A stretch of DNA of 64,000 nt from Alphaproteobacteria bacterium (lineage in GTDB: Bacteria; Pseudomonadota; Alphaproteobacteria; Caulobacterales; Caulobacteraceae), in NCBI GenBank assembly GCA_025359785.1, contig JANYET010000067.1, positions 1 through 64,000 of the forward strand, in the 5' to 3' direction. Under the pieces are notes generated by a model. The model did not search any database and was not told the DNA's origin. It worked only from the letters and a program-made list of their open reading frames with translations. Made by a program: the position numbers and the translations under genes. Below are positions 1-64,000 of the stretch, in pieces; positions within the stretch are counted from its first letter, which is position 1; every line of letters begins with the position of its first letter.

Positions 1-867
1 GTTCGAGCGGAACCGGGCGAGCGGGCTATCGGCATTTTCGGGTTCCAAGGTAAGGACTTGCCAACCAAGGTGGAGACCCGCTGGCACAAGTGCAAGCAAG
101 GCCAGAATATCGGGCCGCAGCAGCCAGAATGCCAGCGCCCATAGCGCCACTGCCCCGCCATAGAACGCCGCAACTCCGGCCTGCACGTGGCGCCCCAGGG
201 TCAGCGCCGATGAGCCAATCCCGATCAGCGCATCGTCCTCGCGGTCCTGCAGCGCGTAGATCGTGTCATAGCCGATGCACCACAGCACCGATCCGCCATA
301 AAGCGCGGCGAGCACCTCGAGCCGGTCGGAGCGCAATGCGACCCAGCCGACCGGTGCACCCCAGGTGAAGACCAGCCCGAGCCACGCCTGCGGAAACCGC
401 GTGATCCGCTTCATGAACGGATAGGCCGCGACCAGCCCCAGCGACGCGGCCCCCAGCACCACGGCGGTCGGCGGCAGGCTGAGCAGGATGGCCAGGGCGG
501 CCAGGCCGCAGACGATGACGAAGGCCCAGGCCTGTCTGACGCTGATCTGCCCGGCGGGAATCGGCCGCAGCGCCGTGCGCGCCACCTTGGCGTCGATGTC
601 GCGATCGACGATATCGTTGTACGCGCAGCCCGCCGCCCTCATCAGCGCCGCGCCGAGCGCGATCAGCCCCAAGAGGCCGAGGTTCGGCAGCCGATGCTCC
701 AGGGCGTCAGCCAGCACCACGCCCTGCCAGCCCGGCAGCATCAGCAGCCAGATCCCCGTCGGCCGGTCGAACCGCCCGATCTTCAGCCACGGCCGCAACC
801 CCGTCGGTGCGAACCGGTCGACCCAGTTGCTGGGCGTTGCATCCGGAAGTGGGGCGGTGGACGTCAT
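1..867 (-). CDS. ubiA: 4-hydroxybenzoate polyprenyltransferase UbiA (3' end cut by window edge)
   Basis: Integral membrane prenyltransferase of ubiquinone synthesis; it attaches the polyprenyl tail to 4-hydroxybenzoate. Translating the minus strand from the ATG at 867 gives an open frame to the left edge, so the C-terminus is missing and the ORF track does not list it. Both Asp-rich Mg-diphosphate motifs of the UbiA family are visible: NDIVDRDID near residues 84-92 and YALQDREDD near residue 220, with hydrophobic helices between. The N-terminal 'GRFDRPTGIWLLMLPGWQG' is typical of bacterial UbiA. The start sits just left of a GC-rich inverted repeat (868-888). I see no sign of disruption in the part present. 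Confidence 0.95.
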   Translation of the reverse strand, partial: MTSTAPLPDATPSNWVDRFAPTGLRPWLKIGRFDRPTGIWLLMLPGWQGVVLADALEHRLPNLGLLGLIALGAALMRAAGCAYNDIVDRDIDAKVARTALRPIPAGQISVRQAWAFVIVCGLAALAILLSLPPTAVVLGAASLGLVAAYPFMKRITRFPQAWLGLVFTWGAPVGWVALRSDRLEVLAALYGGSVLWCIGYDTIYALQDREDDALIGIGSSALTLGRHVQAGVAAFYGGAVALWALAFWLLRPDILALLALVPAGLHLGWQVLTLEPENADSPLARFRSN

Positions 868-888
868 CCCTCCCCTTTATGGGGAGGG
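868..888. repeat. GC-rich inverted repeat (CCCTCCCC / GGGGAGGG)
   Basis: Perfect 8-bp arms around a 5-nt TTTAT loop, directly upstream of the ubiA start codon. Similar CCTCCC-type stem-loops occur between genes at 15880-15902, 60252-60290 and 63661-63687, suggesting a dispersed intergenic repeat family. Confidence 0.6.
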
Positions 889-1032
889 ACAGGCCGGCGC
901 CAGCCGGCCAGGGTGGGGAAGTCGCGATCGCCCGCCGGCGCGGCGCTTGACCCATGCCTCCCCACCCGTCTCGCAGAACTGTGTCCTGTGAGCCACCCTC
1001 CCCAGAAAGGGGCGGGAAGGCGCGCCGCTCGG

Positions 1033-1061
1033 TTGACGCTCAAATGTGCTGCGCCTAGCTT
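1033..1061 (+). promoter_or_regulatory. Predicted sigma-70-type promoter for leader ORF/ABC transporter
   Basis: TTGACG (1033-1038), a 17-bp spacer, then TAGCTT (1056-1061). The -35 is near consensus and the spacer ideal; the -10 is weaker. Transcription would start around 1068, giving a short 5' leader to the 19-codon ORF at 1095 and a roughly 275-nt leader to the transporter gene. Confidence 0.55.
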
Positions 1062-1094
1062 CCAAGGCCTCAGCAACCCGAAAGGAGGGTCAGA

Positions 1095-1154
1095 ATGATA
1101 GTCATCGTTCCAACCGCTCCCCCAGGGTTTGCCGGGCCGCCGCCGCGCTTCTAA
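1095..1154 (+). CDS. 19-aa proline-rich leader peptide candidate
   Basis: Reads MIVIVPTAPPGFAGPPPRF and stop. It is too short for the ORF track. A near-perfect Shine-Dalgarno sequence (AAAGGAGG, 1081-1088) sits 6 nt before the ATG, and a promoter with a 17-bp spacer lies just upstream. The C-terminal Pro-Pro-Pro close to the stop is the kind of sequence that slows ribosomes, and self-complementary GC-rich DNA follows before the ABC transporter gene. The strong ribosome site and the placement are what I see; regulation of the downstream exporter by ribosome stalling is my inference. It could instead be a chance ORF in an untranslated leader. Confidence 0.55.
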   Translation: MIVIVPTAPPGFAGPPPRF

Positions 1155-1342
1155 CTCAACCGGACGGCTTCGCCTGAGGGCCTGAACAGCCCGCTTCGCG
1201 AAGCGCGTCCGCGCGCCCGGGGTCCACTCGGGGTTCGCAGAGCCCCGCCTCACCCAGCTGCCTTTCCTTCGCGCCGTTCGCGCCGCCGTCCCGACCGGAC
1301 GTTCGCGCTTCGATCCCGGCGCCGCCGAATCGAGTTTCTCCC

Positions 1343-3130
<1,788 letters not shown>

Positions 3131-3170
3131 CGCCTTTGCACGCAAGCGCCCGGAGGCCTAGGATCGGGCG

Positions 3171-3683
3171 ATGCGATGCCTCGCCCTGGCCGTCCTGCTG
3201 TCCGCCCTCGCCCCAACCCTCGCCGCCGGCGCCGCCTCGGCGGGCGAGGCGCCGGACTATGCGCCGCTGAAACTCTACGACGGCGCCTGGAAGGCGAGGT
3301 TTGCCGACTCCAAAGGCGCGCCCCAGGTGGTGACGATCGCCAACAGCTGTGCGCGGGTCGGCGTCAATTTCGCCTGCCAGCAGAGCGTCGACGGCGCCCC
3401 TGGCGGCACGACGCTCTTCCTGCCGGGCGCCGCGCGCGGCCAGTGGCGGACGCGCCGCGTCTCGCCGACCGGCGAGGCTGGCGGCGAGGCGGGCGCGCTG
3501 ACCATCGAAGGTCCGGTCTGGACCTTCCTGGATCAGGAAAAGACCGCCGCGGGTGTCGCCTGGACCCGCAACATCAACCGCTTCAGCGGCCCCGATCGCA
3601 TCCACTTCGAAATCGCGGCCTCGTCCGATGGCAAGACCTGGACTCCCGGCCTCGCCGGCGACGAGGTTCGGGTGCAGCCATAG
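3171..3683 (+). CDS. Secreted hypothetical protein
   Basis: A 170-aa protein with a clear Sec signal peptide (hydrophobic residues 4-20, Ala-rich cleavage region near 23-26). The mature part is beta-rich in appearance ('LYDGAWKARF', 'WTRNINRFSGPDRIHFE') and resembles small periplasmic proteins of unknown function that report on added substrate or lipid, but I do not recognise a named family. It holds two cysteines (about 62 and 70), possibly a disulfide. It starts 40 bp after the ABC transporter on the same strand, so it may share the transcript. The convergent neighbour ends 3 bp away. Confidence 0.7.
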   Translation: MRCLALAVLLSALAPTLAAGAASAGEAPDYAPLKLYDGAWKARFADSKGAPQVVTIANSCARVGVNFACQQSVDGAPGGTTLFLPGAARGQWRTRRVSPTGEAGGEAGALTIEGPVWTFLDQEKTAAGVAWTRNINRFSGPDRIHFEIAASSDGKTWTPGLAGDEVRVQP

Positions 3684-3686
3684 GAA

Positions 3687-5522
3687 TCAGCCCCGGTTGG
3701 TCGCGGCCAGCCAGTCGAGGGCGTCGGGCCAGTGCTTCAGGGCCGCGTAGTTCCCGATGTCCGGGAAGACGGTGAGCTCGCTCAGCGCCGGACCCAGCCA
3801 GGCCTCAACCTCGGCCGGCGTCGCATAGGCGTCCTCGGCGCCGTGCCAGACGGTCACCGTGGGCAGCGGGCCCAACGCGGCGACGTCCGTCACCGTGGTC
3901 CCGCTGGCCAGCTCGACGGCGGTGCCCTGGCCGGTGCGGGTGAGCGCCTCGTGCACGCCGAGCGTGATCAGGTCGTAGGTCTCCGGATGCGCCGCCAGAT
4001 AGGCCGCGTCGCCGCGCGATACGGCCGAGGCCTGCATGATCTGCCGCACGATCGCCCCGGAGAGCCGCAGGCGGGTGACCGCGAAAAAGGCCTCCGCCAA
4101 CCACGGGTGGGCCCGCAGCCGGCGTTGCAGGGCGACCATCGGGCTTGCCGTCGGGGCGCCCTTGGTCGCCATCGGTGGGCGCGGCGACAGCAGCAGGAGG
4201 CGCGACGCCAGGTCTGGCGACGCCGCCGCGGTCGCCAGCGCGAACTGGGCGCCGGACGTGAAGCTCAGGAACTGCGCGCCCCCAAGCTCCAGGTGGTCGA
4301 TGACGGCGATCATGTCCTGGATTGCGATCTCGCCTGGCCGGCCCGCCGCGGTGGCGGAGCGTCCCACGCCCGCGCGCTCGGGCGCCACGATGCGCAGGTT
4401 CAGGCGCCGGGCGGTCGCATCCGTGCCGGGCGGCAGCAGGCTTGCGCCCAGGCCGCCGTGGAAGACCAGCACCGCTCGCCCCTCGGGGGCGCCGTACTGG
4501 CGATAGGTAAGGCCACGGCCGTCGGCGAGGCGCAGGTGTCGTGGGGCGGGCGCGAAGCCCGGCGGCGCACGCACCCGGGTCCGGCGCTCGCCGCCATCGA
4601 CACGGCGCCAGAGCTGGCCGAGGTCAGTCAGGGACCGCACGAGCTCGCTCTGGCGGTTGACGCCCACCTTCTCGAAGATCGCATTGAGCTGGTTGCGCAC
4701 GGTGTTGAAGCTGATGCCGGAGCGGATCGCCACATCGCGCAGGGAATCGCCGCCGCACAGCGCCAGGGCCAGCCGCACCTCGGCGGGCGTCAGGCCGAAC
4801 GCTTCGGTGAGTCCGCCGCCGAGCGTCTCGCTGGTCTGGCCGGCGTGGGCGACGATGGCGAGGGTCCCACGCGGCTGCTGGCCGAGGTCCTGGCGCAGAG
4901 CCGCGGGCAGCCGCTCGAAGGTCATGGCGTAGGCGAACACCGGCTGCGGATCGTCGGACACATGCAGGCGCACCAGGGTTGGCGACGCCGCGCTGGCGGT
5001 CACCCGGGCCTGCGCCTGACGAAGGCTCTCGAGCTGGTCCGGCAGGCTCGTCTCGCCCGGCTCGGTGATCAGCCGCGCCAGCGGCGAGCGCCGCGCCACG
5101 GTATTGCCGGCCACCCGCCGTCCGCCGTCGGAAACCGCCAGCACGGCCAGCATGGCGCCCGGGACCGCGTCCTGAGTATCGGCGGGCCCGGCGCGGGCCG
5201 CGGCGCTGCGCGCCACCTGCTCAGCGCCGACGACCATGGCGGACAGGGTCTGAGCGTCAGGATCGGCGGCCCCGCCATCCCGCGCCAGATGGCGCACGAA
5301 GTCGGCCCAATCGTCGGGCTCGGCCGCCAGCTGGTAGAGCGCGCCCACCAGGAGCGCCGCGGTCGGCGTCTCGATGTCTGGCGTCTCGATATCTGGGGCC
5401 TCGATATCTGCCGCCTCTGGCCCGGTCACACCCGTCTGCAACTGAACTCCAACGCCTTTGTCCGGGCGACCCGTCTGGGCCCAGGGGTCCGGAGGCCATA
5501 GTGCAGATGCACCATGAAACAT
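3687..5522 (-). CDS. LuxR-type HTH regulator fused to an alpha/beta-hydrolase-fold domain
   Basis: A 611-aa fusion. Residues about 240-300 form a LuxR/GerE helix-turn-helix ('LTPAEVRLALALCGGDSLRDVA...FEKVG'), and residues about 325-605 an alpha/beta-hydrolase fold ('VLVFHGGLGASLLPPG', 'PERAGVGRS'). At the nucleophile elbow the usual GxSxG reads SFTSG and the usual catalytic Gly-His reads Gly-Asn (IGNYAAL); an acid (WHGAEDAY) remains. It is therefore probably a ligand sensor rather than an enzyme. The N-terminus carries a short repeated IETPD-like stretch. The start is uncertain: the 5522 ATG has no good ribosome site, while a TTG at 5441 has GGAG 5 nt before it. It is divergent from the secreted protein at 5578. 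Confidence 0.8.
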   Translation of the reverse strand: MFHGASALWPPDPWAQTGRPDKGVGVQLQTGVTGPEAADIEAPDIETPDIETPTAALLVGALYQLAAEPDDWADFVRHLARDGGAADPDAQTLSAMVVGAEQVARSAAARAGPADTQDAVPGAMLAVLAVSDGGRRVAGNTVARRSPLARLITEPGETSLPDQLESLRQAQARVTASAASPTLVRLHVSDDPQPVFAYAMTFERLPAALRQDLGQQPRGTLAIVAHAGQTSETLGGGLTEAFGLTPAEVRLALALCGGDSLRDVAIRSGISFNTVRNQLNAIFEKVGVNRQSELVRSLTDLGQLWRRVDGGERRTRVRAPPGFAPAPRHLRLADGRGLTYRQYGAPEGRAVLVFHGGLGASLLPPGTDATARRLNLRIVAPERAGVGRSATAAGRPGEIAIQDMIAVIDHLELGGAQFLSFTSGAQFALATAAASPDLASRLLLLSPRPPMATKGAPTASPMVALQRRLRAHPWLAEAFFAVTRLRLSGAIVRQIMQASAVSRGDAAYLAAHPETYDLITLGVHEALTRTGQGTAVELASGTTVTDVAALGPLPTVTVWHGAEDAYATPAEVEAWLGPALSELTVFPDIGNYAALKHWPDALDWLAATNRG

Positions 5523-5577
5523 GTCCGGCAGTGTTGCTAGTCAGCAAGCGTCTGAAATGTTCCAAGGAATCGTCATC

Positions 5578-6657
5578 GTGCACCCGTCGCTTCGCCTGCC
5601 CGCCGCCGTCCTCGCGCTGACCGCGATGCTGGCGACCGGAACCGCCGTCCAGGCCCTGCCGTTCGGACCCTCCGGACCCAAGTCGGTCGAGCTCGCGCCG
5701 GACAACACCGCGGACGCGATCACCCACTTCACGCCCACCGCCGTGCAGAGCCTGAAGGGCGTCCACCGGATCGCGATTTCGCAGCTCCAGGTCGAATACG
5801 TGACCCGCTCGCAGGGGCTGACGCGCAAGGAACGCAACCAGGTGACAGTGCAATACGGCCTGAAGCCGCCGTCGGACGCCGGCCTGCAGGCGGCGACCGA
5901 CAAGCTCTACGACCACCTCGTGGCCCAGTTGCAGGCGGCGGGCTTCGAGGTCGCGCCGCGCGCCGAGATCGAGGCGGCGCCGAGCTGGCGCAAGCTGGCC
6001 AGCGTCGGCAAACCCAGTGGCGGCGAGTTCAAGAGCGAGAGCGGCTCGGGCCGGCTGTTCGTGGCCGGCGCGGGACCCTACTACTTCTATCCCGGCGACC
6101 TGCACCTGGGGACCGCCGCCATCGGCTGGGGCTTTTCCCAGGCCCACATCACCGAACAGGCGCTGGGAACGGAACTGAACGCCGCGGTCGTCACCGTGCG
6201 ACTGGTCGTGGGCATCCGCGAAACCGACCGCCACAGCCAGATGTTCGCCCTGCTGCGCACGGCCTCCAGCTTCATGGGCGACCCGCGCATCAACGTCGAG
6301 GCGCCGGCCTCCGGCCTCTTTGTCATGACCCCGGGCAAGGGCCACGGGATGACCAATGCCGCCGGTCGCGCCGCCTTCACGGTCAAGGACGACCTGCTGT
6401 TCCACGAAGACCTGATGTCGGCCACGCTGAAGGACACCGGCGGCGCGGCCAGCACGGCCGGCAACATCGCGTCATCGGCGCTGTTCGCCGGCGCCATCCT
6501 CGCCAACATGGCCGGCGGCGGCATCGGGATGAAGCTCTACAAGAGCTACAAGTTCGACGCTGAGCCGCCGGAGGCCGACTACCTGGCCGCCGTCGACCGC
6601 AATCTCGCCGGCGTCGAGGACGCCATGGTGGCGCAGCTCAAGGCCGCGGCGCAGTAG
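5578..6657 (+). CDS. Secreted hypothetical protein
   Basis: I chose the GTG at 5578 because AAGGA lies 9 nt upstream and the protein then begins directly with a signal peptide (MHPSLRLPAAVLALTAMLATG...VQA), giving about 359 aa; the track's ORF starts at 5521. The mature protein contains several Gly/Ala-rich hydrophobic stretches, including one near 300-325 ('SALFAGAILANMAGGGIGMKLY') that may insert in a membrane. I do not recognise a family. It is divergent from the LuxR/hydrolase fusion, which could control it. The intergenic DNA contains TTGCT-AGTC-AGCAA, a 5-bp inverted repeat at 5534-5547. Confidence 0.65.
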   Translation: MHPSLRLPAAVLALTAMLATGTAVQALPFGPSGPKSVELAPDNTADAITHFTPTAVQSLKGVHRIAISQLQVEYVTRSQGLTRKERNQVTVQYGLKPPSDAGLQAATDKLYDHLVAQLQAAGFEVAPRAEIEAAPSWRKLASVGKPSGGEFKSESGSGRLFVAGAGPYYFYPGDLHLGTAAIGWGFSQAHITEQALGTELNAAVVTVRLVVGIRETDRHSQMFALLRTASSFMGDPRINVEAPASGLFVMTPGKGHGMTNAAGRAAFTVKDDLLFHEDLMSATLKDTGGAASTAGNIASSALFAGAILANMAGGGIGMKLYKSYKFDAEPPEADYLAAVDRNLAGVEDAMVAQLKAAAQ

Positions 6658-6745
6658 CGGCCCTTCGGATGGCGCAATCACAACTGGCGGTAGCGCTCTG
6701 AAAAAAGGCGTGTAAGTCTCAGGCCACAGTCCGGGGGGAAATTCC

Positions 6746-7561
6746 ATGTCCGACATCGTCGCGAGCCTGCGCACGAGTAGTGAAAAGACCTACGGGACGA
6801 TCGCGGTCGTTCTGGGCGTCCTGATCTGGATCCTCTTCGGCTTGAGCCTCTGGGCAGCGTTCAAGGTGGCCAACAGCGAGGTGATCGGCGTCCTCGCCGT
6901 CTACCTTGTCTATGGGATTGTGATCTGGCTCGGCTATCTGATCGCCGGCGTGATCTATCGCGCCACCGCCTTCGGCAACATGATCCTGCTGAGTCCCAAC
7001 CAGTTCGCGCACCTCTATGAGATGGTGGAGACCGGCGCCAAGGAGCTGGGCCTCAGCCCGACGCCCAGAACCTTCCTCTACAACTCCAACGGTCTCTTCA
7101 ACGCCTTTGCCCGACGGCTGATGGGCGGCCGCTATGTCTTCCTGACCTCCGCCTTGGTGGACGCCAGCGATGACGAGCAGGTGCGCTTTGTGATCGGCCA
7201 CGAGCTCGGCCACCACGCCGCGGGCCACCTGAACCCGTGGCTGAACTTCCTGAAGATGCCGGCCTATGTCGTGCCCTTCCTGATGCCCGCCTATTCCCGG
7301 GCGCGGGAATACAGTTGCGACAGCATCGGGGCTCACCTGTCGAAGGACCCGGTCGCCTCGCGCAGCGCCTTGCAGATGCTGGGCTGCGGCTGTCGGCGGC
7401 TGAATGGCGCCATGAGCTGCGAGGCCTTCGTCGCCCAGGAGGCGATGGTGCCGCCCGTCGCTGGCTTCGTCGCCGAGATCTTTCGCAGCCACCCGCGCCT
7501 CACCCGCCGGGTCGCGGCGATCCAGGGCGAGGCCCGAGCCCGCTCAGCCTCGCGGTCCTAA
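6746..7561 (+). CDS. M48-family membrane zinc metalloprotease (HtpX-like)
   Basis: 271 aa. Two N-terminal membrane helices (about 17-40 and 48-72) precede a catalytic domain with the zinc motif HELGHH (about 151-156) and a downstream third ligand in 'REYSCDSIG', the ExxxD pattern of M48 proteases. The family degrades misfolded or damaged membrane proteins at the inner membrane. The length matches HtpX-type proteins, but the C-terminal region differs enough that I do not assign htpX. A strong ribosome site (GGGGGGAAA) precedes the ATG. It ends with a 4-bp convergent overlap with ycaQ. Confidence 0.85.
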   Translation: MSDIVASLRTSSEKTYGTIAVVLGVLIWILFGLSLWAAFKVANSEVIGVLAVYLVYGIVIWLGYLIAGVIYRATAFGNMILLSPNQFAHLYEMVETGAKELGLSPTPRTFLYNSNGLFNAFARRLMGGRYVFLTSALVDASDDEQVRFVIGHELGHHAAGHLNPWLNFLKMPAYVVPFLMPAYSRAREYSCDSIGAHLSKDPVASRSALQMLGCGCRRLNGAMSCEAFVAQEAMVPPVAGFVAEIFRSHPRLTRRVAAIQGEARARSASRS

Positions 7562-8763
7562 CCGAGCGTTGAAGCGAGCGCTGCCGCCAGGTCGCCCTTC
7601 GGCTCCACGCGCACGCGCTCCAGTCCCAGCCAGCCGGCCATCAGTTTGAGCTCTTCGGCGAGGCGCACCGGGGTGGCGTCGCTGGCCCAGGGCTCGGCGT
7701 GGCTGGCCTGGACGATCAGGACGCCGGCCTTGCGGTCGCTCTTCAGGTCCACCCGCGCGGTCAGCGCATCACCCTCCAGGAACGGCAGGACATAGTAGCC
7801 GTGGGTGCGCTTCTCGGCGGGCGTGTAGATCTCGATCCGATAGCGGACGCCGAACATCCGCTCGGTGCGCTCGCGGAACCAGATCAGGTTGTCGAAGGGC
7901 GACAGCAGCGCGCTCGCGTCCACCTTGCGCGGCCAGCGCGCGGCGGGGTCGAGATAGGCCGGTTCGCGCCAGCCCTGCACGGTGACCGGGATCATTTCGC
8001 CGGCCTCGACCAGCTCGGCCATCCGCGCCTTGGCGCCGTCGACCGGCATACGGAAATAGTCGCGCAGGTCTTTCGAGGTGGCGACGCCCATGGCGCGGAT
8101 CGCCTGGCGGTAGAGCGCGCGGTGGGCGTCCTCGCGGCTGGGCGTCGGCAGGTTGACGATGGCGCTCGGCAGCACGGTTTCCGGCAGGCCGTAGACCCGC
8201 TCGAAGGTCCCGCGCCGGGTGGCGGTGGTGAGTTCGCCGGTCCAGAACAGGCACTCGACGGCGCGCTTGGCCTCACTCCAGCCCCACCAGCCGCCCCGGC
8301 CCTTCTGACCCATCTCCAGCTCGGAGGCGCTCATCGGCCCGCGCGCCTGAATCTCGGCCAGCACCTTGTCCACGAATTCGCGCCGTTCGCGCAGGAACTG
8401 GCCGACGCCCTTCCAGACTCCCACCCCGTCGTGGGCGTCCTGCATCCGCCAGCGGAACAGCGGCTGGCTGGCCAGCGGCAGCAGGGACGCCTCGTGCGCC
8501 CAGTATTCGAAGAGCGGCCGGGTCTTCGCCCAGGCGACATCCTCCAGCATCGCGCGGGGATAGGCGCCGAGCCGCGAGAACGCCGGCAGGTAGTGCGTGC
8601 GGGAGACTACGTTGACGCTGTCGATCTGCACCACGCCCAACCGATCGACCAGCTTGACGAGTTGGCGTTTGGCGACCGCTCCGGAGGGCCTTGGCGTCGC
8701 GAACCCCTGCGCGCCCAGCGCGATGCGGCGGGCCTCGCCGGCCGTCAGTTTTTCCTTGGCCAT
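7558..8763 (-). CDS. ycaQ: YcaQ-type winged-helix DNA glycosylase (crosslink repair family)
   Basis: A 401-aa protein of the HTH_42/YcaQ family, whose characterised E. coli member unhooks DNA interstrand crosslinks and alkylated purines. The family's N-terminal block 'LVDRLGVVQIDSVNVVSRTHYLPAFSRLG' is present, and the conserved region 'LLSPFDNLIWFRERTERMFGVRYRIEIYTPAEKRTHGYYVLPFL' is complete. Length is normal. A LexA box of the alphaproteobacterial type lies 50 bp upstream and overlaps a plausible promoter, so this repair gene is probably part of the SOS response. It is transcribed alone: ppk2 ends 170 bp upstream and the protease gene converges on its 3' end. Confidence 0.87.
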   Translation of the reverse strand: MAKEKLTAGEARRIALGAQGFATPRPSGAVAKRQLVKLVDRLGVVQIDSVNVVSRTHYLPAFSRLGAYPRAMLEDVAWAKTRPLFEYWAHEASLLPLASQPLFRWRMQDAHDGVGVWKGVGQFLRERREFVDKVLAEIQARGPMSASELEMGQKGRGGWWGWSEAKRAVECLFWTGELTTATRRGTFERVYGLPETVLPSAIVNLPTPSREDAHRALYRQAIRAMGVATSKDLRDYFRMPVDGAKARMAELVEAGEMIPVTVQGWREPAYLDPAARWPRKVDASALLSPFDNLIWFRERTERMFGVRYRIEIYTPAEKRTHGYYVLPFLEGDALTARVDLKSDRKAGVLIVQASHAEPWASDATPVRLAEELKLMAGWLGLERVRVEPKGDLAAALASTLG

Positions 8764-8812
8764 GAGCGTTCGCAGGTCCGCTTAGAATCGTGATTTCGCA
8801 AGTCTATCGAGC

Positions 8813-8827
8813 GAACAAAGAAAGAAC
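8813..8827 (-). promoter_or_regulatory. LexA (SOS) box upstream of ycaQ
   Basis: The plus strand reads GAAC-AAAGAAA-GAAC; on the gene's strand this is GTTC-N7-GTTC, the direct-repeat LexA site of alphaproteobacteria. It overlaps a promoter-like TTGTTC-N17-TAGACT on the minus strand, so bound LexA would block RNA polymerase. The AT-rich spacer resembles the second box at 15257-15271. Confidence 0.75.
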
Positions 8828-8933
8828 AATGATGGCCTTAACAATGGTTAACGGCTTAACCAGTCTTAGGGGTTCGGTAAGAACAAATTAAGAATTTGCG
8901 CTGGTCTAACATCGGTCTTGCCGGGTCACCGGC

Positions 8934-9695
8934 TCAGCGTTCCAGCCGCCCGTCGCCGAGCGCCTCCACATCGAATTCGTAGAGCACGCGCGGGTCCGGC
9001 TTTTCAATATCGTTGGCGATGTCCTTGGGCGCGAGCGTCCGCAGGATATGGCGCAGGATCGCCAGCCGCGCGGGCTTCTTCTTGTCGGTGTGGATAATGG
9101 TCCAGGGCGCCGCGGGCGTGTGGGTCCGGCGCAGCATCTCGTCGCGAGCCTCGGAATAGGCATCCCATTTCTTCTGGGCGACCTTGTCCAGCGGACTGGT
9201 CTTCAGCCCCTTCAGTGGATCGTCCTTGCGGGACTTCAGCCGCTTGGCCTGCTCGGCCTTGGAGATGTCCAGCCACAACTTGACGATCTGGATGCCGCTC
9301 TCGGCCAGCAGGGCTTCGAAGCGCGGCGCGTCGCGTAGGAAAGCCTCGTGTTCGGCGGGGCTGCAGTAGCCCATGACCGCCTCGACGCCGCCGCGATTGT
9401 ACCAGGAGCGGTTGAGGATGGTGAGTTCGCCCCCGGCCGGCAGGTGAGCGACGTAGCGCTGGAAATACCACTCCGTCCGCTGGCGCTCGGTGGGCTTGGG
9501 CAGGGCGATGACGCGGGTGTGGCGCACGGACAGATGTTCAACGATCCGCTTGATCGCCCCGTCCTTGCCGGCCGTGTCGCGGCCCTCGAAGATGATCAGC
9601 GCCCGCTCGCCCGAGACCATGGCCGCCTGCTGATAGCGCACGAGACCCACCTGCAGGGCTTCGAGCTGGTGGGTGTAGCTGTGGTCTTTGCTCAT
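8934..9695 (-). CDS. ppk2: Polyphosphate kinase 2 (PPK2 family)
   Basis: 253 aa, normal for single-domain PPK2. These enzymes phosphorylate nucleoside di- or monophosphates from polyphosphate, or run in reverse, in the cytoplasm. The Walker A-like loop EGRDTAGKDGAI (about 37-48), the motif NRSWYNRGGVE (about 95-105) and the lid region 'LWLDISKAEQAKRLKSRKDDPLKGLK' are all recognisable, placing it with the PA0141-like class. Start at the ATG of MSKDHSYTH. It is divergent from rsmE with 47 bp between. Substrate (ADP, GDP or NMP) cannot be decided here. Confidence 0.92.
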   Translation of the reverse strand: MSKDHSYTHQLEALQVGLVRYQQAAMVSGERALIIFEGRDTAGKDGAIKRIVEHLSVRHTRVIALPKPTERQRTEWYFQRYVAHLPAGGELTILNRSWYNRGGVEAVMGYCSPAEHEAFLRDAPRFEALLAESGIQIVKLWLDISKAEQAKRLKSRKDDPLKGLKTSPLDKVAQKKWDAYSEARDEMLRRTHTPAAPWTIIHTDKKKPARLAILRHILRTLAPKDIANDIEKPDPRVLYEFDVEALGDGRLER

Positions 9696-9742
9696 GTCTG
9701 GAACCCTATGCCCGAAGCCGTCGGTGACGCTAGAACGAGCGG

Positions 9743-10477
9743 ATGATCCGCCTTTACGTTCCGCACGATCTCGCCCTGGGCGCCGAACTGGCCCTGGACC
9801 ACGGTCAGACCCACTACCTCGCCTCGGTGATGCGTCAGGGGGTGGGCGACGAGCTGCTGCTGTTCAACGGCCGCGACGGCGAATGGCGCGTGCGGATCGG
9901 CGCGGTCACCAAGCGCGCGGTGGCGGTGAAGGCCGAGGCCATGATCCGGCCGCAAACCATCGGGCCGGATGTCGAGCTGCTGATCGCGCTGGTCAAACGT
10001 GGGCGGCTGGAGACCATCGTCGAGAAAGCCGCGGAGCTTGGCGCGCGGCGCGTGCGCCCGGTGCTGACCGAGCGCACCAACGCCGACCGCGCGCGGGTCG
10101 AGCGGTTGACCGCCATCGCCACCGAGGCCGCCGAGCAGACCGGGCGGCTGGATGTGCCCGAGGTGACCGAGCCCATCAAGCTCGACAAGCTGCTGAAGGC
10201 CTGGGAGCCCGGCCGGCGGCTACTGTTCTGCGACGAGGCCGGCGACGCCAGGCCGATCCCCGAAGCCCTGAAGGGTCAGCCGGTCGGTCCCTGGGCGATC
10301 CTGATCGGGCCGGAGGGCGGTTTTTCCCCGGCCGAACGCGAGCGCCTGCGGGCGCTGGACCATGCCGTCCCGGCCACGCTCGGGCCCCGCATTCTCAGGG
10401 CCGACACCGCCGCGATCAGCGCCCTGACGCTCTGGCAGACCGCGCTCGGCGACTGGACCCGCAACGAGACCCCTTGA
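9743..10477 (+). CDS. rsmE: 16S rRNA m3U1498 methyltransferase RsmE
   Basis: 244-aa SPOUT methyltransferase that N3-methylates U1498 of 16S rRNA. The SAM-binding knot is seen in 'LIGPEGGFSPAER' (about 188-200) and 'LGPRILRADTAAI' (about 214-226), and the N-terminal PUA-like domain in 'HYLASVMRQGVGDELLLFNGRDGEW'. Full family length. It is followed after about 90 bp by gshA on the same strand and may share its transcript. Confidence 0.95.
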   Translation: MIRLYVPHDLALGAELALDHGQTHYLASVMRQGVGDELLLFNGRDGEWRVRIGAVTKRAVAVKAEAMIRPQTIGPDVELLIALVKRGRLETIVEKAAELGARRVRPVLTERTNADRARVERLTAIATEAAEQTGRLDVPEVTEPIKLDKLLKAWEPGRRLLFCDEAGDARPIPEALKGQPVGPWAILIGPEGGFSPAERERLRALDHAVPATLGPRILRADTAAISALTLWQTALGDWTRNETP

Positions 10478-10570
10478 GCTTGGCGAGATTGCGCCCACCT
10501 AGACTCCCAACGTAAAGAGCACGGCCGCGCGGCAAGACGCGGGTCCGGGATGGGTCTGGGGAAGATACCG

Positions 10571-11941
10571 ATGGCTGAGATCGCCGCTGACGACCGTCCC
10601 TTGACGTTCGAGGACCTGGTCGCCTGGTTCGACGAGGGCTCAAAGCCCGCGTCGGCGTGGCGCGTGGGCGCCGAGCATGAGAAGTTCGTCTTCCGCCTGG
10701 GCACGCACGAGCCGGTCCCCTACGAGCCCCCCCATCCTGAGCTAGGCGGCATCAAGGCCCTGCTCGATGGCCTGACCCGCTTCGGCTGGCAGCCGGTGAT
10801 GGAGGCCGGCCATGTGATCGCGCTGGAGCGCGGCAAGGCCAATGTGTCCCTGGAACCCGGCGGTCAGTTCGAGCTGTCCGGTGCGCCGCTGGAGACCATC
10901 CACGACATCTGCGAAGAGACCGGCCAGCACCTGCACGAGGTGAAGATCGTCGCCGACGAGCTCGGCATCGGTTTCCTGGGCCTGGGCTACTCACCCGTCT
11001 GGCGGCGCGACCAGGTGCCGGTGATGCCCAAGGGCCGCTACAAGATCATGCGCGAGTACATGCCCAAGGTCGGCGGCATGGGCCTCGATATGATGTTCCG
11101 CACCTGTACGGTGCAGGCCAACCTGGATTTCGGCTCCGAGGCCGACATGGTGGCGAAGTTCCGCACCAGCCTGGCGCTACAGCCGATCTGTACCGCTCTG
11201 TTCGCCAATTCGCCGTTCAAGGAAGGCAAGCCGTCGGGCTTCCTGTCCGCCCGCGCCAACGTCTGGACCGACACCGACCCGGACCGCACCGGCATGCTGG
11301 ATTTTGTGTTCCAGGATGGCTTCGGCTTCGAGACCTACGCCAGGTACGCCCTCAACGTGCCGATGTATTTCGCCAAGCGCGGCGACCGCTACATCGACCT
11401 GTCCGGCCAGTCCTTCCGCGCCTTCATGGACGGCAAGCTTGCCGACCTGCCGGGCGAGCGGCCGTCCCTCAAGGACTGGGCCGACCACACCACGACGATT
11501 TTCCCGGAAGTCCGCCTGAAGCAGTATCTGGAGATGCGCGGCGCCGACTCCGGCCCCTGGAGCGCGCTCTGCGCCCTGCCGGCGCTGTGGATGGGGATCT
11601 TTTACGATTCCGCCGCGCTCGCCGCCGCCTGGGACCTCTGCAAGCACTGGAAAATCGAGGACCACGAGCGTCTGCGGGCCGATGTCGCCAGGCTGGGCCT
11701 GAAGGCCGAGATCGCCGGCCGCTCGGTGCAGGACGTCGCCAAGGACATGCTGGCCATCGCCCGCGAAGGGCTGAAGCGCCGCAACCGCCTCTCCGGCGGC
11801 ATGGTCGATGAGAGCAACTACCTCAGCCAGCTCGACGAGATCGCCGACAGCGGCGTCACGCAAGCCGAGCGCCTGCTGGAACTCTACCACGGCCCCTGGT
11901 CCGGCGACGCCAGCAAGGTGTTCGAGAGCTTCGCCTACTGA
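10571..11941 (+). CDS. gshA: Glutamate--cysteine ligase (alphaproteobacterial/plant type)
   Basis: First step of glutathione synthesis: ATP-dependent joining of glutamate to cysteine in the cytoplasm. 456 aa from the ATG at 10571, chosen over the track's 10550 because GGGGAAG lies a few bases upstream. Hallmarks of the GCS2 class include 'WRVGAEHEKFVF', 'VSLEPGGQFELSGAPL', 'PKGRYKIMREYMPKVGGMGLDMMFRTCTVQANLDF' and 'RGADSGPWSALCALPALWMG'. The end overlaps the convergent membrane-protein gene by 7 bp. In Caulobacterales rsmE and gshA are commonly neighbours. Confidence 0.95.
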   Translation: MAEIAADDRPLTFEDLVAWFDEGSKPASAWRVGAEHEKFVFRLGTHEPVPYEPPHPELGGIKALLDGLTRFGWQPVMEAGHVIALERGKANVSLEPGGQFELSGAPLETIHDICEETGQHLHEVKIVADELGIGFLGLGYSPVWRRDQVPVMPKGRYKIMREYMPKVGGMGLDMMFRTCTVQANLDFGSEADMVAKFRTSLALQPICTALFANSPFKEGKPSGFLSARANVWTDTDPDRTGMLDFVFQDGFGFETYARYALNVPMYFAKRGDRYIDLSGQSFRAFMDGKLADLPGERPSLKDWADHTTTIFPEVRLKQYLEMRGADSGPWSALCALPALWMGIFYDSAALAAAWDLCKHWKIEDHERLRADVARLGLKAEIAGRSVQDVAKDMLAIAREGLKRRNRLSGGMVDESNYLSQLDEIADSGVTQAERLLELYHGPWSGDASKVFESFAY

Positions 11942-12420
11942 CCGCCGCCCGTGCCTTTTGGCGCCGCGCCCGTGGGGAAGATGGCGCGGGTGATGGTGTA
12001 GATGACCGTGCCCAGCTGGATGGTGGTGGCGCCGAGCAGCGCCATGATCACCTGACCATCGATGATCCGGTCAGCGGGCCGGATGTGTCCGGCCGCAAGC
12101 TGGCTGCAATCCTGCCAGAAGATGAAGCCCAGGCCGATCAGGACCCCCACGTTGGCGATCGCGAACAGCACCATCACCCGGTCGGCGAAATTCTTCCGGA
12201 TCGACAGGTCGCCGATCGCGATCGTATCGGCCGTGGAGCGGAATTCGCGGACTTCGTGATTGAGGCTGACCGGGCTCGGAACAGCGAGGCCGGGCCCGGC
12301 CGGACTTGACGCCAGGGTGTCGAGACTGACGGGCGCGACTGGGCGCGCGACCGGGGGCGCCGCGGATGGGCGCGCGGCCTTGGCCTTCGTGGATCGCCGC
12401 TTGGCGGGAGGCCGCGCCAT
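11935..12420 (-). CDS. Two-helix membrane protein of unknown function
   Basis: 161 aa. A Lys/Ala/Pro-rich basic N-terminus (about 70 residues, likely disordered and cytoplasmic) leads to two membrane helices ('VMVLFAIANVGVLIGLGFIFW' about 83-103 and 'VIMALLGATTIQLGTVIYTI' about 124-143). It begins 4 bp after the stop of the small protein at 12425-12640 on the same strand, so the two are probably an operon. I do not recognise the family. The 3' end overlaps gshA by 7 bp in convergent orientation. Confidence 0.65.
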   Translation of the reverse strand: MARPPAKRRSTKAKAARPSAAPPVARPVAPVSLDTLASSPAGPGLAVPSPVSLNHEVREFRSTADTIAIGDLSIRKNFADRVMVLFAIANVGVLIGLGFIFWQDCSQLAAGHIRPADRIIDGQVIMALLGATTIQLGTVIYTITRAIFPTGAAPKGTGGGQ

Positions 12421-12424
12421 GGGC

Positions 12425-12640
12425 TCAGCCGGCGAGAGAAATCTTCAGCGGCACCCCGTCCTTGTTCACCAGGGTCACGGTCTGGTCCGCTGCGTCGGAA
12501 TTCCGCGCCGCGACCCGCGCCAAGGCGATCGCCTTGCGGATCACCGCGGTATTGCTGGTGACGCCAAAGACACCCTTCAGTTCGTCGATAGCCTCGGCTG
12601 TGCCGGGGTCAACCTGGAAGCTGGTCTGCACGTTAGGCAT
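12425..12640 (-). CDS. Small ribbon-helix-helix-like protein
   Basis: 71 aa from the ATG at 12640, which has CAGGAG 8 nt upstream; the track starts it nine codons earlier. The opening 'MPNVQTSFQVDPGTAEAIDELKGVFGVTSNTAVIRKAIALARVAAR' looks like a short beta strand followed by two helices, as in CopG/Arc-type DNA-binding dimers; the C-terminal tail is beta-like. It directly precedes a membrane-protein gene on the same strand. Function, whether antitoxin-like or autoregulator, is not shown by the sequence. Confidence 0.65.
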   Translation of the reverse strand: MPNVQTSFQVDPGTAEAIDELKGVFGVTSNTAVIRKAIALARVAARNSDAADQTVTLVNKDGVPLKISLAG

Positions 12641-12979
12641 AGGAATACTCCTGAGGTCGAGCAGCATATCGTATCAAAGAGACATGCAATTCAACTGATT
12701 TCACCATGATATATATACGATATTCCCACGCTTTCAATCCCGCGTTGGGTCGGATCGGATGGTCGGCAATCCATACGCGCGAGCAATGCGCGTTTAGGTC
12801 GGCGCGTTTAGGTCGACACGATACCTATTGCCAAGCTTCGAGCAGCCACTTTGCCGCGATAGGTATCGTGTCGCCTCAGTCTCGCAAATCGCCGCGCACA
12901 GCCGGAGCGGTTTCAGAACTCGCAGCAGGTTCGCACTCATACAGTGTAGCTTCGGACCTCGCGCGTCGGAGGAGGGTCC
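12641..12979. other. 339-bp intergenic region with AT-rich segment, tandem repeat and long inverted repeat
   Basis: Separates the RHH-like gene (minus) from the hypothetical gene at 12980 (plus). Left part: unusually AT-rich for this genome, including ATGATATATATACGATAT near 12707-12724, a probable divergent promoter/operator zone. Middle: 14-bp tandem repeat and 15-bp inverted repeat, listed separately. I see no credible ORF on either strand. Confidence 0.6.
12788..12873. repeat. 14-bp tandem duplication overlapping a 15-bp perfect inverted repeat
   Basis: GCGCGTTTAGGTCG occurs twice without a gap (12788-12801, 12802-12815). Overlapping its end, CGACACGATACCTAT (12814-12828) is matched by the exact reverse complement ATAGGTATCGTGTCG (12859-12873) across a 30-nt spacer; a G-T pair and two more pairs extend the stem inward. 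No poly-T follows, so this is unlike a plain terminator. Confidence 0.75.
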
Positions 12980-13516
12980 ATGACACTTTCAGACTTGGCA
13001 TCCATCGGCACTTTCGTCAGCGCCGTCGCCGTCGTTGTTTCGCTGGTCTATCTGGGAAGCCAGATCCGCCAGGCGCGCGTCCATCAGCAGGCCGCGATCC
13101 GCTCCGAGCGAGCGAGCCGTATGGCGGCGATGAACATTGCCGCGCAGGAGCCCTCTATCGCCGTCGCGATCGCGAAAGGCGTCACAGGCTCCGACGACAT
13201 CAGCGGCACGCAATACGCACAGTTTGCGCACTTCTGCCGAGCTTCGTTCTACAACGCCGAGGACACCTACTTTCAGCACAAACTCGGCCTCATCTCGGAA
13301 GAGGCGTTCGCCAGCTTCGTCGCCAGCGTGCAAGGCTGGGCGTCGCGCGCGCCGGGCATGCGCGCCGCCTGGAAGCAGTTTCGCGGACTGTTCGTCAGCG
13401 AGTTCGCCGAGTGGATGGATCGCACGCTCGCACAGGCGCAGGTCGCTCAGCCCATTGACCCCTTCGCCCAGTGGCGGACGCTGGTCGAGGCCGAGAACCG
13501 CGAACCATTGTCGTAG
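12980..13516 (+). CDS. Membrane-anchored hypothetical protein
   Basis: 178 aa. One N-terminal membrane helix (about 7-27, 'IGTFVSAVAVVVSLVYLGSQIR') is followed by a charged helical region. The layout matches a common alphaproteobacterial family of small 'YLGxQIRQ' anchored proteins without assigned function. A strong ribosome site (GGAGGAGGG) precedes the ATG. It is the first gene of a same-strand run with the MDIHKP paralogs. The soluble part would face the cytoplasm if the helix is a signal anchor, but topology is not certain. Confidence 0.7.
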   Translation: MTLSDLASIGTFVSAVAVVVSLVYLGSQIRQARVHQQAAIRSERASRMAAMNIAAQEPSIAVAIAKGVTGSDDISGTQYAQFAHFCRASFYNAEDTYFQHKLGLISEEAFASFVASVQGWASRAPGMRAAWKQFRGLFVSEFAEWMDRTLAQAQVAQPIDPFAQWRTLVEAENREPLS

Positions 13517-13593
13517 CCCGCGCGACGGGCCATCCGGCGCCCATGGCGTGTCACCCCATCCATGGTTAAGCTTCCTCGGCAAACGAGGGCGTC

Positions 13594-14322
13594 ATGGACA
13601 TCCACAAACCCAAGCCGTGGCGCGGGGCCCGCGAGTTCCTGAAGGAGATCGGCACCATCGTGATCGGGGTGCTGATCGCGCTCGGCGGCGAGCAGGCGGT
13701 CGAGTGGCTGCACCACGACGCCGAGCTGCGCGACACCCGCGAGGCCTTGATGAAGGAGATCGCCACGAACGTGCGGCGCGCCGACTTCTCAGCCCGCGAA
13801 GACCGTTGCGTGTTCGGCGCGCTGGATCGGTACGTCGAGCTGGCGCGGGCCGGTCGGCCGAAACCGCCGCTGCCCTGGGTCAACCCGCTCTACACGACCA
13901 CGATCTGGGACGCCTCCCAGAGCGGAGCCGTAACGCGCCTGCCGCTTGAGGAAAAATTCCGCCTCGCGACGTTTTACGACAGCGTACGGGCTCTGCAGGG
14001 GTTGGGCGCGACCCAAAGGGCCCAGATGACCCATGGCGCCCGCTACCTTTCCGTTCCCGATTTGACGCTGGCGGAGGTCCGCGAGGTCGTTATGACCGCC
14101 AGCGAGCAGCAGACGATCTTGCGGGCGAAAATCGCCAACGAGAAGGCGCTGGTTCAGCAGGCGGCGGCATTGGGCGTCCATCCAACGCGCGTCAGCGCGT
14201 CGGCGGAGCAATCGGCCATCAGGGCCTGCGAACTCGCCGGGCTTCCGCCACCGCGCTTCGATCAACCGCTCTCGCCGCCGGCGCCGGACGCATTCACCGC
14301 CGATATCCGGAAGGCCGACTGA
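13594..14322 (+). CDS. MDIHKP-family membrane-anchored hypothetical protein, copy 1
   Basis: 242 aa. The opening MDIHKPKPWRG...REFLKEIGTIVIGVLIALGGEQAVEW has a basic lead-in, one hydrophobic helix (about 22-36) and a conserved E-Q-x-V-E-W segment, shared with the next gene and with a decayed third copy. The remainder is predicted helical with no catalytic motif I can recognise. Similar proteins are frequent, often in multiple copies, in Caulobacterales; their role is unknown. It ends 3 bp before the second copy, so the two are co-transcribed. Confidence 0.75.
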   Translation: MDIHKPKPWRGAREFLKEIGTIVIGVLIALGGEQAVEWLHHDAELRDTREALMKEIATNVRRADFSAREDRCVFGALDRYVELARAGRPKPPLPWVNPLYTTTIWDASQSGAVTRLPLEEKFRLATFYDSVRALQGLGATQRAQMTHGARYLSVPDLTLAEVREVVMTASEQQTILRAKIANEKALVQQAAALGVHPTRVSASAEQSAIRACELAGLPPPRFDQPLSPPAPDAFTADIRKAD

Positions 14323-14325
14323 GCC

Positions 14326-15060
14326 ATGGACATCCACAAGCCCAAGGCCGCACGCAGCTGGCGCGAATTTCTCATCGAGATCGGGACCATCGTCTGCGGC
14401 ATCCTGATCGCACTCGGCCTGGAACAGGTGGTGGAGTGGACGCACTGGCAGGAAAAGGCCCACGAGGCGCGGAGCTCGATCCACAAGGAGCTTACACGGG
14501 CCTATGTGCTTGCCGAGGAACGTATCGCCCAGCGGGATTGCGCCAACGCCTATCTCGATCAGCTTGCCGCCGACGTGGAGTCCTCTCCCGCGGTTTGGAG
14601 GCCGCGTAACACCGCCTGGTGCGGTATCGCCACTCTGTTCCACTATCGCTCTATCGGTGGGCGGCCGTGGCCGACGGAGGTCTGGCGATCCATCGAGGCG
14701 GAAGGCGTCGTGTCCCATTTCGGAGGGGACTACAAAGCCAAAGCGCCGTTCATCTTCAACTTTATCGACTCCATCCACGCCATGGGGGTCGAGGAAATGT
14801 ATCTGGCGCCCGAGCTCGATCCGTTACGCAGACCGCTGGTGCTGACGCCCGACGGTAAACTCAGGCTGCTTTCGACGATCGCCCGACTCCGGCGGCTGAA
14901 CATCAATCTGGCGCTCACCAGCCGACAACTGCAGGTCGAGATCGCGCGGCTCGATCCGCCAGGCGCGACGGAGCTGGAGGCGGACCGGGCCGCCATCCCG
15001 AATTTCCTCTCGCGGGCGGGGGTTATGCTGAATCCTCAGCCGACACCAGCCCCAAGGTGA
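14326..15060 (+). CDS. MDIHKP-family membrane-anchored hypothetical protein, copy 2
   Basis: 244 aa and clearly paralogous to the preceding gene: MDIHKPKAARSWREFLIEIGTIVCGILIALGLEQVVEW at the N-terminus, same length and same helix position. The C-terminal two-thirds have diverged strongly, so the duplication is old or the family's outer part evolves fast. The stop codon overlaps the first codons of a third, truncated copy. No enzyme motif seen. Confidence 0.75.
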   Translation: MDIHKPKAARSWREFLIEIGTIVCGILIALGLEQVVEWTHWQEKAHEARSSIHKELTRAYVLAEERIAQRDCANAYLDQLAADVESSPAVWRPRNTAWCGIATLFHYRSIGGRPWPTEVWRSIEAEGVVSHFGGDYKAKAPFIFNFIDSIHAMGVEEMYLAPELDPLRRPLVLTPDGKLRLLSTIARLRRLNINLALTSRQLQVEIARLDPPGATELEADRAAIPNFLSRAGVMLNPQPTPAPR

Positions 15061-15065
15061 TGAGC

Positions 15066-15281
15066 ATGGACATCCACAAACCGAACGCGCGCTACGGCCG
15101 AGCGCGAGCACGCAGCAAGCTGTCGGTCGATACTCGAACGACGGGCTCGGTGATCCTAGCGCATAACGGCCTTCGGAGCTTTCATCCGCGAACCTACGAG
15201 TCCCAGAGCCCGCGCCCGCGATTTCGACGGCTCGGCCTTGACGCCGAACTCTCCATGTTCTATCTTTGTTCTAAATCATGA
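15066..15281 (+). pseudogene. Decayed third copy of the MDIHKP family
   Basis: An ATG at 15066 begins MDIHKPN, exactly as the two upstream paralogs begin, but the reading frame then loses the conserved IGTIV...LIALG helix and the EQxVEW segment and ends after about 70 residues of Arg-rich sequence. The end of the frame contains a full promoter and LexA box for the next gene, which argues that the tail is not coding. I read this as a 5' remnant of a third tandem copy. The track lists it as 15057..15281. Confidence 0.6.
15238..15271 (+). promoter_or_regulatory. Promoter with overlapping LexA (SOS) box
   Basis: TTGACG (15238-15243), a 17-bp spacer, TATCTT (15261-15266): a good sigma-70-type promoter. 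The LexA box GTTC-TATCTTT-GTTC (15257-15271) covers the -10, as expected for repression. Transcription should start near 15273, only about 5 nt before the ATG at 15278, so the message would be almost leaderless. Confidence 0.78.
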
Positions 15282-15859
15282 CGTCCACTGACCCCCGCAG
15301 CCAACAGCTCTCCGACCTGGCCGATTGCGCCTATCGGCTGGGCCTGGCGTTCGGGGCGGCGGTGGAGGCGGCGCAGGGCACGGACCGGTGGCTGGGCTAT
15401 TTCAACGCCTTCGACCGCTGCTTCTTTGCCGTTCGGGTGGCCACGGCGCTGCAGCTCCGCCTCGGCCGCGCGGCCGCTGAGCCGCGCGAGGCGGCCTCGG
15501 ACCGGGAGGACCTCATCGAGCGGCCCGATCCGCCGGAAACGGACGGCCGCGACGGCGGATACGACGACCGCGACCGCGACCGCGAGACCGAACGCGCCAG
15601 CCTGCCGATCCTGCTGCGCACCCTCGAAGATGTCGCCGCCGACGCCGCGGCCCTGCCGGGCCCGGAGCCGGCGGAACTCCCCACCCTGCGCGAGCTCTTG
15701 TCCCACGCAAAAGCCGAACCAAGCCAAGCCCAGGGCCTGCGCGCCCAGCTGACCGGGTCCGGCGCAGCCGCCGCGCCTTCCGCGCCGACTCGCCCTGCGG
15801 CATCCAATGTCGGCCAGGTGCTGGCGGCCCGCCGCGCCACCGGCCCACCGCGCCGCTGA
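15278..15859 (+). CDS. Uncharacterised protein predicted to be SOS-induced
   Basis: 193 aa. The N-terminal 70 residues look helical and ordered ('LADCAYRLGLAFGAAVEAAQ...FNAFDRCFFAVRVATALQLRLG'), the middle is an acidic Arg/Asp-rich linker ('GYDDRDRDRETER'), and the C-terminus has a helical patch and an Ala/Pro tail. I recognise no known domain, no membrane helix and no signal peptide, so it is probably cytoplasmic. A LexA box lies over its -10, giving direct evidence for DNA-damage control. It may be a checkpoint, repair-accessory or mobile-element-derived protein; nothing in the sequence decides. Confidence 0.75.
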   Translation: MTSTDPRSQQLSDLADCAYRLGLAFGAAVEAAQGTDRWLGYFNAFDRCFFAVRVATALQLRLGRAAAEPREAASDREDLIERPDPPETDGRDGGYDDRDRDRETERASLPILLRTLEDVAADAAALPGPEPAELPTLRELLSHAKAEPSQAQGLRAQLTGSGAAAAPSAPTRPAASNVGQVLAARRATGPPRR

Positions 15860-15879
15860 GCGGGAAGGCCCGCCCCGAT

Positions 15880-15902
15880 CCTCCTCCCCTTGTGGGAGGA
15901 GG
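15880..15902. repeat. CCTCCTCCC / GGGAGGAGG inverted repeat
   Basis: Perfect 9-bp arms with a 5-nt loop, between the convergent SOS-controlled gene and the DUF427 gene. It may act as a bidirectional terminator and belongs to the same dispersed CCTCCC-type family as 868-888. Confidence 0.6.
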
Positions 15903-15915
15903 GCGAGACCTGCTC

Positions 15916-16434
15916 CTACCCCTCCGGCGCGCTGACGTTGGCTGGCCAGTGTTCACGCTGTGACGCGCCAGAGCCCGAGTCGGTGTGCTGCACCACCTCG
16001 TCGACGGTGATCGAAAGGTCCGTGTCGGAGCCGGGGAGGTCTGGCGTCCCGCGCTGGTGGGCCGCCAACTCAGCCGTGTCCACCGCATAGACCTCGATCT
16101 TGTCAGGGTAGAAGGCCAGCCGGTTCTCGATCCCGGCCATGGCCGGGAATGGCTGTTCGTAGCTCCAGACCGCGTTCTCGGCGAACTGGCCGTCCATCAG
16201 CACGGTGAAGTAGCTGGCGTCGCCCTTGTAGGGGCAATGGGTCGAGCGCTCGGTGCGGCGCAGGTAGTCCATGGAGACATCGCCGCGCGGGAAATAGACC
16301 ACCCGCGGATAGCTGGCCTCTTGCAGGATCACCGCGTCGGCGCTGTCGGCGATCACATGGCCGGCGAACCTGGCGCGCCACCGCGTGGCGGCCGGCGCGA
16401 TGGAGATCGGATGGTCGGGGCCGGGCGTCTTCAT
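15916..16434 (-). CDS. DUF427 domain protein
   Basis: 172 aa from the ATG at 16434, chosen over the track's 16470 because GAAGGAGA lies just upstream. It is a DUF427 protein: 'VIADSADAVILQEASYPRVVYFPRGDVSMDYL' followed by 'STHCPYKGDASYFTV' and 'NAVWSYEQPFPAMAGIENRLAFYPDKIEVYAV' carry the family's conserved residues. The fold is a small beta barrel of unknown function, cytoplasmic. It is divergent from the POT transporter with 174 bp between. Confidence 0.85.
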   Translation of the reverse strand: MKTPGPDHPISIAPAATRWRARFAGHVIADSADAVILQEASYPRVVYFPRGDVSMDYLRRTERSTHCPYKGDASYFTVLMDGQFAENAVWSYEQPFPAMAGIENRLAFYPDKIEVYAVDTAELAAHQRGTPDLPGSDTDLSITVDEVVQHTDSGSGASQREHWPANVSAPEG

Positions 16435-16608
16435 CAGGCGGTCTCCTTCGCGGAGCGCAACGCCGGGCAAGGCGTAAGGCTCCCGCCGCCGAGATAGGGA
16501 CTGGGCTTGCTTGTGCTTAGGGGGACCGCGTGATTTTCTGCCTCGAAATCATCACAGCGCGTGCTCAGGGGGGCCGCGCTCTTCCCGTTCAGAGCAAGGT
16601 CGCTGCGC

Positions 16609-18384
16609 ATGGATATCGTTGTCGTCGCCGGCCTCGTTGTCGCCCTGGTGACGGCGGTCCCGGTTTTCCTGCAGCTGCGGCGCCACCCGCCAGGCCTGCG
16701 CATCCTGTTCTTCGCCGAGATGTGGGAGCGGTTTTCCTACTACGGCATGCGGGGCCTGCTGATCTTCTATCTGACCCAGCATTTCCTGTTCGACGACAAG
16801 ACCGCAGCGTCGAACTACGGCGCCTACACCTCGCTGGTCTACCTGTTGCCGGTGATCGGCGGGGTGCTGGCCGACCGGTTCCTGGGCGCACGCAAGGCGG
16901 TCGCCTTTGGAGCCCTGCTGCTGGTCGCCGGCCACTTCACCATGGCCTTCGAAGGGGCCCCCGCGACCCAGGTGCTGACCTACCAGGGCGCGGCCTACGA
17001 GTTCCAGGTCACCGGCCGCGCCGCCAGCCGTGACGTGAAGCTGCTGGTGGCGGGTCAGCCCTATGCCTACGGGCCTTCGGCGGACGGCGGGCTGGACATC
17101 AAGGGCCTGCCGGCCGCCGCCCCGCTGCCGGCGCACATGGCCAAGGGCGACTACCAGATCTCCATCAAGGCGCAGGACCCGTTCTTCAAGAACATCCTCT
17201 ACCTGGCGCTGGCGCTGATCATCGTCGGCGTCGGCTTCCTGAAGGCCAACATCTCGGCGATCGTCGGCCAGCTCTATCCCGCCAGCGATCCCAGGCGGGA
17301 CCCTGGATTCACGCTCTACTATTTCGGCATCAACCTGGGCTCGTTCCTGGCCGCGATCACCTGCGGCTGGTTGGGCCAGACCGTCGGCTGGTGGGCGGGC
17401 TTCGGCGCCGCCGGGGTCGGCATGGCGCTCGGCTGGCTGGTCTTCGTGCTGGGCAGGCCGCTGCTGGAGGGCAAGGGCGAGCCGCCGAACCCGGTGGCGC
17501 TCGCGCAACCCCGGTTCGGGCCGATCAGCACCGAATGGCTGATCTACCTCGGCGCTCTGGCCGGCGTGGCGGTCGTCTGGGCGGTGGTGCAGAGCCTGGC
17601 CATCGTCAGCTGGGTGCTGGGCGTCGGCGCGATCATCACCCTGGGCTACGTGTTCTGGTACATGGCCACCAAGGCCAGCAAGGTCGAGCGTGACCGGGTG
17701 ATCCTGGCGATCGTGCTGATCCTGGCCTCGGTGGTGTTCTGGGCGCTCTACGAGCAGGGCGGCTCCTCGCTCGGCCTGTTCGCCGAGCGCAACGTCAACC
17801 TGCACCTCTATGGCGACCAATATATGAAGCCGGCCCAGGCGCAGTCCTTCCAGTCGGGCTGGATCCTGATCCTGGCGCCGGTGATGGCGGCGATCTGGAC
17901 CTTCCTCGGCGCCCGGGGCCGCGACCCCAATCCGGTGTTCAAGTTCGGGCTGGGCCTGCTGCTGATCGGCGCCAGCTACTACGTGATCATCCTGGGCGGG
18001 ACCTTCGCCGGCGCCGACTTCAAGAGCCCGCTGATCTTCCTGGCCGGCGCCTATCTGATGCAGACCACGGGCGAGATGTGCGTCTCGCCGGTGGGTCTGT
18101 CGCAGATGACCAAGCTCGCCCCGCCGCTGCTGATCTCGACCCTGATGGCGACGTGGTTCCTGGGCACCGCCGGCGCGAACTTCGTGGCTGCCAAGATCGC
18201 CCAGCTGACCGCGTCGGACACCATCGGCGGCCAGGTGCTTGACGCCGGTAAGGCGCTGGCCACCTACAGCCACGTGTTCGGCATGATCGGCCTCTGGGGC
18301 CTGGGCGCGGGCGGCCTGATGCTGGTGCTCTCGCCCTGGCTCAAAAAGCTCGCCCATGGCGCCGGTGGCCTCGACGCGAAATAG
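16609..18384 (+). CDS. POT-family proton-coupled oligopeptide transporter
   Basis: 591 aa from the ATG at 16609 (the track begins at a GTG 16 codons earlier). The signature ExxERFxYYG is intact (EMWERFSYYG, about 38-47), placing it in the PTR2/POT branch of the major facilitator superfamily. Twelve or more membrane helices are visible, with an extra periplasmic stretch at about 115-195 that lengthens it relative to a 490-aa E. coli DtpA. It imports di- and tripeptides with protons. It is monocistronic; the TonB-receptor gene converges on its end 12 bp away. Confidence 0.9.
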   Translation: MDIVVVAGLVVALVTAVPVFLQLRRHPPGLRILFFAEMWERFSYYGMRGLLIFYLTQHFLFDDKTAASNYGAYTSLVYLLPVIGGVLADRFLGARKAVAFGALLLVAGHFTMAFEGAPATQVLTYQGAAYEFQVTGRAASRDVKLLVAGQPYAYGPSADGGLDIKGLPAAAPLPAHMAKGDYQISIKAQDPFFKNILYLALALIIVGVGFLKANISAIVGQLYPASDPRRDPGFTLYYFGINLGSFLAAITCGWLGQTVGWWAGFGAAGVGMALGWLVFVLGRPLLEGKGEPPNPVALAQPRFGPISTEWLIYLGALAGVAVVWAVVQSLAIVSWVLGVGAIITLGYVFWYMATKASKVERDRVILAIVLILASVVFWALYEQGGSSLGLFAERNVNLHLYGDQYMKPAQAQSFQSGWILILAPVMAAIWTFLGARGRDPNPVFKFGLGLLLIGASYYVIILGGTFAGADFKSPLIFLAGAYLMQTTGEMCVSPVGLSQMTKLAPPLLISTLMATWFLGTAGANFVAAKIAQLTASDTIGGQVLDAGKALATYSHVFGMIGLWGLGAGGLMLVLSPWLKKLAHGAGGLDAK

Positions 18385-18396
18385 GCCTGCCCGCGG

Positions 18397-20436
18397 TCAG
18401 CCGAAGTCCTTGCGCAGCAGGAAGTAGACGCCGCGCGGAAACGGGAAGGCTCGGTCGGAGACGTCGGGCCGCGCCGATCCGCCACGGGGACCGGGAAACA
18501 CCTCGAAGGTGTCGCGCAGGCGGGTATTCGGCGCGGTGACCAGCGGCAGCTCCACGCGCAGCCTGAGGCCCGGCCGGGGCTTCCACTCGGCATAGGGCTT
18601 CACATAGGTGCGCAGCTTCAGCGTCTCGATCGAGTTGAAACGATAGGCCCGCTGGCTGAACCCACCGTAGAGGTCGACGCCCAGGTTCAGGTTCCTGGCA
18701 GGCAGGTCCTGGCTGAAATTGACGCTCCAGTCGCTCGGGTGGAGGAACGAGATGGGCCGCATCTGGCCGGTGGTCGGATCGCGCACCTCGCTCCAACGGC
18801 GGACGATCTCGCCCTTCAGCAGCGCGCCCTTCCAGCCGAGCGGGTCGAAGGGCAGGGTGTAGGACAGGATCAGCGACTCGCGCCGGCCGTCGCCGATGTT
18901 GGCCGGCCGGTCGAACACCGTGCCGTCGGCGGCGAACACCGGGCCGCGGTCGACCACGTCGGTGATCTGCAGGTGCTTGGCGGTCAGCACCACACTCGCG
19001 CCCTTCCAGAGCTGCTGCTCGACGGCGACCTCGCCGGCCCAGTCCTGCGCCGGGTTGAGATTCGGGTTGCCGGCGGTGACACCCAGGCTGCTCGTCAGGT
19101 TCGAAGAGGCCACGAAGTCGTTGAAGTCGAGCTGACCGACTTCGCGCTCGATCCGCGCGCGCAACTGCGTGGCCGGGACCGGCGTCCAGCTCACCGTCAG
19201 GCGCGGCTTGGCGAAGGCCAGGCTCTTGGCCAGCACGACATCGCCCGCCGAGGAAATATCGGAACTCTCGTAACGCAGCGCGGCGTCCACGGTCCATTGG
19301 GCGCCCGGCCGCCAGGTCGCCTTGAGAAAGAGCTCGCTGCGCTTTTCCTCGACCTGGACATTGGCGGCCGGCAGGCTTTGCGCCGTCCCGTCCACCGTGA
19401 AGCTCGTACGGCTGTCCAGCCGGTTGTCAGCGGCTTCCGCGCCGGCCTCCAGGGACAGGCGCTCGCCGAAGCGGCGTTTGATCACCCCGCGCAGGATCGC
19501 CTCGCTACTCTCCCGATGATTGGCGAAGTCGCTGGCCGAGCCCGCGATGTTCGACAGCGACTCGGTATCCCGCCTGCGGGTGGTGCGCAGCGCGACAGTT
19601 TCCAGGCTGGTGACGGCGTTAAGGTCGCGGGTGAAGCGGCCGCCCAGCTCGGTGTCGGTGTTTTTCTGCGAGAAGCCGAAGCGCTGCACCTCGAGGCTCG
19701 GCGACAGGATCGTGTCGGTCTCGGCGTTCTTGTACTTCTCCCGGTAGACCCGGCCGTTCAGCCGCAGGCGTCCGCCCGCCAGCGGCGTCTCGCCGGCCCC
19801 GGCGATCGAGCCGTTGAGGTCCTGCCCCTCGGAATCCAGCCGCGACAATTTCGGCGGCCGCCCGTCGGCGTACAGCACCGCGCCGCGCCCGCCCCGGGAC
19901 GCCCCGTCGTCGGGCCCCGCGCCGGTCCGCGCCGCCACTTCCCAGGTCCGGTCGCCCAGCGCGCCCGAGGCCTCGCCCCGCAGACCCGCGAATTCCCGGC
20001 CGTTGCTGAGGGTGTAGTTGGAGACCGCCAGCAGGGCCCGCGCGCCGCCACCCTTCCTGACGATGACGTTGGCGATCACCGTCTTGCCCTGCATGTCGAT
20101 CCCTGGCGCGCCGCCCCGGATGATGTCGATGCGCTCGACCTTGCCGGCCGGGATGCGCTGCAGGACCTGATCGATGGAATCGCTTTTCGACGAAGGCCGC
20201 TGGCCATCGATCAACGCATTGCCCGCTGCGCCTTCGAAGCCGCGCACATTGGAGCCGTTATCGAGGCTGAAGCCGGGGATGCGCCCCAGCATGTCCAGGG
20301 CGGTTCCGGGATTCTGCGCGGCGAAGAAGGCCGGCGGATAGCTGGTGACGGCGGCCTGGGCGGCGGGCGCGCTGGCCGGATCCGCGGGCGACACGACCGC
20401 GACGCTCGCCTGCGCAAGAACGTACAGCAAACTCAA
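18397..20436 (-). CDS. TonB-dependent outer-membrane receptor (tandem copy 2)
   Basis: 679 aa. After a short hydrophobic leader (MSLLYVLAQASVAVVS) come the plug domain ('DMLGRIPGFSLDNGSNVRGFEGAAGNALIDGQRPSSKSDS', 'IDIIRGGAPGIDMQGKTVIANVI') and a long beta-barrel region ending in 'YFLLRKDFG'. The family transports bulky nutrients or metal chelates across the outer membrane with TonB energy; the ligand is not evident. It is a tandem paralog of the next gene, with identical length and closely similar plug, and lies 94 bp downstream of it on the same strand. Confidence 0.87.
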   Translation of the reverse strand: MSLLYVLAQASVAVVSPADPASAPAAQAAVTSYPPAFFAAQNPGTALDMLGRIPGFSLDNGSNVRGFEGAAGNALIDGQRPSSKSDSIDQVLQRIPAGKVERIDIIRGGAPGIDMQGKTVIANVIVRKGGGARALLAVSNYTLSNGREFAGLRGEASGALGDRTWEVAARTGAGPDDGASRGGRGAVLYADGRPPKLSRLDSEGQDLNGSIAGAGETPLAGGRLRLNGRVYREKYKNAETDTILSPSLEVQRFGFSQKNTDTELGGRFTRDLNAVTSLETVALRTTRRRDTESLSNIAGSASDFANHRESSEAILRGVIKRRFGERLSLEAGAEAADNRLDSRTSFTVDGTAQSLPAANVQVEEKRSELFLKATWRPGAQWTVDAALRYESSDISSAGDVVLAKSLAFAKPRLTVSWTPVPATQLRARIEREVGQLDFNDFVASSNLTSSLGVTAGNPNLNPAQDWAGEVAVEQQLWKGASVVLTAKHLQITDVVDRGPVFAADGTVFDRPANIGDGRRESLILSYTLPFDPLGWKGALLKGEIVRRWSEVRDPTTGQMRPISFLHPSDWSVNFSQDLPARNLNLGVDLYGGFSQRAYRFNSIETLKLRTYVKPYAEWKPRPGLRLRVELPLVTAPNTRLRDTFEVFPGPRGGSARPDVSDRAFPFPRGVYFLLRKDFG

Positions 20437-20530
20437 AACGCGTTTCCCTTTTGGCCGAGCCTATTGCCCGGCGCCTGTTGAGTGCGGGTTAAGGGCTCGC
20501 AAGGCCGAGGGGTGCGCGCCAGGGCCAAGC

Positions 20531-22570
20531 TCAGCCCCCGAAGGTCTTGCGCAGGCGAATATGCAGGACGCGGCTGGCGTGCGCCGTCCGCGCCTCAACG
20601 AACCCCAAGGGCGCGACGCCCCGCGGGCCGTTGAAGTTTTCGTAGACGTGCCGGAACCCGCGCGCGGTGACGTTGGCAAGCTCGACGCGAAGCGACAGGC
20701 CTGGGCTCGGCTGCCACTCCCAGAAGGGCGTGACGTAGGTTCCGAGTTTGTCGATCTGCACGGCGTTGAAGCGATAGCTCCGCTCCTGCCAGCCGCCGTT
20801 GACGTCGACGCCGTAGATCACCCGGCCGACCGGCTGGCTGAAGTGCAGGTCCCAGTCGGTGGGGCGTTGATTGCTGATCCCGCGTTCGCGGTGGGTGGTG
20901 GGATCGGTCACGCTCGACCACCGGCGGGTGAAGCTGCCGCGCAGCTGCGCGCCCTTCAGGCCAAGCTTGTCCAGCGGCAGGGTCAGGTCGGCGATGGCGT
21001 CATTCTGGCTCGCGTCGCCGACATTGGCCGGGGCGTCGAAGGCCTGGCCATTCGGCAGGAAGACCGGCGCGCGGTCGATCACGTCGGTGAACTGCTGATG
21101 GCGCGCGGTCAGGGTGATCGCGCCAGCGCCCCAAAAATGCTGTTCCAGCGCGATCTCGCTGGTCCACGACTGGGCCGGGACGAGGTTGGGATTGCCGGCG
21201 GTGACCACGCCGGCGGTCAGCGTGGTCGATGCGGTGAAGGCACCGAAGTCGAGCTGGCCCACCTCACGCTCAAGGCGCGCGCGCACCTGCGTAACGGCGC
21301 TGGGCGCCCAGGTGACCAGGATACGGGGCTTGGTGTAGTAGAGCGTCTTGGCCAGGACCACGTCGCCGCTCGAGGCGATGTGCGAGCCCTCCTCGCGGAC
21401 CGCGCCTTCGACCGTCAGGGTCCGGAACGGCTGCCAGACCGCCTTGCCGAACACCTCGCCGCGCTTTTCGCTGACCTGCACATTGGCGGCCGGCAGGGCG
21501 ATGTTGGCGCCGTTGTCCGAGAACCGGATCGCGTTATCGAGGGTGTTGTAGGCGCCCTCCGCGCCGGCCTCCCAGGACAGCTTTGGCGTCTGCTGGAACT
21601 TCACCACGCCGCGCAGGATGGTCTCGGCGGTGGTGGTGTTCTGGTGGAAAACCTGGGCGTCGCTGGGCGTGTCGAAGGCGTCGGCGTACTTCTCGCGCGT
21701 GTCCTGGCGCAGCGCCACGATCTCGACGGCGATCCGTGGCCCGAAGCCGCGATTGTAGCGGCCGCCCAGTTCCGACTGCCGCTTGTTGTCGTCCTGGTGG
21801 TCGTGTTCGCCGTGCCGGTCGGGAAAGCGGATGGTGTCCAGTTCGGCCGAGTCATAGGCCTGGCTCAGGACGCGACCGTTGATCCGCAGGCTGCCGCCCG
21901 CCAGCGGAGCCTCGGTCGCGCCGGTCAGGATGGACTGCGTGCCCCAGCCTTGACTGTGGATGTTGCCGGCGCGCAGCGGAGCCCCGGCGCCGTCCGTCTG
22001 GGTCAGCGTCCCGTCGCCGAGGCCGTTGTCGATGAAGCCGGAGACCGTCAGCCCGGCCTCCAGGGTGCGCTGACCGACCTGGCCGGAGCCCTCCAGGCGC
22101 AAGGTGTTCCAGGCGCGGCCGTCCCCGGCGCGGTCGGAGGCGTAGTGGAAGAGCCCCCGCGGTCCGCCGCCGGGCTTGGTGATGACGTTGGCGATGACGG
22201 TCTTGCCCTGCATGTCGATGCCCGGCGCGGCGCCCCGGATCACATCGATGCGCGCCACGCGGGTGGCCAGGATGCGGCGCAGGATCTGGTCGATGCCCTC
22301 GGTCTTCACCGCCGGGCGATGTCCATCGATCAGGACGTTGCCCGCCGCGCCCTCGTAGCCGCGCACGCCGGAGCCTGAGTCGAGGCTGAAGCCCGGCAGG
22401 CGATCGATCATGTCGGCGGCGCTGTTCGGGTGGGCGTCGGCGAAGAACTCCGGCGGGTAGCTGGTGACGGCGGCCTGGGCGACGGCCGGGACCGCAACCA
22501 GGGCGGAACCCGGAGCCGGCGCGGGCGAGACGGCGGCGGCCACAGCCTGCGCAAGGACGAACAACACCAT
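20531..22570 (-). CDS. TonB-dependent outer-membrane receptor (tandem copy 1)
   Basis: 679 aa, the upstream member of the tandem pair. The plug motifs 'DMIDRLPGFSLDSGSGVRGYEGAAGNVLIDGHRPAVKTEG' and 'IDVIRGAAPGIDMQGKTVIANVI' align position by position with the neighbour; the barrels have diverged more ('RVLHIRLRKTFGG' at the end). Neither copy has an obvious N-terminal FecA-like signalling domain, so regulation through an anti-sigma factor is unlikely. About 110 bp upstream of its start is a CGTAAA-A-TTTACG palindrome in an AT-rich stretch that could be an operator. The pair is probably transcribed together. Confidence 0.87.
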   Translation of the reverse strand: MVLFVLAQAVAAAVSPAPAPGSALVAVPAVAQAAVTSYPPEFFADAHPNSAADMIDRLPGFSLDSGSGVRGYEGAAGNVLIDGHRPAVKTEGIDQILRRILATRVARIDVIRGAAPGIDMQGKTVIANVITKPGGGPRGLFHYASDRAGDGRAWNTLRLEGSGQVGQRTLEAGLTVSGFIDNGLGDGTLTQTDGAGAPLRAGNIHSQGWGTQSILTGATEAPLAGGSLRINGRVLSQAYDSAELDTIRFPDRHGEHDHQDDNKRQSELGGRYNRGFGPRIAVEIVALRQDTREKYADAFDTPSDAQVFHQNTTTAETILRGVVKFQQTPKLSWEAGAEGAYNTLDNAIRFSDNGANIALPAANVQVSEKRGEVFGKAVWQPFRTLTVEGAVREEGSHIASSGDVVLAKTLYYTKPRILVTWAPSAVTQVRARLEREVGQLDFGAFTASTTLTAGVVTAGNPNLVPAQSWTSEIALEQHFWGAGAITLTARHQQFTDVIDRAPVFLPNGQAFDAPANVGDASQNDAIADLTLPLDKLGLKGAQLRGSFTRRWSSVTDPTTHRERGISNQRPTDWDLHFSQPVGRVIYGVDVNGGWQERSYRFNAVQIDKLGTYVTPFWEWQPSPGLSLRVELANVTARGFRHVYENFNGPRGVAPLGFVEARTAHASRVLHIRLRKTFGG

Positions 22571-22686
22571 CTACTGGCTCCCCGGAACTGGGGTGCAGAT
22601 GCCTCGCGCTGCCCGGTTCACGCCAATTAAATGCCTGTAATATTAGATTAATTCGCGGAAAGGTTTGCCGCAGCCTGCATCCGATA

Positions 22687-22699
22687 CGTAAAATTTACG
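22687..22699. promoter_or_regulatory. Possible operator palindrome upstream of TonB receptors
   Basis: CGTAAA-A-TTTACG, 6-bp arms around one base, in AT-rich DNA between the divergent receptor and PhzF genes. The symmetry and position fit a repressor site; I cannot name the regulator. Confidence 0.35.
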
Positions 22700-22842
22700 A
22701 TAGTAATCTGCTACTTAGCGGGCGCGCGTTGTGCTGGTCCGCCTCAGCTGCGCCGAAGCCCCGGATAGAATTCGTCGCTTGGCGATTTACCCGTCGCTTG
22801 GCAGGACGACGGCGCGCCACGAGGGCGCCGGGAGCCTTGCCC

Positions 22843-23736
22843 ATGCCGACCTATGCTTTCGTCACCCTCGACGTGTTCACCGACACCCGGTTCGGCGGCA
22901 ATCCGCTGGCGGTGTTCCCCGACGCCCGCGGGCTTTCCGACGCCCACATGCAGGCGCTCGCCGCTGAGTTCAACCTGTCGGAGACCACCTTCGTCCTGCC
23001 GCCCAGCGACCCCGCCAACACGGCCCGCGTGCGCATCTTCAACCGCACCGCCGAGATGCCCTTCGCCGGCCACCCCAACGTCGGCACCGGCTATGTGTTG
23101 GCAAACCAGGGCCGCGACCGAGGCGGGGTGCTGCGGTTCGAGGAGATCGCCGGTCTGGTGGAGGTGCGCGTGGCTCGCGATGCGGCGGGTGGCCTGACCG
23201 GTGCGGTGATCGATGCGCCGCGCGCGCTGGTCCTCGGACCCCAGCTGACCGCCGCGCAGGTGGCGGCCTGCGCCAGCCTTGCGCCCGGTGACGTGCTCAC
23301 GGCGGCCCACGCCCCCGTCCAGGCCTCGCTCGGCGTCGATTTCTTCTTCGCCCAGGTGTCGCCAGAGGCGCTAGGCCGCGCGGCGCCCGACGTGGCCGGC
23401 TTCCAGCGGACCTCGGCCGAGACCGACGCCGGCAGCGACCGGCTGTCGTTGTTCCTCTATGCGCCAGACCCCGATGGCAAAACGGTGCGGGCCCGGATGT
23501 TCGCGCCGCTCTCCGGGACCTTCGAGGACGCCGCCACCGGCAGCGCCAGCGCCACCCTGGGCGCCCTGCTGCTCTCGCTCGGGTCGGAGGACGAAGCGGC
23601 TTACGAGATCATCCAGGGCGTGGAGATGGGACGGCCGAGCCGCTTGCATGTCACAGCCTGCCGCGCACCGGACGGGGTGCGCGCCAGCGTCGGCGGCGGC
23701 TGCGTGTCGGTCTTCACCGGTGAAGTGACCCTTTAG
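22843..23736 (+). CDS. PhzF-family isomerase/epimerase-like protein
   Basis: 297 aa from the ATG at 22843 (MPTYAFVTLDVFTDTRFGGNPLAVF), the family's usual length and opening; the track adds 38 residues upstream. PhzF landmarks: 'FNLSETTFVLPP' containing the catalytic glutamate, 'RIFNRTAEMPFAGHPNVGTGYVLA' and 'DAATGSASATLGALLL'. The family shares the diaminopimelate-epimerase fold; most members have unknown substrates, so phenazine synthesis should not be assumed, and no phenazine genes are nearby. It ends with a 4-bp convergent overlap with tldD. Confidence 0.9.
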   Translation: MPTYAFVTLDVFTDTRFGGNPLAVFPDARGLSDAHMQALAAEFNLSETTFVLPPSDPANTARVRIFNRTAEMPFAGHPNVGTGYVLANQGRDRGGVLRFEEIAGLVEVRVARDAAGGLTGAVIDAPRALVLGPQLTAAQVAACASLAPGDVLTAAHAPVQASLGVDFFFAQVSPEALGRAAPDVAGFQRTSAETDAGSDRLSLFLYAPDPDGKTVRARMFAPLSGTFEDAATGSASATLGALLLSLGSEDEAAYEIIQGVEMGRPSRLHVTACRAPDGVRASVGGGCVSVFTGEVTL

Positions 23737-25163
23737 AGGCTCGTTCCGCCGACCGTCAGCCCGGTGATCTTCAGCGAGGGCTGGCCGACCCCCACCGGCA
23801 CGCTCTGCCCGGCCTTGCCGCAGACGCCCACACCATTGTCGAAGCCGAAGTCGTCGCCGATCATCGTAACCCGCGTCAGCGCCGAGGGCCCGTCGCCGAT
23901 CAGGGTCGCGCCCTTCACCGGGGCGGTGATCTTGCCGTTCTCGATCAGGTAGGCCTCGGTGCACTGGAAGACGAACTTGCCGTTGGTGATGTCCACCTGG
24001 CCGCCACCGAAGTTGGCGCAGAACAGGCCGCGCTTGGTGGACGCGATCATCTCGGCCTGGGTGTGGCTGCCGCCCATCATCGCGGTGTTGGTCATCCGGG
24101 GCATCGGCAGGTGGGCATAGGACTGGCGGCGTCCGTTGCCGGTGGCGTCAAGACCCATCAGGCGCGCGCTCATCCGGTCGTGCATGTAGCCGACCAGGAT
24201 ACCGTCCTCGATCAGGATGGTGCGTTCCGTGGGCGTGCCCTCGTCGTCGATGGTCAGCGAGCCGCGGCGTCCCGGCAGCGTGCCGTCGTCGAAGACCGTT
24301 ACGCCCGGCGCGGCCACCCGCTCGCCGATCCGGCCGGAGAAGGCTGAGGTGCCCTTGCGATTGAAGTCGCCTTCCAGCCCGTGGCCCACGGCCTCGTGCA
24401 GTAGCACGCCGTTCCAGCCCGGTCCCAGCACCACGTCCATCTCGCCGGCCGGGCAGGGGACGGCGTCGAGGTTCACCAGCGCCTGGCGCAGCGCCTCGTC
24501 CACCTGCTCGCGCCACTTGTCGGGGCTGATCCAGGCCTCGAAGCCCGCCCGGCCGCCGGCGCCGGAATAGCCGCTCTCCCGCTTGCCATCGCGCTCGACG
24601 GTGAGCTGGACATTGACCCGGGCCAGCGGGCGCACGTCGCGGATCAGCCGGCCGTCGGCGCGCAGGATCTCGATGGTCCGCCGCTCGCCGGCCAGCGAGA
24701 CCATGGCTTGGACGACGCGGGGATCGCGGGCGCGGGCCCAGGCGTCGATCTCCTGCAGCAGAGCCACCTTGTCGGCGAAGTCGGGCGATTCGAGCGGGTT
24801 CTCCTCGCCGTACAGCTTGGTGTTGGTGGCCCTCGGCCCCTCGGCCGCCACGCCGGAATAGCCGCGCTTGGCCAGCGCCGCGGACTGGCCGGCGCGGGCG
24901 ATCGCGGCCTCGGAAATCTCGCTGGCGTGGGCATAGCCCGCCGTTTCGCCGGCCACGACCCTGAGGCCAAAGCCCTCGGTGGCGTCGAAGGCCGCCGACT
25001 TAAGCCGGCCATCGTCGAACAGGAAGCTCTCGCTCTCCGAGCGCTCGACGAACAGCTCGCCATCGTCGGCGCCCTTGAGCGCCTCGCCCAGGATGTCCCC
25101 GGCGCGCTTGGGATCGACCCCGGCCGAATCGAGGATCGAGGGAGACGGTGTGTGAGCGTTCAT
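23733..25163 (-). CDS. tldD: Metalloprotease TldD
   Basis: 476 aa from the ATG at 25163 (MNAHTPSPSILD); the track's 42 extra residues are unlikely. With its partner TldE/PmbA the protein forms a zinc peptidase that trims modified peptides and unfolded chains. The zinc motif HEAVGHGLEGD (about 253-263) is intact, as are 'GRRGSLTIDDEGTPTERTILIEDG' and 'NFGGGQVDITNGKFVFQCTEAYLIENGKI'. The partner gene is not in the window. It is divergent from the cox cluster. Confidence 0.95.
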   Translation of the reverse strand: MNAHTPSPSILDSAGVDPKRAGDILGEALKGADDGELFVERSESESFLFDDGRLKSAAFDATEGFGLRVVAGETAGYAHASEISEAAIARAGQSAALAKRGYSGVAAEGPRATNTKLYGEENPLESPDFADKVALLQEIDAWARARDPRVVQAMVSLAGERRTIEILRADGRLIRDVRPLARVNVQLTVERDGKRESGYSGAGGRAGFEAWISPDKWREQVDEALRQALVNLDAVPCPAGEMDVVLGPGWNGVLLHEAVGHGLEGDFNRKGTSAFSGRIGERVAAPGVTVFDDGTLPGRRGSLTIDDEGTPTERTILIEDGILVGYMHDRMSARLMGLDATGNGRRQSYAHLPMPRMTNTAMMGGSHTQAEMIASTKRGLFCANFGGGQVDITNGKFVFQCTEAYLIENGKITAPVKGATLIGDGPSALTRVTMIGDDFGFDNGVGVCGKAGQSVPVGVGQPSLKITGLTVGGTSL

Positions 25164-25536
25164 GCTGGCAAGATAGGGAGGGCGGAGCGCCGCGTCACCC
25201 CGACTCAGGATGCGTGGGCCGACTTGGAGCTGTGGCGGCGATCGCGGCCCGCGCCTGCAGGCTCCGCCACATGGTCCTTGTTCGAACACCCGGCGGCGTA
25301 GCGGCCTTAAAATCGAGGCGCTTGTGCGATCTTTTCACCCTCGTCTGGCCGCGCTCCGCGCCTGGAGCGGCCTAGCGCCTTGGCAAGCCCAAGGGATGCG
25401 CGTATGCACCCGCGATGAAGGGCTAAGGCGGCATCGATCCGTCCGTCGGCGCCGTTCGGTACAGTCGGCCGGATCGCTAGATTCGCGCGATGTGCCAGAT
25501 TCGCGCGATGTGAACGACAAGTCAGACCGAGGGGAC
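25164..25536. other. 373-bp intergenic region between tldD and coxB
   Basis: Carries divergent control regions for tldD and the cox operon. I find no convincing ORF; the track's 25210..26439 frame is an upstream extension of coxB. The most notable structure is the 16-bp direct repeat at 25479-25512. Confidence 0.5.
25479..25512. repeat. Two 16-bp direct repeats upstream of coxB
   Basis: AGATTCGCGCGATGTG occurs at 25479-25494 and 25497-25512, separated by CC (period 18). Each copy contains GATTC, a GANTC site that the CcrM methylase of Caulobacterales would modify. The end of the second copy is 24 nt before the coxB start. Confidence 0.75.
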
Positions 25537-26439
25537 ATGCAGTCTAGGTTTCACGGGATTAGGGCGCTGACGGCGGGGATTGCCGCCGCCGCCATGACGG
25601 CGTTCTGGGGCGCTACCGCATTCGCCGACGATCTGATCGGCCAGCCCACCGACAAGTCGATGATGATGCAGCCGGGGGTCACCCCCCTGAAGCATGACGC
25701 CATCTTCTTCCACGACATCATCCTGTTCCCGATCATCACGGCCATCACGCTGTTCGTGCTGGGCCTGCTGATCTGGATCATCGTGCGCTTCAACAAGCGC
25801 CGGAACCCGGTGCCGGCGAAATTCAGCCACAACACCGCGCTGGAGGTGGCCTGGACCCTGATCCCCGTGCTGATCCTGGTGTTTATCGCGGTCTTCTCAT
25901 TCAAGCTGCTGTTCGCCTACCACGACATGCCCAAGCCGGACCTGGTCGTGAAGGCCACCGGCTACCAGTGGTACTGGGGCTATGAGTACCAGAACCCGAA
26001 AATGCCGGAATTCATCTCGAACGTGCTTCCGGAGGCCGAGGCCAAGGCCAAGGGCGTCCCCTACCTTCTGGCGGCCACCGAGCCCATGGTCGTGCCGGTG
26101 AACAAGACCGTGCAGGTGCTGACGACGGGCGCCGACGTGATCCACTCCTGGGCGGTGCCCGCCTTCGGGGTTATCATGGACGGGGTCCCCGGCAAGCTGA
26201 ACTCGACCTGGTTCAAGGCCGACCGCATCGGCACCTATTACGGCTCCTGCCGCGAACTCTGTGGCGTCAACCACGCCTTCATGCCCATCGAAGTGCATGT
26301 GGTGAGCCAGGCCGACTTCGACGCCTGGGTCGCCAGCAAGAAACCCGCGGCGCCGGCCGCCACCCCGCCTGCCGCCGCCACCGCCGCGGCCCCCGCGCCT
26401 TCCACCCCGCCCGCGCCAACCGCGCCGGCGAAGACCTGA
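25537..26439 (+). CDS. coxB: Cytochrome c oxidase subunit II
   Basis: 300 aa from the ATG at 25537, with GAGGGG upstream. Signal peptide (about 1-30), two membrane helices (about 60-85 and 105-128) and a periplasmic cupredoxin domain. The dinuclear CuA site is complete: His in HSWAVPAFG (about 203) and C-x3-C-x3-H-x2-M in CRELCGVNHAFM (about 238-249); the electron-entry stretch YQWYWGYEY is present. An Ala/Pro tail of about 35 residues extends the C-terminus. First gene of the cox cluster; ctaD follows 18 bp later. Confidence 0.97.
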   Translation: MQSRFHGIRALTAGIAAAAMTAFWGATAFADDLIGQPTDKSMMMQPGVTPLKHDAIFFHDIILFPIITAITLFVLGLLIWIIVRFNKRRNPVPAKFSHNTALEVAWTLIPVLILVFIAVFSFKLLFAYHDMPKPDLVVKATGYQWYWGYEYQNPKMPEFISNVLPEAEAKAKGVPYLLAATEPMVVPVNKTVQVLTTGADVIHSWAVPAFGVIMDGVPGKLNSTWFKADRIGTYYGSCRELCGVNHAFMPIEVHVVSQADFDAWVASKKPAAPAATPPAAATAAAPAPSTPPAPTAPAKT

Positions 26440-26457
26440 TCCGAGGACACGCCTAAG

Positions 26458-28122
26458 ATGGCCTCCGCCGCCCACGACACTCACGATCACCACGACGACG
26501 CCCACGACCACAAGCCGGGCTTCATCACCCGTTGGTTCTTCTCGACCAACCACAAGGACATCGGCACCCTCTACATCCTGTTCGCGATCTTCGCGGGCCT
26601 GGTGGGGGCGGCTTTCTCCGGCCTGATCCGCTGGGAGCTCGCCGAGCCGGGCATCCAGATCTTCCAGCCGCACTCGCTGATCGCCCAGATGGGCCTGATC
26701 GAGGGCTCGAAGCACGGCTATAACGTGGTGGTCACCGCTCACGCCCTGATCATGATCTTCTTCATGGTCATGCCGGCGATGATCGGCGGGTTCGGCAACT
26801 GGTTCGTGCCGCTGATGATCGGCGCGCCGGACATGGCCTTCCCGCGGATGAACAATATCTCGTTCTGGCTGCTGATCGCCTCGTTCGCCCTGTTGGTGAC
26901 CTCGATGTTCGTCGACGGCGGACCGGGACGAGGCTTCGGCGGCGGCTGGACCATGTACGCGCCGCTTTCAACCAGCGGGCACACCGGGCCCGCCATGGAC
27001 TGCGCCATCCTGGCCATCCACCTGGCCGGCGCGAGTTCGATCCTCGGCGCCATCAACTTCATCACCACGATCTTCAACATGCGCGCGCCGGGCATGACCC
27101 TGCATCGGATGCCGCTGTTCGTCTGGTCGATCCTGGTGACGGTGTTCCTGCTGCTGCTCTCGCTGCCCGTGCTGGCCGGCGCGATCACCATGCTGCTCAC
27201 CGACCGCAACTTCCACACCCACTTCTTCGACGCGGCCGGTGGCGGCGACCCGGTGATGTACCAGCACCTGTTCTGGTTCTTCGGTCACCCCGAGGTCTAC
27301 ATCCTGATCCTGCCGGGCTTCGGCATGATCAGCCACATCGTGTCCACCTTCAGCCGCAAGCCGGTGTTCGGCTACCTCGCCATGGCCTACGCCATGGTGG
27401 CCATCGGCTTCATCGGCTTCCTGGTGTGGGCGCACCACATGTTCACCACCGGCATGAACGTGAACCTGACGGCCTATTTCGTGGCCGCCACCATGGTCAT
27501 CGCCGTGCCCACCGGCGTGAAGGTGTTCAGCTGGATCGCCACGATGTGGGGCGGTTCCATCGACTTCAAGACGCCGATGCTGTGGGCGATGGGCTTCATC
27601 TTCCTGTTCACGCTCGGCGGCGTGACCGGCGTCGTGCTGGCCAACGCCGGCGTCGATTACCAGTTCCAGGACACCTACTATGTGGTGGCGCACTTCCACT
27701 ACGTGCTGAGCCTGGGCGCCGTGTTCGCGATCTTCGCCGGCTTCTACTACTGGTTCGAGAAGATGTGGGGCGTGAAGTACCGCGAGTGGCTGGGCGCGCT
27801 GCACTTCTGGATCACCTTCGTTGGCGTGAACGTGATCTTCTTCCCGCAGCACTTCCTGGGCCTGCAGGGCATGCCGCGCCGCTATGTGGATTACCCGCAA
27901 GGCTTCGCCTACTGGAACAAGGTGTCCTCGATCGGCTACGCGATCACCCTCGTGGGCTTGGTGGTGTTCCTGCTGGTGCTGCTCGACGCGATGGTCTTCC
28001 GCCGCAAGGCCGAGGCCAATCCGTGGGGCGAGGGCGCGACGACGCTGGAATGGACGCTGCCGTCCCCGCCGCCGTTCCACCAGTTCAACGAACTGCCGGT
28101 GGTCCACGCCGACAGCCACTAG
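26458..28122 (+). CDS. ctaD: Cytochrome c oxidase subunit I (aa3 type)
   Basis: 554 aa with about 12 membrane helices: the catalytic heme-copper subunit. The covalent His-Tyr region [17 protein letters not shown], the CuB histidines (AHHMF) and the heme ligands (VAHFHYVLS) are all present, as is the opening [12 protein letters not shown]. The GHPEVY motif makes it an A-family oxidase. A His/Asp-rich N-terminus ([13 protein letters not shown]) is an extra. An inverted repeat of terminator form follows at 28150-28181, before ctaB. Confidence 0.98.
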
Positions 28123-28149
28123 GGCTCTGCGCTCCACCCAATATCTCCA

Positions 28150-28181
28150 GAGGGGCGCGGATCGCGAGGTTCGCGCCCCTC
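28150..28181 (+). terminator. Stem-loop between ctaD and ctaB
   Basis: GAGGGGCGCG and CGCGCCCCTC form perfect 10-bp arms with a 12-nt loop; CATTTT follows. It could be a partial terminator or processing site that lowers expression of ctaB and ctaG relative to the structural subunits. Confidence 0.6.
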
Positions 28182-28204
28182 GACCATTTTCAGAGTAGTG
28201 TCCC

Positions 28205-29215
28205 ATGGCCATGACCGAGGCCGTTCCCACCGCCGACAAGCCCGTCAGCCCTCAGGGCGCCGCCAAGGCGCCTGCCCGCTGGCAGGACTTCGTGCAGCTC
28301 CTGAAGCCGCGCGTGATGTCGCTGGTGGTGTTCACCGGTCTGACGGGCCTGGTCTGCGCCGGCGTGCCGGTTCACCCCTTCCTGGCCGGCGTCGCCGTCC
28401 TCTGCATCGCCGTCGGGGCGGGAGCCTCGGGCGCGCTCAACATGTGGTACGACGCCGACATCGACGCTCAGATGCGCCGCACGCGCGGCAGGCCGGTGCC
28501 CGCCGGCCGAGTCCAGGGCGCTGACGCCCTGGCGTTGGGCGTCGTGCTGTCCCTGTTCTCGGTCATGCTGATGGGCATGGCGCTGAACTGGCTGGCGGCC
28601 GGGCTGCTCGGCTTCACCATCGTCTTCTACGCTGTCGTCTACACCATGTGGCTGAAGCGCTGGACGGCGCAGAACATTGTCATCGGCGGCCTGGCCGGCG
28701 CGCTGCCGCCGGTGATCGGCTGGGCGGCGGCGACCGGGACCGTGCCGCTCAACGCCTGGCTGCTCTGCGCCATCATCTTCGCCTGGACCCCGCCGCACTT
28801 CTGGGCGCTCAGCCTCTACACCAGCGAAGACTATAAGAAGGCCGGCGTGCCGATGATGCCGGTGGTCGCGGGCGCGGCCTCCACCCGCAAACAGATCCTG
28901 GTCTACAGCCTGATCTTCACGCCCCTCTGCCTGGTCCCGGCCTTCACCGGCCTAGGCGGTCTGGCCTATCTCGCGGTGGCGGGCCTGGGCGGGGTGGTGT
29001 TCCTGCTGCTGGCCTTTCGTCTGTTCGCCAGCCACGCCGGCGAAACCGGAGCCGAGCGCAACGACGCCCAGGACGCTCAGGGTCTCTATGACGTCCGCGC
29101 CGGAGCGAAGGACGCCCGCAACCTCTTCGCCTTTTCGATCCTCTATCTGACCCTGCTCTTCGCCACCCTGCTGGTTGAGCACCTGATGGGCCTCAAGCCG
29201 TTGGAGCTTCTCTAG
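28205..29215 (+). CDS. ctaB: Protoheme IX farnesyltransferase (heme O synthase)
   Basis: 336 aa (start at 28205, or 28211 at the second Met). A UbiA-superfamily membrane enzyme that farnesylates heme B to heme O, the precursor of heme A in subunit I. The Asp-rich motif [19 protein letters not shown] (about 80-98) and '[24 protein letters not shown]'-type segment ('[11 protein letters not shown]') are conserved, with about eight helices. The stop codon is followed directly by the ATG of the 50-aa protein, indicating translational coupling. Confidence 0.97.
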
Positions 29216-29368
29216 ATGAGCGACCCCGCAAGCGAGTCCCCCGTCGAGGCCAAGGCCCGTCGTGGCCGCAACATCGCCCTGGCCCTGGGCCTGGTGATCT
29301 TCGTCGTCCTGGTCTTTGTCGTCACCATCGTTCGGCTGGGCGCCAGTGTCGCAAACCGACCCTTCTAA
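29216..29368 (+). CDS. 50-aa single-helix membrane protein in cox operon (CoxF-like)
   Basis: Too short for the ORF track. It starts at the ATG immediately after the ctaB stop and reads MSDPASESPVEAKARRGRNI..., then one membrane helix (ALALGLVIFVVLVFVVTIV, about 22-40) and ends RLGASVANRPF. Small one-helix proteins occupy this place between ctaB and ctaG in many alphaproteobacterial cox clusters and are thought to help oxidase assembly. The likely GTG start of ctaG lies inside its 3' end (29346), so the genes are coupled. Confidence 0.85.
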   Translation: MSDPASESPVEAKARRGRNIALALGLVIFVVLVFVVTIVRLGASVANRPF

Positions 29369-29945
29369 GCGTCGCAAGCTCAGCCTGCCCCGGTTCAGCA
29401 AGAACGGCGGCCTCGCGGCGATCTGCGGCGCGGTGATCGTCGGCATGGTGGGAGCGGCCTACGCCTCGGTGCCGCTCTACCGCGCGTTCTGCCAGGCCAC
29501 CGGCTACGGCGGCACCGTCCGCAAGGCCGATACCGCGCCCAGCGCCGCGCTGGACGAGAGCCTGCTGATCCGCTTCGACACCAATGTCCGGGGTCTGCCC
29601 TGGGCGTTCACCGCCGAGCAGGTGTCCCAGACTGTGAAGATCGGCGCCACTCAGGTCGCCATCTTCAAGGTCACCAACCACGCCGACCATCCGGTCACGG
29701 CGCGGGCGGTGTTCAATGTCGTGCCGGAGCAGGCCGGGATCTACTTCCGCAAGCTCTCCTGCTTCTGCTTCTCCGACCAGACGGTGGCGGCCGGCGCGAC
29801 CGTCGAGATGCCGGTGCTGTATTTCGTCGATCCGAAGTACGCGCAGGACTTTGAGACCCGCAACGGCAAGACCATCACCCTGTCCTACACCTTCTATCCG
29901 GCGACAGACGTGAAGGCGCCGGCCTCGGCGAAACAGGCCGACTGA
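29346..29945 (+). CDS. ctaG: Cytochrome c oxidase assembly protein CtaG (CuB chaperone)
   Basis: 199 aa from the GTG at 29346; the track's TTG at 29316 would add ten residues. A membrane-anchored, periplasmic Cox11-type protein that delivers copper to CuB of subunit I. One helix (about 20-40) is followed by YRAFCQATGYGG and the copper-binding pair in KLSCFCFSDQ (CxC), then 'LPVLYFVDP'-like strands. The reading frame overlaps the preceding small gene by 23 bp. A strong convergent terminator follows. Confidence 0.95.
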   Translation: MSQTDPSKRRKLSLPRFSKNGGLAAICGAVIVGMVGAAYASVPLYRAFCQATGYGGTVRKADTAPSAALDESLLIRFDTNVRGLPWAFTAEQVSQTVKIGATQVAIFKVTNHADHPVTARAVFNVVPEQAGIYFRKLSCFCFSDQTVAAGATVEMPVLYFVDPKYAQDFETRNGKTITLSYTFYPATDVKAPASAKQAD

Positions 29946-29948
29946 GCG

Positions 29949-29972
29949 CCGCCGCGCCCCGCGGCGCGGCGG
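29949..29972. terminator. GC-rich stem-loop between ctaG and the Do-like protease
   Basis: CCGCCGCGCC and GGCGCGGCGG, 10-bp arms with a 4-nt loop, between convergent genes. It probably ends transcription from both sides. Confidence 0.65.
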
Positions 29973-29992
29973 TCTCGTAGCGCGGTCGCGGC

Positions 29993-31480
29993 TTAGCCCG
30001 CGCCCACCTCGACGGGCACGAAGATGTGCTGGCCACCGCGGCCCACCAGCAGGAGAACCTGCTTGCGGCCATCCTTGCGCGCCTGCGCGACGGCCTGGGC
30101 CAAGTCCGTCGCCGAATGGGTCGCCGTCTGGCCGACGCGCTCGATCACGTCACCCGGGCGCAGACCCTTCTGCGCCGCGTCCGATCCGCTGGCGACCCCG
30201 GCGATCCTCACACCGCGGCCCTGGCCGTCCGGCGCGAGCTTGAGGCCGAGCAGACCCGCGCCCGCGCCGCCGCCGCCGTCGTCAGACCCCGCGCCGCCCT
30301 TGGCATTCTGGGCCAGCGCGTCCTCCGACGGGCGCAGGCCGGAGCGGATCGTCAGCGTCTTGGGCTGGCCCTCGCGGATGATGTCCAGCCGGATCGGATC
30401 GCCAACATGGACGCGACTCACCTGCCGGGTCAGGTCGGAACCGTCCTTGATCGGCTGGCCATCGGCCTTCAGCACGAGGTCGCCGGGGCGCAGGCCCGCG
30501 GCCTCGGCCGGCCCGCCGGGCGTCACCTCGGCCACCAGCGCGCCGCCCTTGGAGACGCCAAGGCCTTCGGCGATCTCCGGCGTCACCTCCTGCACCAGGG
30601 CGCCGATGAATCCGCGGGTGACCTTGCCCTTGGAAATCAGGTCGCGGCTGACCGAGGCCACCACATCGGCGGGGATGTCGAAGCCGATGCCCACCGAGCC
30701 GCCCGAGGGCGAGAAGATCGCGGTGTTGACGCCCACCACCCGGCCGGAAAGGTCGAAGGTCGGGCCGCCGGAATTGCCCCGGTTGATCGGGGCGTCGATC
30801 TGCATGAAGTCGACGTAGCTGGAGCCAGAGACGTTGCGCCGGCCGAGCGCCGAGACGATCCCCGCCGTGGCTGTGCCGCCCAGGTTGAACGGGTTGCCGA
30901 CGGCCACCACCCAATCGCCGACGCGGGGCTTGGCGCGCTCTTCGAAGCTGACGAAGGGCAGGCCGGAGCCGTCGACTTTCACCACAGCGATATCGGTGGC
31001 CGGGTCGCGGCCGATCACGCGGGCGGTGAAGCTGCGGTCATCGGCGGTGCGGACGGTGATCTTGTCGGCCCCGGCGACCACATGGTTGTTGGTCACCACA
31101 TAGCCGTCGGCCGATATGAAGAACCCGGAGCCCGCGCCCCGCATGGGCCGCGCCTGCGCCTCGGGGGCCTGCTGGAAGAAGCGGCGCAGTTCCGGCGGCA
31201 GGCCGTCGGGCACGCCGTCCCCATCGCCGTCCTGGCCGAACCCGCCGATCCGCTGCGGCCCGGCCTTGCCCTCGACCTCAATGGACACCACCGCCGGCGC
31301 CACGCGCTGGATGACGTCGGCGAAGGAGGCCGGGGCGCCGACCGCGGCGCTGGGCAGGGGGTTGGCGTTGACCGCGCCCGACGGACCCGCCCCGGCCCGC
31401 GCCATATAGCCGCCCGCGCCGGCCAGTCCCAGGGCCGCCGCGCCGACCGCGACGTTGGCGAGGAGTCTGTTCTTTCGCAT
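29993..31480 (-). CDS. Do/DegP-family periplasmic serine protease
   Basis: 495 aa from the ATG at 31480 (MRKNRLLANVAVG), preferred over 31501. A signal sequence or anchor (about 5-30) precedes a trypsin-like domain with the full triad: His in VVTNNHVVAG (about 130), Asp in ATDIAVVK (about 160) and Ser in RGNSGGPTF (about 236). Two PDZ domains follow (about 280-370 and 405-490). Such HtrA proteins degrade or refold envelope proteins. The gene lies in reverse orientation between ctaG and ctaE, splitting the cox cluster. Which of DegP/DegQ/MucD-like it is cannot be settled by eye. Confidence 0.93.
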   Translation of the reverse strand: MRKNRLLANVAVGAAALGLAGAGGYMARAGAGPSGAVNANPLPSAAVGAPASFADVIQRVAPAVVSIEVEGKAGPQRIGGFGQDGDGDGVPDGLPPELRRFFQQAPEAQARPMRGAGSGFFISADGYVVTNNHVVAGADKITVRTADDRSFTARVIGRDPATDIAVVKVDGSGLPFVSFEERAKPRVGDWVVAVGNPFNLGGTATAGIVSALGRRNVSGSSYVDFMQIDAPINRGNSGGPTFDLSGRVVGVNTAIFSPSGGSVGIGFDIPADVVASVSRDLISKGKVTRGFIGALVQEVTPEIAEGLGVSKGGALVAEVTPGGPAEAAGLRPGDLVLKADGQPIKDGSDLTRQVSRVHVGDPIRLDIIREGQPKTLTIRSGLRPSEDALAQNAKGGAGSDDGGGGAGAGLLGLKLAPDGQGRGVRIAGVASGSDAAQKGLRPGDVIERVGQTATHSATDLAQAVAQARKDGRKQVLLLVGRGGQHIFVPVEVGAG

Positions 31481-31791
31481 GATTTTCCGATGGCCTTTCA
31501 AAAACGCCCAGTCGTAAAGCGGTAGTCTAGAACGGTGACGGTTCAGTTCGATGGCGCGATCTGGTCAGGTTTGCGGCAAAACCCCGGTCGGCGGCGCGGC
31601 GCGCATTCGCGAAAGCGGCGAGGGATGCGTCGGGCTGCGGTAAAACCGGCCCTTTCCCCTTGGCGGGGCCGGCTTTCCCCTTGGCGGGAGCGGGGCGGCA
31701 AGGCTATAGCGTCACGCGAACCGGTCTGATCCGCGCGGTGAGTCCCGCGACCGAAGGGCCGTCTCGAATTGTAAGGGACTTGGGACCACCG
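31481..31791. other. 311-bp intergenic region between Do-like protease and ctaE
   Basis: Divergent control region: protease promoter to the left, ctaE promoter to the right. The middle contains a 15-bp direct repeat (31653-31688). No ORF is convincing; the track's frame from 31660 is an upstream extension of ctaE. Confidence 0.5.
31653..31688. repeat. 15-bp direct repeat upstream of ctaE
   Basis: TTTCCCCTTGGCGGG at 31653-31667 and again at 31674-31688 (period 21, two helical turns). Each copy has a small CCCC...GGGG hairpin potential. The spacing could suit paired protein sites. Confidence 0.6.
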
Positions 31792-32664
31792 ATGGCCGCA
31801 GGCGTTAAGCACGACTACCACCTGGTCAACCCGTCGCCCTGGCCGCTGATCGGCTCCATAGCGGCCACGGTGATGGCGCTCGGCGGCGTGGCCTGGATGA
31901 AGGGCCTGTTCGGTATCCCGGCGCATACCCCGTGGCTGTTCTTCGCGGGCCTTTCCGGCGTCCTTTTCACGATGATCGTCTGGTGGCGCGATGTGGTCAT
32001 GGAAGCCAACCAGGGCGACCATACGCCGGTGGTCTCGATCGGCCTGCGCTACGGGATGATCCTGTTCATCGCCTCCGAGGTCATGTTCTTCGTCGCCTGG
32101 TTCTGGATTTTCTTCGAGATGGCGCTGTTCCATCATGTGCGCGCGATCTCCTCGATCGATGAGGTCAAGGCCGCCTGGGCGACCTGGCCGCCGCACGGCG
32201 TCGAGACGGTGCCCGCCTTCCAACTGCCGCTGGTCAATACGCTGACCCTGTTGCTGTCGGGCACGACCGTCACCTGGGCGCACCACGCGCTGCAGGTCGG
32301 CGACCGCAAGGGCGCCAAGATCGGTCTGTTCCTGACCATCTGCCTGGGCGTGCTGTTCACCTCGATCCAGGCCTACGAGTACAACCACATCATCGTGGCC
32401 AAGGAATTCTTCTCCGAGGAGGCCGCGAATTCCGGCCTCTATGGCTCGTCCTTCTTCATGGCCACGGGCTTCCACGGGTTCCACGTGCTGATCGGGACGA
32501 TCTTCCTGGCGGTCTGCCTGATCCGGCTGCTGGGCGGCGGCTTCACCCCGCAGAAGCACTTCGGCTTCGAGGCCGCAGCCTGGTACTGGCACTTCGTGGA
32601 CGTGGTCTGGCTGTTCCTGTTCGCCTTCATCTACGTGATCTTCGGAGCCCACGGCGGGGCTTAG
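31792..32664 (+). CDS. ctaE: Cytochrome c oxidase subunit III
   Basis: 290 aa from the ATG at 31792 (MAAGVKHDYHLVNPSPWPL). The seven-helix subunit III is recognised by 'WWRDVVMEANQGDHTPVV', 'GMILFIASEVMFFVAWFWIFFE', 'HGFHVLIGTIFL' and 'FEAAAWYWHFVDVVWLFLF'. It stabilises subunit I and proton uptake. Although separated from coxB-ctaD-ctaB-ctaG by the reversed protease gene, it heads its own run with DUF983, SURF1 and thrC; the DUF983 ATG follows its stop codon directly. Confidence 0.97.
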   Translation: MAAGVKHDYHLVNPSPWPLIGSIAATVMALGGVAWMKGLFGIPAHTPWLFFAGLSGVLFTMIVWWRDVVMEANQGDHTPVVSIGLRYGMILFIASEVMFFVAWFWIFFEMALFHHVRAISSIDEVKAAWATWPPHGVETVPAFQLPLVNTLTLLLSGTTVTWAHHALQVGDRKGAKIGLFLTICLGVLFTSIQAYEYNHIIVAKEFFSEEAANSGLYGSSFFMATGFHGFHVLIGTIFLAVCLIRLLGGGFTPQKHFGFEAAAWYWHFVDVVWLFLFAFIYVIFGAHGGA

Positions 32665-33018
32665 ATGGGCAAGCCCAATCCTCTGCTGTCTGGGGCGGCC
32701 GGGCGCTGTCCCAACTGCGGAGAGGGCCATCTGTTCGCCGGCTTCCTGACGGTCGCGCCGTCGTGCGAGGCCTGCGGTTTCAACCTCGCCGCGGCCGACA
32801 GTGGCGACGGGCCCGCGGTGTTCGTCATCCTGATCGCCGGCCTGCTGGCCGCCTTCGGCGCATTGTTCACGATGTTCGCCACCCGCTCGGTGCTGCTGAC
32901 CCTGGTCATCTGGATGCCCATGACCCTGATCCTGGTGCTGGGACTGCTGTGCCCGATGAAGGGCCTGATGCTGGCCGCCCAGTTCATGAACAAGGCCAGC
33001 CAGTCCCGCCATGACTGA
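32665..33018 (+). CDS. DUF983 zinc-ribbon membrane protein
   Basis: 117 aa. An N-terminal zinc ribbon (CPNCGEGHLF and CEACGF, two CxxC pairs at about 15-18 and 33-36) precedes two membrane helices (about 50-75 and 80-102). DUF983 proteins are regular members of alphaproteobacterial cox clusters between ctaE and SURF1; a role in oxidase biogenesis is inferred from this. The start codon abuts the ctaE stop. Its end overlaps a short relay of ATGACTGACGCC-type mini-ORFs that leads into SURF1. Confidence 0.88.
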   Translation: MGKPNPLLSGAAGRCPNCGEGHLFAGFLTVAPSCEACGFNLAAADSGDGPAVFVILIAGLLAAFGALFTMFATRSVLLTLVIWMPMTLILVLGLLCPMKGLMLAAQFMNKASQSRHD

Positions 33019-33043
33019 CGCCTCTGATGACTGACGCCCCCCA

Positions 33044-33817
33044 ATGACCGACTCCTGGGAGCCGAAACTCGAACCCCGTGCCGGTCCGCCCGCCGCCGCC
33101 GCGTCCGAAAAGGGTGGCTTCCCGGTCGGCCTCACCGTCGCCGCGGCCATAGCGTTCGCGATCCTCATCGGCCTTGGCGTCTGGCAGCTGCAACGGCTGA
33201 AGTGGAAAGAGGCCCTGCTGGCCCACGTAGCCAAGCTGGAGATGGCCAGCCCGCAGTCGCTGGAATACACCCTCGGCGAACTGACCCGCGGCCACGAAGT
33301 GGAGTTCACCCGCGTCTCGGTGGTCTGCCCGGGCCTGGCCACGGCGCCCTATCAGGAAGTTTATGACCTGCGCGACGGGACGGTCGGCGCGCGCCTGGTC
33401 TCGGCCTGTCCCGTCGACAACGACACCTACAAGACCATCCTCGTTGACCGCGGCTTCGTTCCCGATGTCAGGCCCGCTCGCCCGCCGGTCGACGCCCAGG
33501 ACATGACCCCGATCGAGGTTGTGGGCGTTCTGCGCAAGCCCGAGCGCGGCAACTTCACGACACCGCGCGGCGGTCCGGGCCACTGGTACCTGCACGACGT
33601 GGCGGGCTTGTCCCAGGCGCTGCGGGTCTCCAATCCCGCGCCGGTGCTGCTGTTCGCCGAGAGCCGGATCAACCCGTCGGTCCCCGCGATCACGCCCGCG
33701 CCGCTGCCGGTGCAGATCTCCAACCGCCACCTCGGCTATGCGCTCACCTGGTTGGGCCTTGCTGGCGCGCTGGCCGGCGTCTATGGCGCGGCGGTCATCA
33801 AGAGGATGCGAGGCTGA
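33044..33817 (+). CDS. SURF1-family cytochrome c oxidase assembly protein
   Basis: 257 aa. Two terminal membrane helices (about 27-48 and 228-248) flank a periplasmic domain, the standard SURF1 topology. 'LGVWQLQRLKWKEALLA' after helix 1 and 'YLHDVAGLSQALRVSNPAPVLLF', 'NRHLGYALTWLGLAGAL' are family segments. SURF1 proteins bind heme A and help insert it into subunit I. The stop codon overlaps the thrC start (TGATG), so the two are coupled. Confidence 0.93.
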   Translation: MTDSWEPKLEPRAGPPAAAASEKGGFPVGLTVAAAIAFAILIGLGVWQLQRLKWKEALLAHVAKLEMASPQSLEYTLGELTRGHEVEFTRVSVVCPGLATAPYQEVYDLRDGTVGARLVSACPVDNDTYKTILVDRGFVPDVRPARPPVDAQDMTPIEVVGVLRKPERGNFTTPRGGPGHWYLHDVAGLSQALRVSNPAPVLLFAESRINPSVPAITPAPLPVQISNRHLGYALTWLGLAGALAGVYGAAVIKRMRG

Positions 33818-35205
33818 TGCGCTACGTCTCCACCCGCGGGCAGGCGCCGCACGTGGGCTTCATCGACGCCGTGCTGGGTGGGCTCGCGCCCGACGGGGGC
33901 CTCTATGTGCCGCAGACCTGGCCGCAAATCTCGCCGGCTGAGATCGCGGGCTTCGCGACCAAGTCCTACGCCGAGGTGGCCGCCCGCGTGATCGGCGCCT
34001 TCGCGGGCGACGAAATCGCCGAAGCGGACCTGCTGGAGATGTGCCGCGAGGCCTACGGGACCTTCACCCACACAGCCGTCGTTCCGCTGACCCAGCTCGA
34101 GCCCGGGGTTTTCCTTGCCGAGCTGTTCCACGGCCCCAGCCTCGCCTTCAAGGACGTGGCGATGCAGATCCTGGCGCGGCTCTACGACCACATCCTGGGC
34201 CGCGAGGGTCGGGTGCAGACCATCCTGTGCGCCACGTCGGGCGACACCGGCGGGGCGGCGGTCGAAGCCTTCCGCGGGGCCCGGAACGTCAAGGTCGTGG
34301 CGCTCTTCCCGGAGGGCCGGATTTCCGAGGTGCAGCGGCGGTTCATGACCACGGCGGCCGAAGCCAACGTCGCCTGCGTGGCGGTGAAGGGCTCCTTCGA
34401 CGACTGCCAGGCCATTGTGAAACAGGCCTTCCAGGACAAGGCGCTCCGCCAGGCGGTCGACCTCTCCGGCGTCAACTCGATCAACTTCGCCCGTATCGCC
34501 GCCCAGGCCGTCTACTACTTCACCACGGCCGCGGCGCTGGGCGCGCCGGGCCGACAGGTTTCCTTCGCCGTGCCGTCGGGCAATTTCGGTGACGCCTTCG
34601 CGGGCTATGTCGCCCACCGCATGGGCCTGCCGATCGCCACGATCCTGGTCGCCACCAACGCCAACGATATTCTGGCGCGGACCTTCGAGACCGGCCGCTA
34701 TGCGCGCGGCAAGGTGCATCCGACCATGTCGCCGGCCATGGACATCCAGTCGGCGTCCAACTTCGAACGGCTCTACTTCGAGGGGGTCGAGCGCGAGGCC
34801 ACCGAGACCGCGCGGGCCTTCACCGCCTTCGCCGACAGCGGCGCCATCGATGTGCCGCCCAAGGCCTTCGCCGCCATGCGCGCGCTGTTCCGCGGCGCCG
34901 CCGTCAGCGAGGCCGACACGGCGCGCACCATCGTCTCGACGTTCAACGAGACGGGCCAACTGGTCGATCCGCACACCGCCGTCGCGCTCTCGGCGCTCCG
35001 CCGCGCGCCGCTGGAAGGCCCGGTGATCGTCATGTCGACAGCCCATGCCGCCAAGTTCCCGGAGACCGTCGCCAAGGCCAGCGGCGTCACACCCGCCCTG
35101 CCGCGGGGCGCCTTGGACCTGGCCAGTCGTCCGGAACGCTTCGACCGGCTGCCCGCGGAGGCCGACACCATCAAGGCCTACGTCCGCGCCTTCGCGGAGG
35201 GCTGA
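33817..35205 (+). CDS. thrC: Threonine synthase
   Basis: 462 aa, the long gram-negative class. A PLP enzyme converting O-phosphohomoserine to threonine; the PLP lysine lies in GPSLAFKDVAMQ (about 112), and 'TSGDTGGAAVEAFRG' binds the PLP phosphate. Coupling to SURF1 upstream and an M16 peptidase downstream is a conserved Caulobacter arrangement rather than a pathway link. Start ATG overlaps the SURF1 stop. Confidence 0.96.
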   Translation: MRYVSTRGQAPHVGFIDAVLGGLAPDGGLYVPQTWPQISPAEIAGFATKSYAEVAARVIGAFAGDEIAEADLLEMCREAYGTFTHTAVVPLTQLEPGVFLAELFHGPSLAFKDVAMQILARLYDHILGREGRVQTILCATSGDTGGAAVEAFRGARNVKVVALFPEGRISEVQRRFMTTAAEANVACVAVKGSFDDCQAIVKQAFQDKALRQAVDLSGVNSINFARIAAQAVYYFTTAAALGAPGRQVSFAVPSGNFGDAFAGYVAHRMGLPIATILVATNANDILARTFETGRYARGKVHPTMSPAMDIQSASNFERLYFEGVEREATETARAFTAFADSGAIDVPPKAFAAMRALFRGAAVSEADTARTIVSTFNETGQLVDPHTAVALSALRRAPLEGPVIVMSTAHAAKFPETVAKASGVTPALPRGALDLASRPERFDRLPAEADTIKAYVRAFAEG

Positions 35206-35209
35206 GGTC

Positions 35210-36481
35210 ATCGCAATCCCTAAGGTTCATACCCTGGCCAACGGCGTCCGCGTCGTCTGCGATCCGATGGCGGGCCTGCAGACGGTGGCGCTTTCGGTCG
35301 TCGCCGGCCGGGGCGCGCGCGTTGAGGACGAGGCTCGCTCCGGCTGGTCGCACCTGCTCGAGCACATGGTCTTCAAGGGCGCGGGCTCTCGTTCAGCCCG
35401 CGAGATCGTCGAGGCCATCGAGGCGCAGGGCGGCAACATCAACGCCGCCACCGGCTATGAGCGGACGAGCTTCCAGATCCGCGCGCTAGCCGGCGGCCTG
35501 GATCTGGGCTCGTCGGTCCTGGCCGATCTGGTGCAGCGCCCGACCATGGACGCGGGCGACCTGGTGCGGGAGAAACAGGTGGTGGGCCAGGAGATCGCCG
35601 AGGCCGCCGACGCGCCCGACGACCTGGTCTTCGAGCTGGCTCAGACCGCGGCCTTTGACGGCCAGCCGCTGGGCCGCCCGATCCTCGGCACGCCGGCCTC
35701 CATCGGGACCGCGACGCCTGAGACCCTGAACGCCTGGCGAGCCAGTCTCTATGGTCCGAAGACCCTGGTCGTCAGCGCCTCGGGCGCCGTGGACGAGGAC
35801 GACCTGCTGCGCCTGGCCGAGCGCGATTTTGGCGCCATGGACGATGATGGCCAGCCGCCGCCCGAGCTTGCGCCGGCAACCTTCACCGGCGGCCAGCGGC
35901 CCGTCGCCAAGACCCTGGAGCAGGCGAACCTTGTGCTGTTGCTGCCGGCGGTCGGCGTCAGGGACGAGGCCTATTTCGCGCTGCGCCTGCTGGCCGAGAT
36001 TCTCGGCGGCGGCATGGCCTCGCGGCTGTTTCAGGAGGCCCGAGAGAACCGCGGCCTGGCCTACGCCATCGACGCCTATTCCGAGACCTATGCCGACACC
36101 GGCTGCCTGGGGGTCTTCGCCGGCTGCGCGGCCAAGGACGCCGCCGAACTCGCCCGCGTGGCGGCCGGCGAGATCGTGGGCATGCTGAAGCCGGTCGGTG
36201 TGGCCGAACTCGCCCGCGCCAAGGCCCAGCTCAAGGGCGCGATGTTCATGGGCCGTGAAAGCGCGCTGGCCCGGTCCGAACAGGCCGCCGGCCAGGTTCT
36301 GCTGTTCGGCCGCGCGCTCGACCCCACCGACGTCGCCGCCGAGGTGGACGCGGTGACACCCGCCGATCTGGTGACGGTGACGGAGCGAATCCTGGCGTCC
36401 AAGAAGGTCGCCGTCGCCGTGCTGGGGCCTAAGTCTGCCTTGAAGGCCGGTCCGGCGTTCGAGGCCGCGCTGTTCGGCTAG
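35210..36481 (+). CDS. M16-family zinc peptidase (start codon uncertain)
   Basis: About 420 aa. The inverted zinc motif HLLEH (about 47-51) and 'GGNINAATGYERTSFQIRAL' identify an active M16 processing-peptidase-like protein related to mitochondrial MPP-beta; 'LQEARENRGLAYAIDAYSE'-type region is also present. No ATG, GTG or TTG lies between the thrC stop and the conserved VHTLANGVRVVCDP start. The track's frame begins 160 bp inside thrC. An ATC at 35210, with GAGG 2 nt after the thrC stop region, is the most economical start; a CTG at 35234 is another. It may be translationally coupled to thrC. Confidence 0.85.
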   Translation: MAIPKVHTLANGVRVVCDPMAGLQTVALSVVAGRGARVEDEARSGWSHLLEHMVFKGAGSRSAREIVEAIEAQGGNINAATGYERTSFQIRALAGGLDLGSSVLADLVQRPTMDAGDLVREKQVVGQEIAEAADAPDDLVFELAQTAAFDGQPLGRPILGTPASIGTATPETLNAWRASLYGPKTLVVSASGAVDEDDLLRLAERDFGAMDDDGQPPPELAPATFTGGQRPVAKTLEQANLVLLLPAVGVRDEAYFALRLLAEILGGGMASRLFQEARENRGLAYAIDAYSETYADTGCLGVFAGCAAKDAAELARVAAGEIVGMLKPVGVAELARAKAQLKGAMFMGRESALARSEQAAGQVLLFGRALDPTDVAAEVDAVTPADLVTVTERILASKKVAVAVLGPKSALKAGPAFEAALFG

Positions 36482-36534
36482 GCTCTCAGCGCGACACTTG
36501 CCCGCGCGCGCCAATCGCGCGACGCTCAGCACCC

Positions 36535-37146
36535 ATGGCCCTGCTGGACTGGATCGCGCCGGAGAGCGGACTTCGCGTCGAGGGCGAGGGGATCGTGCTG
36601 CGGCCGCCGCGCGCCTCGGATTACGCCGAGTGGCGCGAGCTTCGCGCCGTCAGCCGCGCGTTCCTGCAGCCGTGGGAGCCCACCTGGCCCGCCGACGATC
36701 TGGGCCGGGCCGCCTACCGCCGCCGACTCACCGCCTATGCCCGCGACCGTGACGTCGGCGCGGCCTATCCGTTCTTCGTCTTCCGGGCCGACGACGGGGC
36801 GCTCTGCGGCGGCATCACGCTTTCTAACGTCCGCCGCGGCGTCGCCCAGATGGGCTCGGTCGGCTATTGGTGCGGCAAGCCGTTCGCCCGCCATGGCCAC
36901 ACGCTGGCCGCCGTGCGGGCCCTAAGCGATTTCGCCTTCCGCAGCCTCGGCCTGCATCGGTTGGAAGCGGCTTGTATTCCGGAGAACGCGCCGTCCCGCC
37001 GCCTGCTCGGAAAAGCCGGTTTCGACGAGGAAGGGTTCGCCAAGGCTTATCTGAAAATTAACGGCGTCTGGCGAGATCATGTCCTGTTCGGCCTGATCTC
37101 GCCTTTCAAGCGGTCAGAGGGGCGGGACGAGGGCGTTTCGGTCTGA
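36535..37146 (+). CDS. GNAT acetyltransferase, RimJ/RimL-like
   Basis: 203 aa. Resembles ribosomal-protein N-acetyltransferases: 'GIVLRPPRASDYAEWRELRAVSRAFLQPWEP' at the N-terminus, 'GGITLSNVRRGVAQMGSVGYWCGKPFARHGH' forming strand 4 and the acetyl-CoA loop, and 'HRLEAACIPENAPSRRLLGKAGFDEEGFAKAYLKINGVWRDHVLFGL' at the C-terminus. The substrate is probably a protein N-terminus. It lies 53 bp after the M16 gene on the same strand, as in Caulobacter. Confidence 0.9.
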   Translation: MALLDWIAPESGLRVEGEGIVLRPPRASDYAEWRELRAVSRAFLQPWEPTWPADDLGRAAYRRRLTAYARDRDVGAAYPFFVFRADDGALCGGITLSNVRRGVAQMGSVGYWCGKPFARHGHTLAAVRALSDFAFRSLGLHRLEAACIPENAPSRRLLGKAGFDEEGFAKAYLKINGVWRDHVLFGLISPFKRSEGRDEGVSV

Positions 37147-37273
37147 AAGCCGAAGCGTCCCAGAGTCTCCGTTGGCGCCATTTTGGAAACCCTGGGGCTC
37201 TAGATCTAGGTTCGTGTTGGGGCTGGCCAGTGAGGCTTAAGCCCGGGTTGGTGAGGCGCTTCTTCCCTTGGTG

Positions 37274-38941
37274 ATGCCGAACGACCGCTGGATGTGGGAC
37301 GCCACCGCGACGCTCGAAGCGTTGGGCGCGGCCGACGTCGCCCTGTGGGTCTGGGAGCCGGAGCGCGACCGCATGCGGCTGACCGGCTCGACGCGGGCGC
37401 TCGGCCTGGGCCCGTTGGCGCCGGACTGCTCCTCCGCAGCGCTGCGCGCGCTCGCCCTGCCGCAGGACCGCGCCTACGCCGAAGATATCCTGCGGGTTCA
37501 GGAGCCCGGCACGGAAGTCGCCGTCCGTCTGCGCATGCGCGGCGCCGGCATCTCCATCTGGCGGGGCGTCTGGCTGGAAGAAGGTGTTCGCGCCGCCGGC
37601 GTCGTGGCGCCGGAGACCCGCTTCGCCGCGTCGGACCAGGACCTGCTGACCGGCCTGCTGGACCGCCGCAGCTTCATCACCCGCGCCCGCGAGCAGCTGA
37701 CGGTCCCCGGCCACTATGAAGTGATCGTGGCCGATCTCGATCGGTTGCGCCGCCTGAACGAGGCGCTGGGCCATGAGCGCGCCGACCTGGTGCTGGCCGC
37801 GCTGGGTTCGCGCCTGGCCGCGGCCTTCCCCTCCGACGCCATCCTGGCCCGCATCGGCGAGGATGAGTTCGCCGCCATGGCGCTGGCCGGCGCGTCCCCT
37901 GGCGCCGAGACCCTGCGCAGGGCCCTGGAACAGCCGCTGCGGGTCGCCGGCTTCGACATCCACCCGACGCTGTCCATCGGCGCGGTCGACGCGCACGGCG
38001 GCGTCGACGCCCCGGAGGCCGCCGAGCTGCTGCGCCGCGCCGAGCTAGCCGTTGAATCCGCCAAGAGCCACGGGCGCGGCGGTGCGGCGGCCTACGGCCG
38101 TGGCCTGGAAAGCGATGGCCTGTCGCGCCTGGCTCTCGAAGGCGACCTCAAGGGCGCGTTGGGCCGTGGCGAACTGACCCCCTTCTATCAACCGATCGTG
38201 CGGCTCTCGACCGGCGCGCTCTCGGGCTTCGAGGCCCTGGTCCGCTGGCGCCACCCGCGTCGCGGCCTGCTGATGCCCGACACCTTCCTGCCGCTCTGCG
38301 AAGAGATGGGGTTGATGGAAGAGCTGGGCGCCATGATGATGCGCGAGGCGGCCAAGCAGCTCGCCGTCTGGCGCACCAAGCACCATGCCGCCGGCGACCT
38401 GACGGTCGCCGTCAACCTCTCGACCCACGAAATCGATCGTCCGGACCTGGTCGCCGACGTGGCCGCCATCCGCCGCGAGACTGGCCTGCCGCCGGGCGCG
38501 CTGAAGCTGGAGGTCACCGAAGGCGACGTCATGCGCGATCCCGACCGGGCGGCCATCATCCTGGGCCAACTGCGCGCCGCCGGCGCGGGGCTGGCGCTGG
38601 ACGACTTCGGCACCGGCTTCTCCTCGCTCAGCTACCTGACGCGCCTGCCCTTCGACACCCTCAAGATCGACCGCTATTTCGTGCGCACCATGGCCACCAA
38701 CGAGGGCTCGCTGAAGATCGTGTCATCGGTGGTGAAGCTGGGCCAGGACCTCAACCTCGCCATCGTCGCCGAGGGCGTCGAAAACGCCGGCATGGCCCGC
38801 CAGCTGCTGTCGCTCGGCTGCGACTACGGCCAGGGCTTCGGCTACGCGCCGGCGCTGTCGGCCCAGGAGGCCGAAGTCTACCTCAACGAAAGCTACGTCG
38901 ACGGCGCCGCGCCCGTGAAGGCCAGGGGCTCGCGGGGGTAA
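37274..38941 (+). CDS. pdeA: c-di-GMP phosphodiesterase PdeA ortholog (PAS-like, GEDEF, EAL)
   Basis: 555 aa from the ATG at 37274. Three parts: an N-terminal PAS-like region (about 10-115), a GGDEF-like domain whose active site reads GEDEF (about 195-199), and an EAL domain with intact EALVRW (about 319), DDFGTG (about 442) and AEGVEN. In Caulobacter crescentus CC3396/PdeA the same GEDEF variant binds GTP and stimulates the EAL phosphodiesterase. The gene order M16-GNAT-this gene supports orthology. The protein ends ...RG, matching the C-terminal dipeptide reported as part of the ClpXP signal of PdeA, which with CpdR drives cell-cycle degradation. Recall of that literature was not checked. 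Confidence 0.87.
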   Translation: MPNDRWMWDATATLEALGAADVALWVWEPERDRMRLTGSTRALGLGPLAPDCSSAALRALALPQDRAYAEDILRVQEPGTEVAVRLRMRGAGISIWRGVWLEEGVRAAGVVAPETRFAASDQDLLTGLLDRRSFITRAREQLTVPGHYEVIVADLDRLRRLNEALGHERADLVLAALGSRLAAAFPSDAILARIGEDEFAAMALAGASPGAETLRRALEQPLRVAGFDIHPTLSIGAVDAHGGVDAPEAAELLRRAELAVESAKSHGRGGAAAYGRGLESDGLSRLALEGDLKGALGRGELTPFYQPIVRLSTGALSGFEALVRWRHPRRGLLMPDTFLPLCEEMGLMEELGAMMMREAAKQLAVWRTKHHAAGDLTVAVNLSTHEIDRPDLVADVAAIRRETGLPPGALKLEVTEGDVMRDPDRAAIILGQLRAAGAGLALDDFGTGFSSLSYLTRLPFDTLKIDRYFVRTMATNEGSLKIVSSVVKLGQDLNLAIVAEGVENAGMARQLLSLGCDYGQGFGYAPALSAQEAEVYLNESYVDGAAPVKARGSRG

Positions 38942-39017
38942 CCAGCGCCCTAGATGCTCACCCAGCGCGGAGCGCGATTGAGGGGAGCCGTCACCTACCT
39001 ATCCGGGCCGGACAATC

Positions 39018-39632
39018 CTACGCCCGACCCGCCACCGCGCTTAGCCGCTTCGGGTCGACGCCGAGTTTGGCGAGCGCCCGGGTCCACTTGCGCCCATAGT
39101 CGCGCCCGAAGATCAGGTCCGCGTCGGCGTCGCAGGAGAGCCAGACGTTCTGTTTGATCTCGTTCTCGAGCTGGCCGGCGCCCCAGCCGGCGTATCCGAG
39201 GGCCAGCAGGCTGCGGGCCGGCGCCGTGTTGTGGCCAGCCGTGTTGTGGCCAGCCATGGCTTCCAGAACCTCGCGGGTCGCGCTCAGCGCGACACCGTCG
39301 CCCACCGCCAGGCTGTGCTCGCCCAGATAATCGGTGGAATGCAGCACGAAACCCCGCTCGCCTTCCACCGGCCCACCCGCCAGCACCAGGTCCGGCGGCA
39401 AGCTGATGGTCGATCTGATGCCCAGCTTTTCCAGCAGAGATGGCACGGTCAGGTCCTCAAGAGGGTCGTTGACCGCGATGCCCATGGCGTGTTCGCGGTC
39501 GTGGGCGCAGATCAGGATCAGCGCGCGCTCGAAACGCGGGTCGGAGATGCCCGGCATCGCGATCAGCAGTTGGCCGGTGAAGAAGCCGCCTTCTATGGTC
39601 GCGACATTTGACCCCGTGGAGCGCGCTTTCAA
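39018..39632 (-). CDS. YqgE/AlgH family protein
   Basis: 204 aa. The family core is clear: 'GFFTGQLLIAMPGISDPRFERALILICAHDREHAMGIAVNDPLEDLTVPSLLEKLG' and 'VLAGGPVEGERGFVLHSTDY', 'ALGYAGWGAGQLENEIKQNVWL'. Function is unknown; the fold is soluble and cytoplasmic. The only available upstream start is the TTG at 39632. A 15-bp tandem duplication inserts an extra AGHNT (AGHNTAGHNTA, about 130-140). It is divergent from the peroxiredoxin gene with 79 bp between. Confidence 0.9.
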   Translation of the reverse strand: MKARSTGSNVATIEGGFFTGQLLIAMPGISDPRFERALILICAHDREHAMGIAVNDPLEDLTVPSLLEKLGIRSTISLPPDLVLAGGPVEGERGFVLHSTDYLGEHSLAVGDGVALSATREVLEAMAGHNTAGHNTAPARSLLALGYAGWGAGQLENEIKQNVWLSCDADADLIFGRDYGRKWTRALAKLGVDPKRLSAVAGRA

Positions 39633-39711
39633 GAGCCGTCTGAGCGGCGAGGCTTGCGATGCGCGAAGATGACGCTATCTCCCGTCCATCGATTTGCGAG
39701 GAACGGATCCC

Positions 39712-40194
39712 ATGACCATCAAAGTTGGCGACAAGCTGCCCAGCGTCACCCTCACCGAAGCCACCGCCGACGGGCCCAAGCCGGTCACCACGGACGCCTT
39801 CTTCGGCGGCAAGACGGTCGCCCTGTTCGCGCTGCCGGGCGCGTTCACGCCGACTTGCTCGGCCAAGCATGTACCCGGCTTCAAGCAGCTGGCCACCCAG
39901 ATCAAGGGCAAGGGCGTTGACGTGATCGCCTGCCTGTCGGTCAACGACGCGTTCGTGATGCGCGCCTGGGGCGAGGACCAGGCCGTGGGCGACGACATCG
40001 TCATGCTGGCCGATGGCGGGGCGGAGTTCACCGATGCGGTCGGCCTGGCCTTCGACGCCTCGCGCTTCGGCATGGGCAAGCGCTCGCAGCGCTATTCGAT
40101 GATCGTCACCGATGGCGTGGTGAAGGAACTGAACATCGAGGAAGGCGGCGAATTCCGCGTCTCGGCCGCCGACTACCTGCTGGCCCAGCTTTAG
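39712..40194 (+). CDS. Peroxiredoxin, Prx5-type
   Basis: 160 aa from the ATG at 39712, with GAGGAA upstream; the track's start is six codons earlier. Reduces hydroperoxides in the cytoplasm using the peroxidatic cysteine in PGAFTPTCSAKHVPGF (Cys about 49, with the Thr and Pro of the PxxxT/SxxC signature). The rest ('VNDAFVMRAWGEDQ', 'GKRSQRYSMIVTDGVVKELNIE') is Prx5/AhpE-like, glutaredoxin- or glutathione-dependent in relatives. A perfect palindrome covers the stop codon. Confidence 0.94.
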   Translation: MTIKVGDKLPSVTLTEATADGPKPVTTDAFFGGKTVALFALPGAFTPTCSAKHVPGFKQLATQIKGKGVDVIACLSVNDAFVMRAWGEDQAVGDDIVMLADGGAEFTDAVGLAFDASRFGMGKRSQRYSMIVTDGVVKELNIEEGGEFRVSAADYLLAQL

Positions 40195-40208
40195 CCGCCG
40201 GCGGCTAA
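40191..40208. terminator. 18-bp perfect palindrome at the peroxiredoxin stop codon
   Basis: TTAGCCGCCGGCGGCTAA, fully symmetric and including the TAG stop. It may form part of a terminator, though no T-run follows directly (TTTTTCTT lies 30 bp further). Confidence 0.45.
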
Positions 40209-40396
40209 CCTTACCGGGTAGCGCCGCAGGCGAATTTTTCTTGTCCGGGTTGTCCGGGCTTGAAGCGGCGCCGTCGCCCGGCTTTTTTCGGCGTGTTCGT
40301 TCAACGTCGCGAGCCAACGCCGCCATTCGGCGGTGTTGAATCGCGGGGCCAGTGGCCCGGACCCCGCGGCGACGCCGCGAGGCCCGGACGCGGTGG

Positions 40397-40696
40397 CTAC
40401 TTCGGGGTGGTCATCGCCCCGGTCGACATCGAGCCGGCCGACATGGCGGCCATCGGCTTCTTCTTCATGGCCTTCTTCTTCATCGGCGCTTTCATCGCGC
40501 CGTCCTTCATGGCGCCGTCTTTCATCGCATCGCTCTTCATCGGCTTGGCCATGGCGCCGGTGGACATCGAGCCGGTGGACATCGAACCCGTGGACATGGC
40601 GCCGGCCGCGGGCTTGTCCTGGGCCAGGGCGCCCCCGGAGATGGACGCGGCGAGCGTCAGGGCGGCCAGGCCGGTCAGGGTGTTGCGAAGCATCAT
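40397..40696 (-). CDS. Secreted Met-rich pentapeptide (MXKDX-type) repeat protein
   Basis: 99 aa. A signal peptide (MMLRNTLTGLAALTLAASISGGALA) is followed by pure low-complexity sequence: MSTGS/MSTGA repeats, then MKSDAMKDGAMKDGAMKAPMKKKAMKKKP. The five-residue spacing of Met and the KD units match the MXKDX pentapeptide-repeat family of small exported proteins. Regularly spaced methionines suggest binding of soft metals such as copper, which is inference. It lies 94 bp downstream of the DUF1223 gene on the same strand and may be in the SigF-controlled unit. Confidence 0.8.
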   Translation of the reverse strand: MMLRNTLTGLAALTLAASISGGALAQDKPAAGAMSTGSMSTGSMSTGAMAKPMKSDAMKDGAMKDGAMKAPMKKKAMKKKPMAAMSAGSMSTGAMTTPK

Positions 40697-40789
40697 CGGT
40701 GGTTTCCTTCATCTTGCGACCGGGCAAGCCGGTGGCGTTTCCTTCGCGGGGATCGCGGAGAATGGGGTCGTTCGGGTCGGTGAGAGAGA

Positions 40790-41494
40790 TCAGCTCCTGG
40801 CGGCTGCCAGGATCGGGCCGCCGGATCCGGCCTGCACCAGGACGGCGGTCTTCAGGTTCGCGGGCCCGGTCGGCACGGCGTAGGTCCGGGTCCCGCCCGT
40901 CCAGTCGCCCAGCCGGGTGAGTTCGCGCACCGCATGCTGCACGGAAAGCGTCTTGCCGCCGTTTTCGCCGCGCTTGATCGGCACCTGAATGGCGTTGGGT
41001 TCATAGCGCACCAGCCAGACCTCGGCGGCGCGCGGCGGCGCGGCGCCGGTGATCGCCACATTGCCGCCGGCCAGCGTCACCTGCGGCCCGCCCGCCGGCA
41101 GGGCGGCGCGGCGCAGCGCCCCGTCGATCTCCGGAACGCTCTGGCCGACCACGTCGGTGCGGCCGTTCACCACCACCTGCGGGGTGCCGACATTGCCGTG
41201 CTTCAGGCCACGCGCGTAGGCCCACTGCCGGTCGGTGAACTTCGACTGGGCGAAGGTGTCCTTCCAGCCGAGGTTGTCCCAGTAGGTGACGCCGAAGGAG
41301 AGCGCGAGGATCTCCGGCCGCGCGGCCAGCTGCGCCACCGCCGCGTCGGCGGGCGGACAGGACGAGCAGCCCTGGCTGGTGAACAGCTCGACCACCTGCA
41401 GCGGCGCGGGCTGAGCCGAGGCGGCGCCCGCCAAGGTGGCCCCCGACAAGGTGACGAGGGTCAGCGTGGCGGCCAGTGCGATCGGCGTTTTCAT
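40790..41494 (-). CDS. DUF1223 exported thioredoxin-like protein
   Basis: 234 aa from the ATG at 41494, preceded by CGGGAGAAG; the track starts 12 codons earlier. A signal peptide (about 1-28, ending ASA) leads to a DUF1223 domain with a thioredoxin-like CxxC: VELFTSQGCSSCPPADAAVA (Cys about 43 and 46). Conserved 'YWDNLGWKDTFAQSKFTDRQWAYARGL' and 'TPQVVVNGRTDVVG' follow. It is likely a periplasmic redox or metal-stress protein. Its promoter is a perfect GTAACC-N16-CGAA site divergent from the sigF operon promoter, so it is a predicted SigF target. Confidence 0.88.
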   Translation of the reverse strand: MKTPIALAATLTLVTLSGATLAGAASAQPAPLQVVELFTSQGCSSCPPADAAVAQLAARPEILALSFGVTYWDNLGWKDTFAQSKFTDRQWAYARGLKHGNVGTPQVVVNGRTDVVGQSVPEIDGALRRAALPAGGPQVTLAGGNVAITGAAPPRAAEVWLVRYEPNAIQVPIKRGENGGKTLSVQHAVRELTRLGDWTGGTRTYAVPTGPANLKTAVLVQAGSGGPILAAARS

Positions 41495-41523
41495 CGTCTT
41501 CTCCCGGAAAGCTCGATGATAGG

Positions 41524-41549
41524 TTCGCAACGGAACGCGGTTCGGTTAC
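41524..41549 (-). promoter_or_regulatory. SigF-type ECF promoter for DUF1223 gene
   Basis: Read on the minus strand: GTAACC, 16-bp spacer, CGAA. This matches the -35/-10 pattern I recall for Caulobacter SigF promoters. The start codon of the DUF1223 gene is 30 bp after the CGAA. Confidence 0.7.
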
Positions 41550-41562
41550 CTACCGGTGGCCT

Positions 41563-41587
41563 GTAACCTTTCGCGGCGCGTTGCGAA
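41563..41587 (+). promoter_or_regulatory. SigF-type ECF promoter for sigF-nrsF
   Basis: GTAACC, 15-bp spacer, CGAA on the plus strand; the GCGTTG/CCGTTG bases before CGAA are also shared with the divergent promoter. It implies autoregulation of sigF. The spacer is one base shorter than in the opposite promoter. Confidence 0.62.
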
Positions 41588-41603
41588 GTCCACAAAGGCG
41601 GCG

Positions 41604-42164
41604 TTGGACGAGATCGAACCCAGACTGCGAGGCTTGATGCTCGCCGGCCTCGCCGGGGAGGCCGAGCCCTATCGCCGGCTTCTGAATGAGCTCAGCGGAC
41701 TGCTGCGCGGCTTCTATGCCCGCCGCTGCCCGCCGGGCGTCGATGCTGAGGATCTGGTGCAGGAAACGTTGATCGCCGTGCATACCCGCCGAGCCACCTA
41801 TGACGTCGGCCAGCCCTTCACCGCCTGGGCCTATGCGATCGCGCGCTACAAGCTGATCGACGCGCTGCGCCGCGGCCGCGCCCACCTGCGCGCGCCGCAG
41901 GAGGAGGCTGACGCGCTGTTCGCACCGCCCGAACTGCGTGGCGGCGCCGAGGCCGCCATGGCCGCCCGCGATCTGGAGCGCGTCCTGGCTGACCTGCCGG
42001 AGCGATCGCGCGCGCTGATCCGCGACGTGAAGATCACCGGCCTGTCGACCCGCGAGGCGGCCGAGAAGCACGGCATGACCGAGAGCGCCGTGAAGGTGGC
42101 CGTCCACCGGGGCCTGAAGGCGCTGGGCGGCAAGTACGGGGGCTCCGATGTCGGCGAAGACTGA
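41604..42164 (+). CDS. sigF: ECF sigma factor, SigF-like
   Basis: 186 aa from the TTG at 41604, which has AAAGGCGG just upstream and lies after the promoter; the track's GTG at 41556 would sit upstream of the promoter. Sigma region 2 ('FYARRCPPGVDAEDLVQETLIAVHTRRATYDVGQPFTAWAYAIARYKLIDALRR') and region 4 ('LPERSRALIRDVKITGLSTREAAEKHGMTESAVKVAVHRGLKAL') are complete. The gene downstream encodes a DUF1109 protein of the NrsF type, which identifies this as the SigF system that in Caulobacter responds to heavy metals. The two genes overlap by 17 bp. Confidence 0.87.
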   Translation: MDEIEPRLRGLMLAGLAGEAEPYRRLLNELSGLLRGFYARRCPPGVDAEDLVQETLIAVHTRRATYDVGQPFTAWAYAIARYKLIDALRRGRAHLRAPQEEADALFAPPELRGGAEAAMAARDLERVLADLPERSRALIRDVKITGLSTREAAEKHGMTESAVKVAVHRGLKALGGKYGGSDVGED

Positions 42165-42795
42165 CGACCTCATCCAGAGCCTTTCCGCCGACCTGCCGAA
42201 GGTTGCGCCGCGCGCCGCCGCGCGTCGGGTGGCGTTGGGCCTCAGCTTGGGCGGCGCGGCCTCGGCGGTGCTGATGCTCGCCTGGCTGCACCCGCGCCCG
42301 GACCTGGCCCAGGCGGTCATGACGCCGATGTTCTGGATGAAGTTCGGTTATGCGGCGGCGACGGGCCTGATCCTGGCCGGAGTGCTCACGCGCCTCGCCA
42401 AGCCCGCCGCCAGGCCCGGCGTCTTGGCGACTGTCGCGGTCGCGCCGTTCGCGGTGGTGGCGCTGATGGCTGTCGGCCGCTTCGTCCAGACGCCGCCGGA
42501 GGCCCAGCACGCGCTGCTCATGGGTCACTCATCCATGCTCTGCCCCTGGCGGATCCTGGCCATCGGCGCGCCGATGCTGGCCGGCGCGATCTGGGCGGTG
42601 CGAGGGCTGGCGCCGACGCGCCTGATGCTGGCGGGCCTGGTGGCCGGCGGCTGCGCGGGCGGCCTCGGCGCGGCGATCTACGCCATCGCCTGCAACGAGA
42701 CTTCCGCCCCGTTCCTGGCCATCTGGTACACCCTGGGCATGATGGCCCTGGCCGTGACCGGCGGCCTGGCCTCGCGCCTGATGCGCTGGCGCTGA
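42148..42795 (+). CDS. nrsF: DUF1109 anti-sigma factor, NrsF-like
   Basis: 215-aa inner-membrane protein with about six helices and a short cytoplasmic N-terminus. DUF1109 proteins hold SigF inactive until metal stress. Cysteines at about 132 (SSMLCPWR) and 182 (AIACNETS) are in positions recalled as needed for sensing in Caulobacter NrsF. The start overlaps the sigF end by 17 bp, giving coupled, balanced synthesis. The next gene converges 4 bp after its stop. Confidence 0.87.
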   Translation: MSAKTDDLIQSLSADLPKVAPRAAARRVALGLSLGGAASAVLMLAWLHPRPDLAQAVMTPMFWMKFGYAAATGLILAGVLTRLAKPAARPGVLATVAVAPFAVVALMAVGRFVQTPPEAQHALLMGHSSMLCPWRILAIGAPMLAGAIWAVRGLAPTRLMLAGLVAGGCAGGLGAAIYAIACNETSAPFLAIWYTLGMMALAVTGGLASRLMRWR

Positions 42796-42799
42796 GCGC

Positions 42800-43585
42800 C
42801 TATTTCCGCTTCAGCATAGCCGCCTGGACCGCGGTCATCGGCAGCTCGTCCAGCGTCAGCTTGCCGTCGCCATTCTTGTCCAACGCCTTGAAGCGCCGGT
42901 CGGCGGCGGCCAGGAACTCGGCCTTGCTGACGCGGCCGTCGAGGTTGCTGTCGGCGGCGCGCACCGGCTCGATCTCCGCCAGCAGGCCATAGGGCGCGGC
43001 CCCGATCAGGCGCCGTTTTTCGGGCCGCCGGGCGCCCAGATCGTCGGCCGGACCCTTGGCGGTGTTGTCGGGATTGTAGCCGCCGTGCGTGTTGCCGATG
43101 CCGGGGTGGCCGCCCTCCGGCGTCTGGACGACCTGCGCCAGCCAGAGCCGGGCCCCGGCCCGCTCCGGATGGGTCAGCAGGCTCAGGCTGTTTGGCCCCA
43201 GTGCGTCTGGTCCCAGTACGTCGGGCACGACCTGGGTCTCATAGAATTTCACCTCCGGCCCATCGAGATAGCCGTTGTCGTCGGAATCCAGCGCCTCGAA
43301 GAACCCCTGGTGATCGGCGCGGAACTCCGCGCGGCTGATCGCGCCGTCGTGGTCCAGGTCGGCCTGTTTGAACCACAACACCACCGGATAGGGATCGCCC
43401 GGCTTGCCGCGGTAGGGCTCGCCGCAGGGGCTGATGAACAGCTGGGTATAGCCGGCCGCGGCGGGACCTCTGGCGCCGATTCCATTGCTTCCGGCCCCAT
43501 TACTTCCGGGTTGGGTCAGGCCTTGCTGGAAGGCGGCGCTGGCCAGCGCCACCGCGATCCCCAGACGGACTACCGCTCTGCGCAT
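42800..43585 (-). CDS. Secreted EF-hand protein
   Basis: 261 aa with a signal peptide (hydrophobic 8-20). Four EF-hand-like Ca-binding loops are visible in two pairs: DLDHDGAISRAEF, DSDDNGYLDGPEV, DSNLDGRVSKAEF and DKNGDGKLTLDEL. The pair spacing and the D-x-D/N-x-D-G pattern imply calcium binding in the periplasm or outside. Between the pairs lies a non-repeated region with many Gly/Pro. No enzymatic domain seen. It ends 4 bp from nrsF in convergent orientation and is 3 bp downstream of the racemase gene, likely co-transcribed with it. Confidence 0.85.
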   Translation of the reverse strand: MRRAVVRLGIAVALASAAFQQGLTQPGSNGAGSNGIGARGPAAAGYTQLFISPCGEPYRGKPGDPYPVVLWFKQADLDHDGAISRAEFRADHQGFFEALDSDDNGYLDGPEVKFYETQVVPDVLGPDALGPNSLSLLTHPERAGARLWLAQVVQTPEGGHPGIGNTHGGYNPDNTAKGPADDLGARRPEKRRLIGAAPYGLLAEIEPVRAADSNLDGRVSKAEFLAAADRRFKALDKNGDGKLTLDELPMTAVQAAMLKRK

Positions 43586-43588
43586 CAG

Positions 43589-44296
43589 TCAGGCTCCGGG
43601 CATCGACGGCACGGGCTCGTGGCCCAGGCAGATCGCGACACAGCGCCGGGCCAGCAGTTCGCCCGGATCAATGAAGGGGGCCCGCACGTCCGCCGGGCTC
43701 AGCACCAGCGGCGCCTCGGTGCAGCCGGCCACCACGGCTTCGGCCCCGCCAGCGATCAGGTCGGCGGCATAGCCGGCCATTTCCAGGCGCACGGCCGCTC
43801 CCAGGTCCCCGCCCTTGATCTTGTAGATCGTGGCCATGAACTCTTCCTGCCGTTCGGCGTCGAGGCTGACCAGCCCCATGGCCTGGGCCGCCAGATATTC
43901 CCGGTAGAGGCGCACCGCCCCCTTGGTGCCGAGCACGCCGACGCGGCGCGCGCCCAGGTCGCGGGCGGCCTTGGCGCCGGTCTCGATCAGGTCGATCAGC
44001 GGCAGGCCGCTCGCCCGCTGGATCAGGCCGGCGTGGGCGTGGGCGGTGTTGCAGGGCATGGCCAGGACCTCGGCTCCGGCCCCGGCCAGCGCGCCGGCCA
44101 TCTCGGCCAGAACCGCCCCCGCGCCGGAGCCCGGCACGTTGCGGTCCGGCGCCTTGGGATTGAGGTCCATCAGGACGCGGATGTGGTCCTGGTCGCTCTG
44201 CGCCGGGGTGAAGGCCTGCAGTTGGCGCAGGAACTCCAGCGTCGCGGCCGGGCCCATGCCGCCCAGCACGCCCAGGACGAGGGAGGTTTCGCTCAT
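43589..44296 (-). CDS. Aspartate/glutamate racemase family protein
   Basis: 235 aa from the ATG at 44296; the track's 586-aa frame reads through the neighbour in a wrong frame. Cofactor-independent racemase fold: '[16 protein letters not shown]' opening, first catalytic cysteine in AMPCNTAH (about 82) and second in VAGCTEAPL (about 192). The preference for aspartate, glutamate or another amino acid is not decidable. Its ATG overlaps the TGA of the desulfhydrase-like gene (ATGA), indicating a two-gene D-amino-acid unit. Confidence 0.9.
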
Positions 44297-45330
44297 GACA
44301 GGTGACCGTCCAGGACCGACTGATAGCCGAACAGGCCCTGGGCGCCGCCGGTGTGCAGGAAGACCACGGTCTCGCCGTCGAACGCGCCTTTCTGGGACAG
44401 CGCGATCAGCCCCTTCATCGCCTTGCCGGTATAGACCGGGTCCAGCAGGATCGCGTCGGTCCGCGCCGCCAGCTTCAGGGCCTCGATGACCGCCTCGTCG
44501 ACCAGGCCATAGCCCGCGCCGACATAGTCGCAATCGGCGACCACCATCTCGCGGGTCACGCGGTCCTGATGGCCGAGCAGGGCGGCGGTCTCGACGGCCA
44601 GTTTGTAGACACTGGCCTCCTGGGCTTCCTTCGGCGCGCGGACACCGATGCCGAGGACGGGAATGTCGGCGCCCATCACGGCCAGGCCGGCCACCAGGCC
44701 CGCGTGGGTGCCGGCGCTGCCGGTGGCGGTGACGATGCGGTCGATCTCCAAGCCGATCGCATTGGCCTGGGTCACCATCTCCAGGGCGCATTCGACATAG
44801 CCCAGCGCGCCGATGATATTCGAGCCGCCGCCGGGGATCACGTAGGGCGTCTCGCCGCGCGCGGCGACCTCGGCGGCCACCAGGGCGAGCTGGGCGTTCA
44901 TGTCGGTCCCACCGGGCACCCGGCGGATCTTCGCTCCCATCAGCTCGTCCAGCAGCACATTGCCGGACAGGGTGTAGTCCAGCGCGTTGGAGCCGGTGCG
45001 TTCCTCCAGGATGATCTCGCAGGCCAGCCCGAAGCGCGCCGCCGCGGCGGCCGTCTGGCGCACGTGGTTGGACTGCACGGCGCCCTGCGTGACCAGGGTC
45101 GTGGCGTCGTTGGCCAGCGCGTCGCCCAGCAGATATTCCAGCTTCCGGGTCTTGTTGCCGCCGCCCGCCAGGCCGGTGCAGTCGTCGCGCTTGATCCACA
45201 GGTCCGGCCCGCCGCGCCCCCTTCCGGAAGAATCGGCGGCGGCGGCGAGCGCCTGCGTCAGCCGCGGCAGCGGCTCCAGCGGCGTGGGCAGATGGGCGAA
45301 GCGAAGCGGGTTGAAGCGGGAAAGATGCAT
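44293..45330 (-). CDS. D-cysteine desulfhydrase / ACC deaminase family PLP enzyme
   Basis: 345 aa. PLP-dependent; the Schiff-base lysine is in [12 protein letters not shown] (about 60), with [13 protein letters not shown] and [12 protein letters not shown] as cofactor-binding segments. The family includes D-cysteine desulfhydrase (to pyruvate, sulfide, ammonia) and L-cysteate sulfo-lyase; the sequence alone does not separate them. Coupling with an amino-acid racemase favours a role in D-amino-acid or sulfur-compound breakdown. Ends in ATGA overlap with that gene. Confidence 0.88.
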
Positions 45331-45369
45331 GGCCCTGGCCTACAGCCAACGCGCCGGGGAGAACAGACC

Positions 45370-45759
45370 CTAGGGGCGGAGACGTCGCGGGATCGCGTCG
45401 ACTTCGGCGGGCGACAGCTTGCGGATGGACTCGACCATGCAGCGCGCGCCGCGCACCCCGATATCGAGGTCCAGCGGCGTGCAGACCCGCATCGACGGCA
45501 GGGAATTGCGGATGATGATCGGATCGCTCGACATCGCCCCGCCCAGGCAGTTGCCGCGCATCGCGATCACATAGGTCTGGTTGCCGCGCACGTTCAGATA
45601 CAGCGTCTTGCCGTCGGCGATGCTGTGGTTGGCGATGTCACGGGTGAAGAAGCAGGCGTTGCCCGCCGCCGGCGACATAGGCGGCGATATAGGCGGCTGG
45701 GCGACGGCCGCCGACGCCAGCGCGGCGCCGGCGAGCAGGGTCAGGACAAGGCGTCTCAT
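45370..45759 (-). CDS. DUF6491-like exported protein, copy 1
   Basis: 129 aa from the ATG at 45759, with a signal peptide (MRRLVLTLLAGAALASAAVA). The pattern CFFTRDIANHSIADGKTLYLNV...NC...C...RCMVESIRKLSPAEVDAIP with four cysteines is shared with the gene at 47533, so they are paralogs. The family is small, periplasmic and of unknown function. The Cys spacing suggests two disulfides. It lies 40 bp downstream of the desulfhydrase-like gene start on the same strand, upstream of it in transcription order. Confidence 0.8.
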   Translation of the reverse strand: MRRLVLTLLAGAALASAAVAQPPISPPMSPAAGNACFFTRDIANHSIADGKTLYLNVRGNQTYVIAMRGNCLGGAMSSDPIIIRNSLPSMRVCTPLDLDIGVRGARCMVESIRKLSPAEVDAIPRRLRP

Positions 45760-45830
45760 GGTCTTGGTCTCCAAGCCCCTCGTCGCCACCCTAGCACGGG
45801 ACCGGCTAACAAGGGATCGGCGCGGCGGCC

Positions 45831-46652
45831 CTACCGTCCCTCGAACACCGGCTCGCGCTTGGCCACGAAGGCCGCGGCGGCTTCCTTGTGGTCGGCGGTG
45901 GCCGCGGAGTGGACGTGGTGGGTGGCCTCCAGGTCCAGGCAGTCGTCGACCTCGCCGGCCATGGCGCGGTTGAGGTTTTCCTTCATGTAGCGGAAGCAGA
46001 CCGCCGGTCCGGCGGCCAGCCGCGTGGCGATCTCCCGCGTCCTGGCGGCCAGCTCTTCGGGCTCGACCACCCAGTTGGCCAGGCCCAGTCGCAGGGCCTC
46101 CTCCGCGCCGACCCGCTCGGACAGGAAATACATCTCCCGCGCCTTTGCCGAGCCCACCAGCTGGGTCAGGAAATAGGTCCCGCCATAGTCGCCGGCCAGG
46201 CCCACGCGGGCGAAGGCGGTGGTCAGGAAGGCGGTGGTCGCCATGATCCGCAGGTCGCAGGCCAGAGCCAGCGACAGGCCCGCGCCGGCCGCGGCGCCGG
46301 GCAGGGCGGCGATCGTCGGCTTTGGCATCTTGAACAGCTTGCCGGCCGTCGCGCGCTGGTTGATCCGCTGGGTCGCGATCTGCTCGTCGACGCTGACCCC
46401 GCGCCCGCCACCCGAATTGCGGTCGTTCATGCCCTTCACATCGCCACCGGCGCAGAAGCCCGGGCCCGCGCCGGTCAGCACGATGCAGCGCACCGCCGGG
46501 TCGAGCTCGGCCGCCGCCAGCTGCCGCCCCAACGCCTGGTTCATCGCTTCGCTCATGGCGTTGCGCGCCTGCGGCCGGTTCAGCGTGATCGTCAGCACGC
46601 CGCCATCCAGCTCGGCGAGCAGGTCTTCGGTTCCGGTGTCGAGCGTGGTCAT
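45831..46652 (-). CDS. Enoyl-CoA hydratase/isomerase family protein
   Basis: 273 aa crotonase-fold enzyme. 'LTITLNRPQARNAMSEAMNQAL' opens the fold; the oxyanion-hole segments are 'GPGFCAGGDVKGM' and 'LPGAAAGAGLSLALACDLRI'. A glutamate-type catalytic residue of true hydratases is not obvious in the 'AFARVGLAGDYGGTYFL' segment; the Asp-Tyr-Gly there is like PaaG/PaaB isomerases, so an acyl-CoA isomerase is possible. No fatty-acid operon surrounds it. Start at MTTLDTGTEDLL. Confidence 0.9.
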   Translation of the reverse strand: MTTLDTGTEDLLAELDGGVLTITLNRPQARNAMSEAMNQALGRQLAAAELDPAVRCIVLTGAGPGFCAGGDVKGMNDRNSGGGRGVSVDEQIATQRINQRATAGKLFKMPKPTIAALPGAAAGAGLSLALACDLRIMATTAFLTTAFARVGLAGDYGGTYFLTQLVGSAKAREMYFLSERVGAEEALRLGLANWVVEPEELAARTREIATRLAAGPAVCFRYMKENLNRAMAGEVDDCLDLEATHHVHSAATADHKEAAAAFVAKREPVFEGR

Positions 46653-46746
46653 GGCGTTTTCCTCATCCTTGTTGCGCGGACCCTAGGCCTTGACCCCTGC
46701 GGAACGGAAGCCTCTAGGCTGCGGCGGACAACCGGAGCCCGACCCC

Positions 46747-47505
46747 ATGCGCCTTCGTCAGATCGCCCTGGTGGGCCAGGACCTCGCCGCCTGCGAGGCC
46801 GACATCCGCGCCATCCTCGGCCTCGACTACGCCTACGACGATCCGGGCGTCGGCAAGTTCGGGCTGCGGAACGCGGTCTTCCCGATCGGCGAGACCTTCC
46901 TGGAGGTCGTCTCGCCGAAGCAGGAAGGCACGACCGCCGGGCGCCTGCTGGAAAAGCGCGGCGGCGATGGCGGTTACATGGTCATCCTGCAGGTCGAGGA
47001 CATCAAACCGGCCCGCGCGCGGATCGCGGCGGCCGGCGCCCGCGTGGTCGAACAGGCCGATCTGCAGGGGGGAACGGTCGCCATGACCCACGTTCATCCG
47101 CGCGACGTCGGCGGCGCCATCCTGTCGGTCGACTACATGCATCCCTGGAGCCGCTGGGAGTGGGGCGGCCCGGTCTGGCGCGAGCACGTCCGGACCGACG
47201 TCTCCACCGGCATCGTCGGCGCCGAACTGCAAGGGGCCGACCCCTTCGCCATGGCCACGCGCTGGGGCGAGGTGCTGGGCCGCGAGGTCGAGGCGAAGGG
47301 CGAATACTGGCGCATCGCCCTGGACGATGGCGGCGAGCTTCGCTTCGTTCGCGCTGACGATGGCCGGGGCGACGGCCTTGGCCGCTTCGACGTGGCGGTG
47401 CGCGATCCCATGGCGGTCCACGCCGCCGCCAAGGCCCGCGGCCGCCTGGCCCCTGACGGCGACGTCATCCTGGCCGGAACCCGGGTGCGGTTGGTCCAGG
47501 CGTAG
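46747..47505 (+). CDS. VOC (glyoxalase-like) protein
   Basis: 252 aa from the ATG at 46747 (MRLRQIALVGQDLAACEADIRAILGLD); the track adds 19 residues. Paired beta-alpha-beta-beta-beta modules of the vicinal-oxygen-chelate superfamily are suggested by 'LRNAVFPIGETFLEVVSP', 'GYMVILQVEDIKPARARIAAAGARVV' and a weaker C-terminal repeat. Possible metal ligands are His in 'HVHPRDVGGAILSVDYM' and Glu in 'ETFLEV'. Substrate unknown. A strong hairpin terminator follows its stop. Confidence 0.85.
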   Translation: MRLRQIALVGQDLAACEADIRAILGLDYAYDDPGVGKFGLRNAVFPIGETFLEVVSPKQEGTTAGRLLEKRGGDGGYMVILQVEDIKPARARIAAAGARVVEQADLQGGTVAMTHVHPRDVGGAILSVDYMHPWSRWEWGGPVWREHVRTDVSTGIVGAELQGADPFAMATRWGEVLGREVEAKGEYWRIALDDGGELRFVRADDGRGDGLGRFDVAVRDPMAVHAAAKARGRLAPDGDVILAGTRVRLVQA

Positions 47506-47508
47506 TCA

Positions 47509-47529
47509 GATCCTCGCTGGGCGAGGATC
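47509..47529. terminator. Stem-loop between VOC gene and DUF6491 copy 2
   Basis: GATCCTCGC-TGG-GCGAGGATC, a perfect 9-bp stem with a 3-nt loop, between convergent genes; likely bidirectional. Confidence 0.65.
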
Positions 47530-47532
47530 AGC

Positions 47533-47931
47533 CTAGGGCTTCATGCCCCTTGGCAGCGCCGCGGCCTCGGTCGGGGTCAGCCTCACCAGCCGCTCGACGA
47601 TGCAGCGCGAGCTCAGGCCGCCGCCGTTCAGCGTGGCGCCGACGTTCAGGTCCTGCGCCCCGCAGATGCGGGACGAGGCGCCGCGCTGCTCCAGGGTGAT
47701 CGGGTCAGTGGGACCGGCGCCGCCGAAGCAGTTGTTACTCATCTCCGCTCGCCAGACGCTTCGGCCGCCGACGTTGAGATAGAGCGTGCGCTCATCGCCG
47801 ATGGTGTGGCCGCGCAGGTCCTGGGTCATGAAACACTTCGGCGCTTCGCCGGCGGCGCTTTTCGGGGCGGCCAGAGCCGGCGTGGCGGCGGCCAGGGCGA
47901 TCGATCCGATCAGGGCCAGGGCAGACTTCAT
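47533..47931 (-). CDS. DUF6491-like exported protein, copy 2
   Basis: 132 aa with a signal peptide (MKSALALIGSIALAAATPALA). It aligns with the 45370 gene: KCFMTQDLRGHTIGDERTLYLNV...NNC...C...RCIVERLVRLTPTEAAALPRGM, with the same four cysteines and the same length. Function unknown. The two copies sit about 2 kb apart on the same strand with a hydratase and a VOC gene between, so they are dispersed rather than tandem. Confidence 0.8.
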   Translation of the reverse strand: MKSALALIGSIALAAATPALAAPKSAAGEAPKCFMTQDLRGHTIGDERTLYLNVGGRSVWRAEMSNNCFGGAGPTDPITLEQRGASSRICGAQDLNVGATLNGGGLSSRCIVERLVRLTPTEAAALPRGMKP

Positions 47932-48007
47932 CGCATTCTTCCCTATTTTCCCGGCACTTTGAACAGCCCCGCCGGTTTCGCCAAGCCCTTCGCGACCGGG
48001 GGTGAAT

Positions 48008-49021
48008 TCAGGGTTTGGATCGCGTTACTCCCACCCCATCAACGCTTGAGGCTGCAGCGCTCGCCTGTGCGCGCTCAACAGCGCGAGCGCCAGCCAGGAC
48101 GTTGGTCATCCCGTAGTTTCCCTCGTGACAGGCGAATTCGTAGAGTGGCGCGCCGGTCGCCACGAACACCATTTCCGCACGCCATGGCCGGGCGAAAATG
48201 TTCGGGTCCTCGACGGTGAATTCATACTTCAGGGCCTCAGGCGAGACCCGTGTGAACCGCTCCATCACCCTGCCTGCTGCGGTGAAGAAGAACGGCGCCT
48301 GGCTCAATGGGGCGTCGGTCCGCAGGTTTGTTGTCTCCACCACCAGGGTGTCTTTCTCCCAATGGCCGATGGAATCGCCGGTCCAGGGCCGGATCTGGGT
48401 GGGCAGGTGCGCCACGCCGATCCGGATGATGCGCAGCTCGCTATTGTTCTCCGCCATGATCGCGATCTGGTCGCGCGTCTGCACGAACCGGTAGTTGGCG
48501 TTGTAGGGGGCGTTCATCATCACGGGCCCCATCGCGCCCCAGCTGGGCAGCAGGCAGCGGTCTCCCGCCACGGGCCGGTCCTCGGGGCCGTCGAAGGATT
48601 CAAGCTGCGCCTTGGCGAAGACCTGGGCGCGGCGCTTGCCCTCGGCGGTATAGGGCAGCTGGCCGTCGTCGGGGTCGACCAGCCACGATGTGCGAAGCTG
48701 GCCGTCCACCCGGGCCAGATGCGCGCCGTCCCACCATTCGCTCTCTGTACCCCCGACGTTCGCGGCCGTGCTCGCCGGCGAATAGCTGGTCATCAGCTTG
48801 CGTTCCGCCTCCGTCGCGTCGGCCGGGCGAACCACCAGAGGCACGACTCCTGCTGGGCGTTGCAGGCGGGTCAGGGCATTGTTGTTCCACACCCCGTTGA
48901 GGTCGGGGGCGCCATAGGCATTGCGCGCCGGCGTATAGGCCGCCGCGGATGCGCAGCCTGAGGTAAGGCTCAGCACGCTGGCCACTATCGCGGCGCTGGC
49001 CATCGGAATGGCGAACCTCAT
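48008..49021 (-). CDS. Secreted hypothetical protein (possible lipoprotein)
   Basis: 337 aa. The N-terminus MRFAIPMASAAIVASVLSLTSGCASA is a signal peptide with a weak lipobox (TSGC). The mature protein begins 'RNAYGAPDLNGVWNNNALTRLQRP', typical of a large family of exported proteins of unknown function common in Sphingomonadales and Caulobacterales; later segments 'RPWTGDSIGHWEKDTLVVETTNL' and 'YEFACHEGNYGM' are also characteristic. No catalytic motif is known to me. Transcribed alone; divergent from the thiC riboswitch region. Confidence 0.8.
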   Translation of the reverse strand: MRFAIPMASAAIVASVLSLTSGCASAAAYTPARNAYGAPDLNGVWNNNALTRLQRPAGVVPLVVRPADATEAERKLMTSYSPASTAANVGGTESEWWDGAHLARVDGQLRTSWLVDPDDGQLPYTAEGKRRAQVFAKAQLESFDGPEDRPVAGDRCLLPSWGAMGPVMMNAPYNANYRFVQTRDQIAIMAENNSELRIIRIGVAHLPTQIRPWTGDSIGHWEKDTLVVETTNLRTDAPLSQAPFFFTAAGRVMERFTRVSPEALKYEFTVEDPNIFARPWRAEMVFVATGAPLYEFACHEGNYGMTNVLAGARAVERAQASAAASSVDGVGVTRSKP

Positions 49022-49136
49022 TGTCTCCGCTCCCGACTGCCAAGGGCGCCTTGGCCGCGCCGTCCTGGCGGTACAATAGCAGCGCTTGGTCGATCCGCGG
49101 GGCCTTTCCCTTCATCGCCTTCGGGCGTAGCGTCCG

Positions 49137-51130
<1,994 letters not shown>

Positions 51131-51132
51131 GC

Positions 51133-51170
51133 GTCATCCCGGTCTTCGCGCGCCGCGAAACCGGGATGAC
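51133..51170. terminator. GTCATCCCGGT / ACCGGGATGAC inverted repeat after thiC
   Basis: Perfect 11-bp arms with further inner pairing (TCGCG/CGCGA), 3 bp after the thiC stop. This GTCATCCCGG-type palindrome is a repeat form common in alphaproteobacterial genomes and can act as a bidirectional terminator. Confidence 0.65.
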
Positions 51171-51179
51171 AGCCAAGGG

Positions 51180-51467
51180 TTAGCGGCAGACCTCGACCGG
51201 CCGCGGGACGTAGCGGCCGTTCCAGGCGTAGTAGCCGCGATCCTCGATGACACAGCGGCGCGCATAGCCGTAGCCGTAGCTATACCCGCGGTGCTCCCAG
51301 TGCTCGTGCTGGCGCCAGCGCCAGTCGTCGCGGTCGCGCCAACCTTCGCGATTTCCGGCGTCGTGATAGCCGCGGTCGTGGTCCCAGTCGGGGTGAGCCA
51401 TGGCGGCGGCCGGGGCGGCGAGCGCAACCAGGGTCGCGCCAGCCAGGACGATGGATTTGAGGGTCAT
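51180..51467 (-). CDS. Small secreted His/Trp/Tyr/Arg-rich protein
   Basis: 95 aa with a signal peptide (MTLKSIVLAGATLVALAAPAAAMA). The mature 70 residues are extremely rich in His, Asp, Arg, Trp and Tyr ('HPDWDHDRGYHD', 'WRQHEHWEHRGYSYGYGY') and carry two cysteines, one near the end (EVCR). Similar small proteins are usually annotated as hypothetical. Metal binding by the His-Asp clusters is possible but unproven. Confidence 0.75.
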   Translation of the reverse strand: MTLKSIVLAGATLVALAAPAAAMAHPDWDHDRGYHDAGNREGWRDRDDWRWRQHEHWEHRGYSYGYGYARRCVIEDRGYYAWNGRYVPRPVEVCR

Positions 51468-51589
51468 GGTCAGTCTCCTTGTCTAGCGGCGAGGTCGGAT
51501 GGTTCGACCCCAAGGCCTCGGAGATTGGCGCCGCGCGACTGAACGGGCCGGGAGCGGCGGCTTCAGCCGCCGTTCACCTTCGCAAGCCT

Positions 51590-52705
51590 TTAGGGCGGCG
51601 GCGCACGGCCTGGGCTGTCGGCCGTCGCAAGTCCGATCTGCAGGATCACGAACTCGGCGGGCTTCAGCGGCGCGATGCCGACCTCGACCACCAGCCGGCC
51701 GTTGTCGAGATCGTTCTGCGTCATGGTCGTGCCGTCGCACCGCGCGAAGAAGGCCCGCTGCGGCGTCGATCCCTGGAACGCGCCGCGCTGGAACAGGCCG
51801 AACAGGAAGGCCTGGACATCCTGCTGCGCCGCAGCCCACAGCGGCGCGGCGTTCGGCTGGACCCCGGCCCAGGTCAGACCCTGTCTCAGGCTTTGCCGCA
51901 CGAACAGCGCCAGGCGGCGCACCGGGACATATTTCCAGTCGGCGCCGCTCGCGGCTGGGTCCACGAAGGTGCGGGCGCCCCAGACCACGACATCGCCGTT
52001 CGGCTGCCGGCGAAGCGAATTGAGGCCCTCCAGCGCCAGGGCGTCGAGATCGGTCTGGGCCATCCCGGCCGGTGGACCTGACGCGCCGGCCACCTTGGCG
52101 TCGAGACCGCTCGCGCCCTTCCAGATCCCCCGCGCGGCCTCCAGGCGCAGCATCACGCCGACGACCGCGCCGGAGCTGGCGACCGGCTGCGATCCGCCTT
52201 GCGCCGTCAGAAGCGGCAGATAGGCCGCCGCGTTCGGACGCCGCAGCGCGCTGGCCGTGGCGAGCCACGCCTCGGCCGCGGCGCGGGTGGTCAGCGATGA
52301 CGGCGCGTCGAGGATCACGAAGGCGTCGCGGCCCTCGGCATAGGCGACGGCCGCGGCCTGGAACGCCGGATCGCTCAGTCCGGGAAGGGCCAGCAGGCTC
52401 AGCCCCGCGACTGTGTCCAGGGCGTAGAGCCCCGTCCGGGCGGCGGCCGCGCCCGGCAAGGCCGAGGCCGCGACGATCCAGGCCGCTGTCCCGCCGTTGG
52501 CGAAGAACAGGGTGACGGCTCGGCGCAGGTCGTCGGTGGCGGCGCGGCCCGCGAACGCGGTGTCGAAATCCTTCAGGCTCTGGACCCGGGTCGGCTTGTC
52601 GGCGGGGCCGGGGCCGCCCAGTCCGATGAGGGCTGTGACACTCGCCGCGCCGGATATCGCCGTGCGGCTGGCGCTCGCCTGAAGGGGGATGGCCGGCGTC
52701 TTCAT
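51590..52705 (-). CDS. Contractile-tail sheath-like protein (orphan)
   Basis: 371 aa. The C-terminal third reads like a phage tail-sheath C-terminal domain: 'DVVVWGARTF...DWKYVPVRRLALFVRQSLRQGLTWAGVQPNAAPLW', an 'FLFGLFQRGAFQG' helix and the terminal 'DLDNGRLVVEVGIAPLKPAEFVILQI'. The N-terminal part ('VTALIGLGGPGPADKPTRVQSLKDFDTAFAG') matches the usual 'f-x-G' sheath start. It is shorter than most myophage sheaths. No tube, baseplate, spike or ATPase gene lies nearby, so its partner genes are absent or elsewhere. It is divergent from the pentapeptide-repeat gene. Confidence 0.82.
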   Translation of the reverse strand: MKTPAIPLQASASRTAISGAASVTALIGLGGPGPADKPTRVQSLKDFDTAFAGRAATDDLRRAVTLFFANGGTAAWIVAASALPGAAAARTGLYALDTVAGLSLLALPGLSDPAFQAAAVAYAEGRDAFVILDAPSSLTTRAAAEAWLATASALRRPNAAAYLPLLTAQGGSQPVASSGAVVGVMLRLEAARGIWKGASGLDAKVAGASGPPAGMAQTDLDALALEGLNSLRRQPNGDVVVWGARTFVDPAASGADWKYVPVRRLALFVRQSLRQGLTWAGVQPNAAPLWAAAQQDVQAFLFGLFQRGAFQGSTPQRAFFARCDGTTMTQNDLDNGRLVVEVGIAPLKPAEFVILQIGLATADSPGRAPPP

Positions 52706-52810
52706 CTGAACCTCTCAGGGCCTCGATCCTGATCCCGCAACCGGTCCGCGCAAAGGCCTGATCCGCGCTGGGCGGGCTTTTCACCTCTGGAGGTGCGGCG
52801 TGCGGACCCT

Positions 52811-53572
52811 ATGATGCGCGCCATGACCGATCTTCCCGACCTTCAGGCTGGCGGCGTCTACGCCGGCCTCGACCTGTCGGCCTGTGACTTCGCCGAGCGC
52901 GACCTGGCCGACATCACGCTCACCGACTGCACGCTCACCGACGTCCAGCTTTCAGCGGTGATCCTGCAGAACGGCCGCTTCACCGAGTGCCGCTTCACCC
53001 GCTGCCGCTTCGCCCACGCCGACCTGCGCGAGGCGACCTTCACGCGCTGCAACTTCGCCGACCCGGACAGCCATTCCGGCGTGCAGATCGCCTTCAGCCA
53101 GGCAGATCAGGCGACCTTCGAGGCCTGCGACCTGTCGTTCGCCGACATCGACCGGACGAGCCTGTGGTCGGTGGCCTTCAAGGCCAGCAACCTGCGCGGC
53201 GCCCGTTTCCACCGCGCCGATTTCGCCCGCGCCTTCGGTGGCAAGGTGGTCCGCACGGCGGCGACCTTCAGCGCCTGTAACCTGGAACTGGCCGACCTGT
53301 CGGACGCGGGCCTGCCCACCTGCGACCTGTCCGGCTCATCCCTGCGCGAGGCCGACCTCACCGGCGCCGACCTGGAAGGCGCGGACCTGACGAACTGTGA
53401 CCTGTTCCAGGCGCTCACCGCCGGCGCCAAACTGGCCGAGGCTGACCTGCGCGGCGCCCATGTCTCCGGCCTCGACCTCGCCGGCCTCGCCACCCACGCC
53501 GGGATGAAGATCGCCCTGTCGCAGCAACAGACCCTGCTGACCGCGCTGGGGCTGGACATCTATGCGGATTAG
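52811..53572 (+). CDS. Pentapeptide-repeat protein
   Basis: About 253 aa (start at 52811; 52823 is an alternative). Built of A(D/N)LxX pentapeptides, for example 'DLSACDFAERDLADITLTDCTLTDVQLSAVIL' and 'CDLSGSSLREADLTGADLEGADLTNCDLFQA', which form a right-handed quadrilateral beta helix. Possible roles range from DNA mimicry with gyrase protection (Qnr/MfpA) to a scaffold or effector-associated protein; the Cys-rich central section is unlike Qnr. It is divergent from the sheath gene and abuts the tiny membrane protein, so these three may form one locus. Confidence 0.87.
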   Translation: MMRAMTDLPDLQAGGVYAGLDLSACDFAERDLADITLTDCTLTDVQLSAVILQNGRFTECRFTRCRFAHADLREATFTRCNFADPDSHSGVQIAFSQADQATFEACDLSFADIDRTSLWSVAFKASNLRGARFHRADFARAFGGKVVRTAATFSACNLELADLSDAGLPTCDLSGSSLREADLTGADLEGADLTNCDLFQALTAGAKLAEADLRGAHVSGLDLAGLATHAGMKIALSQQQTLLTALGLDIYAD

Positions 53573-53776
53573 CTAGTCTTCCCGCCGCCGCGCCGTGGCC
53601 GGAGTGGGCCATACCCGCACCGCCACCGCCAGGGTCACCGAGCCCAGGACGGCGCAGGCGGCGCCCGCCCACTGTATCGGCGTCATGCCGAGCGCCGCGT
53701 AGTGGCCGGCGAGCCCGCCGCTGATCGCCACCAGGGCGCCCGAGCCGGCCTCGACGAAATCCTTCTTGCTGAGCAT
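53573..53776 (-). CDS. Two-helix small membrane protein (holin-like in form)
   Basis: 67 aa from the ATG at 53776, not the track's 103-aa frame. MLSKKDFVEAGSGAL leads into one hydrophobic helix (about 12-30), a short turn and a second helix (about 38-57), then a basic tail ending RRED. The size, two helices and charged tail recall phage holins, but no sequence signature supports that. It sits directly after the pentapeptide-repeat gene in convergent orientation, near the sheath-like gene. Confidence 0.6.
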   Translation of the reverse strand: MLSKKDFVEAGSGALVAISGGLAGHYAALGMTPIQWAGAACAVLGSVTLAVAVRVWPTPATARRRED

Positions 53777-53968
53777 GGCGGTGTCCCCGAAGGCAGGCCG
53801 ACTGGCGGCCGGCGAATGAAACCTCACCCGCACTGAAGCCGGTCTTCGTTTACCGAAACCCTTCCGTCGGCCGCGCTGCGGCATTGGGGCGCAGCGTCCC
53901 CCTGGGCCTGAGAAAGGGCGGGGTGTAGGAAAACCGACCCCTCAGTTACGAGCCCCGCGAGCACCCCG

Positions 53969-55399
53969 ATGGACGTCAAGGCCCTCAACCAGTTCACCAC
54001 CCAGATCTGGGACGACGAGATCACCCCGGCGCTGGTCGACTACATCCGCATCCCGGCCAAATCCCCGGCCTTCGATCCGGACTGGGCGACCTCCGGCTTC
54101 ATCGACCAGGCGGTCGAGCACATGGTCGGCTGGGCCAGGGCCAAGATCGCCGATCTGCCCGGCGCGACGCTGGAGGTGGTGCGCCTGGAGGGCCGCACGC
54201 CGGTGATCTTCATTGAGGCGCCCGGAACCCTTCAAGGGGACGACACCGTGCTGCTCTACGGCCACCTCGACAAACAGCCGGAGATGACGGGCTGGTCGGA
54301 AGGCCTCGGCCCCTGGGAGCCGGTGATCCGCGACGACAGGCTCTATGGCCGCGGCGGGGCCGATGACGGCTATGCGATCTATGCCTCGGTGACCGCCCTG
54401 CTGGCGCTGCAGGCGCAGGGGATCCGGCGCGCCCGCTGCGTGGTGCTGATCGAGGCCTGCGAGGAAAGCGGCTCCTTCGACCTGCCCTATTATGTGGACC
54501 ACCTCGCGCCACGGATCGGCGCGCCCTCCCTGGTGATCTGCCTGGATTCAGGCTGCGGGAACTACGACCAGCTGTGGCTGACCACATCTCTGCGCGGCAT
54601 GACTGGCGGCAAGCTCACCGTGCAGGTGCTGGAGGAGGGCGTCCATTCCGGCGACGCCTCGGGCGTGGCGCCCGACAGCTTCCGCCTGATTCGCGCGCTG
54701 CTAAGCCGTGTGGAAGACGAAAAGACCGGGCGGATTCTGCCGGAAGTGTGCAGCGTCGAAATCCCCGCCGACCGCGTCCGCCAGGCCAAGGTCGCGGGCC
54801 AGGCGTTGGGCGAGGAGGCCTGGCGCAAGTTCCCCTGGGCCGGCGACACCATGCCGCCCACCCGCGACATCCCCGAGCTGATCCTCAACCGCACCTGGCG
54901 GCCGCAACTCACCGTCATCGGAGCCGGCGGCCTGCCGCAACCGGGGGACGCCGGCAATGTGCTGCGTCCCTCCACCACCCTGGCGCTCAGCCTGCGCCTG
55001 CCGCCCACCGCCGACGCGGCGGCCGCCGAGCAGGCCTTCACCGAGGCCTTCACCGCCGACCCGCCGCAGGGCGCGCGGGTGACCTATGAGAGCGCCGGCG
55101 CCAGCTCAGGCTGGAACGCCCCGCCCTTGGCGCCCTGGCTGGAGGCGGCCGTGCAGCGTGCTTCCCAGGCGACCTTCGGGCGCGAGGCGGCGCTGATGGG
55201 CGAGGGCGGCTCGATCCCGTTCATCGGCATGCTGGGCGAGAAATTTCCCGATGCGCAGTTCGTGATCACCGGCGTCCTGGGCCCGCACTCCAATGCCCAC
55301 GGCCCCAACGAATTCATCCACCTGCCCACGGGCCAGAAAGTCACCGCCGCCGCCGCCCTGATCCTCGCCGATCACGCGGCGCGGCCCAAGGAAATCTGA
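53969..55399 (+). CDS. M20-family metallopeptidase (dipeptidase type)
   Basis: 476 aa cytosolic enzyme. The two-zinc-site segments of M20 are present: VLLYGHLDKQP (His/Asp), GRGGADDGYAIYA (bridging Asp), EACEESGS (Glu-Glu) and, C-terminally, GPHSNAHGPNEFIHL (His). It resembles succinyl-diaminopimelate/carnosinase-like dipeptidases. The inserted lid domain around 200-330 is intact. Not secreted, unlike the M20 protein at 62314. Start at MDVKALNQF. Confidence 0.93.
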   Translation: MDVKALNQFTTQIWDDEITPALVDYIRIPAKSPAFDPDWATSGFIDQAVEHMVGWARAKIADLPGATLEVVRLEGRTPVIFIEAPGTLQGDDTVLLYGHLDKQPEMTGWSEGLGPWEPVIRDDRLYGRGGADDGYAIYASVTALLALQAQGIRRARCVVLIEACEESGSFDLPYYVDHLAPRIGAPSLVICLDSGCGNYDQLWLTTSLRGMTGGKLTVQVLEEGVHSGDASGVAPDSFRLIRALLSRVEDEKTGRILPEVCSVEIPADRVRQAKVAGQALGEEAWRKFPWAGDTMPPTRDIPELILNRTWRPQLTVIGAGGLPQPGDAGNVLRPSTTLALSLRLPPTADAAAAEQAFTEAFTADPPQGARVTYESAGASSGWNAPPLAPWLEAAVQRASQATFGREAALMGEGGSIPFIGMLGEKFPDAQFVITGVLGPHSNAHGPNEFIHLPTGQKVTAAAALILADHAARPKEI

Positions 55400-55506
55400 C
55401 TCGCGTCAGAAGCGAGCCCGCTTGACCCGCCAAGCTTAACCCTGACAGGTCGCCGGGCATTGGTCGTCGAACGAGCGCTGCGGTCCGGCAATGAAGGAAT
55501 TCCAAA

Positions 55507-56529
55507 GTGAATCGTAAATCCGCATACCTCGTCGCCGGCGCGATCGTGGGCGCCTTGGCCCTGCCGCAGGCCGCATCGGCCGCCATGTCGCTCACCGCGG
55601 CGGGGACCGGTCTGAACTTCGCGCTCTCGACATTTGCGACCCTGCCGCAGAACGGAGCCTACGGCGCCTGGGGCAGCGCGGTTCTCTCCAACGGCAACGT
55701 TGTCGTGAACGGCTACGCCTCGCCGGGCGGCCCGACGGTCAACTACGTCTTCGCCGATGTCGATGGCCAGAACCCCGGTTCGGCTTTGAGCACCAGTTCG
55801 TGGAACGACGGGAACTACGCTTCGGCCCTCACCCGGGTCGGCACGACGGTCTACGGGACCCACTATTCCGACAACACGGTTCGCATCGTGAACCTCGACG
55901 GGTCGGAGGGCGCGGTGGTCTCCAGTCGTGGGCGCGGCGGGATCGACGGAGACGCGGCGCGCAATTCGCTCCTCGTCGCCACGGACGACGGCCTGGTTGA
56001 AGTCGATCTCGCCAACTCCGATCTCGCCACCAACCGTCGCTATGTCGCCGGCGCGGGTGGCGGCTCCATCGACGGTGTCACCGTCTCGCCTGACGGCAGC
56101 ATCGCCTACGTGGAAGAAAACGGCGGTGTCCGGGGCTACAACATCGCGACCGGCGCCAATGTCTTCAACAACTTCGCGATTTCAGGGCCGGACGGCATTG
56201 GCTTCATCCGCAGCGGCGCGCTGGCGGGCAATCTGATCGTCAATGACAACTACGGCAACGTCAGCCTGATCAATACCCTCACCAACGCGGTGACGGTCAT
56301 CGCCAGCGGCGGTTCGCGCGGCGACTACGTCGGGTTCGACACGACCAACGGCACTCTGTTCCTTTCCCAAAGCGACTCGCTGCTGCGCCTGTCCCTGACG
56401 GGAGGAACTATCGGTGGCGGCGGTGGCAATGGCGTGCCGGAACCCTCCACCTGGGCGATGCTCATCCTGGGCTTTGGGGGTGTCGGCGCCGCGCTTCGTC
56501 GCCGGGCCGGCGCACGCGCCGCCGCATAG
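55507..56529 (+). CDS. PEPxxWA-CTERM secreted protein with beta-propeller-like body
   Basis: 340 aa from the GTG at 55507, with GAAGGA upstream. A signal peptide (about 1-26) precedes a propeller-like body with repeated NLDGSEG/SVSPDGSIAYVEE-type blades ('GSIDGVTVSPDGSIAYVEENGGV'). The C-terminus is VPEPSTWAMLILGFGGVGAALRRRAGARAAA: the PEP-CTERM tripartite tag of PEP motif, membrane helix and Arg cluster. Proteins with this tag are processed by an exosortase and delivered to the surface or exopolysaccharide. No exosortase gene is in the window. Confidence 0.9.
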   Translation: MNRKSAYLVAGAIVGALALPQAASAAMSLTAAGTGLNFALSTFATLPQNGAYGAWGSAVLSNGNVVVNGYASPGGPTVNYVFADVDGQNPGSALSTSSWNDGNYASALTRVGTTVYGTHYSDNTVRIVNLDGSEGAVVSSRGRGGIDGDAARNSLLVATDDGLVEVDLANSDLATNRRYVAGAGGGSIDGVTVSPDGSIAYVEENGGVRGYNIATGANVFNNFAISGPDGIGFIRSGALAGNLIVNDNYGNVSLINTLTNAVTVIASGGSRGDYVGFDTTNGTLFLSQSDSLLRLSLTGGTIGGGGGNGVPEPSTWAMLILGFGGVGAALRRRAGARAAA

Positions 56530-56896
56530 ACGCGGGTCAGCCTTGTTGCGAACGCCCAGGGCTCGCTCTGGCCGTTGGTTTTTGCATGGAGCGCCGCCGC
56601 GGACGCTCCCGTGATCGCGGCCCGGCGCGAACGCCGGGCCGCAACCCGCCAGCGCCAGCTGAAACGGCCCCCACCGTCCGCCGACGTCGGCGGCTGCCCG
56701 GGCGGACACTGGACCGTCGCCGCCTGGGTCGCCTCTTGAAGCACGGGAATCGCCAGCGCCTTCGCCGTCGCGGAGCGCTTGGTGGATCGGTCCAGGCCCC
56801 CACGCTAGCGAGCGTGCGCCAAGCGCACATGGCTCAAATGAACCATGCCGCGCCGATTTACGGTGGCGTAATGCCGGGCCGTTAGGGCTCTTGGCC
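56530..56896. other. 367-bp non-coding region
   Basis: Between the PEP-CTERM gene and the CusF-like gene. It contains a strong hairpin (56617-56642) and, at the end, a small inverted repeat over the CusF stop codon (TAGGGC-TCTTG-GCCCTA, 56883-56899). The ORFs 56586..56885 and 56537..56830 are Arg-rich, typical of chance ORFs in GC-rich DNA, so I do not call them. Confidence 0.6.
56617..56642. terminator. Perfect 11-bp hairpin downstream of the PEP-CTERM gene
   Basis: GCGGCCCGGCG-CGAA-CGCCGGGCCGC: 11 paired bases around a CGAA tetraloop, 87 bp after the PEP-CTERM stop. It is likely a terminator or a stable RNA end. Confidence 0.6.
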
Positions 56897-57253
56897 CTAG
56901 CGTTTGTGGATCGCGGTGATCTCGGGGAGCCCCTCGGCCTCGCGGGTCTCGAAAGCCACTTTTTGTCCGACCTTGAGGCCGGTCAGCAGGCCGGGCGGCG
57001 TCACCCGGAACGGCATGACCATGGTTGGCCAGCCCAGCGCCGGGATTGGCTCATGCCGCAGAGTGACCATGGACTGCGCCGCGTCGATCTCGGTGATCAC
57101 GCCCACGCCCTTGGCGGTGCGATGGCCGGGCGCGGCGGCCGCGGGGGCCTGCGCCTGCGCCTGGGCCTGCGAGGCGGCGAAGGCGGGTAGGGCGCCCAGG
57201 AGGGCGAGGCCGACTGCCGCCGAAACGCGCGTCGCGCGCAATGTCCTGATCAT
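56897..57253 (-). CDS. CusF-like periplasmic copper-binding protein
   Basis: 118 aa from the ATG at 57253, with a signal peptide (about 1-28). The domain carries HEPIPALGWPTMVMPF, in which His, Trp, Met and Met have the same spacing (8, 3, 2) as the Cu(I)/Ag(I) ligands of E. coli CusF (H36, W44, M47, M49). So it should bind Cu(I). An Ala/Gln linker (AQAQAQAPAAAA) precedes the domain. No CusCBA efflux genes adjoin it, so it acts either with pumps elsewhere or as a stand-alone metallochaperone. Confidence 0.9.
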   Translation of the reverse strand: MIRTLRATRVSAAVGLALLGALPAFAASQAQAQAQAPAAAAPGHRTAKGVGVITEIDAAQSMVTLRHEPIPALGWPTMVMPFRVTPPGLLTGLKVGQKVAFETREAEGLPEITAIHKR

Positions 57254-57331
57254 GCCGGTCTCCGGGTTGCTGGCCGCGTCCTTACCTAGCCCCAGGACTG
57301 TCCTAAGCCCAGGATCGCGCCCAAAGAAATA

Positions 57332-57355
57332 GGGCCGCCCCGTACGGAGCGGCCC
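57332..57355 (-). terminator. Rho-independent-like terminator of the 57385 gene
   Basis: GGGCCGC and GCGGCCC arms with inner CCG/CGG pairing; on the minus strand the stem is followed by TATTTCTTT. It lies 30 bp after the stop of the gene at 57385. Confidence 0.65.
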
Positions 57356-57384
57356 CAATCGTTCGTCACCCAACGAAAGTGGGT

Positions 57385-58194
57385 CTAACGCGTCGGCGGC
57401 GTCTCGGTCGGAGCCGGAGCCGGAGCCGGAGCCGTCTGGGCCGGCAGGGTCAGCACCAGCGGCGCCGGGGCCGCGGCGACCGGCGGGGCCGCAGCAGCCG
57501 GAGCGGGCATCGCAGCCGCCTGGACCGGCGCCTTCGCGCTCACGTCAGCCGCGGTGTCGGCGGCCGAGGCGGCGGACCGCGAGCGGGTCACGGTGGCCTT
57601 GGCCGGCGCGCGGCTCGCCGCGCGGCTGGTCGTGGTCGTCGTGGTCGTCGTGGTCTTCGCGGCGACCGGAGCCGGGACCGGAGCTGCGGCTGGCGCCGTC
57701 AGGTCGGCCGCGGCGGTCGCCGGCGCTGTCGAGGCGACCTCGGTGGTCGTGGTGGTCGAGGCCGCGCCCGGCGTCAGCTGGGCCATGCCGGCATCGTGCG
57801 GCCGGCTGTAATACCAGCCCGCCGTGGCCACGCCGCCCAGCAGGATGATGCCGGCCATGATGGCGATCGGGGCGGTCGAGGTGTTGCGGGACGCGGCGCG
57901 GCTCACATAGACGGGCTCCGCGGCGAAGGTGGTGTCGGTCGCGTCAACCGTGTCCAGCCGCGCTTCATAGGCTCGCGCATCGTCGGAGAGCGTGGTCGGC
58001 CGCGTCACGGGACGCGTGGCGACAGGGCGCTCGGCGCGTTCGGGAGCAAAGCTGCGCGGCTCGGCCGCCACCTGGCCGGCAAGATCACGGCGCGGTTTGC
58101 CGCGTTCCCAGGCCGGAACCGGCGCGAACGGCGTGGCGCCCGGATTGACCGGGGTGGAGAAGTCGTCGGGGATAGAGGTGAACTCGGTAGACAT
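57385..58194 (-). CDS. Single-span membrane protein with Ala/Thr/Pro-rich periplasmic tail
   Basis: 269 aa from the ATG at 58194 (MSTEFTSIPDDF). A basic, Pro-rich cytoplasmic region (about 1-105) is followed by one membrane helix ('IAIMAGIILLGGVATAGWYY', about 107-127) and a long low-complexity tail with a run of nine threonines and many Ala-Pro pairs. This tail looks like a flexible spacer through the periplasm. I do not recognise the family; TonB-like or envelope-linker roles are guesses. No catalytic domain is present. Confidence 0.75.
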   Translation of the reverse strand: MSTEFTSIPDDFSTPVNPGATPFAPVPAWERGKPRRDLAGQVAAEPRSFAPERAERPVATRPVTRPTTLSDDARAYEARLDTVDATDTTFAAEPVYVSRAASRNTSTAPIAIMAGIILLGGVATAGWYYSRPHDAGMAQLTPGAASTTTTTEVASTAPATAAADLTAPAAAPVPAPVAAKTTTTTTTTTSRAASRAPAKATVTRSRSAASAADTAADVSAKAPVQAAAMPAPAAAAPPVAAAPAPLVLTLPAQTAPAPAPAPTETPPTR

Positions 58195-58455
58195 GGTGTC
58201 GTCCCTCCAGGTTGATGTCACTGGATCAGGCAAACGGCATCGGCGCGTGGCGGTTCCGGTTCTCGGCCGCGCGGCGCCAAATGACCTTATTTCCGCGGCG
58301 CTCGGCCTGGGAGCGGTTCTTAACCGGCCTTAACGATTTGTGTCATCGGCGCCTCAGACCACGCACCGTATGCGCTGGCGTCCAAAGCGGACCCGCAAAG
58401 CCTTGACCGCGCGTGCGCCGCATCCGCAAGCTGGCGGCCTGTTCGGAGGCCCGCA

Positions 58456-60243
58456 ATGCCGTTCATGGCCGATTTTCAGCGCGAACGGCGTTTCCTGCGA
58501 GGGCTGAACCGGACGCTGAAACGCGTCAAATCCATCGCCTCGGACAGCGACAACCTGATCTGCGACGACCTGCAGGCCGCGGTCGAGCGGTACCACGATC
58601 GCACCGCCATGACCTTCGAGGGCCGCACCGTCAGTTATGGCGAGCTGGACGCCATGGCCAACCGCTACGCCCACTGGGGCAAGGGTCAGAACCTGCGGCG
58701 GGGCCAGACGGTGGCCTTGTTCATGCCGAACCGGCTGGAGTATTTCGCCGTCTGGTACGGCCTGGCGAAGATCGGCGTGGTCACCGCCCTGATCAACAAC
58801 CAGCTCTCCGGCCTGGCGCTCGCCCATTGTCTGAACATCTCCCAGGCCGCCTGTATCCTGGTGGACGCCGAGACCTCGCCGGTCTTCGAGGCCGCGCGGT
58901 CCTTGTTGGAAAAGCCGCTCCCGCAGTGGATCCTGGGGCCGGCCCACGGCGACCAGCGCGACCTGGTCCAGGCGTTGAAAAGCTGCAGCCAGCTGCCGCC
59001 CGACAAGATCGTGCGCGAGGACATCCGGGCGCGCGACACGGCGCTGCTGATCTTCACCTCCGGCACCACCGGCATGCCCAAGGCCGCCCGAATCACCCAC
59101 GTCCGCGCCCAGCTCTACATGCGCGGCTTCGCGGGCTCGACCGGCGCCAAGGCCAGCGACCGCATCTATGTGGCCCTGCCGCTCTATCACGCCACCGGCG
59201 GGCTCTGCGCGCTGGGCGCGGCGCTGCTGAATGGCGGCTCGGTGTTCCTGCGCCGCAAGTTCTCCGCCAGCCATTTCTGGGGTGAGGCGGTGGACGAAGG
59301 CTGCACCATGTTCGTCTACATCGGCGAGCTTTGCCGCTATCTGGTGAACCAGCCGCCCGGCGACGACGAGACCCGCCACAAGATTCGCATGGCCTTCGGC
59401 AACGGCCTGCGTCCGGACATCTGGCCGGTCATGAAACAGCGCTTCAAAATCCCCGAAATCCTGGAGTTCTACGGATCGACCGAGGGCAACGTCTCGATGT
59501 TCAACTTCGACGGCCGCGAGGGCGCCATCGGCCGCGCGCCCAAGTGGCTGCGTAAGCAGTTCAACATCCGCCTGGTCCAGTTCGACGTGGAGACCCAGGC
59601 GCCGATCCGCGGCGCGAGCGGCCTCTGTATCGAGGCGGGCGCGGGCCAGATCGGCGAGTGCATCGGCCAGATCGGCGGCGACGCGCGCAGCGAATATTCC
59701 GGCTACGTCTCCAAGACCGAGTCCGACAAAAAGGTGCTGCACGACGTCTTCGAAAAGGGCGACCGCTGGTTTGCGACCGGCGATCTGATGAAGACCGACG
59801 CCGACGGCTACTTCTATTTCGTCGACCGCATCGGCGACACCTTCCGCTGGAAGGGCGAGAACGTCTCCACCAACGAGGTGGCCGAGCACCTGCTGGGGTT
59901 TGCCGGCGTCCGGGAGGCCAACGTCTATGGCGTCGAGGTGGCGGGCGCCGAGGGCCGGGCCGGCATGGCCGGCCTGGTGGTCGGACCCGAGTTCGAGATC
60001 GCCCAGTTCGGCGAGGCCGTGGCGCGTGAGCTGCCGGCCTATGCCCAGCCCCTGTTCGTCCGCATCCTGCCGGCGTTGGAGACCACCGGCACCTTCAAGA
60101 CCCGCAAGATGGACCTGATCGCCGACGGCTTCGATCCCGGCAAGATCAAGGGCCCGCTGTTCTTCCGCGACCCGAAGAAGGGCTACGTGAAGATCACCAA
60201 GGGCGTCTTCGAGAAGCTCTCCGCAGGCCTGGTGAAGCTCTAG
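58456..60243 (+). CDS. Long-chain/very-long-chain acyl-CoA synthetase
   Basis: 595 aa AMP-forming ligase. The P-loop FTSGTTGMPKAARITH (about 199-214), YGSTEGNV and 'DRIGDTFRWKGENVSTNEVAEHLLG' (adenylation and FATP/VLACS signature) identify it as a fatty acyl-CoA synthetase related to the FATP branch rather than to FadD. It activates fatty acids for breakdown or lipid remodelling. Start ATG at 58456. No beta-oxidation genes adjoin it. A CCTCCC-type inverted repeat follows the stop. Confidence 0.92.
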   Translation: MPFMADFQRERRFLRGLNRTLKRVKSIASDSDNLICDDLQAAVERYHDRTAMTFEGRTVSYGELDAMANRYAHWGKGQNLRRGQTVALFMPNRLEYFAVWYGLAKIGVVTALINNQLSGLALAHCLNISQAACILVDAETSPVFEAARSLLEKPLPQWILGPAHGDQRDLVQALKSCSQLPPDKIVREDIRARDTALLIFTSGTTGMPKAARITHVRAQLYMRGFAGSTGAKASDRIYVALPLYHATGGLCALGAALLNGGSVFLRRKFSASHFWGEAVDEGCTMFVYIGELCRYLVNQPPGDDETRHKIRMAFGNGLRPDIWPVMKQRFKIPEILEFYGSTEGNVSMFNFDGREGAIGRAPKWLRKQFNIRLVQFDVETQAPIRGASGLCIEAGAGQIGECIGQIGGDARSEYSGYVSKTESDKKVLHDVFEKGDRWFATGDLMKTDADGYFYFVDRIGDTFRWKGENVSTNEVAEHLLGFAGVREANVYGVEVAGAEGRAGMAGLVVGPEFEIAQFGEAVARELPAYAQPLFVRILPALETTGTFKTRKMDLIADGFDPGKIKGPLFFRDPKKGYVKITKGVFEKLSAGLVKL

Positions 60244-60251
60244 TTGCCCTA

Positions 60252-60290
60252 GATCCTCCCCCGCAATCGCGCTCCGCGCTGGGGAGGATC
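60252..60290. repeat. GATCCTCCCC / GGGGAGGATC inverted repeat
   Basis: Perfect 10-bp arms enclosing 19 nt that themselves pair (GCGCTCCGCGC). It belongs to the dispersed CCTCCC-type family and probably ends the acyl-CoA synthetase transcript. Confidence 0.6.
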
Positions 60291-60298
60291 ATGGAAAA

Positions 60299-60319
60299 GC
60301 ACTTTACATCTCAAAGTAC
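60299..60319. promoter_or_regulatory. Predicted operator of the membrane-protein/wHTH operon
   Basis: GCACTTTA-CATCT-CAAAGTAC: two 8-nt half-sites matching at 6 of 8 positions, 45 bp before the first gene. ACTTTG-type palindromes of this kind are typical upstream of small winged-helix regulators, and such a regulator is the second gene here, so autoregulation is likely. Confidence 0.5.
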
Positions 60320-60363
60320 TTCATTCATATCGATGCTAACGATCACGAAGGCTCTGAAATTCC

Positions 60364-60975
60364 ATGACCGACCAGGCCGCCATCCGCGACGACATCGCCT
60401 TCATGCGTGAACTGGCCGAGCAGGGCCGCGTCGGGCCGCTGGTCGGGGGCTCGGTGCTGCTGGTCTCGGGCCTGTCCTTCGGCAGCGCCAGCCTGGCCGT
60501 CTGGGCCGAGCTGACCTGGAAGCTGGTCCGGAGTAACTGGGCGATCCCCGGCGTGTGGATCGCCAGCATGGCGGTCTTCATGGCCTACATGTTCGGCTCG
60601 AAGGTCATGCGCACCCGCGGCGGTGGCGCGTCAAAGGCCATCGGCATGGCCTGGTCGGGCGCGGGCTTCGCGATCTTCTTCGTGGGTCTTTCGCTGGCGA
60701 TCATGGCGGTCCACGGCAAGGACCCCTACGTGGCCGCTGCCTTCATGCCCTTCATCCTGGCGATCTACGGCTCGGCCTGGTTCCTGGCCGCCGCGCTGAC
60801 CGGGATACGCTGGCTCTACGCGGTCGCCTTCGCGTCCTTCGGCATGGCTCTGGTGGTCGCCTGGTTCACTTCTGAAGGCGCTGCGCTCTACCTCGTCTAC
60901 GGGCTCAGTCTCTATCTGCTGGCCGCGCTGCCCGGCGGCATCCTGGCCCGCCAGGCCGGCAAGCTGGCGGCCTGA
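60364..60975 (+). CDS. Polytopic membrane protein of unknown function
   Basis: 203 aa with about six membrane helices (for example 'GGSVLLVSGLSFGSASLAVWAEL', 'AIPGVWIASMAVFMAYMFG', 'GAGFAIFFVGLSLAIMAV'). I do not recognise a named family, but membrane proteins of this shape commonly precede a small winged-helix regulator. The next gene, 4 bp later, encodes exactly that, so a two-gene operon is clear. A short palindrome upstream is a plausible regulator site. Confidence 0.75.
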   Translation: MTDQAAIRDDIAFMRELAEQGRVGPLVGGSVLLVSGLSFGSASLAVWAELTWKLVRSNWAIPGVWIASMAVFMAYMFGSKVMRTRGGGASKAIGMAWSGAGFAIFFVGLSLAIMAVHGKDPYVAAAFMPFILAIYGSAWFLAAALTGIRWLYAVAFASFGMALVVAWFTSEGAALYLVYGLSLYLLAALPGGILARQAGKLAA

Positions 60976-60979
60976 CGCA

Positions 60980-61288
60980 ATGGCTGATGACTTCGACATC
61001 GACGGGATCGACGAGGTCATCCATGGGCGCCTGCGACTGGGCGTCATGGCCTATCTCTCCAGCGCCGAGGCCGCCGACTTCAACGCGCTGAAAGCCCGGC
61101 TCCAGGCCACCGACGGCAACCTCTCGGTCCATCTGCGCAAGCTGGAGGACGCCGGCTACGTCGCCATCGACAAGCGCTTCGTCGGCAAGAAACCGCTGAC
61201 CACCATCACGCTCACCGAACCCGGCCGCACGGCCTTCATCCGATACCTCGACGCCATGGCGCGTCTGGTAAATTCCCAGCCCCAGTAG
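60980..61288 (+). CDS. Small winged-helix transcriptional regulator
   Basis: 102 aa. The whole protein is one winged-helix domain of the PF13601/HTH_34 type: 'IDEVIHGRLRLGVMAYLSSAEAADFNALKARLQATDGNLSVHLRKLEDAGYVAIDKRFVGKKPLTTITLTEPGRTAF', with the recognition helix around 45-60 and the wing at about 66-80. It lacks a ligand domain. It probably represses its own operon through the ACTTT...AAAGT palindrome at 60299-60319. The alpha/beta-hydrolase gene follows 11 bp later. Confidence 0.88.
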   Translation: MADDFDIDGIDEVIHGRLRLGVMAYLSSAEAADFNALKARLQATDGNLSVHLRKLEDAGYVAIDKRFVGKKPLTTITLTEPGRTAFIRYLDAMARLVNSQPQ

Positions 61289-61299
61289 AGGATCTTCCC

Positions 61300-62262
61300 A
61301 TGCTTACCCTTCTTCGCCGGTCCGTCGCGACGCGAGCCTTCGCTCTGGCGGCCTGCGCCCTGGCCGCCACGGTCGCCACCGCCCCGCTCGCCGCCGACCT
61401 GCCGGCCAAGGCGCCCGCCGATCCCAACCGCCTATTCGCCGACTCCAAGCTGGTGGTCCGCGACCGCTTCTCCGACGAGATTGTCGGCAAGGGGCCAGAC
61501 GTGATCTTCATGCCGGGCCTGGCGTCGTCGCGCGCCACCTGGAAGGCCACCGCCGAGCGGCTGCGCGGCCACTACCGGCTGCACCTGCTGCAGGTCGCCG
61601 GCTTCTCCGGAGAGCCAGCCCGCGCCAACGCCACCGGCGACGTGCTGATCCCCACCGCCGAGGCCATCGACGCCTATCTGGTGCAACAGAAGCTGGCCCC
61701 CGCCACCATCGTCGGCCATTCGCTCGGCGGCACGACCATGCTCTATCTCGCCGAGAAACATCCGGAGCATCTGAAGACGGTGCTGATCGTCGACGCCCTG
61801 CCGTTCTTCGGCGGCATGATGGACCCCAAGGCCACCGCCGACAGTATCCGCCCGATGGCCGCCAAGATGCGCGACGGCATGGCCGCCAACACCAAGCCGG
61901 CGACAGCCGCGGACCTGCTGCCGCAGATGAAGTCCATGTCGAAGGACCCGGCCACCCAGATGCTGGTCTCGGAATGGGGCGCGATCAGCGACCGCACGGT
62001 GGTCGGGCGGGCCATGTACGACGATCTGACGCTGGATCTGCGCGACGGCCTGTCGGCTATCAAGACCCCGATCACCCTGCTGTACCCGGACAACGCGCCC
62101 CTGGGCGTGCCGGCCGGCATGATGGAGAAGATCTATCCCGCCCTCTATGCGCCGGCGCCCACCGTCAAGACGGTCCTGGTGAAAGACTCCCAGCATTTCA
62201 TCATGCTGGATCAGCCTAAGGTTTTCGCCGACGCCCTGGACGCGTTCCTGGCCGCTAAGTGA
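61300..62262 (+). CDS. Exported alpha/beta hydrolase
   Basis: 320 aa with a signal peptide (about 1-31) and an intact catalytic triad: nucleophile in VGHSLGGTTM (Ser about 141), acid in LLYPDNAPLG, and His in KDSQHFIMLDQP near the end. The fold start is 'GPDVIFMPGLASSRATW'. The substrate is probably a small ester or lactone in the periplasm. GAGGA precedes the ATG. It lies 11 bp after the winged-helix gene and is likely the third gene of that operon. Confidence 0.88.
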   Translation: MLTLLRRSVATRAFALAACALAATVATAPLAADLPAKAPADPNRLFADSKLVVRDRFSDEIVGKGPDVIFMPGLASSRATWKATAERLRGHYRLHLLQVAGFSGEPARANATGDVLIPTAEAIDAYLVQQKLAPATIVGHSLGGTTMLYLAEKHPEHLKTVLIVDALPFFGGMMDPKATADSIRPMAAKMRDGMAANTKPATAADLLPQMKSMSKDPATQMLVSEWGAISDRTVVGRAMYDDLTLDLRDGLSAIKTPITLLYPDNAPLGVPAGMMEKIYPALYAPAPTVKTVLVKDSQHFIMLDQPKVFADALDAFLAAK

Positions 62263-62313
62263 CGAGACGCGCGGACGGGCTATGGTGCGGCTTGCCCAAT
62301 TTCAGGTGAGCCA

Positions 62314-63654
62314 ATGATTCCCGTCCGCGCTGTCCTCCTCGCCCCCCTTCTTTCGCTTGGCGCCGCCGCCTTGCTGGCGACAGCGGCCCAGGCCGGCTCC
62401 AAGCCGGCGGACGTGGCCCGCCAGAAGGCCCAGATCGACGCTGGCCTCGACAAGGCCTACGGCCGCCTCGACGCGCTCTACAAGGACATCCACGAGCATC
62501 CCGAGCTCGGCTTCCAGGAGACCCGCACCGCCGCCAGGCTGGCCGCCGAGATGCGCAACCTGGGCTTCGAGGTGACCGAGCATGTGGGCGGCACGGGCAT
62601 CGTCGCGATCTTCAAGAACGGCCCGGGCCCCCTGGTCATGGTGCGCACCGAAATGGACGCCCTGCCGCTCGAGGAGAAGACCGGGCTGCCCTACGCCAGC
62701 CACGTGATCCAGACCTACAACGGCAAGCCCACGCCGGTGGACCACGCCTGCGGCCACGACATCCACATGGCCGCCTGGGTCGGCGCCGCCCAGCAGCTGG
62801 TGGCCATGAAGGGCCAGTGGCGCGGCACGCTGATGTTCATCGGCCAGCCCTCGGAAGAGACCGTCGGCGGCGCCCGGGCCATGCTCAAGGACGGCCTCTT
62901 CACCCGCTTCGGCAAGCCCGACATCGGCTTTGCCCAGCACGTCGGCAACGGCCTGGCGGGCACGATCTCCTATAAGGCCGGCGTCAACTCCTCGGCCTCC
63001 AACGAGCTGGTGGTCACCTTCCATGGTCGAGGCGCGCACGGCTCACGACCGCAGGTCTCGATCGACCCGGTGATGGAGGCCGCCCGCTTCGTGGTCGATG
63101 TCCAGACGGTGATCAGCCGCGAGAAGGACCCAGCGGCGTTCGGCGTGGTCGGCGTGGGCTCGATCCAGGCGGGCAGCGCCGGCAACATCATCCCGGACAC
63201 CGCCATTCTGCGCGGCACCATTCGCACCTATGACGCCGACGTCCGCGCCCACATCCTCGAAGGCGTCCGCCGCACGGCCAACGCCGTCGCCGCCATGTCC
63301 GGCGCGCCGGCTCCGGAGATCGACCTTCGCGCCGGCGGCGAGGCGGTGATCAACGACAACGCCGTCACCGCGCGCACCGCGCCGGTCTTCAAGGCCGCCT
63401 TCGCTGACAAGGCCCAGGTCTCGCCGGGCGCCGGCTCGGCCAGCGAGGACTATTCGGAGTTCATCAACGCCGGGGTCCCGTCGCTGTTCTGGGGGCTCGG
63501 CGGCTATGACCCCAAGGTGATCGCCGAGGCCCAGGCCAAGGGCGAGATCCTGCCCTCCAACCACTCGCCGCAGTTCGCGCCCGCGCCCGAACCGGCGATC
63601 CGCACCGGCGTCGAGGCCATGACGCTCGCGGTCCTGAACGTCATGGGAAAATAG
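62314..63654 (+). CDS. Exported M20-family amidohydrolase (hippurate hydrolase type)
   Basis: 446 aa with a signal peptide (about 1-26, ending AQA). The M20D landmarks are present: MVRTEMDALPLEEKTGLPYAS, DHACGHDIHMAAWVGAA (about 143-159, metal ligands), FIGQPSEETVGGARAMLKDG and AQHVGNG, with the terminal 'GAGSASEDYSEF'. It cleaves N-acyl amino acids or similar amides in the periplasm. Start ATG at 62314. A hairpin follows its stop codon. Confidence 0.93.
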   Translation: MIPVRAVLLAPLLSLGAAALLATAAQAGSKPADVARQKAQIDAGLDKAYGRLDALYKDIHEHPELGFQETRTAARLAAEMRNLGFEVTEHVGGTGIVAIFKNGPGPLVMVRTEMDALPLEEKTGLPYASHVIQTYNGKPTPVDHACGHDIHMAAWVGAAQQLVAMKGQWRGTLMFIGQPSEETVGGARAMLKDGLFTRFGKPDIGFAQHVGNGLAGTISYKAGVNSSASNELVVTFHGRGAHGSRPQVSIDPVMEAARFVVDVQTVISREKDPAAFGVVGVGSIQAGSAGNIIPDTAILRGTIRTYDADVRAHILEGVRRTANAVAAMSGAPAPEIDLRAGGEAVINDNAVTARTAPVFKAAFADKAQVSPGAGSASEDYSEFINAGVPSLFWGLGGYDPKVIAEAQAKGEILPSNHSPQFAPAPEPAIRTGVEAMTLAVLNVMGK

Positions 63655-63660
63655 CGGCCT

Positions 63661-63687
63661 ACCTCCCCCGCGAAAGCGGCGGGAGGT
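63661..63687. terminator. CCTCCC-type hairpin before uvrC
   Basis: ACCTCCC...GGGAGGT with inner pairing around a GAAA loop, 6 bp after the amidohydrolase stop. Same repeat family as 868-888; likely terminator function. Confidence 0.55.
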
Positions 63688-63741
63688 AAAGGCGATATCC
63701 TGCCCCTGCGTTGTCAGCAGGACTCGCCTATATCTGCGTCC

Positions 63742-64000
63742 ATGCCGACCACCATCGCGAATGCGCCGCTGCGCGGCGCCGCGCTCATCAAGGACGAAGT
63801 GACCCGCCTGCCGGACCGGCCGGGCGTCTATCGCATGATCGGCGAGGACGCCGAGGTGCTCTATGTCGGCAAGGCGCGCTCGCTGAAAAAGCGGGTCATC
63901 CAGTACGCCCAGGGCCGCTTCCACACCCAGCGCATCGCCAACATGGTCGACCTCACCCGGTCGATGGAGTTCATCACCACCCGGACGGAGACCGACGCGC
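63742..64000 (+). CDS. uvrC: Excinuclease ABC subunit C (5' end only)
   Basis: Only the first 86 codons are in the window. The GIY-YIG nuclease domain is clear: [35 protein letters not shown], followed by '[22 protein letters not shown]'. UvrC makes the 3' incision, then the 5' one, in nucleotide excision repair. The start at 63742 agrees with the family. I found no LexA box in the 55 bp before it. The reading frame continues past the right edge. Confidence 0.95.

Follow-up and report, generated by a model that had tools for sequence, protein, structure and literature searches.

A candidate LexA-controlled gene from a multicopy, lineage-restricted protein family of Caulobacteraceae

The window gene, its promoter and its product

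In a 64,000-nt stretch of DNA from a Caulobacteraceae bacterium, perhaps of the genus Phenylobacterium (contig JANYET010000067.1 of assembly GCA_025359785.1; this whole stretch is called the window here), we examined a gene that lies near one end of a lineage-specific island and that is preceded by a predicted promoter overlapped by a LexA-type box (Table 1). Just upstream of it, at 13594-15060, are two tandem genes whose products start with MDIHKPK, followed by a truncated third at about 15066, and a Pfam search of the MDIHKPK genes returned nothing. Three genes similar to these lie next to the closest homologue of the window gene (L010) in genome G184, at a different site.

Table 1. Positions of the window gene, its predicted control elements, the parts of its product and the surrounding island
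Feature	Position	Strand	Basis or remark
Lineage-specific island (~4 kb) with the window gene, between gshA and a DUF427 gene	11942..15915	.	
-35 element TTGACG	15238..15243	+	sequence; nearly all family members have TTGAC or a close variant upstream of their box
LexA box GTTC-TATCTTT-GTTC, GTTCTATCTTTGTTC	15257..15271	+	overlaps the -10
-10 element TATCTT	15261..15266	+	17-nt spacing from TTGACG
Predicted transcription start	15272..15274	+	inferred from the -10; leader 4-6 nt, near-leaderless
Coding sequence, 193 aa	15278..15859	+	translation; member of an unannotated family
N-terminal helical hairpin, aa 1-69, common to the whole family	15278..15484	+	alignment; low-confidence AlphaFold model
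Charged Arg/Asp/Glu-rich linker, aa 70-106	15485..15595	+	translation, alignment, model
Second conserved stretch ASLPILLRTLEDVAADAAALPGPEPAELPTLRELL, aa 107-141	15596..15700	+	alignment; partly helical in the model
C-terminal tip RRATGPPRR, conserved in the window's subtype	15830..15856	+	

The first-pass annotation of this DNA had described a TTGACG-N17-TATCTT promoter with a GTTC-N7-GTTC box lying over the -10 element, and the coordinates that we obtained for these elements (15238-15271) confirm the arrangement. It had also placed the start of transcription about 5 nt from the ATG, in agreement with the leader that we predict when initiation is set 6-8 nt downstream of the -10; 6 nt separate the end of the box from the ATG at 15278. 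A GTTCN7GTTC operator overlapping the promoter is a feature of LexA regulon members, and the window gene has such an operator, while carrying no site of the DriD type described below for some of its sisters. The second LexA box that had been reported in the window was likewise found, as GTTCTTTCTTTGTTC at 8813-8827 on the minus strand, upstream of a gene for an AlkZ-like/YcaQ DNA glycosylase (Pfam PF06224, E=3e-68).

The first-pass annotation had recognized no domain in the product, and our searches of Pfam, NCBIfam, PHROGs, PADLOC and PDB sequences gave no significant match to any described family. Weak Pfam matches to TetR, GcrA and others fell below the cut-off and were not believed. The helical N terminus and acidic Arg/Asp linker proposed earlier agree with the translation and with an AlphaFold model made with two sequences, which places helices at residues 6-32, 38-67 and 97-124 at a confidence too low for a fold search (mean pLDDT 48). 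Arg53 is invariant in the shared N-terminal 70 residues, and the second conserved stretch is followed by a variable Pro/Ala-rich tail, the tip of which is specific to the subtype and reads ATGPPRR in that of the window gene. Many other members end in [ST][GSA] (32 of 86, against about 3 expected from composition), and the tails are otherwise unalike; the serines of the tip are encoded by both TCN and AGC codons. Such a tip is possibly a degron or a site for binding a partner. We compared 14 pairs of family genes and obtained dN/dS values of 0.15-0.53 (0.25 for the window gene and its closest homologue), which indicate that the protein is under purifying selection.

A lineage-restricted family and its LexA-type boxes

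When 199 genomes were searched with the protein, 25 credible locations emerged, all of them within a single genus and up to five per genome, and a paralogue with the same promoter lies at C50 in the window's own genome. These 25 close homologues were selected by protein alone. In 24 of them a LexA-type box without mismatch lies 1-6 nt upstream of the start codon, and the 25th (L017) has a box with one mismatch; the box is kept at homologues chosen without regard to it.

More distant members were reached by looking for other boxes that abut an ATG. Comparison of profiles A1 and A3 aligned 71 N-terminal columns (E=1.2e-5), and a profile built without any window-type sequence found the window protein at 8e-8; these comparisons join the distant members to the window protein's family. 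With the wider profiles, we counted at least about ten members in the window's own genome and from at least 6 to at least 15 in several relatives, all of these counts being lower bounds drawn from the best 15 candidates per genome. One member with a LexA box in the window's genome (L317, G000:C15) lacks a large internal segment, so that its N-terminal start runs directly into the ICRDLG end.

The family is present in five genera of the family-level group, and profile searches showed it to be almost absent from 337 genomes across the class, with one degraded match outside that group. A single-protein scan of named genomes gave no relative, and an alignment scan of named genomes gave only one, L041, in a metagenome bin labelled Pseudomonadota. 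We looked for a common neighbour or operon partner of the family members and found neither, and a literature search for papers on the family found none. Judging from these sequence searches, we conclude that the window gene is one copy of a multicopy, lineage-restricted family, which the first-pass annotation, confined to the window, could not show.

Several observations bear on the identity of the box. We located lexA in 14 genomes, the window's own included, and its promoter carries a GTTCN7GTTC-type box in all 14; in the window's genome this promoter has GAACACCTAGAGAAC, which reads GTTCTCTAGGTGTTC on the opposite strand. GTTCN7GTTC is also the published LexA motif of Caulobacter crescentus (PMC12700426). 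On the strength of the lexA promoters and the published motif, we consider that the box upstream of the window gene is, by sequence, the lineage's own LexA box. As in the LexA regulons of Caulobacter and other alphaproteobacteria, the operator lies over the promoter, and the same type of box is found here at lexA and at genes that resemble DNA-repair genes, namely those for the AlkZ-like glycosylase and a ComM/YifB-like protein. In the window's genome, further LexA-type boxes precede a ComM/YifB-like gene and a radical SAM gene (L065, L320), and several others (L064, L068, L072, L078) precede phage-like genes that appear by eye to be terminase-small-subunit-like or portal-like.

The frequency of the box is above chance. 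The sequence GTTCTNNNNTTGTTC occurs 19 times in the window's genome, compared with once for a reversed control. A fuller pattern, TTGAC-N15-19-GTTCN6TGTTC-N0-6-ATG, which misses the window gene itself (its spacing is 14), gave more than 60 matches, distributed over 22 of the family-level group's 199 genomes; its reversed control gave no match.

LexA-type and DriD-type promoters

Across homologues the ATG lies 0-6 nt after the box, and in most members it lies only 0-3 nt after it, so transcription is expected to start at the AUG or within a few bases of it. In C. crescentus, 375 leaderless mRNAs are translated as well as others (PMC4117421). By analogy, leaderless translation of these messages is plausible and would not be unusual in itself.

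Some of the sisters carry a different site in place of the box. DriD is a LexA-independent activator of the response to DNA damage. Its site is ATACGAC(X)7GTCGTAT, and it covers the -35 in structures of DriD with RNA polymerase (PMC12340889). In the first set that we assembled, TACGWC-N7-GWCGYA begins 40-44 nt upstream of the ATG in eight members that have no LexA box; all eight belong to the window's genus. This palindrome fits the DriD consensus, over the -35, and DriD may bind it, although the commoner form, TACGTC-N7-GACGCA, departs from the site known from the DriD regulon (didA, bapE, recJ, dnaG) at two bases, one inner and one outer.

As a guard against selection bias, we turned to 80 further members from a protein-profile search, 76 of which had DNA upstream. 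Of these, 31 have a LexA box without mismatch beside the start (27 of them in the window's genus), and 22, also of the window's genus, have a DriD-type site between -40 and -44, plus one doubtful case. Among the 30 DriD-type sites, the core bases are nearly invariant, and TACGTC/GACGCA is preferred over TACGAC/GTCGTA; with these variant bases, the sites are candidate DriD sites by form and place. Both kinds of site occur together at L137, which has a DriD-type site upstream (1405-1423, plus strand) and a LexA box at -15 from the ATG. DriD-type sites were also seen at genes outside the family: one lies 21 nt before the ATG of a 151-aa non-family gene in genus g3 (L101, 2414-2906, plus strand), with a LexA-type box some 900 bp away, and another lies 110 nt before a gene in G108 that looks, from reading its sequence, like KilA-N (L060, 11262, minus strand).

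Neither type of site was found in another 22 of the 76 members. Thirteen of these 22 come from genus g21, and among the rest several have a wrongly assigned start or a frameshift. Most of the 13 have a dyad of the TTGCA-N3-TGCAA type close to the promoter; the g21 loci with the dyad are L149, L155, L157, L159, L478-L487 and L489, and lexA in the same genus has the usual LexA box. Because the g21 members carry this different dyad, LexA or DriD control does not extend to the whole family. We considered Cada2 (a B-box of GCAA plus CGG) for the g21 dyad and rejected it, the dyad being symmetric and having no CGG at the right spacing.

On a tree of the proteins, members of the LexA and DriD types are intermixed: a minimum of five changes is required for the DriD label, of which well-supported branches make three unavoidable, and the DriD-type L039 pairs with L175, a LexA-type member of the same genome. 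This distribution bears on whether the box is simply baggage, copied along with each gene and conserved through descent without selection for control by damage. Copies do arise together with their promoters, as such an explanation requires. However, at about 30% identity homologues still have both GTTC halves intact, with different spacers and different upstream DNA, and descent leaves unexplained why a DriD-type site at a constant position has taken the place of the LexA box. We therefore regard mere inheritance as highly improbable. The apparent, repeated placement of members under one or the other damage regulator suggests that the family most likely acts in the damage response.

Spread of the copies and a possible role

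The genes gshA and DUF427 that bound the island are about 30-80 bp apart in many relatives, and none of the 29 loci that we examined has a family member between them. The closest relative of the window copy is 78% identical and occupies a different site. When we compared paralogues at different sites, DNA similarity started 20-29 nt before the box, which is the -35, and ended at about the stop codon. Repeats that break assemblies tend to sit at contig ends. In G108, nine or so copies that are 97-100% identical have unrelated DNA upstream, and most of them lie at contig ends.

These sharp edges, the near-identical copies in G108 and a window copy found in an island absent from relatives, with its nearest kin elsewhere, raise the potential that the family consists of selfish cassettes, minimal promoter-plus-ORF units whose damage-linked expression serves their own spread and not the cell. 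We saw neither a transposase nor terminal repeats or a target duplication, though, and searches of plasmids, phages and viral contigs gave no match to the family, nor did any promoter-pattern match in the viral contigs have a family member downstream. A few family positions are common to different species, purifying selection acts on the protein, and equally sharp edges could come from gene conversion. Weighing both sides, we think it unlikely that the family exists for its own propagation.

The first-pass annotation had proposed a SidA/DidA-like test of overexpression on cell division. By comparison with SidA and DidA, the product would be an inhibitor of division, made on damage, that delays cytokinesis. 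In favour of this comparison are only the shared regulators: the family is apparently under control of LexA and DriD, which regulate sidA and didA, respectively (PMC4211646, PMC12340889). SidA, however, has 29 residues (PMC4211646), whereas the window product has 193, is highly charged and multicopy, and showed no sequence relation to either inhibitor. LexA and DriD also drive many other functions, including bapE, recJ and dnaG, and ten or more inhibitor genes in one genome would be odd. We consider an inhibitor of this kind improbable.

We favour a role in the damage response, in which the family promoters, fused to the start codon, would answer to one of two damage regulators, a LexA repressor over the -10 or a DriD activator over the -35. 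At the window gene, LexA bound to the -10 would block RNA polymerase; RecA on single-stranded DNA would trigger cleavage of LexA, the promoter would fire, and the message would be translated from an AUG at its 5' end. We infer LexA binding, DriD binding, induction and leaderless translation as steps of this scheme from the positions of the sites. The products may be adaptor or modulator proteins induced by damage, with a helical domain that binds a partner in repair, replication or the cell cycle. Neither a partner nor a fold or an enzyme motif was found. The products may be modules that bind other proteins and that carry a recognition tip or degron at the C terminus. Since the adaptor or modulator role leans on a shape taken from a poor model, we offer it tentatively, as doubtful.

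LexA control of the window gene is, in our view, very likely, and a role for the family in the damage response is likely. We also think it quite probable, with some room for error, that the window gene is a LexA-controlled member of a damage-response family; the earlier suggestion of a new DNA-damage response gene gains support from the box at homologues picked by protein, the motif at lexA and the DriD-type sites at sisters. On the broader proposal we are evenly divided: that this is a rapidly multiplying family of damage effectors, with at least 15 paralogues per cell in some cases, in which every copy is a minimal promoter-plus-ORF unit, control is exchanged between LexA and DriD, and what is conserved is the trait of being made on damage and not obedience to a particular regulator.

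SOS regulons are usually viewed as comprising a few dozen, mostly single-copy genes. The known LexA regulon of C. crescentus, with 47 genes in 31 units (PMC12700426), is not described as containing a multicopy family whose box is fused to the start codon. In the genomes studied here, one unannotated family adds many predicted damage-inducible genes per genome, apparently served by both known damage regulators. An operator that abuts the AUG would offer a clean natural system for studying the repression of leaderless messages. If our interpretation is true, the damage response of these bacteria would include a large arm that has gone unrecognised, and it would become testable which outputs LexA and DriD share.

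Follow-up and report, generated by a model that had tools for sequence, protein, structure and literature searches.

A candidate bidirectional SigF promoter linking a DUF1223 gene to a predicted methionine-repair regulon in a Phenylobacterium-group genome

Genes and promoters at the sigF locus

The locus analysed here is part of a window of 64,000 nt (the whole stretch of DNA that was read) and contains two divergent gene sets, separated by a 111-bp intergenic region (41494-41604) that holds two SigF-type promoters (Table 1). On the right, the sigF product matches Pfam models Sigma70_r2 and Sigma70_r4_2 above cut-off, as an ECF sigma factor with regions 2 and 4 only. We place its start at a TTG, which is conserved together with the surrounding sequence in the closest relatives; a GTG at 41556, taken from the mechanical ORF list, was rejected because it falls within the promoter. 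Directly downstream, the nrsF product matches PF06532 with 193 bits (cut-off 26.8) and does not reach the stricter NCBIfam NrsF equivalog model (157 versus 300). Its two cysteines stand at the positions of C131 and C181, the residues that control NrsF of Caulobacter crescentus (PMC3511200). We conclude that the locus is a SigF/NrsF (ECF16) system in a Phenylobacterium-group genome; the SigF/NrsF identity had been predicted and fits both the literature (PMC3511200) and the 57 sigF/nrsF loci described below. Convergent with nrsF, the minus strand encodes an exported EF-hand protein (42800-43585), which gives a weak match to a lanmodulin (lanthanide-binding) model (47.6 bits, cut-off 135).

Table 1. 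Features of the locus, numbered from the first nucleotide of the window
Feature	Position	Strand	Remarks
Met-rich MXKDX-like protein, apparently exported	40397..40696	-	99 aa, 16% Met; 93 bp downstream of DUF1223
DUF1223 gene, exported two-domain protein	40790..41494	-	predicted: thioredoxin-like domain at the N-terminus (CSSCPP), beta domain at the C-terminus
SigF-type promoter of DUF1223 gene (predicted)	41524..41549	-	-35 GTAACC 41549-41544, N16 (GAACCGCGTTCCGTTG), -10 CGAA 41527-41524; 29 nt upstream of DUF1223 ATG
Gap between the two -35 hexamers	41550..41562		13 bp; length invariant in DUF1223-type loci, sequence varies
SigF-type promoter of sigF-nrsF (predicted)	41563..41587	+	-35 GTAACC 41563-41568, N15 (TTTCGCGGCGCGTTG), -10 CGAA 41584-41587; 16 nt upstream of sigF TTG
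sigF, ECF16-type sigma factor	41604..42164	+	TTG start, 186 aa; Pfam, start codon kept in relatives
nrsF, anti-sigma factor DUF1109/NrsF	42148..42795	+	215 aa; Cys132, Cys182

The product of the divergent gene belongs to the DUF1223 family (PF06764, 194 bits against a gathering score of 30.7) and resembles a solved member, 2AXO, in sequence (E=4.5e-36). Its AlphaFold (AF2) model (mean pLDDT 80, pTM 0.79) retrieved the same DUF1223 structure with Foldseek (E=7.5e-15); beyond 2AXO, the search returned only weak, meaningless matches. Judging from the model, from weak profile matches and from the CxxC, the N-terminal part appears to be of the thioredoxin-like kind. Both the CSSCPP motif and a Thr-Pro pair (T104-P105) are invariant among SigF-linked DUF1223 members.

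The next gene on the minus strand is probably co-transcribed with DUF1223. It had been described as encoding a Met-rich MXKDX protein; the gene is real, but its product scores 30.3 bits against NCBIfam TIGR02953, below the curated cut-off of 41, and hence we call it MXKDX-like only. As a constant downstream partner of DUF1223 it was rejected, since it follows DUF1223 in 6 of the 10 DUF1223-linked loci, a count that, like the low score, we hold against our main model. Convergent with it on the plus strand is a gene for a Redoxin-family peroxiredoxin (39709-40194), and here the order of genes is unchanged in several relatives that lack the MXKDX-like gene.

An exact pattern search recovered both back-to-back sites as originally predicted, including the N16 spacer on the minus strand, the N15 spacer on the plus strand and the 13 bp between the -35 elements. 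They are the only GTAACC-N14-17-CGAA matches in the window, where 0.09 are expected, and none of 100 shuffles gave two. The Caulobacter consensus GTAACC-N16-CGAA, which the prediction had named, agrees with PMC3511200 and with the 57 loci; tGTAACc-N16-CGAA was scored as present before sigF and its targets, the spacer before sigF here being 15 against a consensus of 16. The motif in a single genome is weak evidence, because a scan of the whole genome for GTAACC-N15-16-CGAA, proposed as a check, did give nine sites but was barely enriched over the reversed pattern, which gave five. We therefore treat the whole-genome count as insufficient proof on its own; the significance of the motif comes from comparative footprinting.

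Conservation of the promoter pair and of DUF1223 as a target

A match to NrsF was found in 58 of 149 relatives, 55 of them over the curated cut-off, and 57 sigF/nrsF loci, the window included, were compared. Nearly all of these have GTAACC-N15/16-CG[AT]A upstream of sigF, which suggests that sigF is autoregulated, as predicted and consistent with the literature (PMC3511200); we count against our model that autoregulation of C. crescentus SigF under chromium is weak (PMC3511200). In one set of loci the divergent gene encodes the precursor of a bufferin (DUF2282, with a Pfam check in one case) and is accompanied by an MNIO gene; in another, it is DUF1223. All ten DUF1223-linked loci fall in one fully supported clade of 13 in the SigF-NrsF tree, and for the other three members of this clade (L050, L053, L056) the stretch read contains no DUF1223 gene. 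By gene order, then, DUF1223 occupies in Phenylobacterium the position of the bufferin (MNIO) genes of other SigF loci. A bufferin gene cluster in the window's own genome was rejected, as MNIO (PF05114) has no match there.

The spacing of the promoter pair is conserved along with the genes. All eight loci with an intact divergent layout, and L050 as well, have 13 bp of widely varying sequence between the -35 elements; in other sigF loci this gap ranges from 33 to 82 bp. The minus-strand element beside sigF is decayed in L053 and L056, which lack DUF1223 in the stretch read, and also in L060 and L064, where DUF1223 is displaced by 0.8-1.1 kb; each of the displaced genes has its own copy of the motif 30 bp upstream of the ATG. 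L050 retains the -35 but has CGAG as its -10. Transcription starts about 6 nt past the -10 (PMC3420878), so the two starts would lie about 75-80 bp apart and two polymerases would therefore overlap upstream. Competition between polymerases at the two promoters is thus possible.

In the sigF-bufA intergenic regions of bufferin-type loci (L042-L045, L062 and others), where 33-35 bp separate the -35 hexamers, this spacer often contains a T-rich tract in GC-rich DNA, which may be a shared upstream (UP-like) element; no such tract is present in the 13-bp gap of DUF1223-type loci.

The DUF1223 genes of Phenylobacterium are of two types, well separated in a DUF1223 tree. Among CSSCPP-type genes in genomes with SigF, the motif lies 9-49 bp before the ATG (chosen by rule) in all 14 distinct, fully read cases, including genes unlinked from sigF, such as L103 and L101. 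It precedes none of three CSSCPP-type genes in genomes without SigF and none of 26 genes of the other type, to which the motif-free second DUF1223 copy of the window's own genome (L109) belongs. A scan of 90 DUF1223 upstream regions gave 9/47 with the motif in SigF-positive genomes versus 0/43 in SigF-negative ones (p=0.003, optimistic, like our other p-values, in that related genomes are not independent), and an opposite-strand control of the same 90 regions gave no match. Some of the exceptions scored as SigF-negative in our comparisons are incomplete or contaminated assemblies (e.g., G036, 74% complete). Further afield, 23 of 80 DUF1223 loci from GTDB, mostly alphaproteobacterial, have the motif upstream, among them loci from Caulobacter, Brevundimonas, Sphingomonas, Neorhizobium and Devosia. 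The only opposite-strand matches in this set were three, all of them sigF's own promoters.

These comparisons bear on the simplest alternative, namely that the minus-strand site resembles the motif by chance, that only the sigF promoter works, and that DUF1223 uses some other promoter. Such an explanation would sit comfortably with the near-control count of the genome scan. It is, in our estimation, highly improbable given the strict co-conservation of the motif with CSSCPP-type DUF1223 and SigF, the decay of the element where DUF1223 is missing or has moved, its absence from the paralogue type and its recurrence in distant genera. The co-conservation strongly supports the prediction that SigF directly controls an exported CxxC protein of the DUF1223 family. 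In the literature searched, where two papers name DUF1223 and both, judged by title and abstract, deal with other subjects, we did not find DUF1223 as a conserved ECF16 target.

Other predicted targets of SigF

Elsewhere in the window's own genome, a cytochrome b561 gene (L009/L186, PF01292) likewise has the exact motif upstream and is followed on contig C65 by a gene for an MsrP-like catalytic subunit (Oxidored_molyb, PF00174, 124.8 bits). This promoter is found in 20/34 SigF-positive versus 2/36 SigF-negative genomes (p=1.3e-6), with 0/70 in the opposite-strand control. The partner of the MsrP-like protein is thus a cytochrome b561 and not an MsrQ-type haem membrane subunit, which we also count against our main model.

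Variants of the motif with CGTA as the -10 occur only twice in the genome. One (L397, G000:C52:56303-56328) lies 9-15 nt before a gene for MsrB (SelR, PF01641) with a twin-arginine signal, and is conserved in 12 of 16 SigF-positive genomes against 1 of 14 SigF-negative ones (p=2e-4). MsrB is absent from the published C. crescentus SigF target lists that we searched. The other variant (L396, G000:C10:4464-4489) is 50 nt before a gene for a small exported hypothetical protein of 129 aa.

Two further candidates cannot be placed firmly in the regulon by such counts. For a DsbD-type gene, the motif is present in 4/17 SigF-positive versus 0/13 SigF-negative genomes, a difference that is not significant (p=0.11), and the motif before an exported Prx-like gene (L002/L156, G000:C2:33584) recurs at the same distance in 2/7 and 2/11, respectively. 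Sites L001, L006 and L008, which have no convincing downstream gene, were treated as chance matches, as was L007, 133 nt before a 5-aminolevulinate-synthase-like gene.

In other genera several of the proposed targets stand together. Phyllobacterium (L334, L342) and Chelatococcus (L341; its DUF1223 and MsrP-like genes show up in the mechanical ORF list as fragments of frames only) have DUF1223, MXKDX-type, cytochrome b561 and MsrP-like genes in a row, divergent from sigF-nrsF, and in L319 the same row is followed by sigF-nrsF. As read from gene order, the Phyllobacterium and Chelatococcus rows link pieces that stand dispersed in the window's genome. Met-rich MXKDX-type proteins are encoded within these DUF1223 operons at 3712-4105 in L334, at about 3775-4070 in L342 and at about 3740-4000 in L341; those of Phyllobacterium and L319 contain cysteines, and the MXKDX-like protein of the window has none.

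A predicted methionine-repair regulon and its alternatives

Earlier work on Caulobacter, Sinorhizobium and Brucella already established the promoter consensus, autoregulation and the presence of a divergent target operon (PMC3511200, PMC6180224, PMC8315932). The divergent layout as such is not unusual, because ECF16 genes often lie divergent from their target operon; what is new is the gene that is targeted, DUF1223. ECF16 regulons are known to include methionine-sulfoxide reductases (PMC8315932, PMC3420878, PMC8224329), and in Caulobacter, Brucella, Azospira and Bradyrhizobium stress-released pairs of the SigF/NrsF type control Met-rich proteins as well as MsrP-type or other Msr genes (PMC3511200, PMC8224329, PMC8315932, PMC4623255, PMC3420878).

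Each of these systems resembles ours in part. C. crescentus shares the ECF16 factor with NrsF and its two cysteines, GTAACC-N16-CGAA, a divergent target operon (PMC3511200, PMC8224329) and an MsrP-type Oxidored_molyb target; its divergent operon, however, is of the bufferin/MNIO type (DUF2282-DUF692-DUF2063-DoxX), and no DUF1223 target was reported there. In Sinorhizobium meliloti, the gene for the ECF16 factor RpoE7 and its strongest target operon are likewise divergent and each have GTAAC...CGAA, but the target is a bufferin-type DUF692/DUF2063 operon (PMC6180224). The ECF16 pair BcrS/AbcS of Brucella melitensis is divergent from bcrXQP, a Met-rich MXKDX gene plus an Msr system, with TGTAACC...CGAA on both strands (PMC8315932); it differs from ours in having no DUF1223, MsrP and MsrQ in one operon, and about 38 bp between -35 elements (from the coordinates in Table 1 of PMC8315932). 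Azospira suillum SigF/NrsF, as related in PMC4623255 and PMC8315932, controls a periplasmic Met-rich sink and a methionine-sulfoxide reductase (mrpX-yedYZ); no DUF1223 is described in those accounts, and the window's genome has dispersed Msr genes instead, MsrB included. Finally, the autoregulated ECF16-type pair EcfF/OsrA of Bradyrhizobium has a regulon of methionine-sulfoxide reductases, DsbD-like and periplasmic thioredoxin proteins, and its authors proposed that the latter two feed the exported methionine-sulfoxide reductase (PMC3420878). Here the differences lie in the promoter -10, CG(t,a), and in the thioredoxin partner, Bll1026, which is not a DUF1223 protein (PMC3420878).

On this basis we propose that the intergenic region acts as a bidirectional SigF promoter. 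Upon release by NrsF, SigF would transcribe sigF-nrsF to the right and DUF1223 with the MXKDX-like gene to the left; from near-identical promoters elsewhere, it would drive the cytochrome b561-MsrP-like pair and the MsrB exported by Tat, and probably also a thiol exporter of the DsbD type. The encoded proteins would jointly form a periplasmic system for methionine-sulfoxide repair and oxidant scavenging. In it, the Met-rich protein may offer its methionines as a sacrificial sink, methionine sulfoxide would be reduced by the MsrP-like enzyme and by MsrB, and DUF1223, with its thioredoxin-like CxxC, would handle the electrons of thiols, perhaps on their way from DsbD to MsrB. DUF1223 would then fill the place of the periplasmic thioredoxin of Bradyrhizobium. 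We assign this reading as a whole, in which SigF controls a regulon for periplasmic methionine repair and DUF1223 is its thiol-redox component, a probability of roughly 0.72. Sequence comparison supports the promoters, their conservation and the predicted regulon membership of DUF1223, MsrB and cytochrome b561-MsrP-like; we infer the inducing signal, the inactivation of NrsF here and the biochemical role of DUF1223. We refine the metal-stress theme implicit in the checks that the original prediction proposed: the likely function is defence against periplasmic oxidants and methionine sulfoxide (HOCl, Cu, dichromate), and not against metals alone.

It is also possible, though we think it unlikely, that the promoters are real and the regulon mainly handles copper or other soft metals, with DUF1223 and the Met-rich protein binding or trafficking periplasmic Cu(I) in place of the copper-buffering bufferins. 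CxxC and Met-rich proteins are able to bind Cu(I), and DUF1223 stands at the bufA/MNIO position of other Phenylobacterium SigF loci in a genome that itself lacks MNIO. Moreover, C. crescentus SigF is induced by copper, and a sigF mutant is copper-sensitive (PMC8224329). DUF1223 is not simply a bufferin substitute, however, because an unlinked DUF1223 gene behind the same promoter is present in several SigF genomes of the bufferin type, too. MsrB and the MsrP-like enzyme, as co-targets, indicate methionine-sulfoxide repair, and the Brucella MXKDX/Msr operon, bcrXQP, is induced by HOCl (PMC8315932).

Alternatively, SigF may control DUF1223 for general periplasmic disulfide chemistry, as a Dsb-like isomerase or oxidase, the response reflecting thiol damage by chromate, copper and oxidants. 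We hold this to be distinctly unlikely: the predicted thioredoxin-like fold and CxxC, and the motif before a DsbD-type gene in four SigF-positive genomes, would suit it, whereas it is at odds with the rows in which Phyllobacterium, Chelatococcus and L319 join DUF1223 to MXKDX-type, cytochrome b561 and MsrP-like genes.

Under the methionine-repair reading, DUF1223, a little-studied domain of unknown function, gains a regulon, a compartment and partners, and with them a testable job. If electrons pass from DsbD via DUF1223 to MsrB, as predicted, this would explain how these bacteria re-reduce their exported MsrB. ECF16 systems are then variations on one theme, in which a methionine sink, methionine-sulfoxide reductases, thiol redox proteins or a bufferin are interchangeable modules under the same promoter. 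A bolder version, which we regard as speculative and rather unlikely, would give SigF-linked DUF1223 a specialised and hitherto unassigned role, common among Alphaproteobacteria, as the periplasmic thioredoxin-like reductant (or as a thiol-copper relay) that serves exported methionine-sulfoxide reductases in ECF16 regulons. In Phenylobacterium it would have replaced the bufferin operon, and the 13-bp spacing of the bidirectional promoter would have been selected for competition between the two polymerases, coupling the level of SigF to target output.

Some Phenylobacterium genomes have two SigF/NrsF pairs (L046 and L067 in G059; L047 and L051 in G045). The promoter motifs of these pairs are near-identical, and cross-talk between them is therefore expected.
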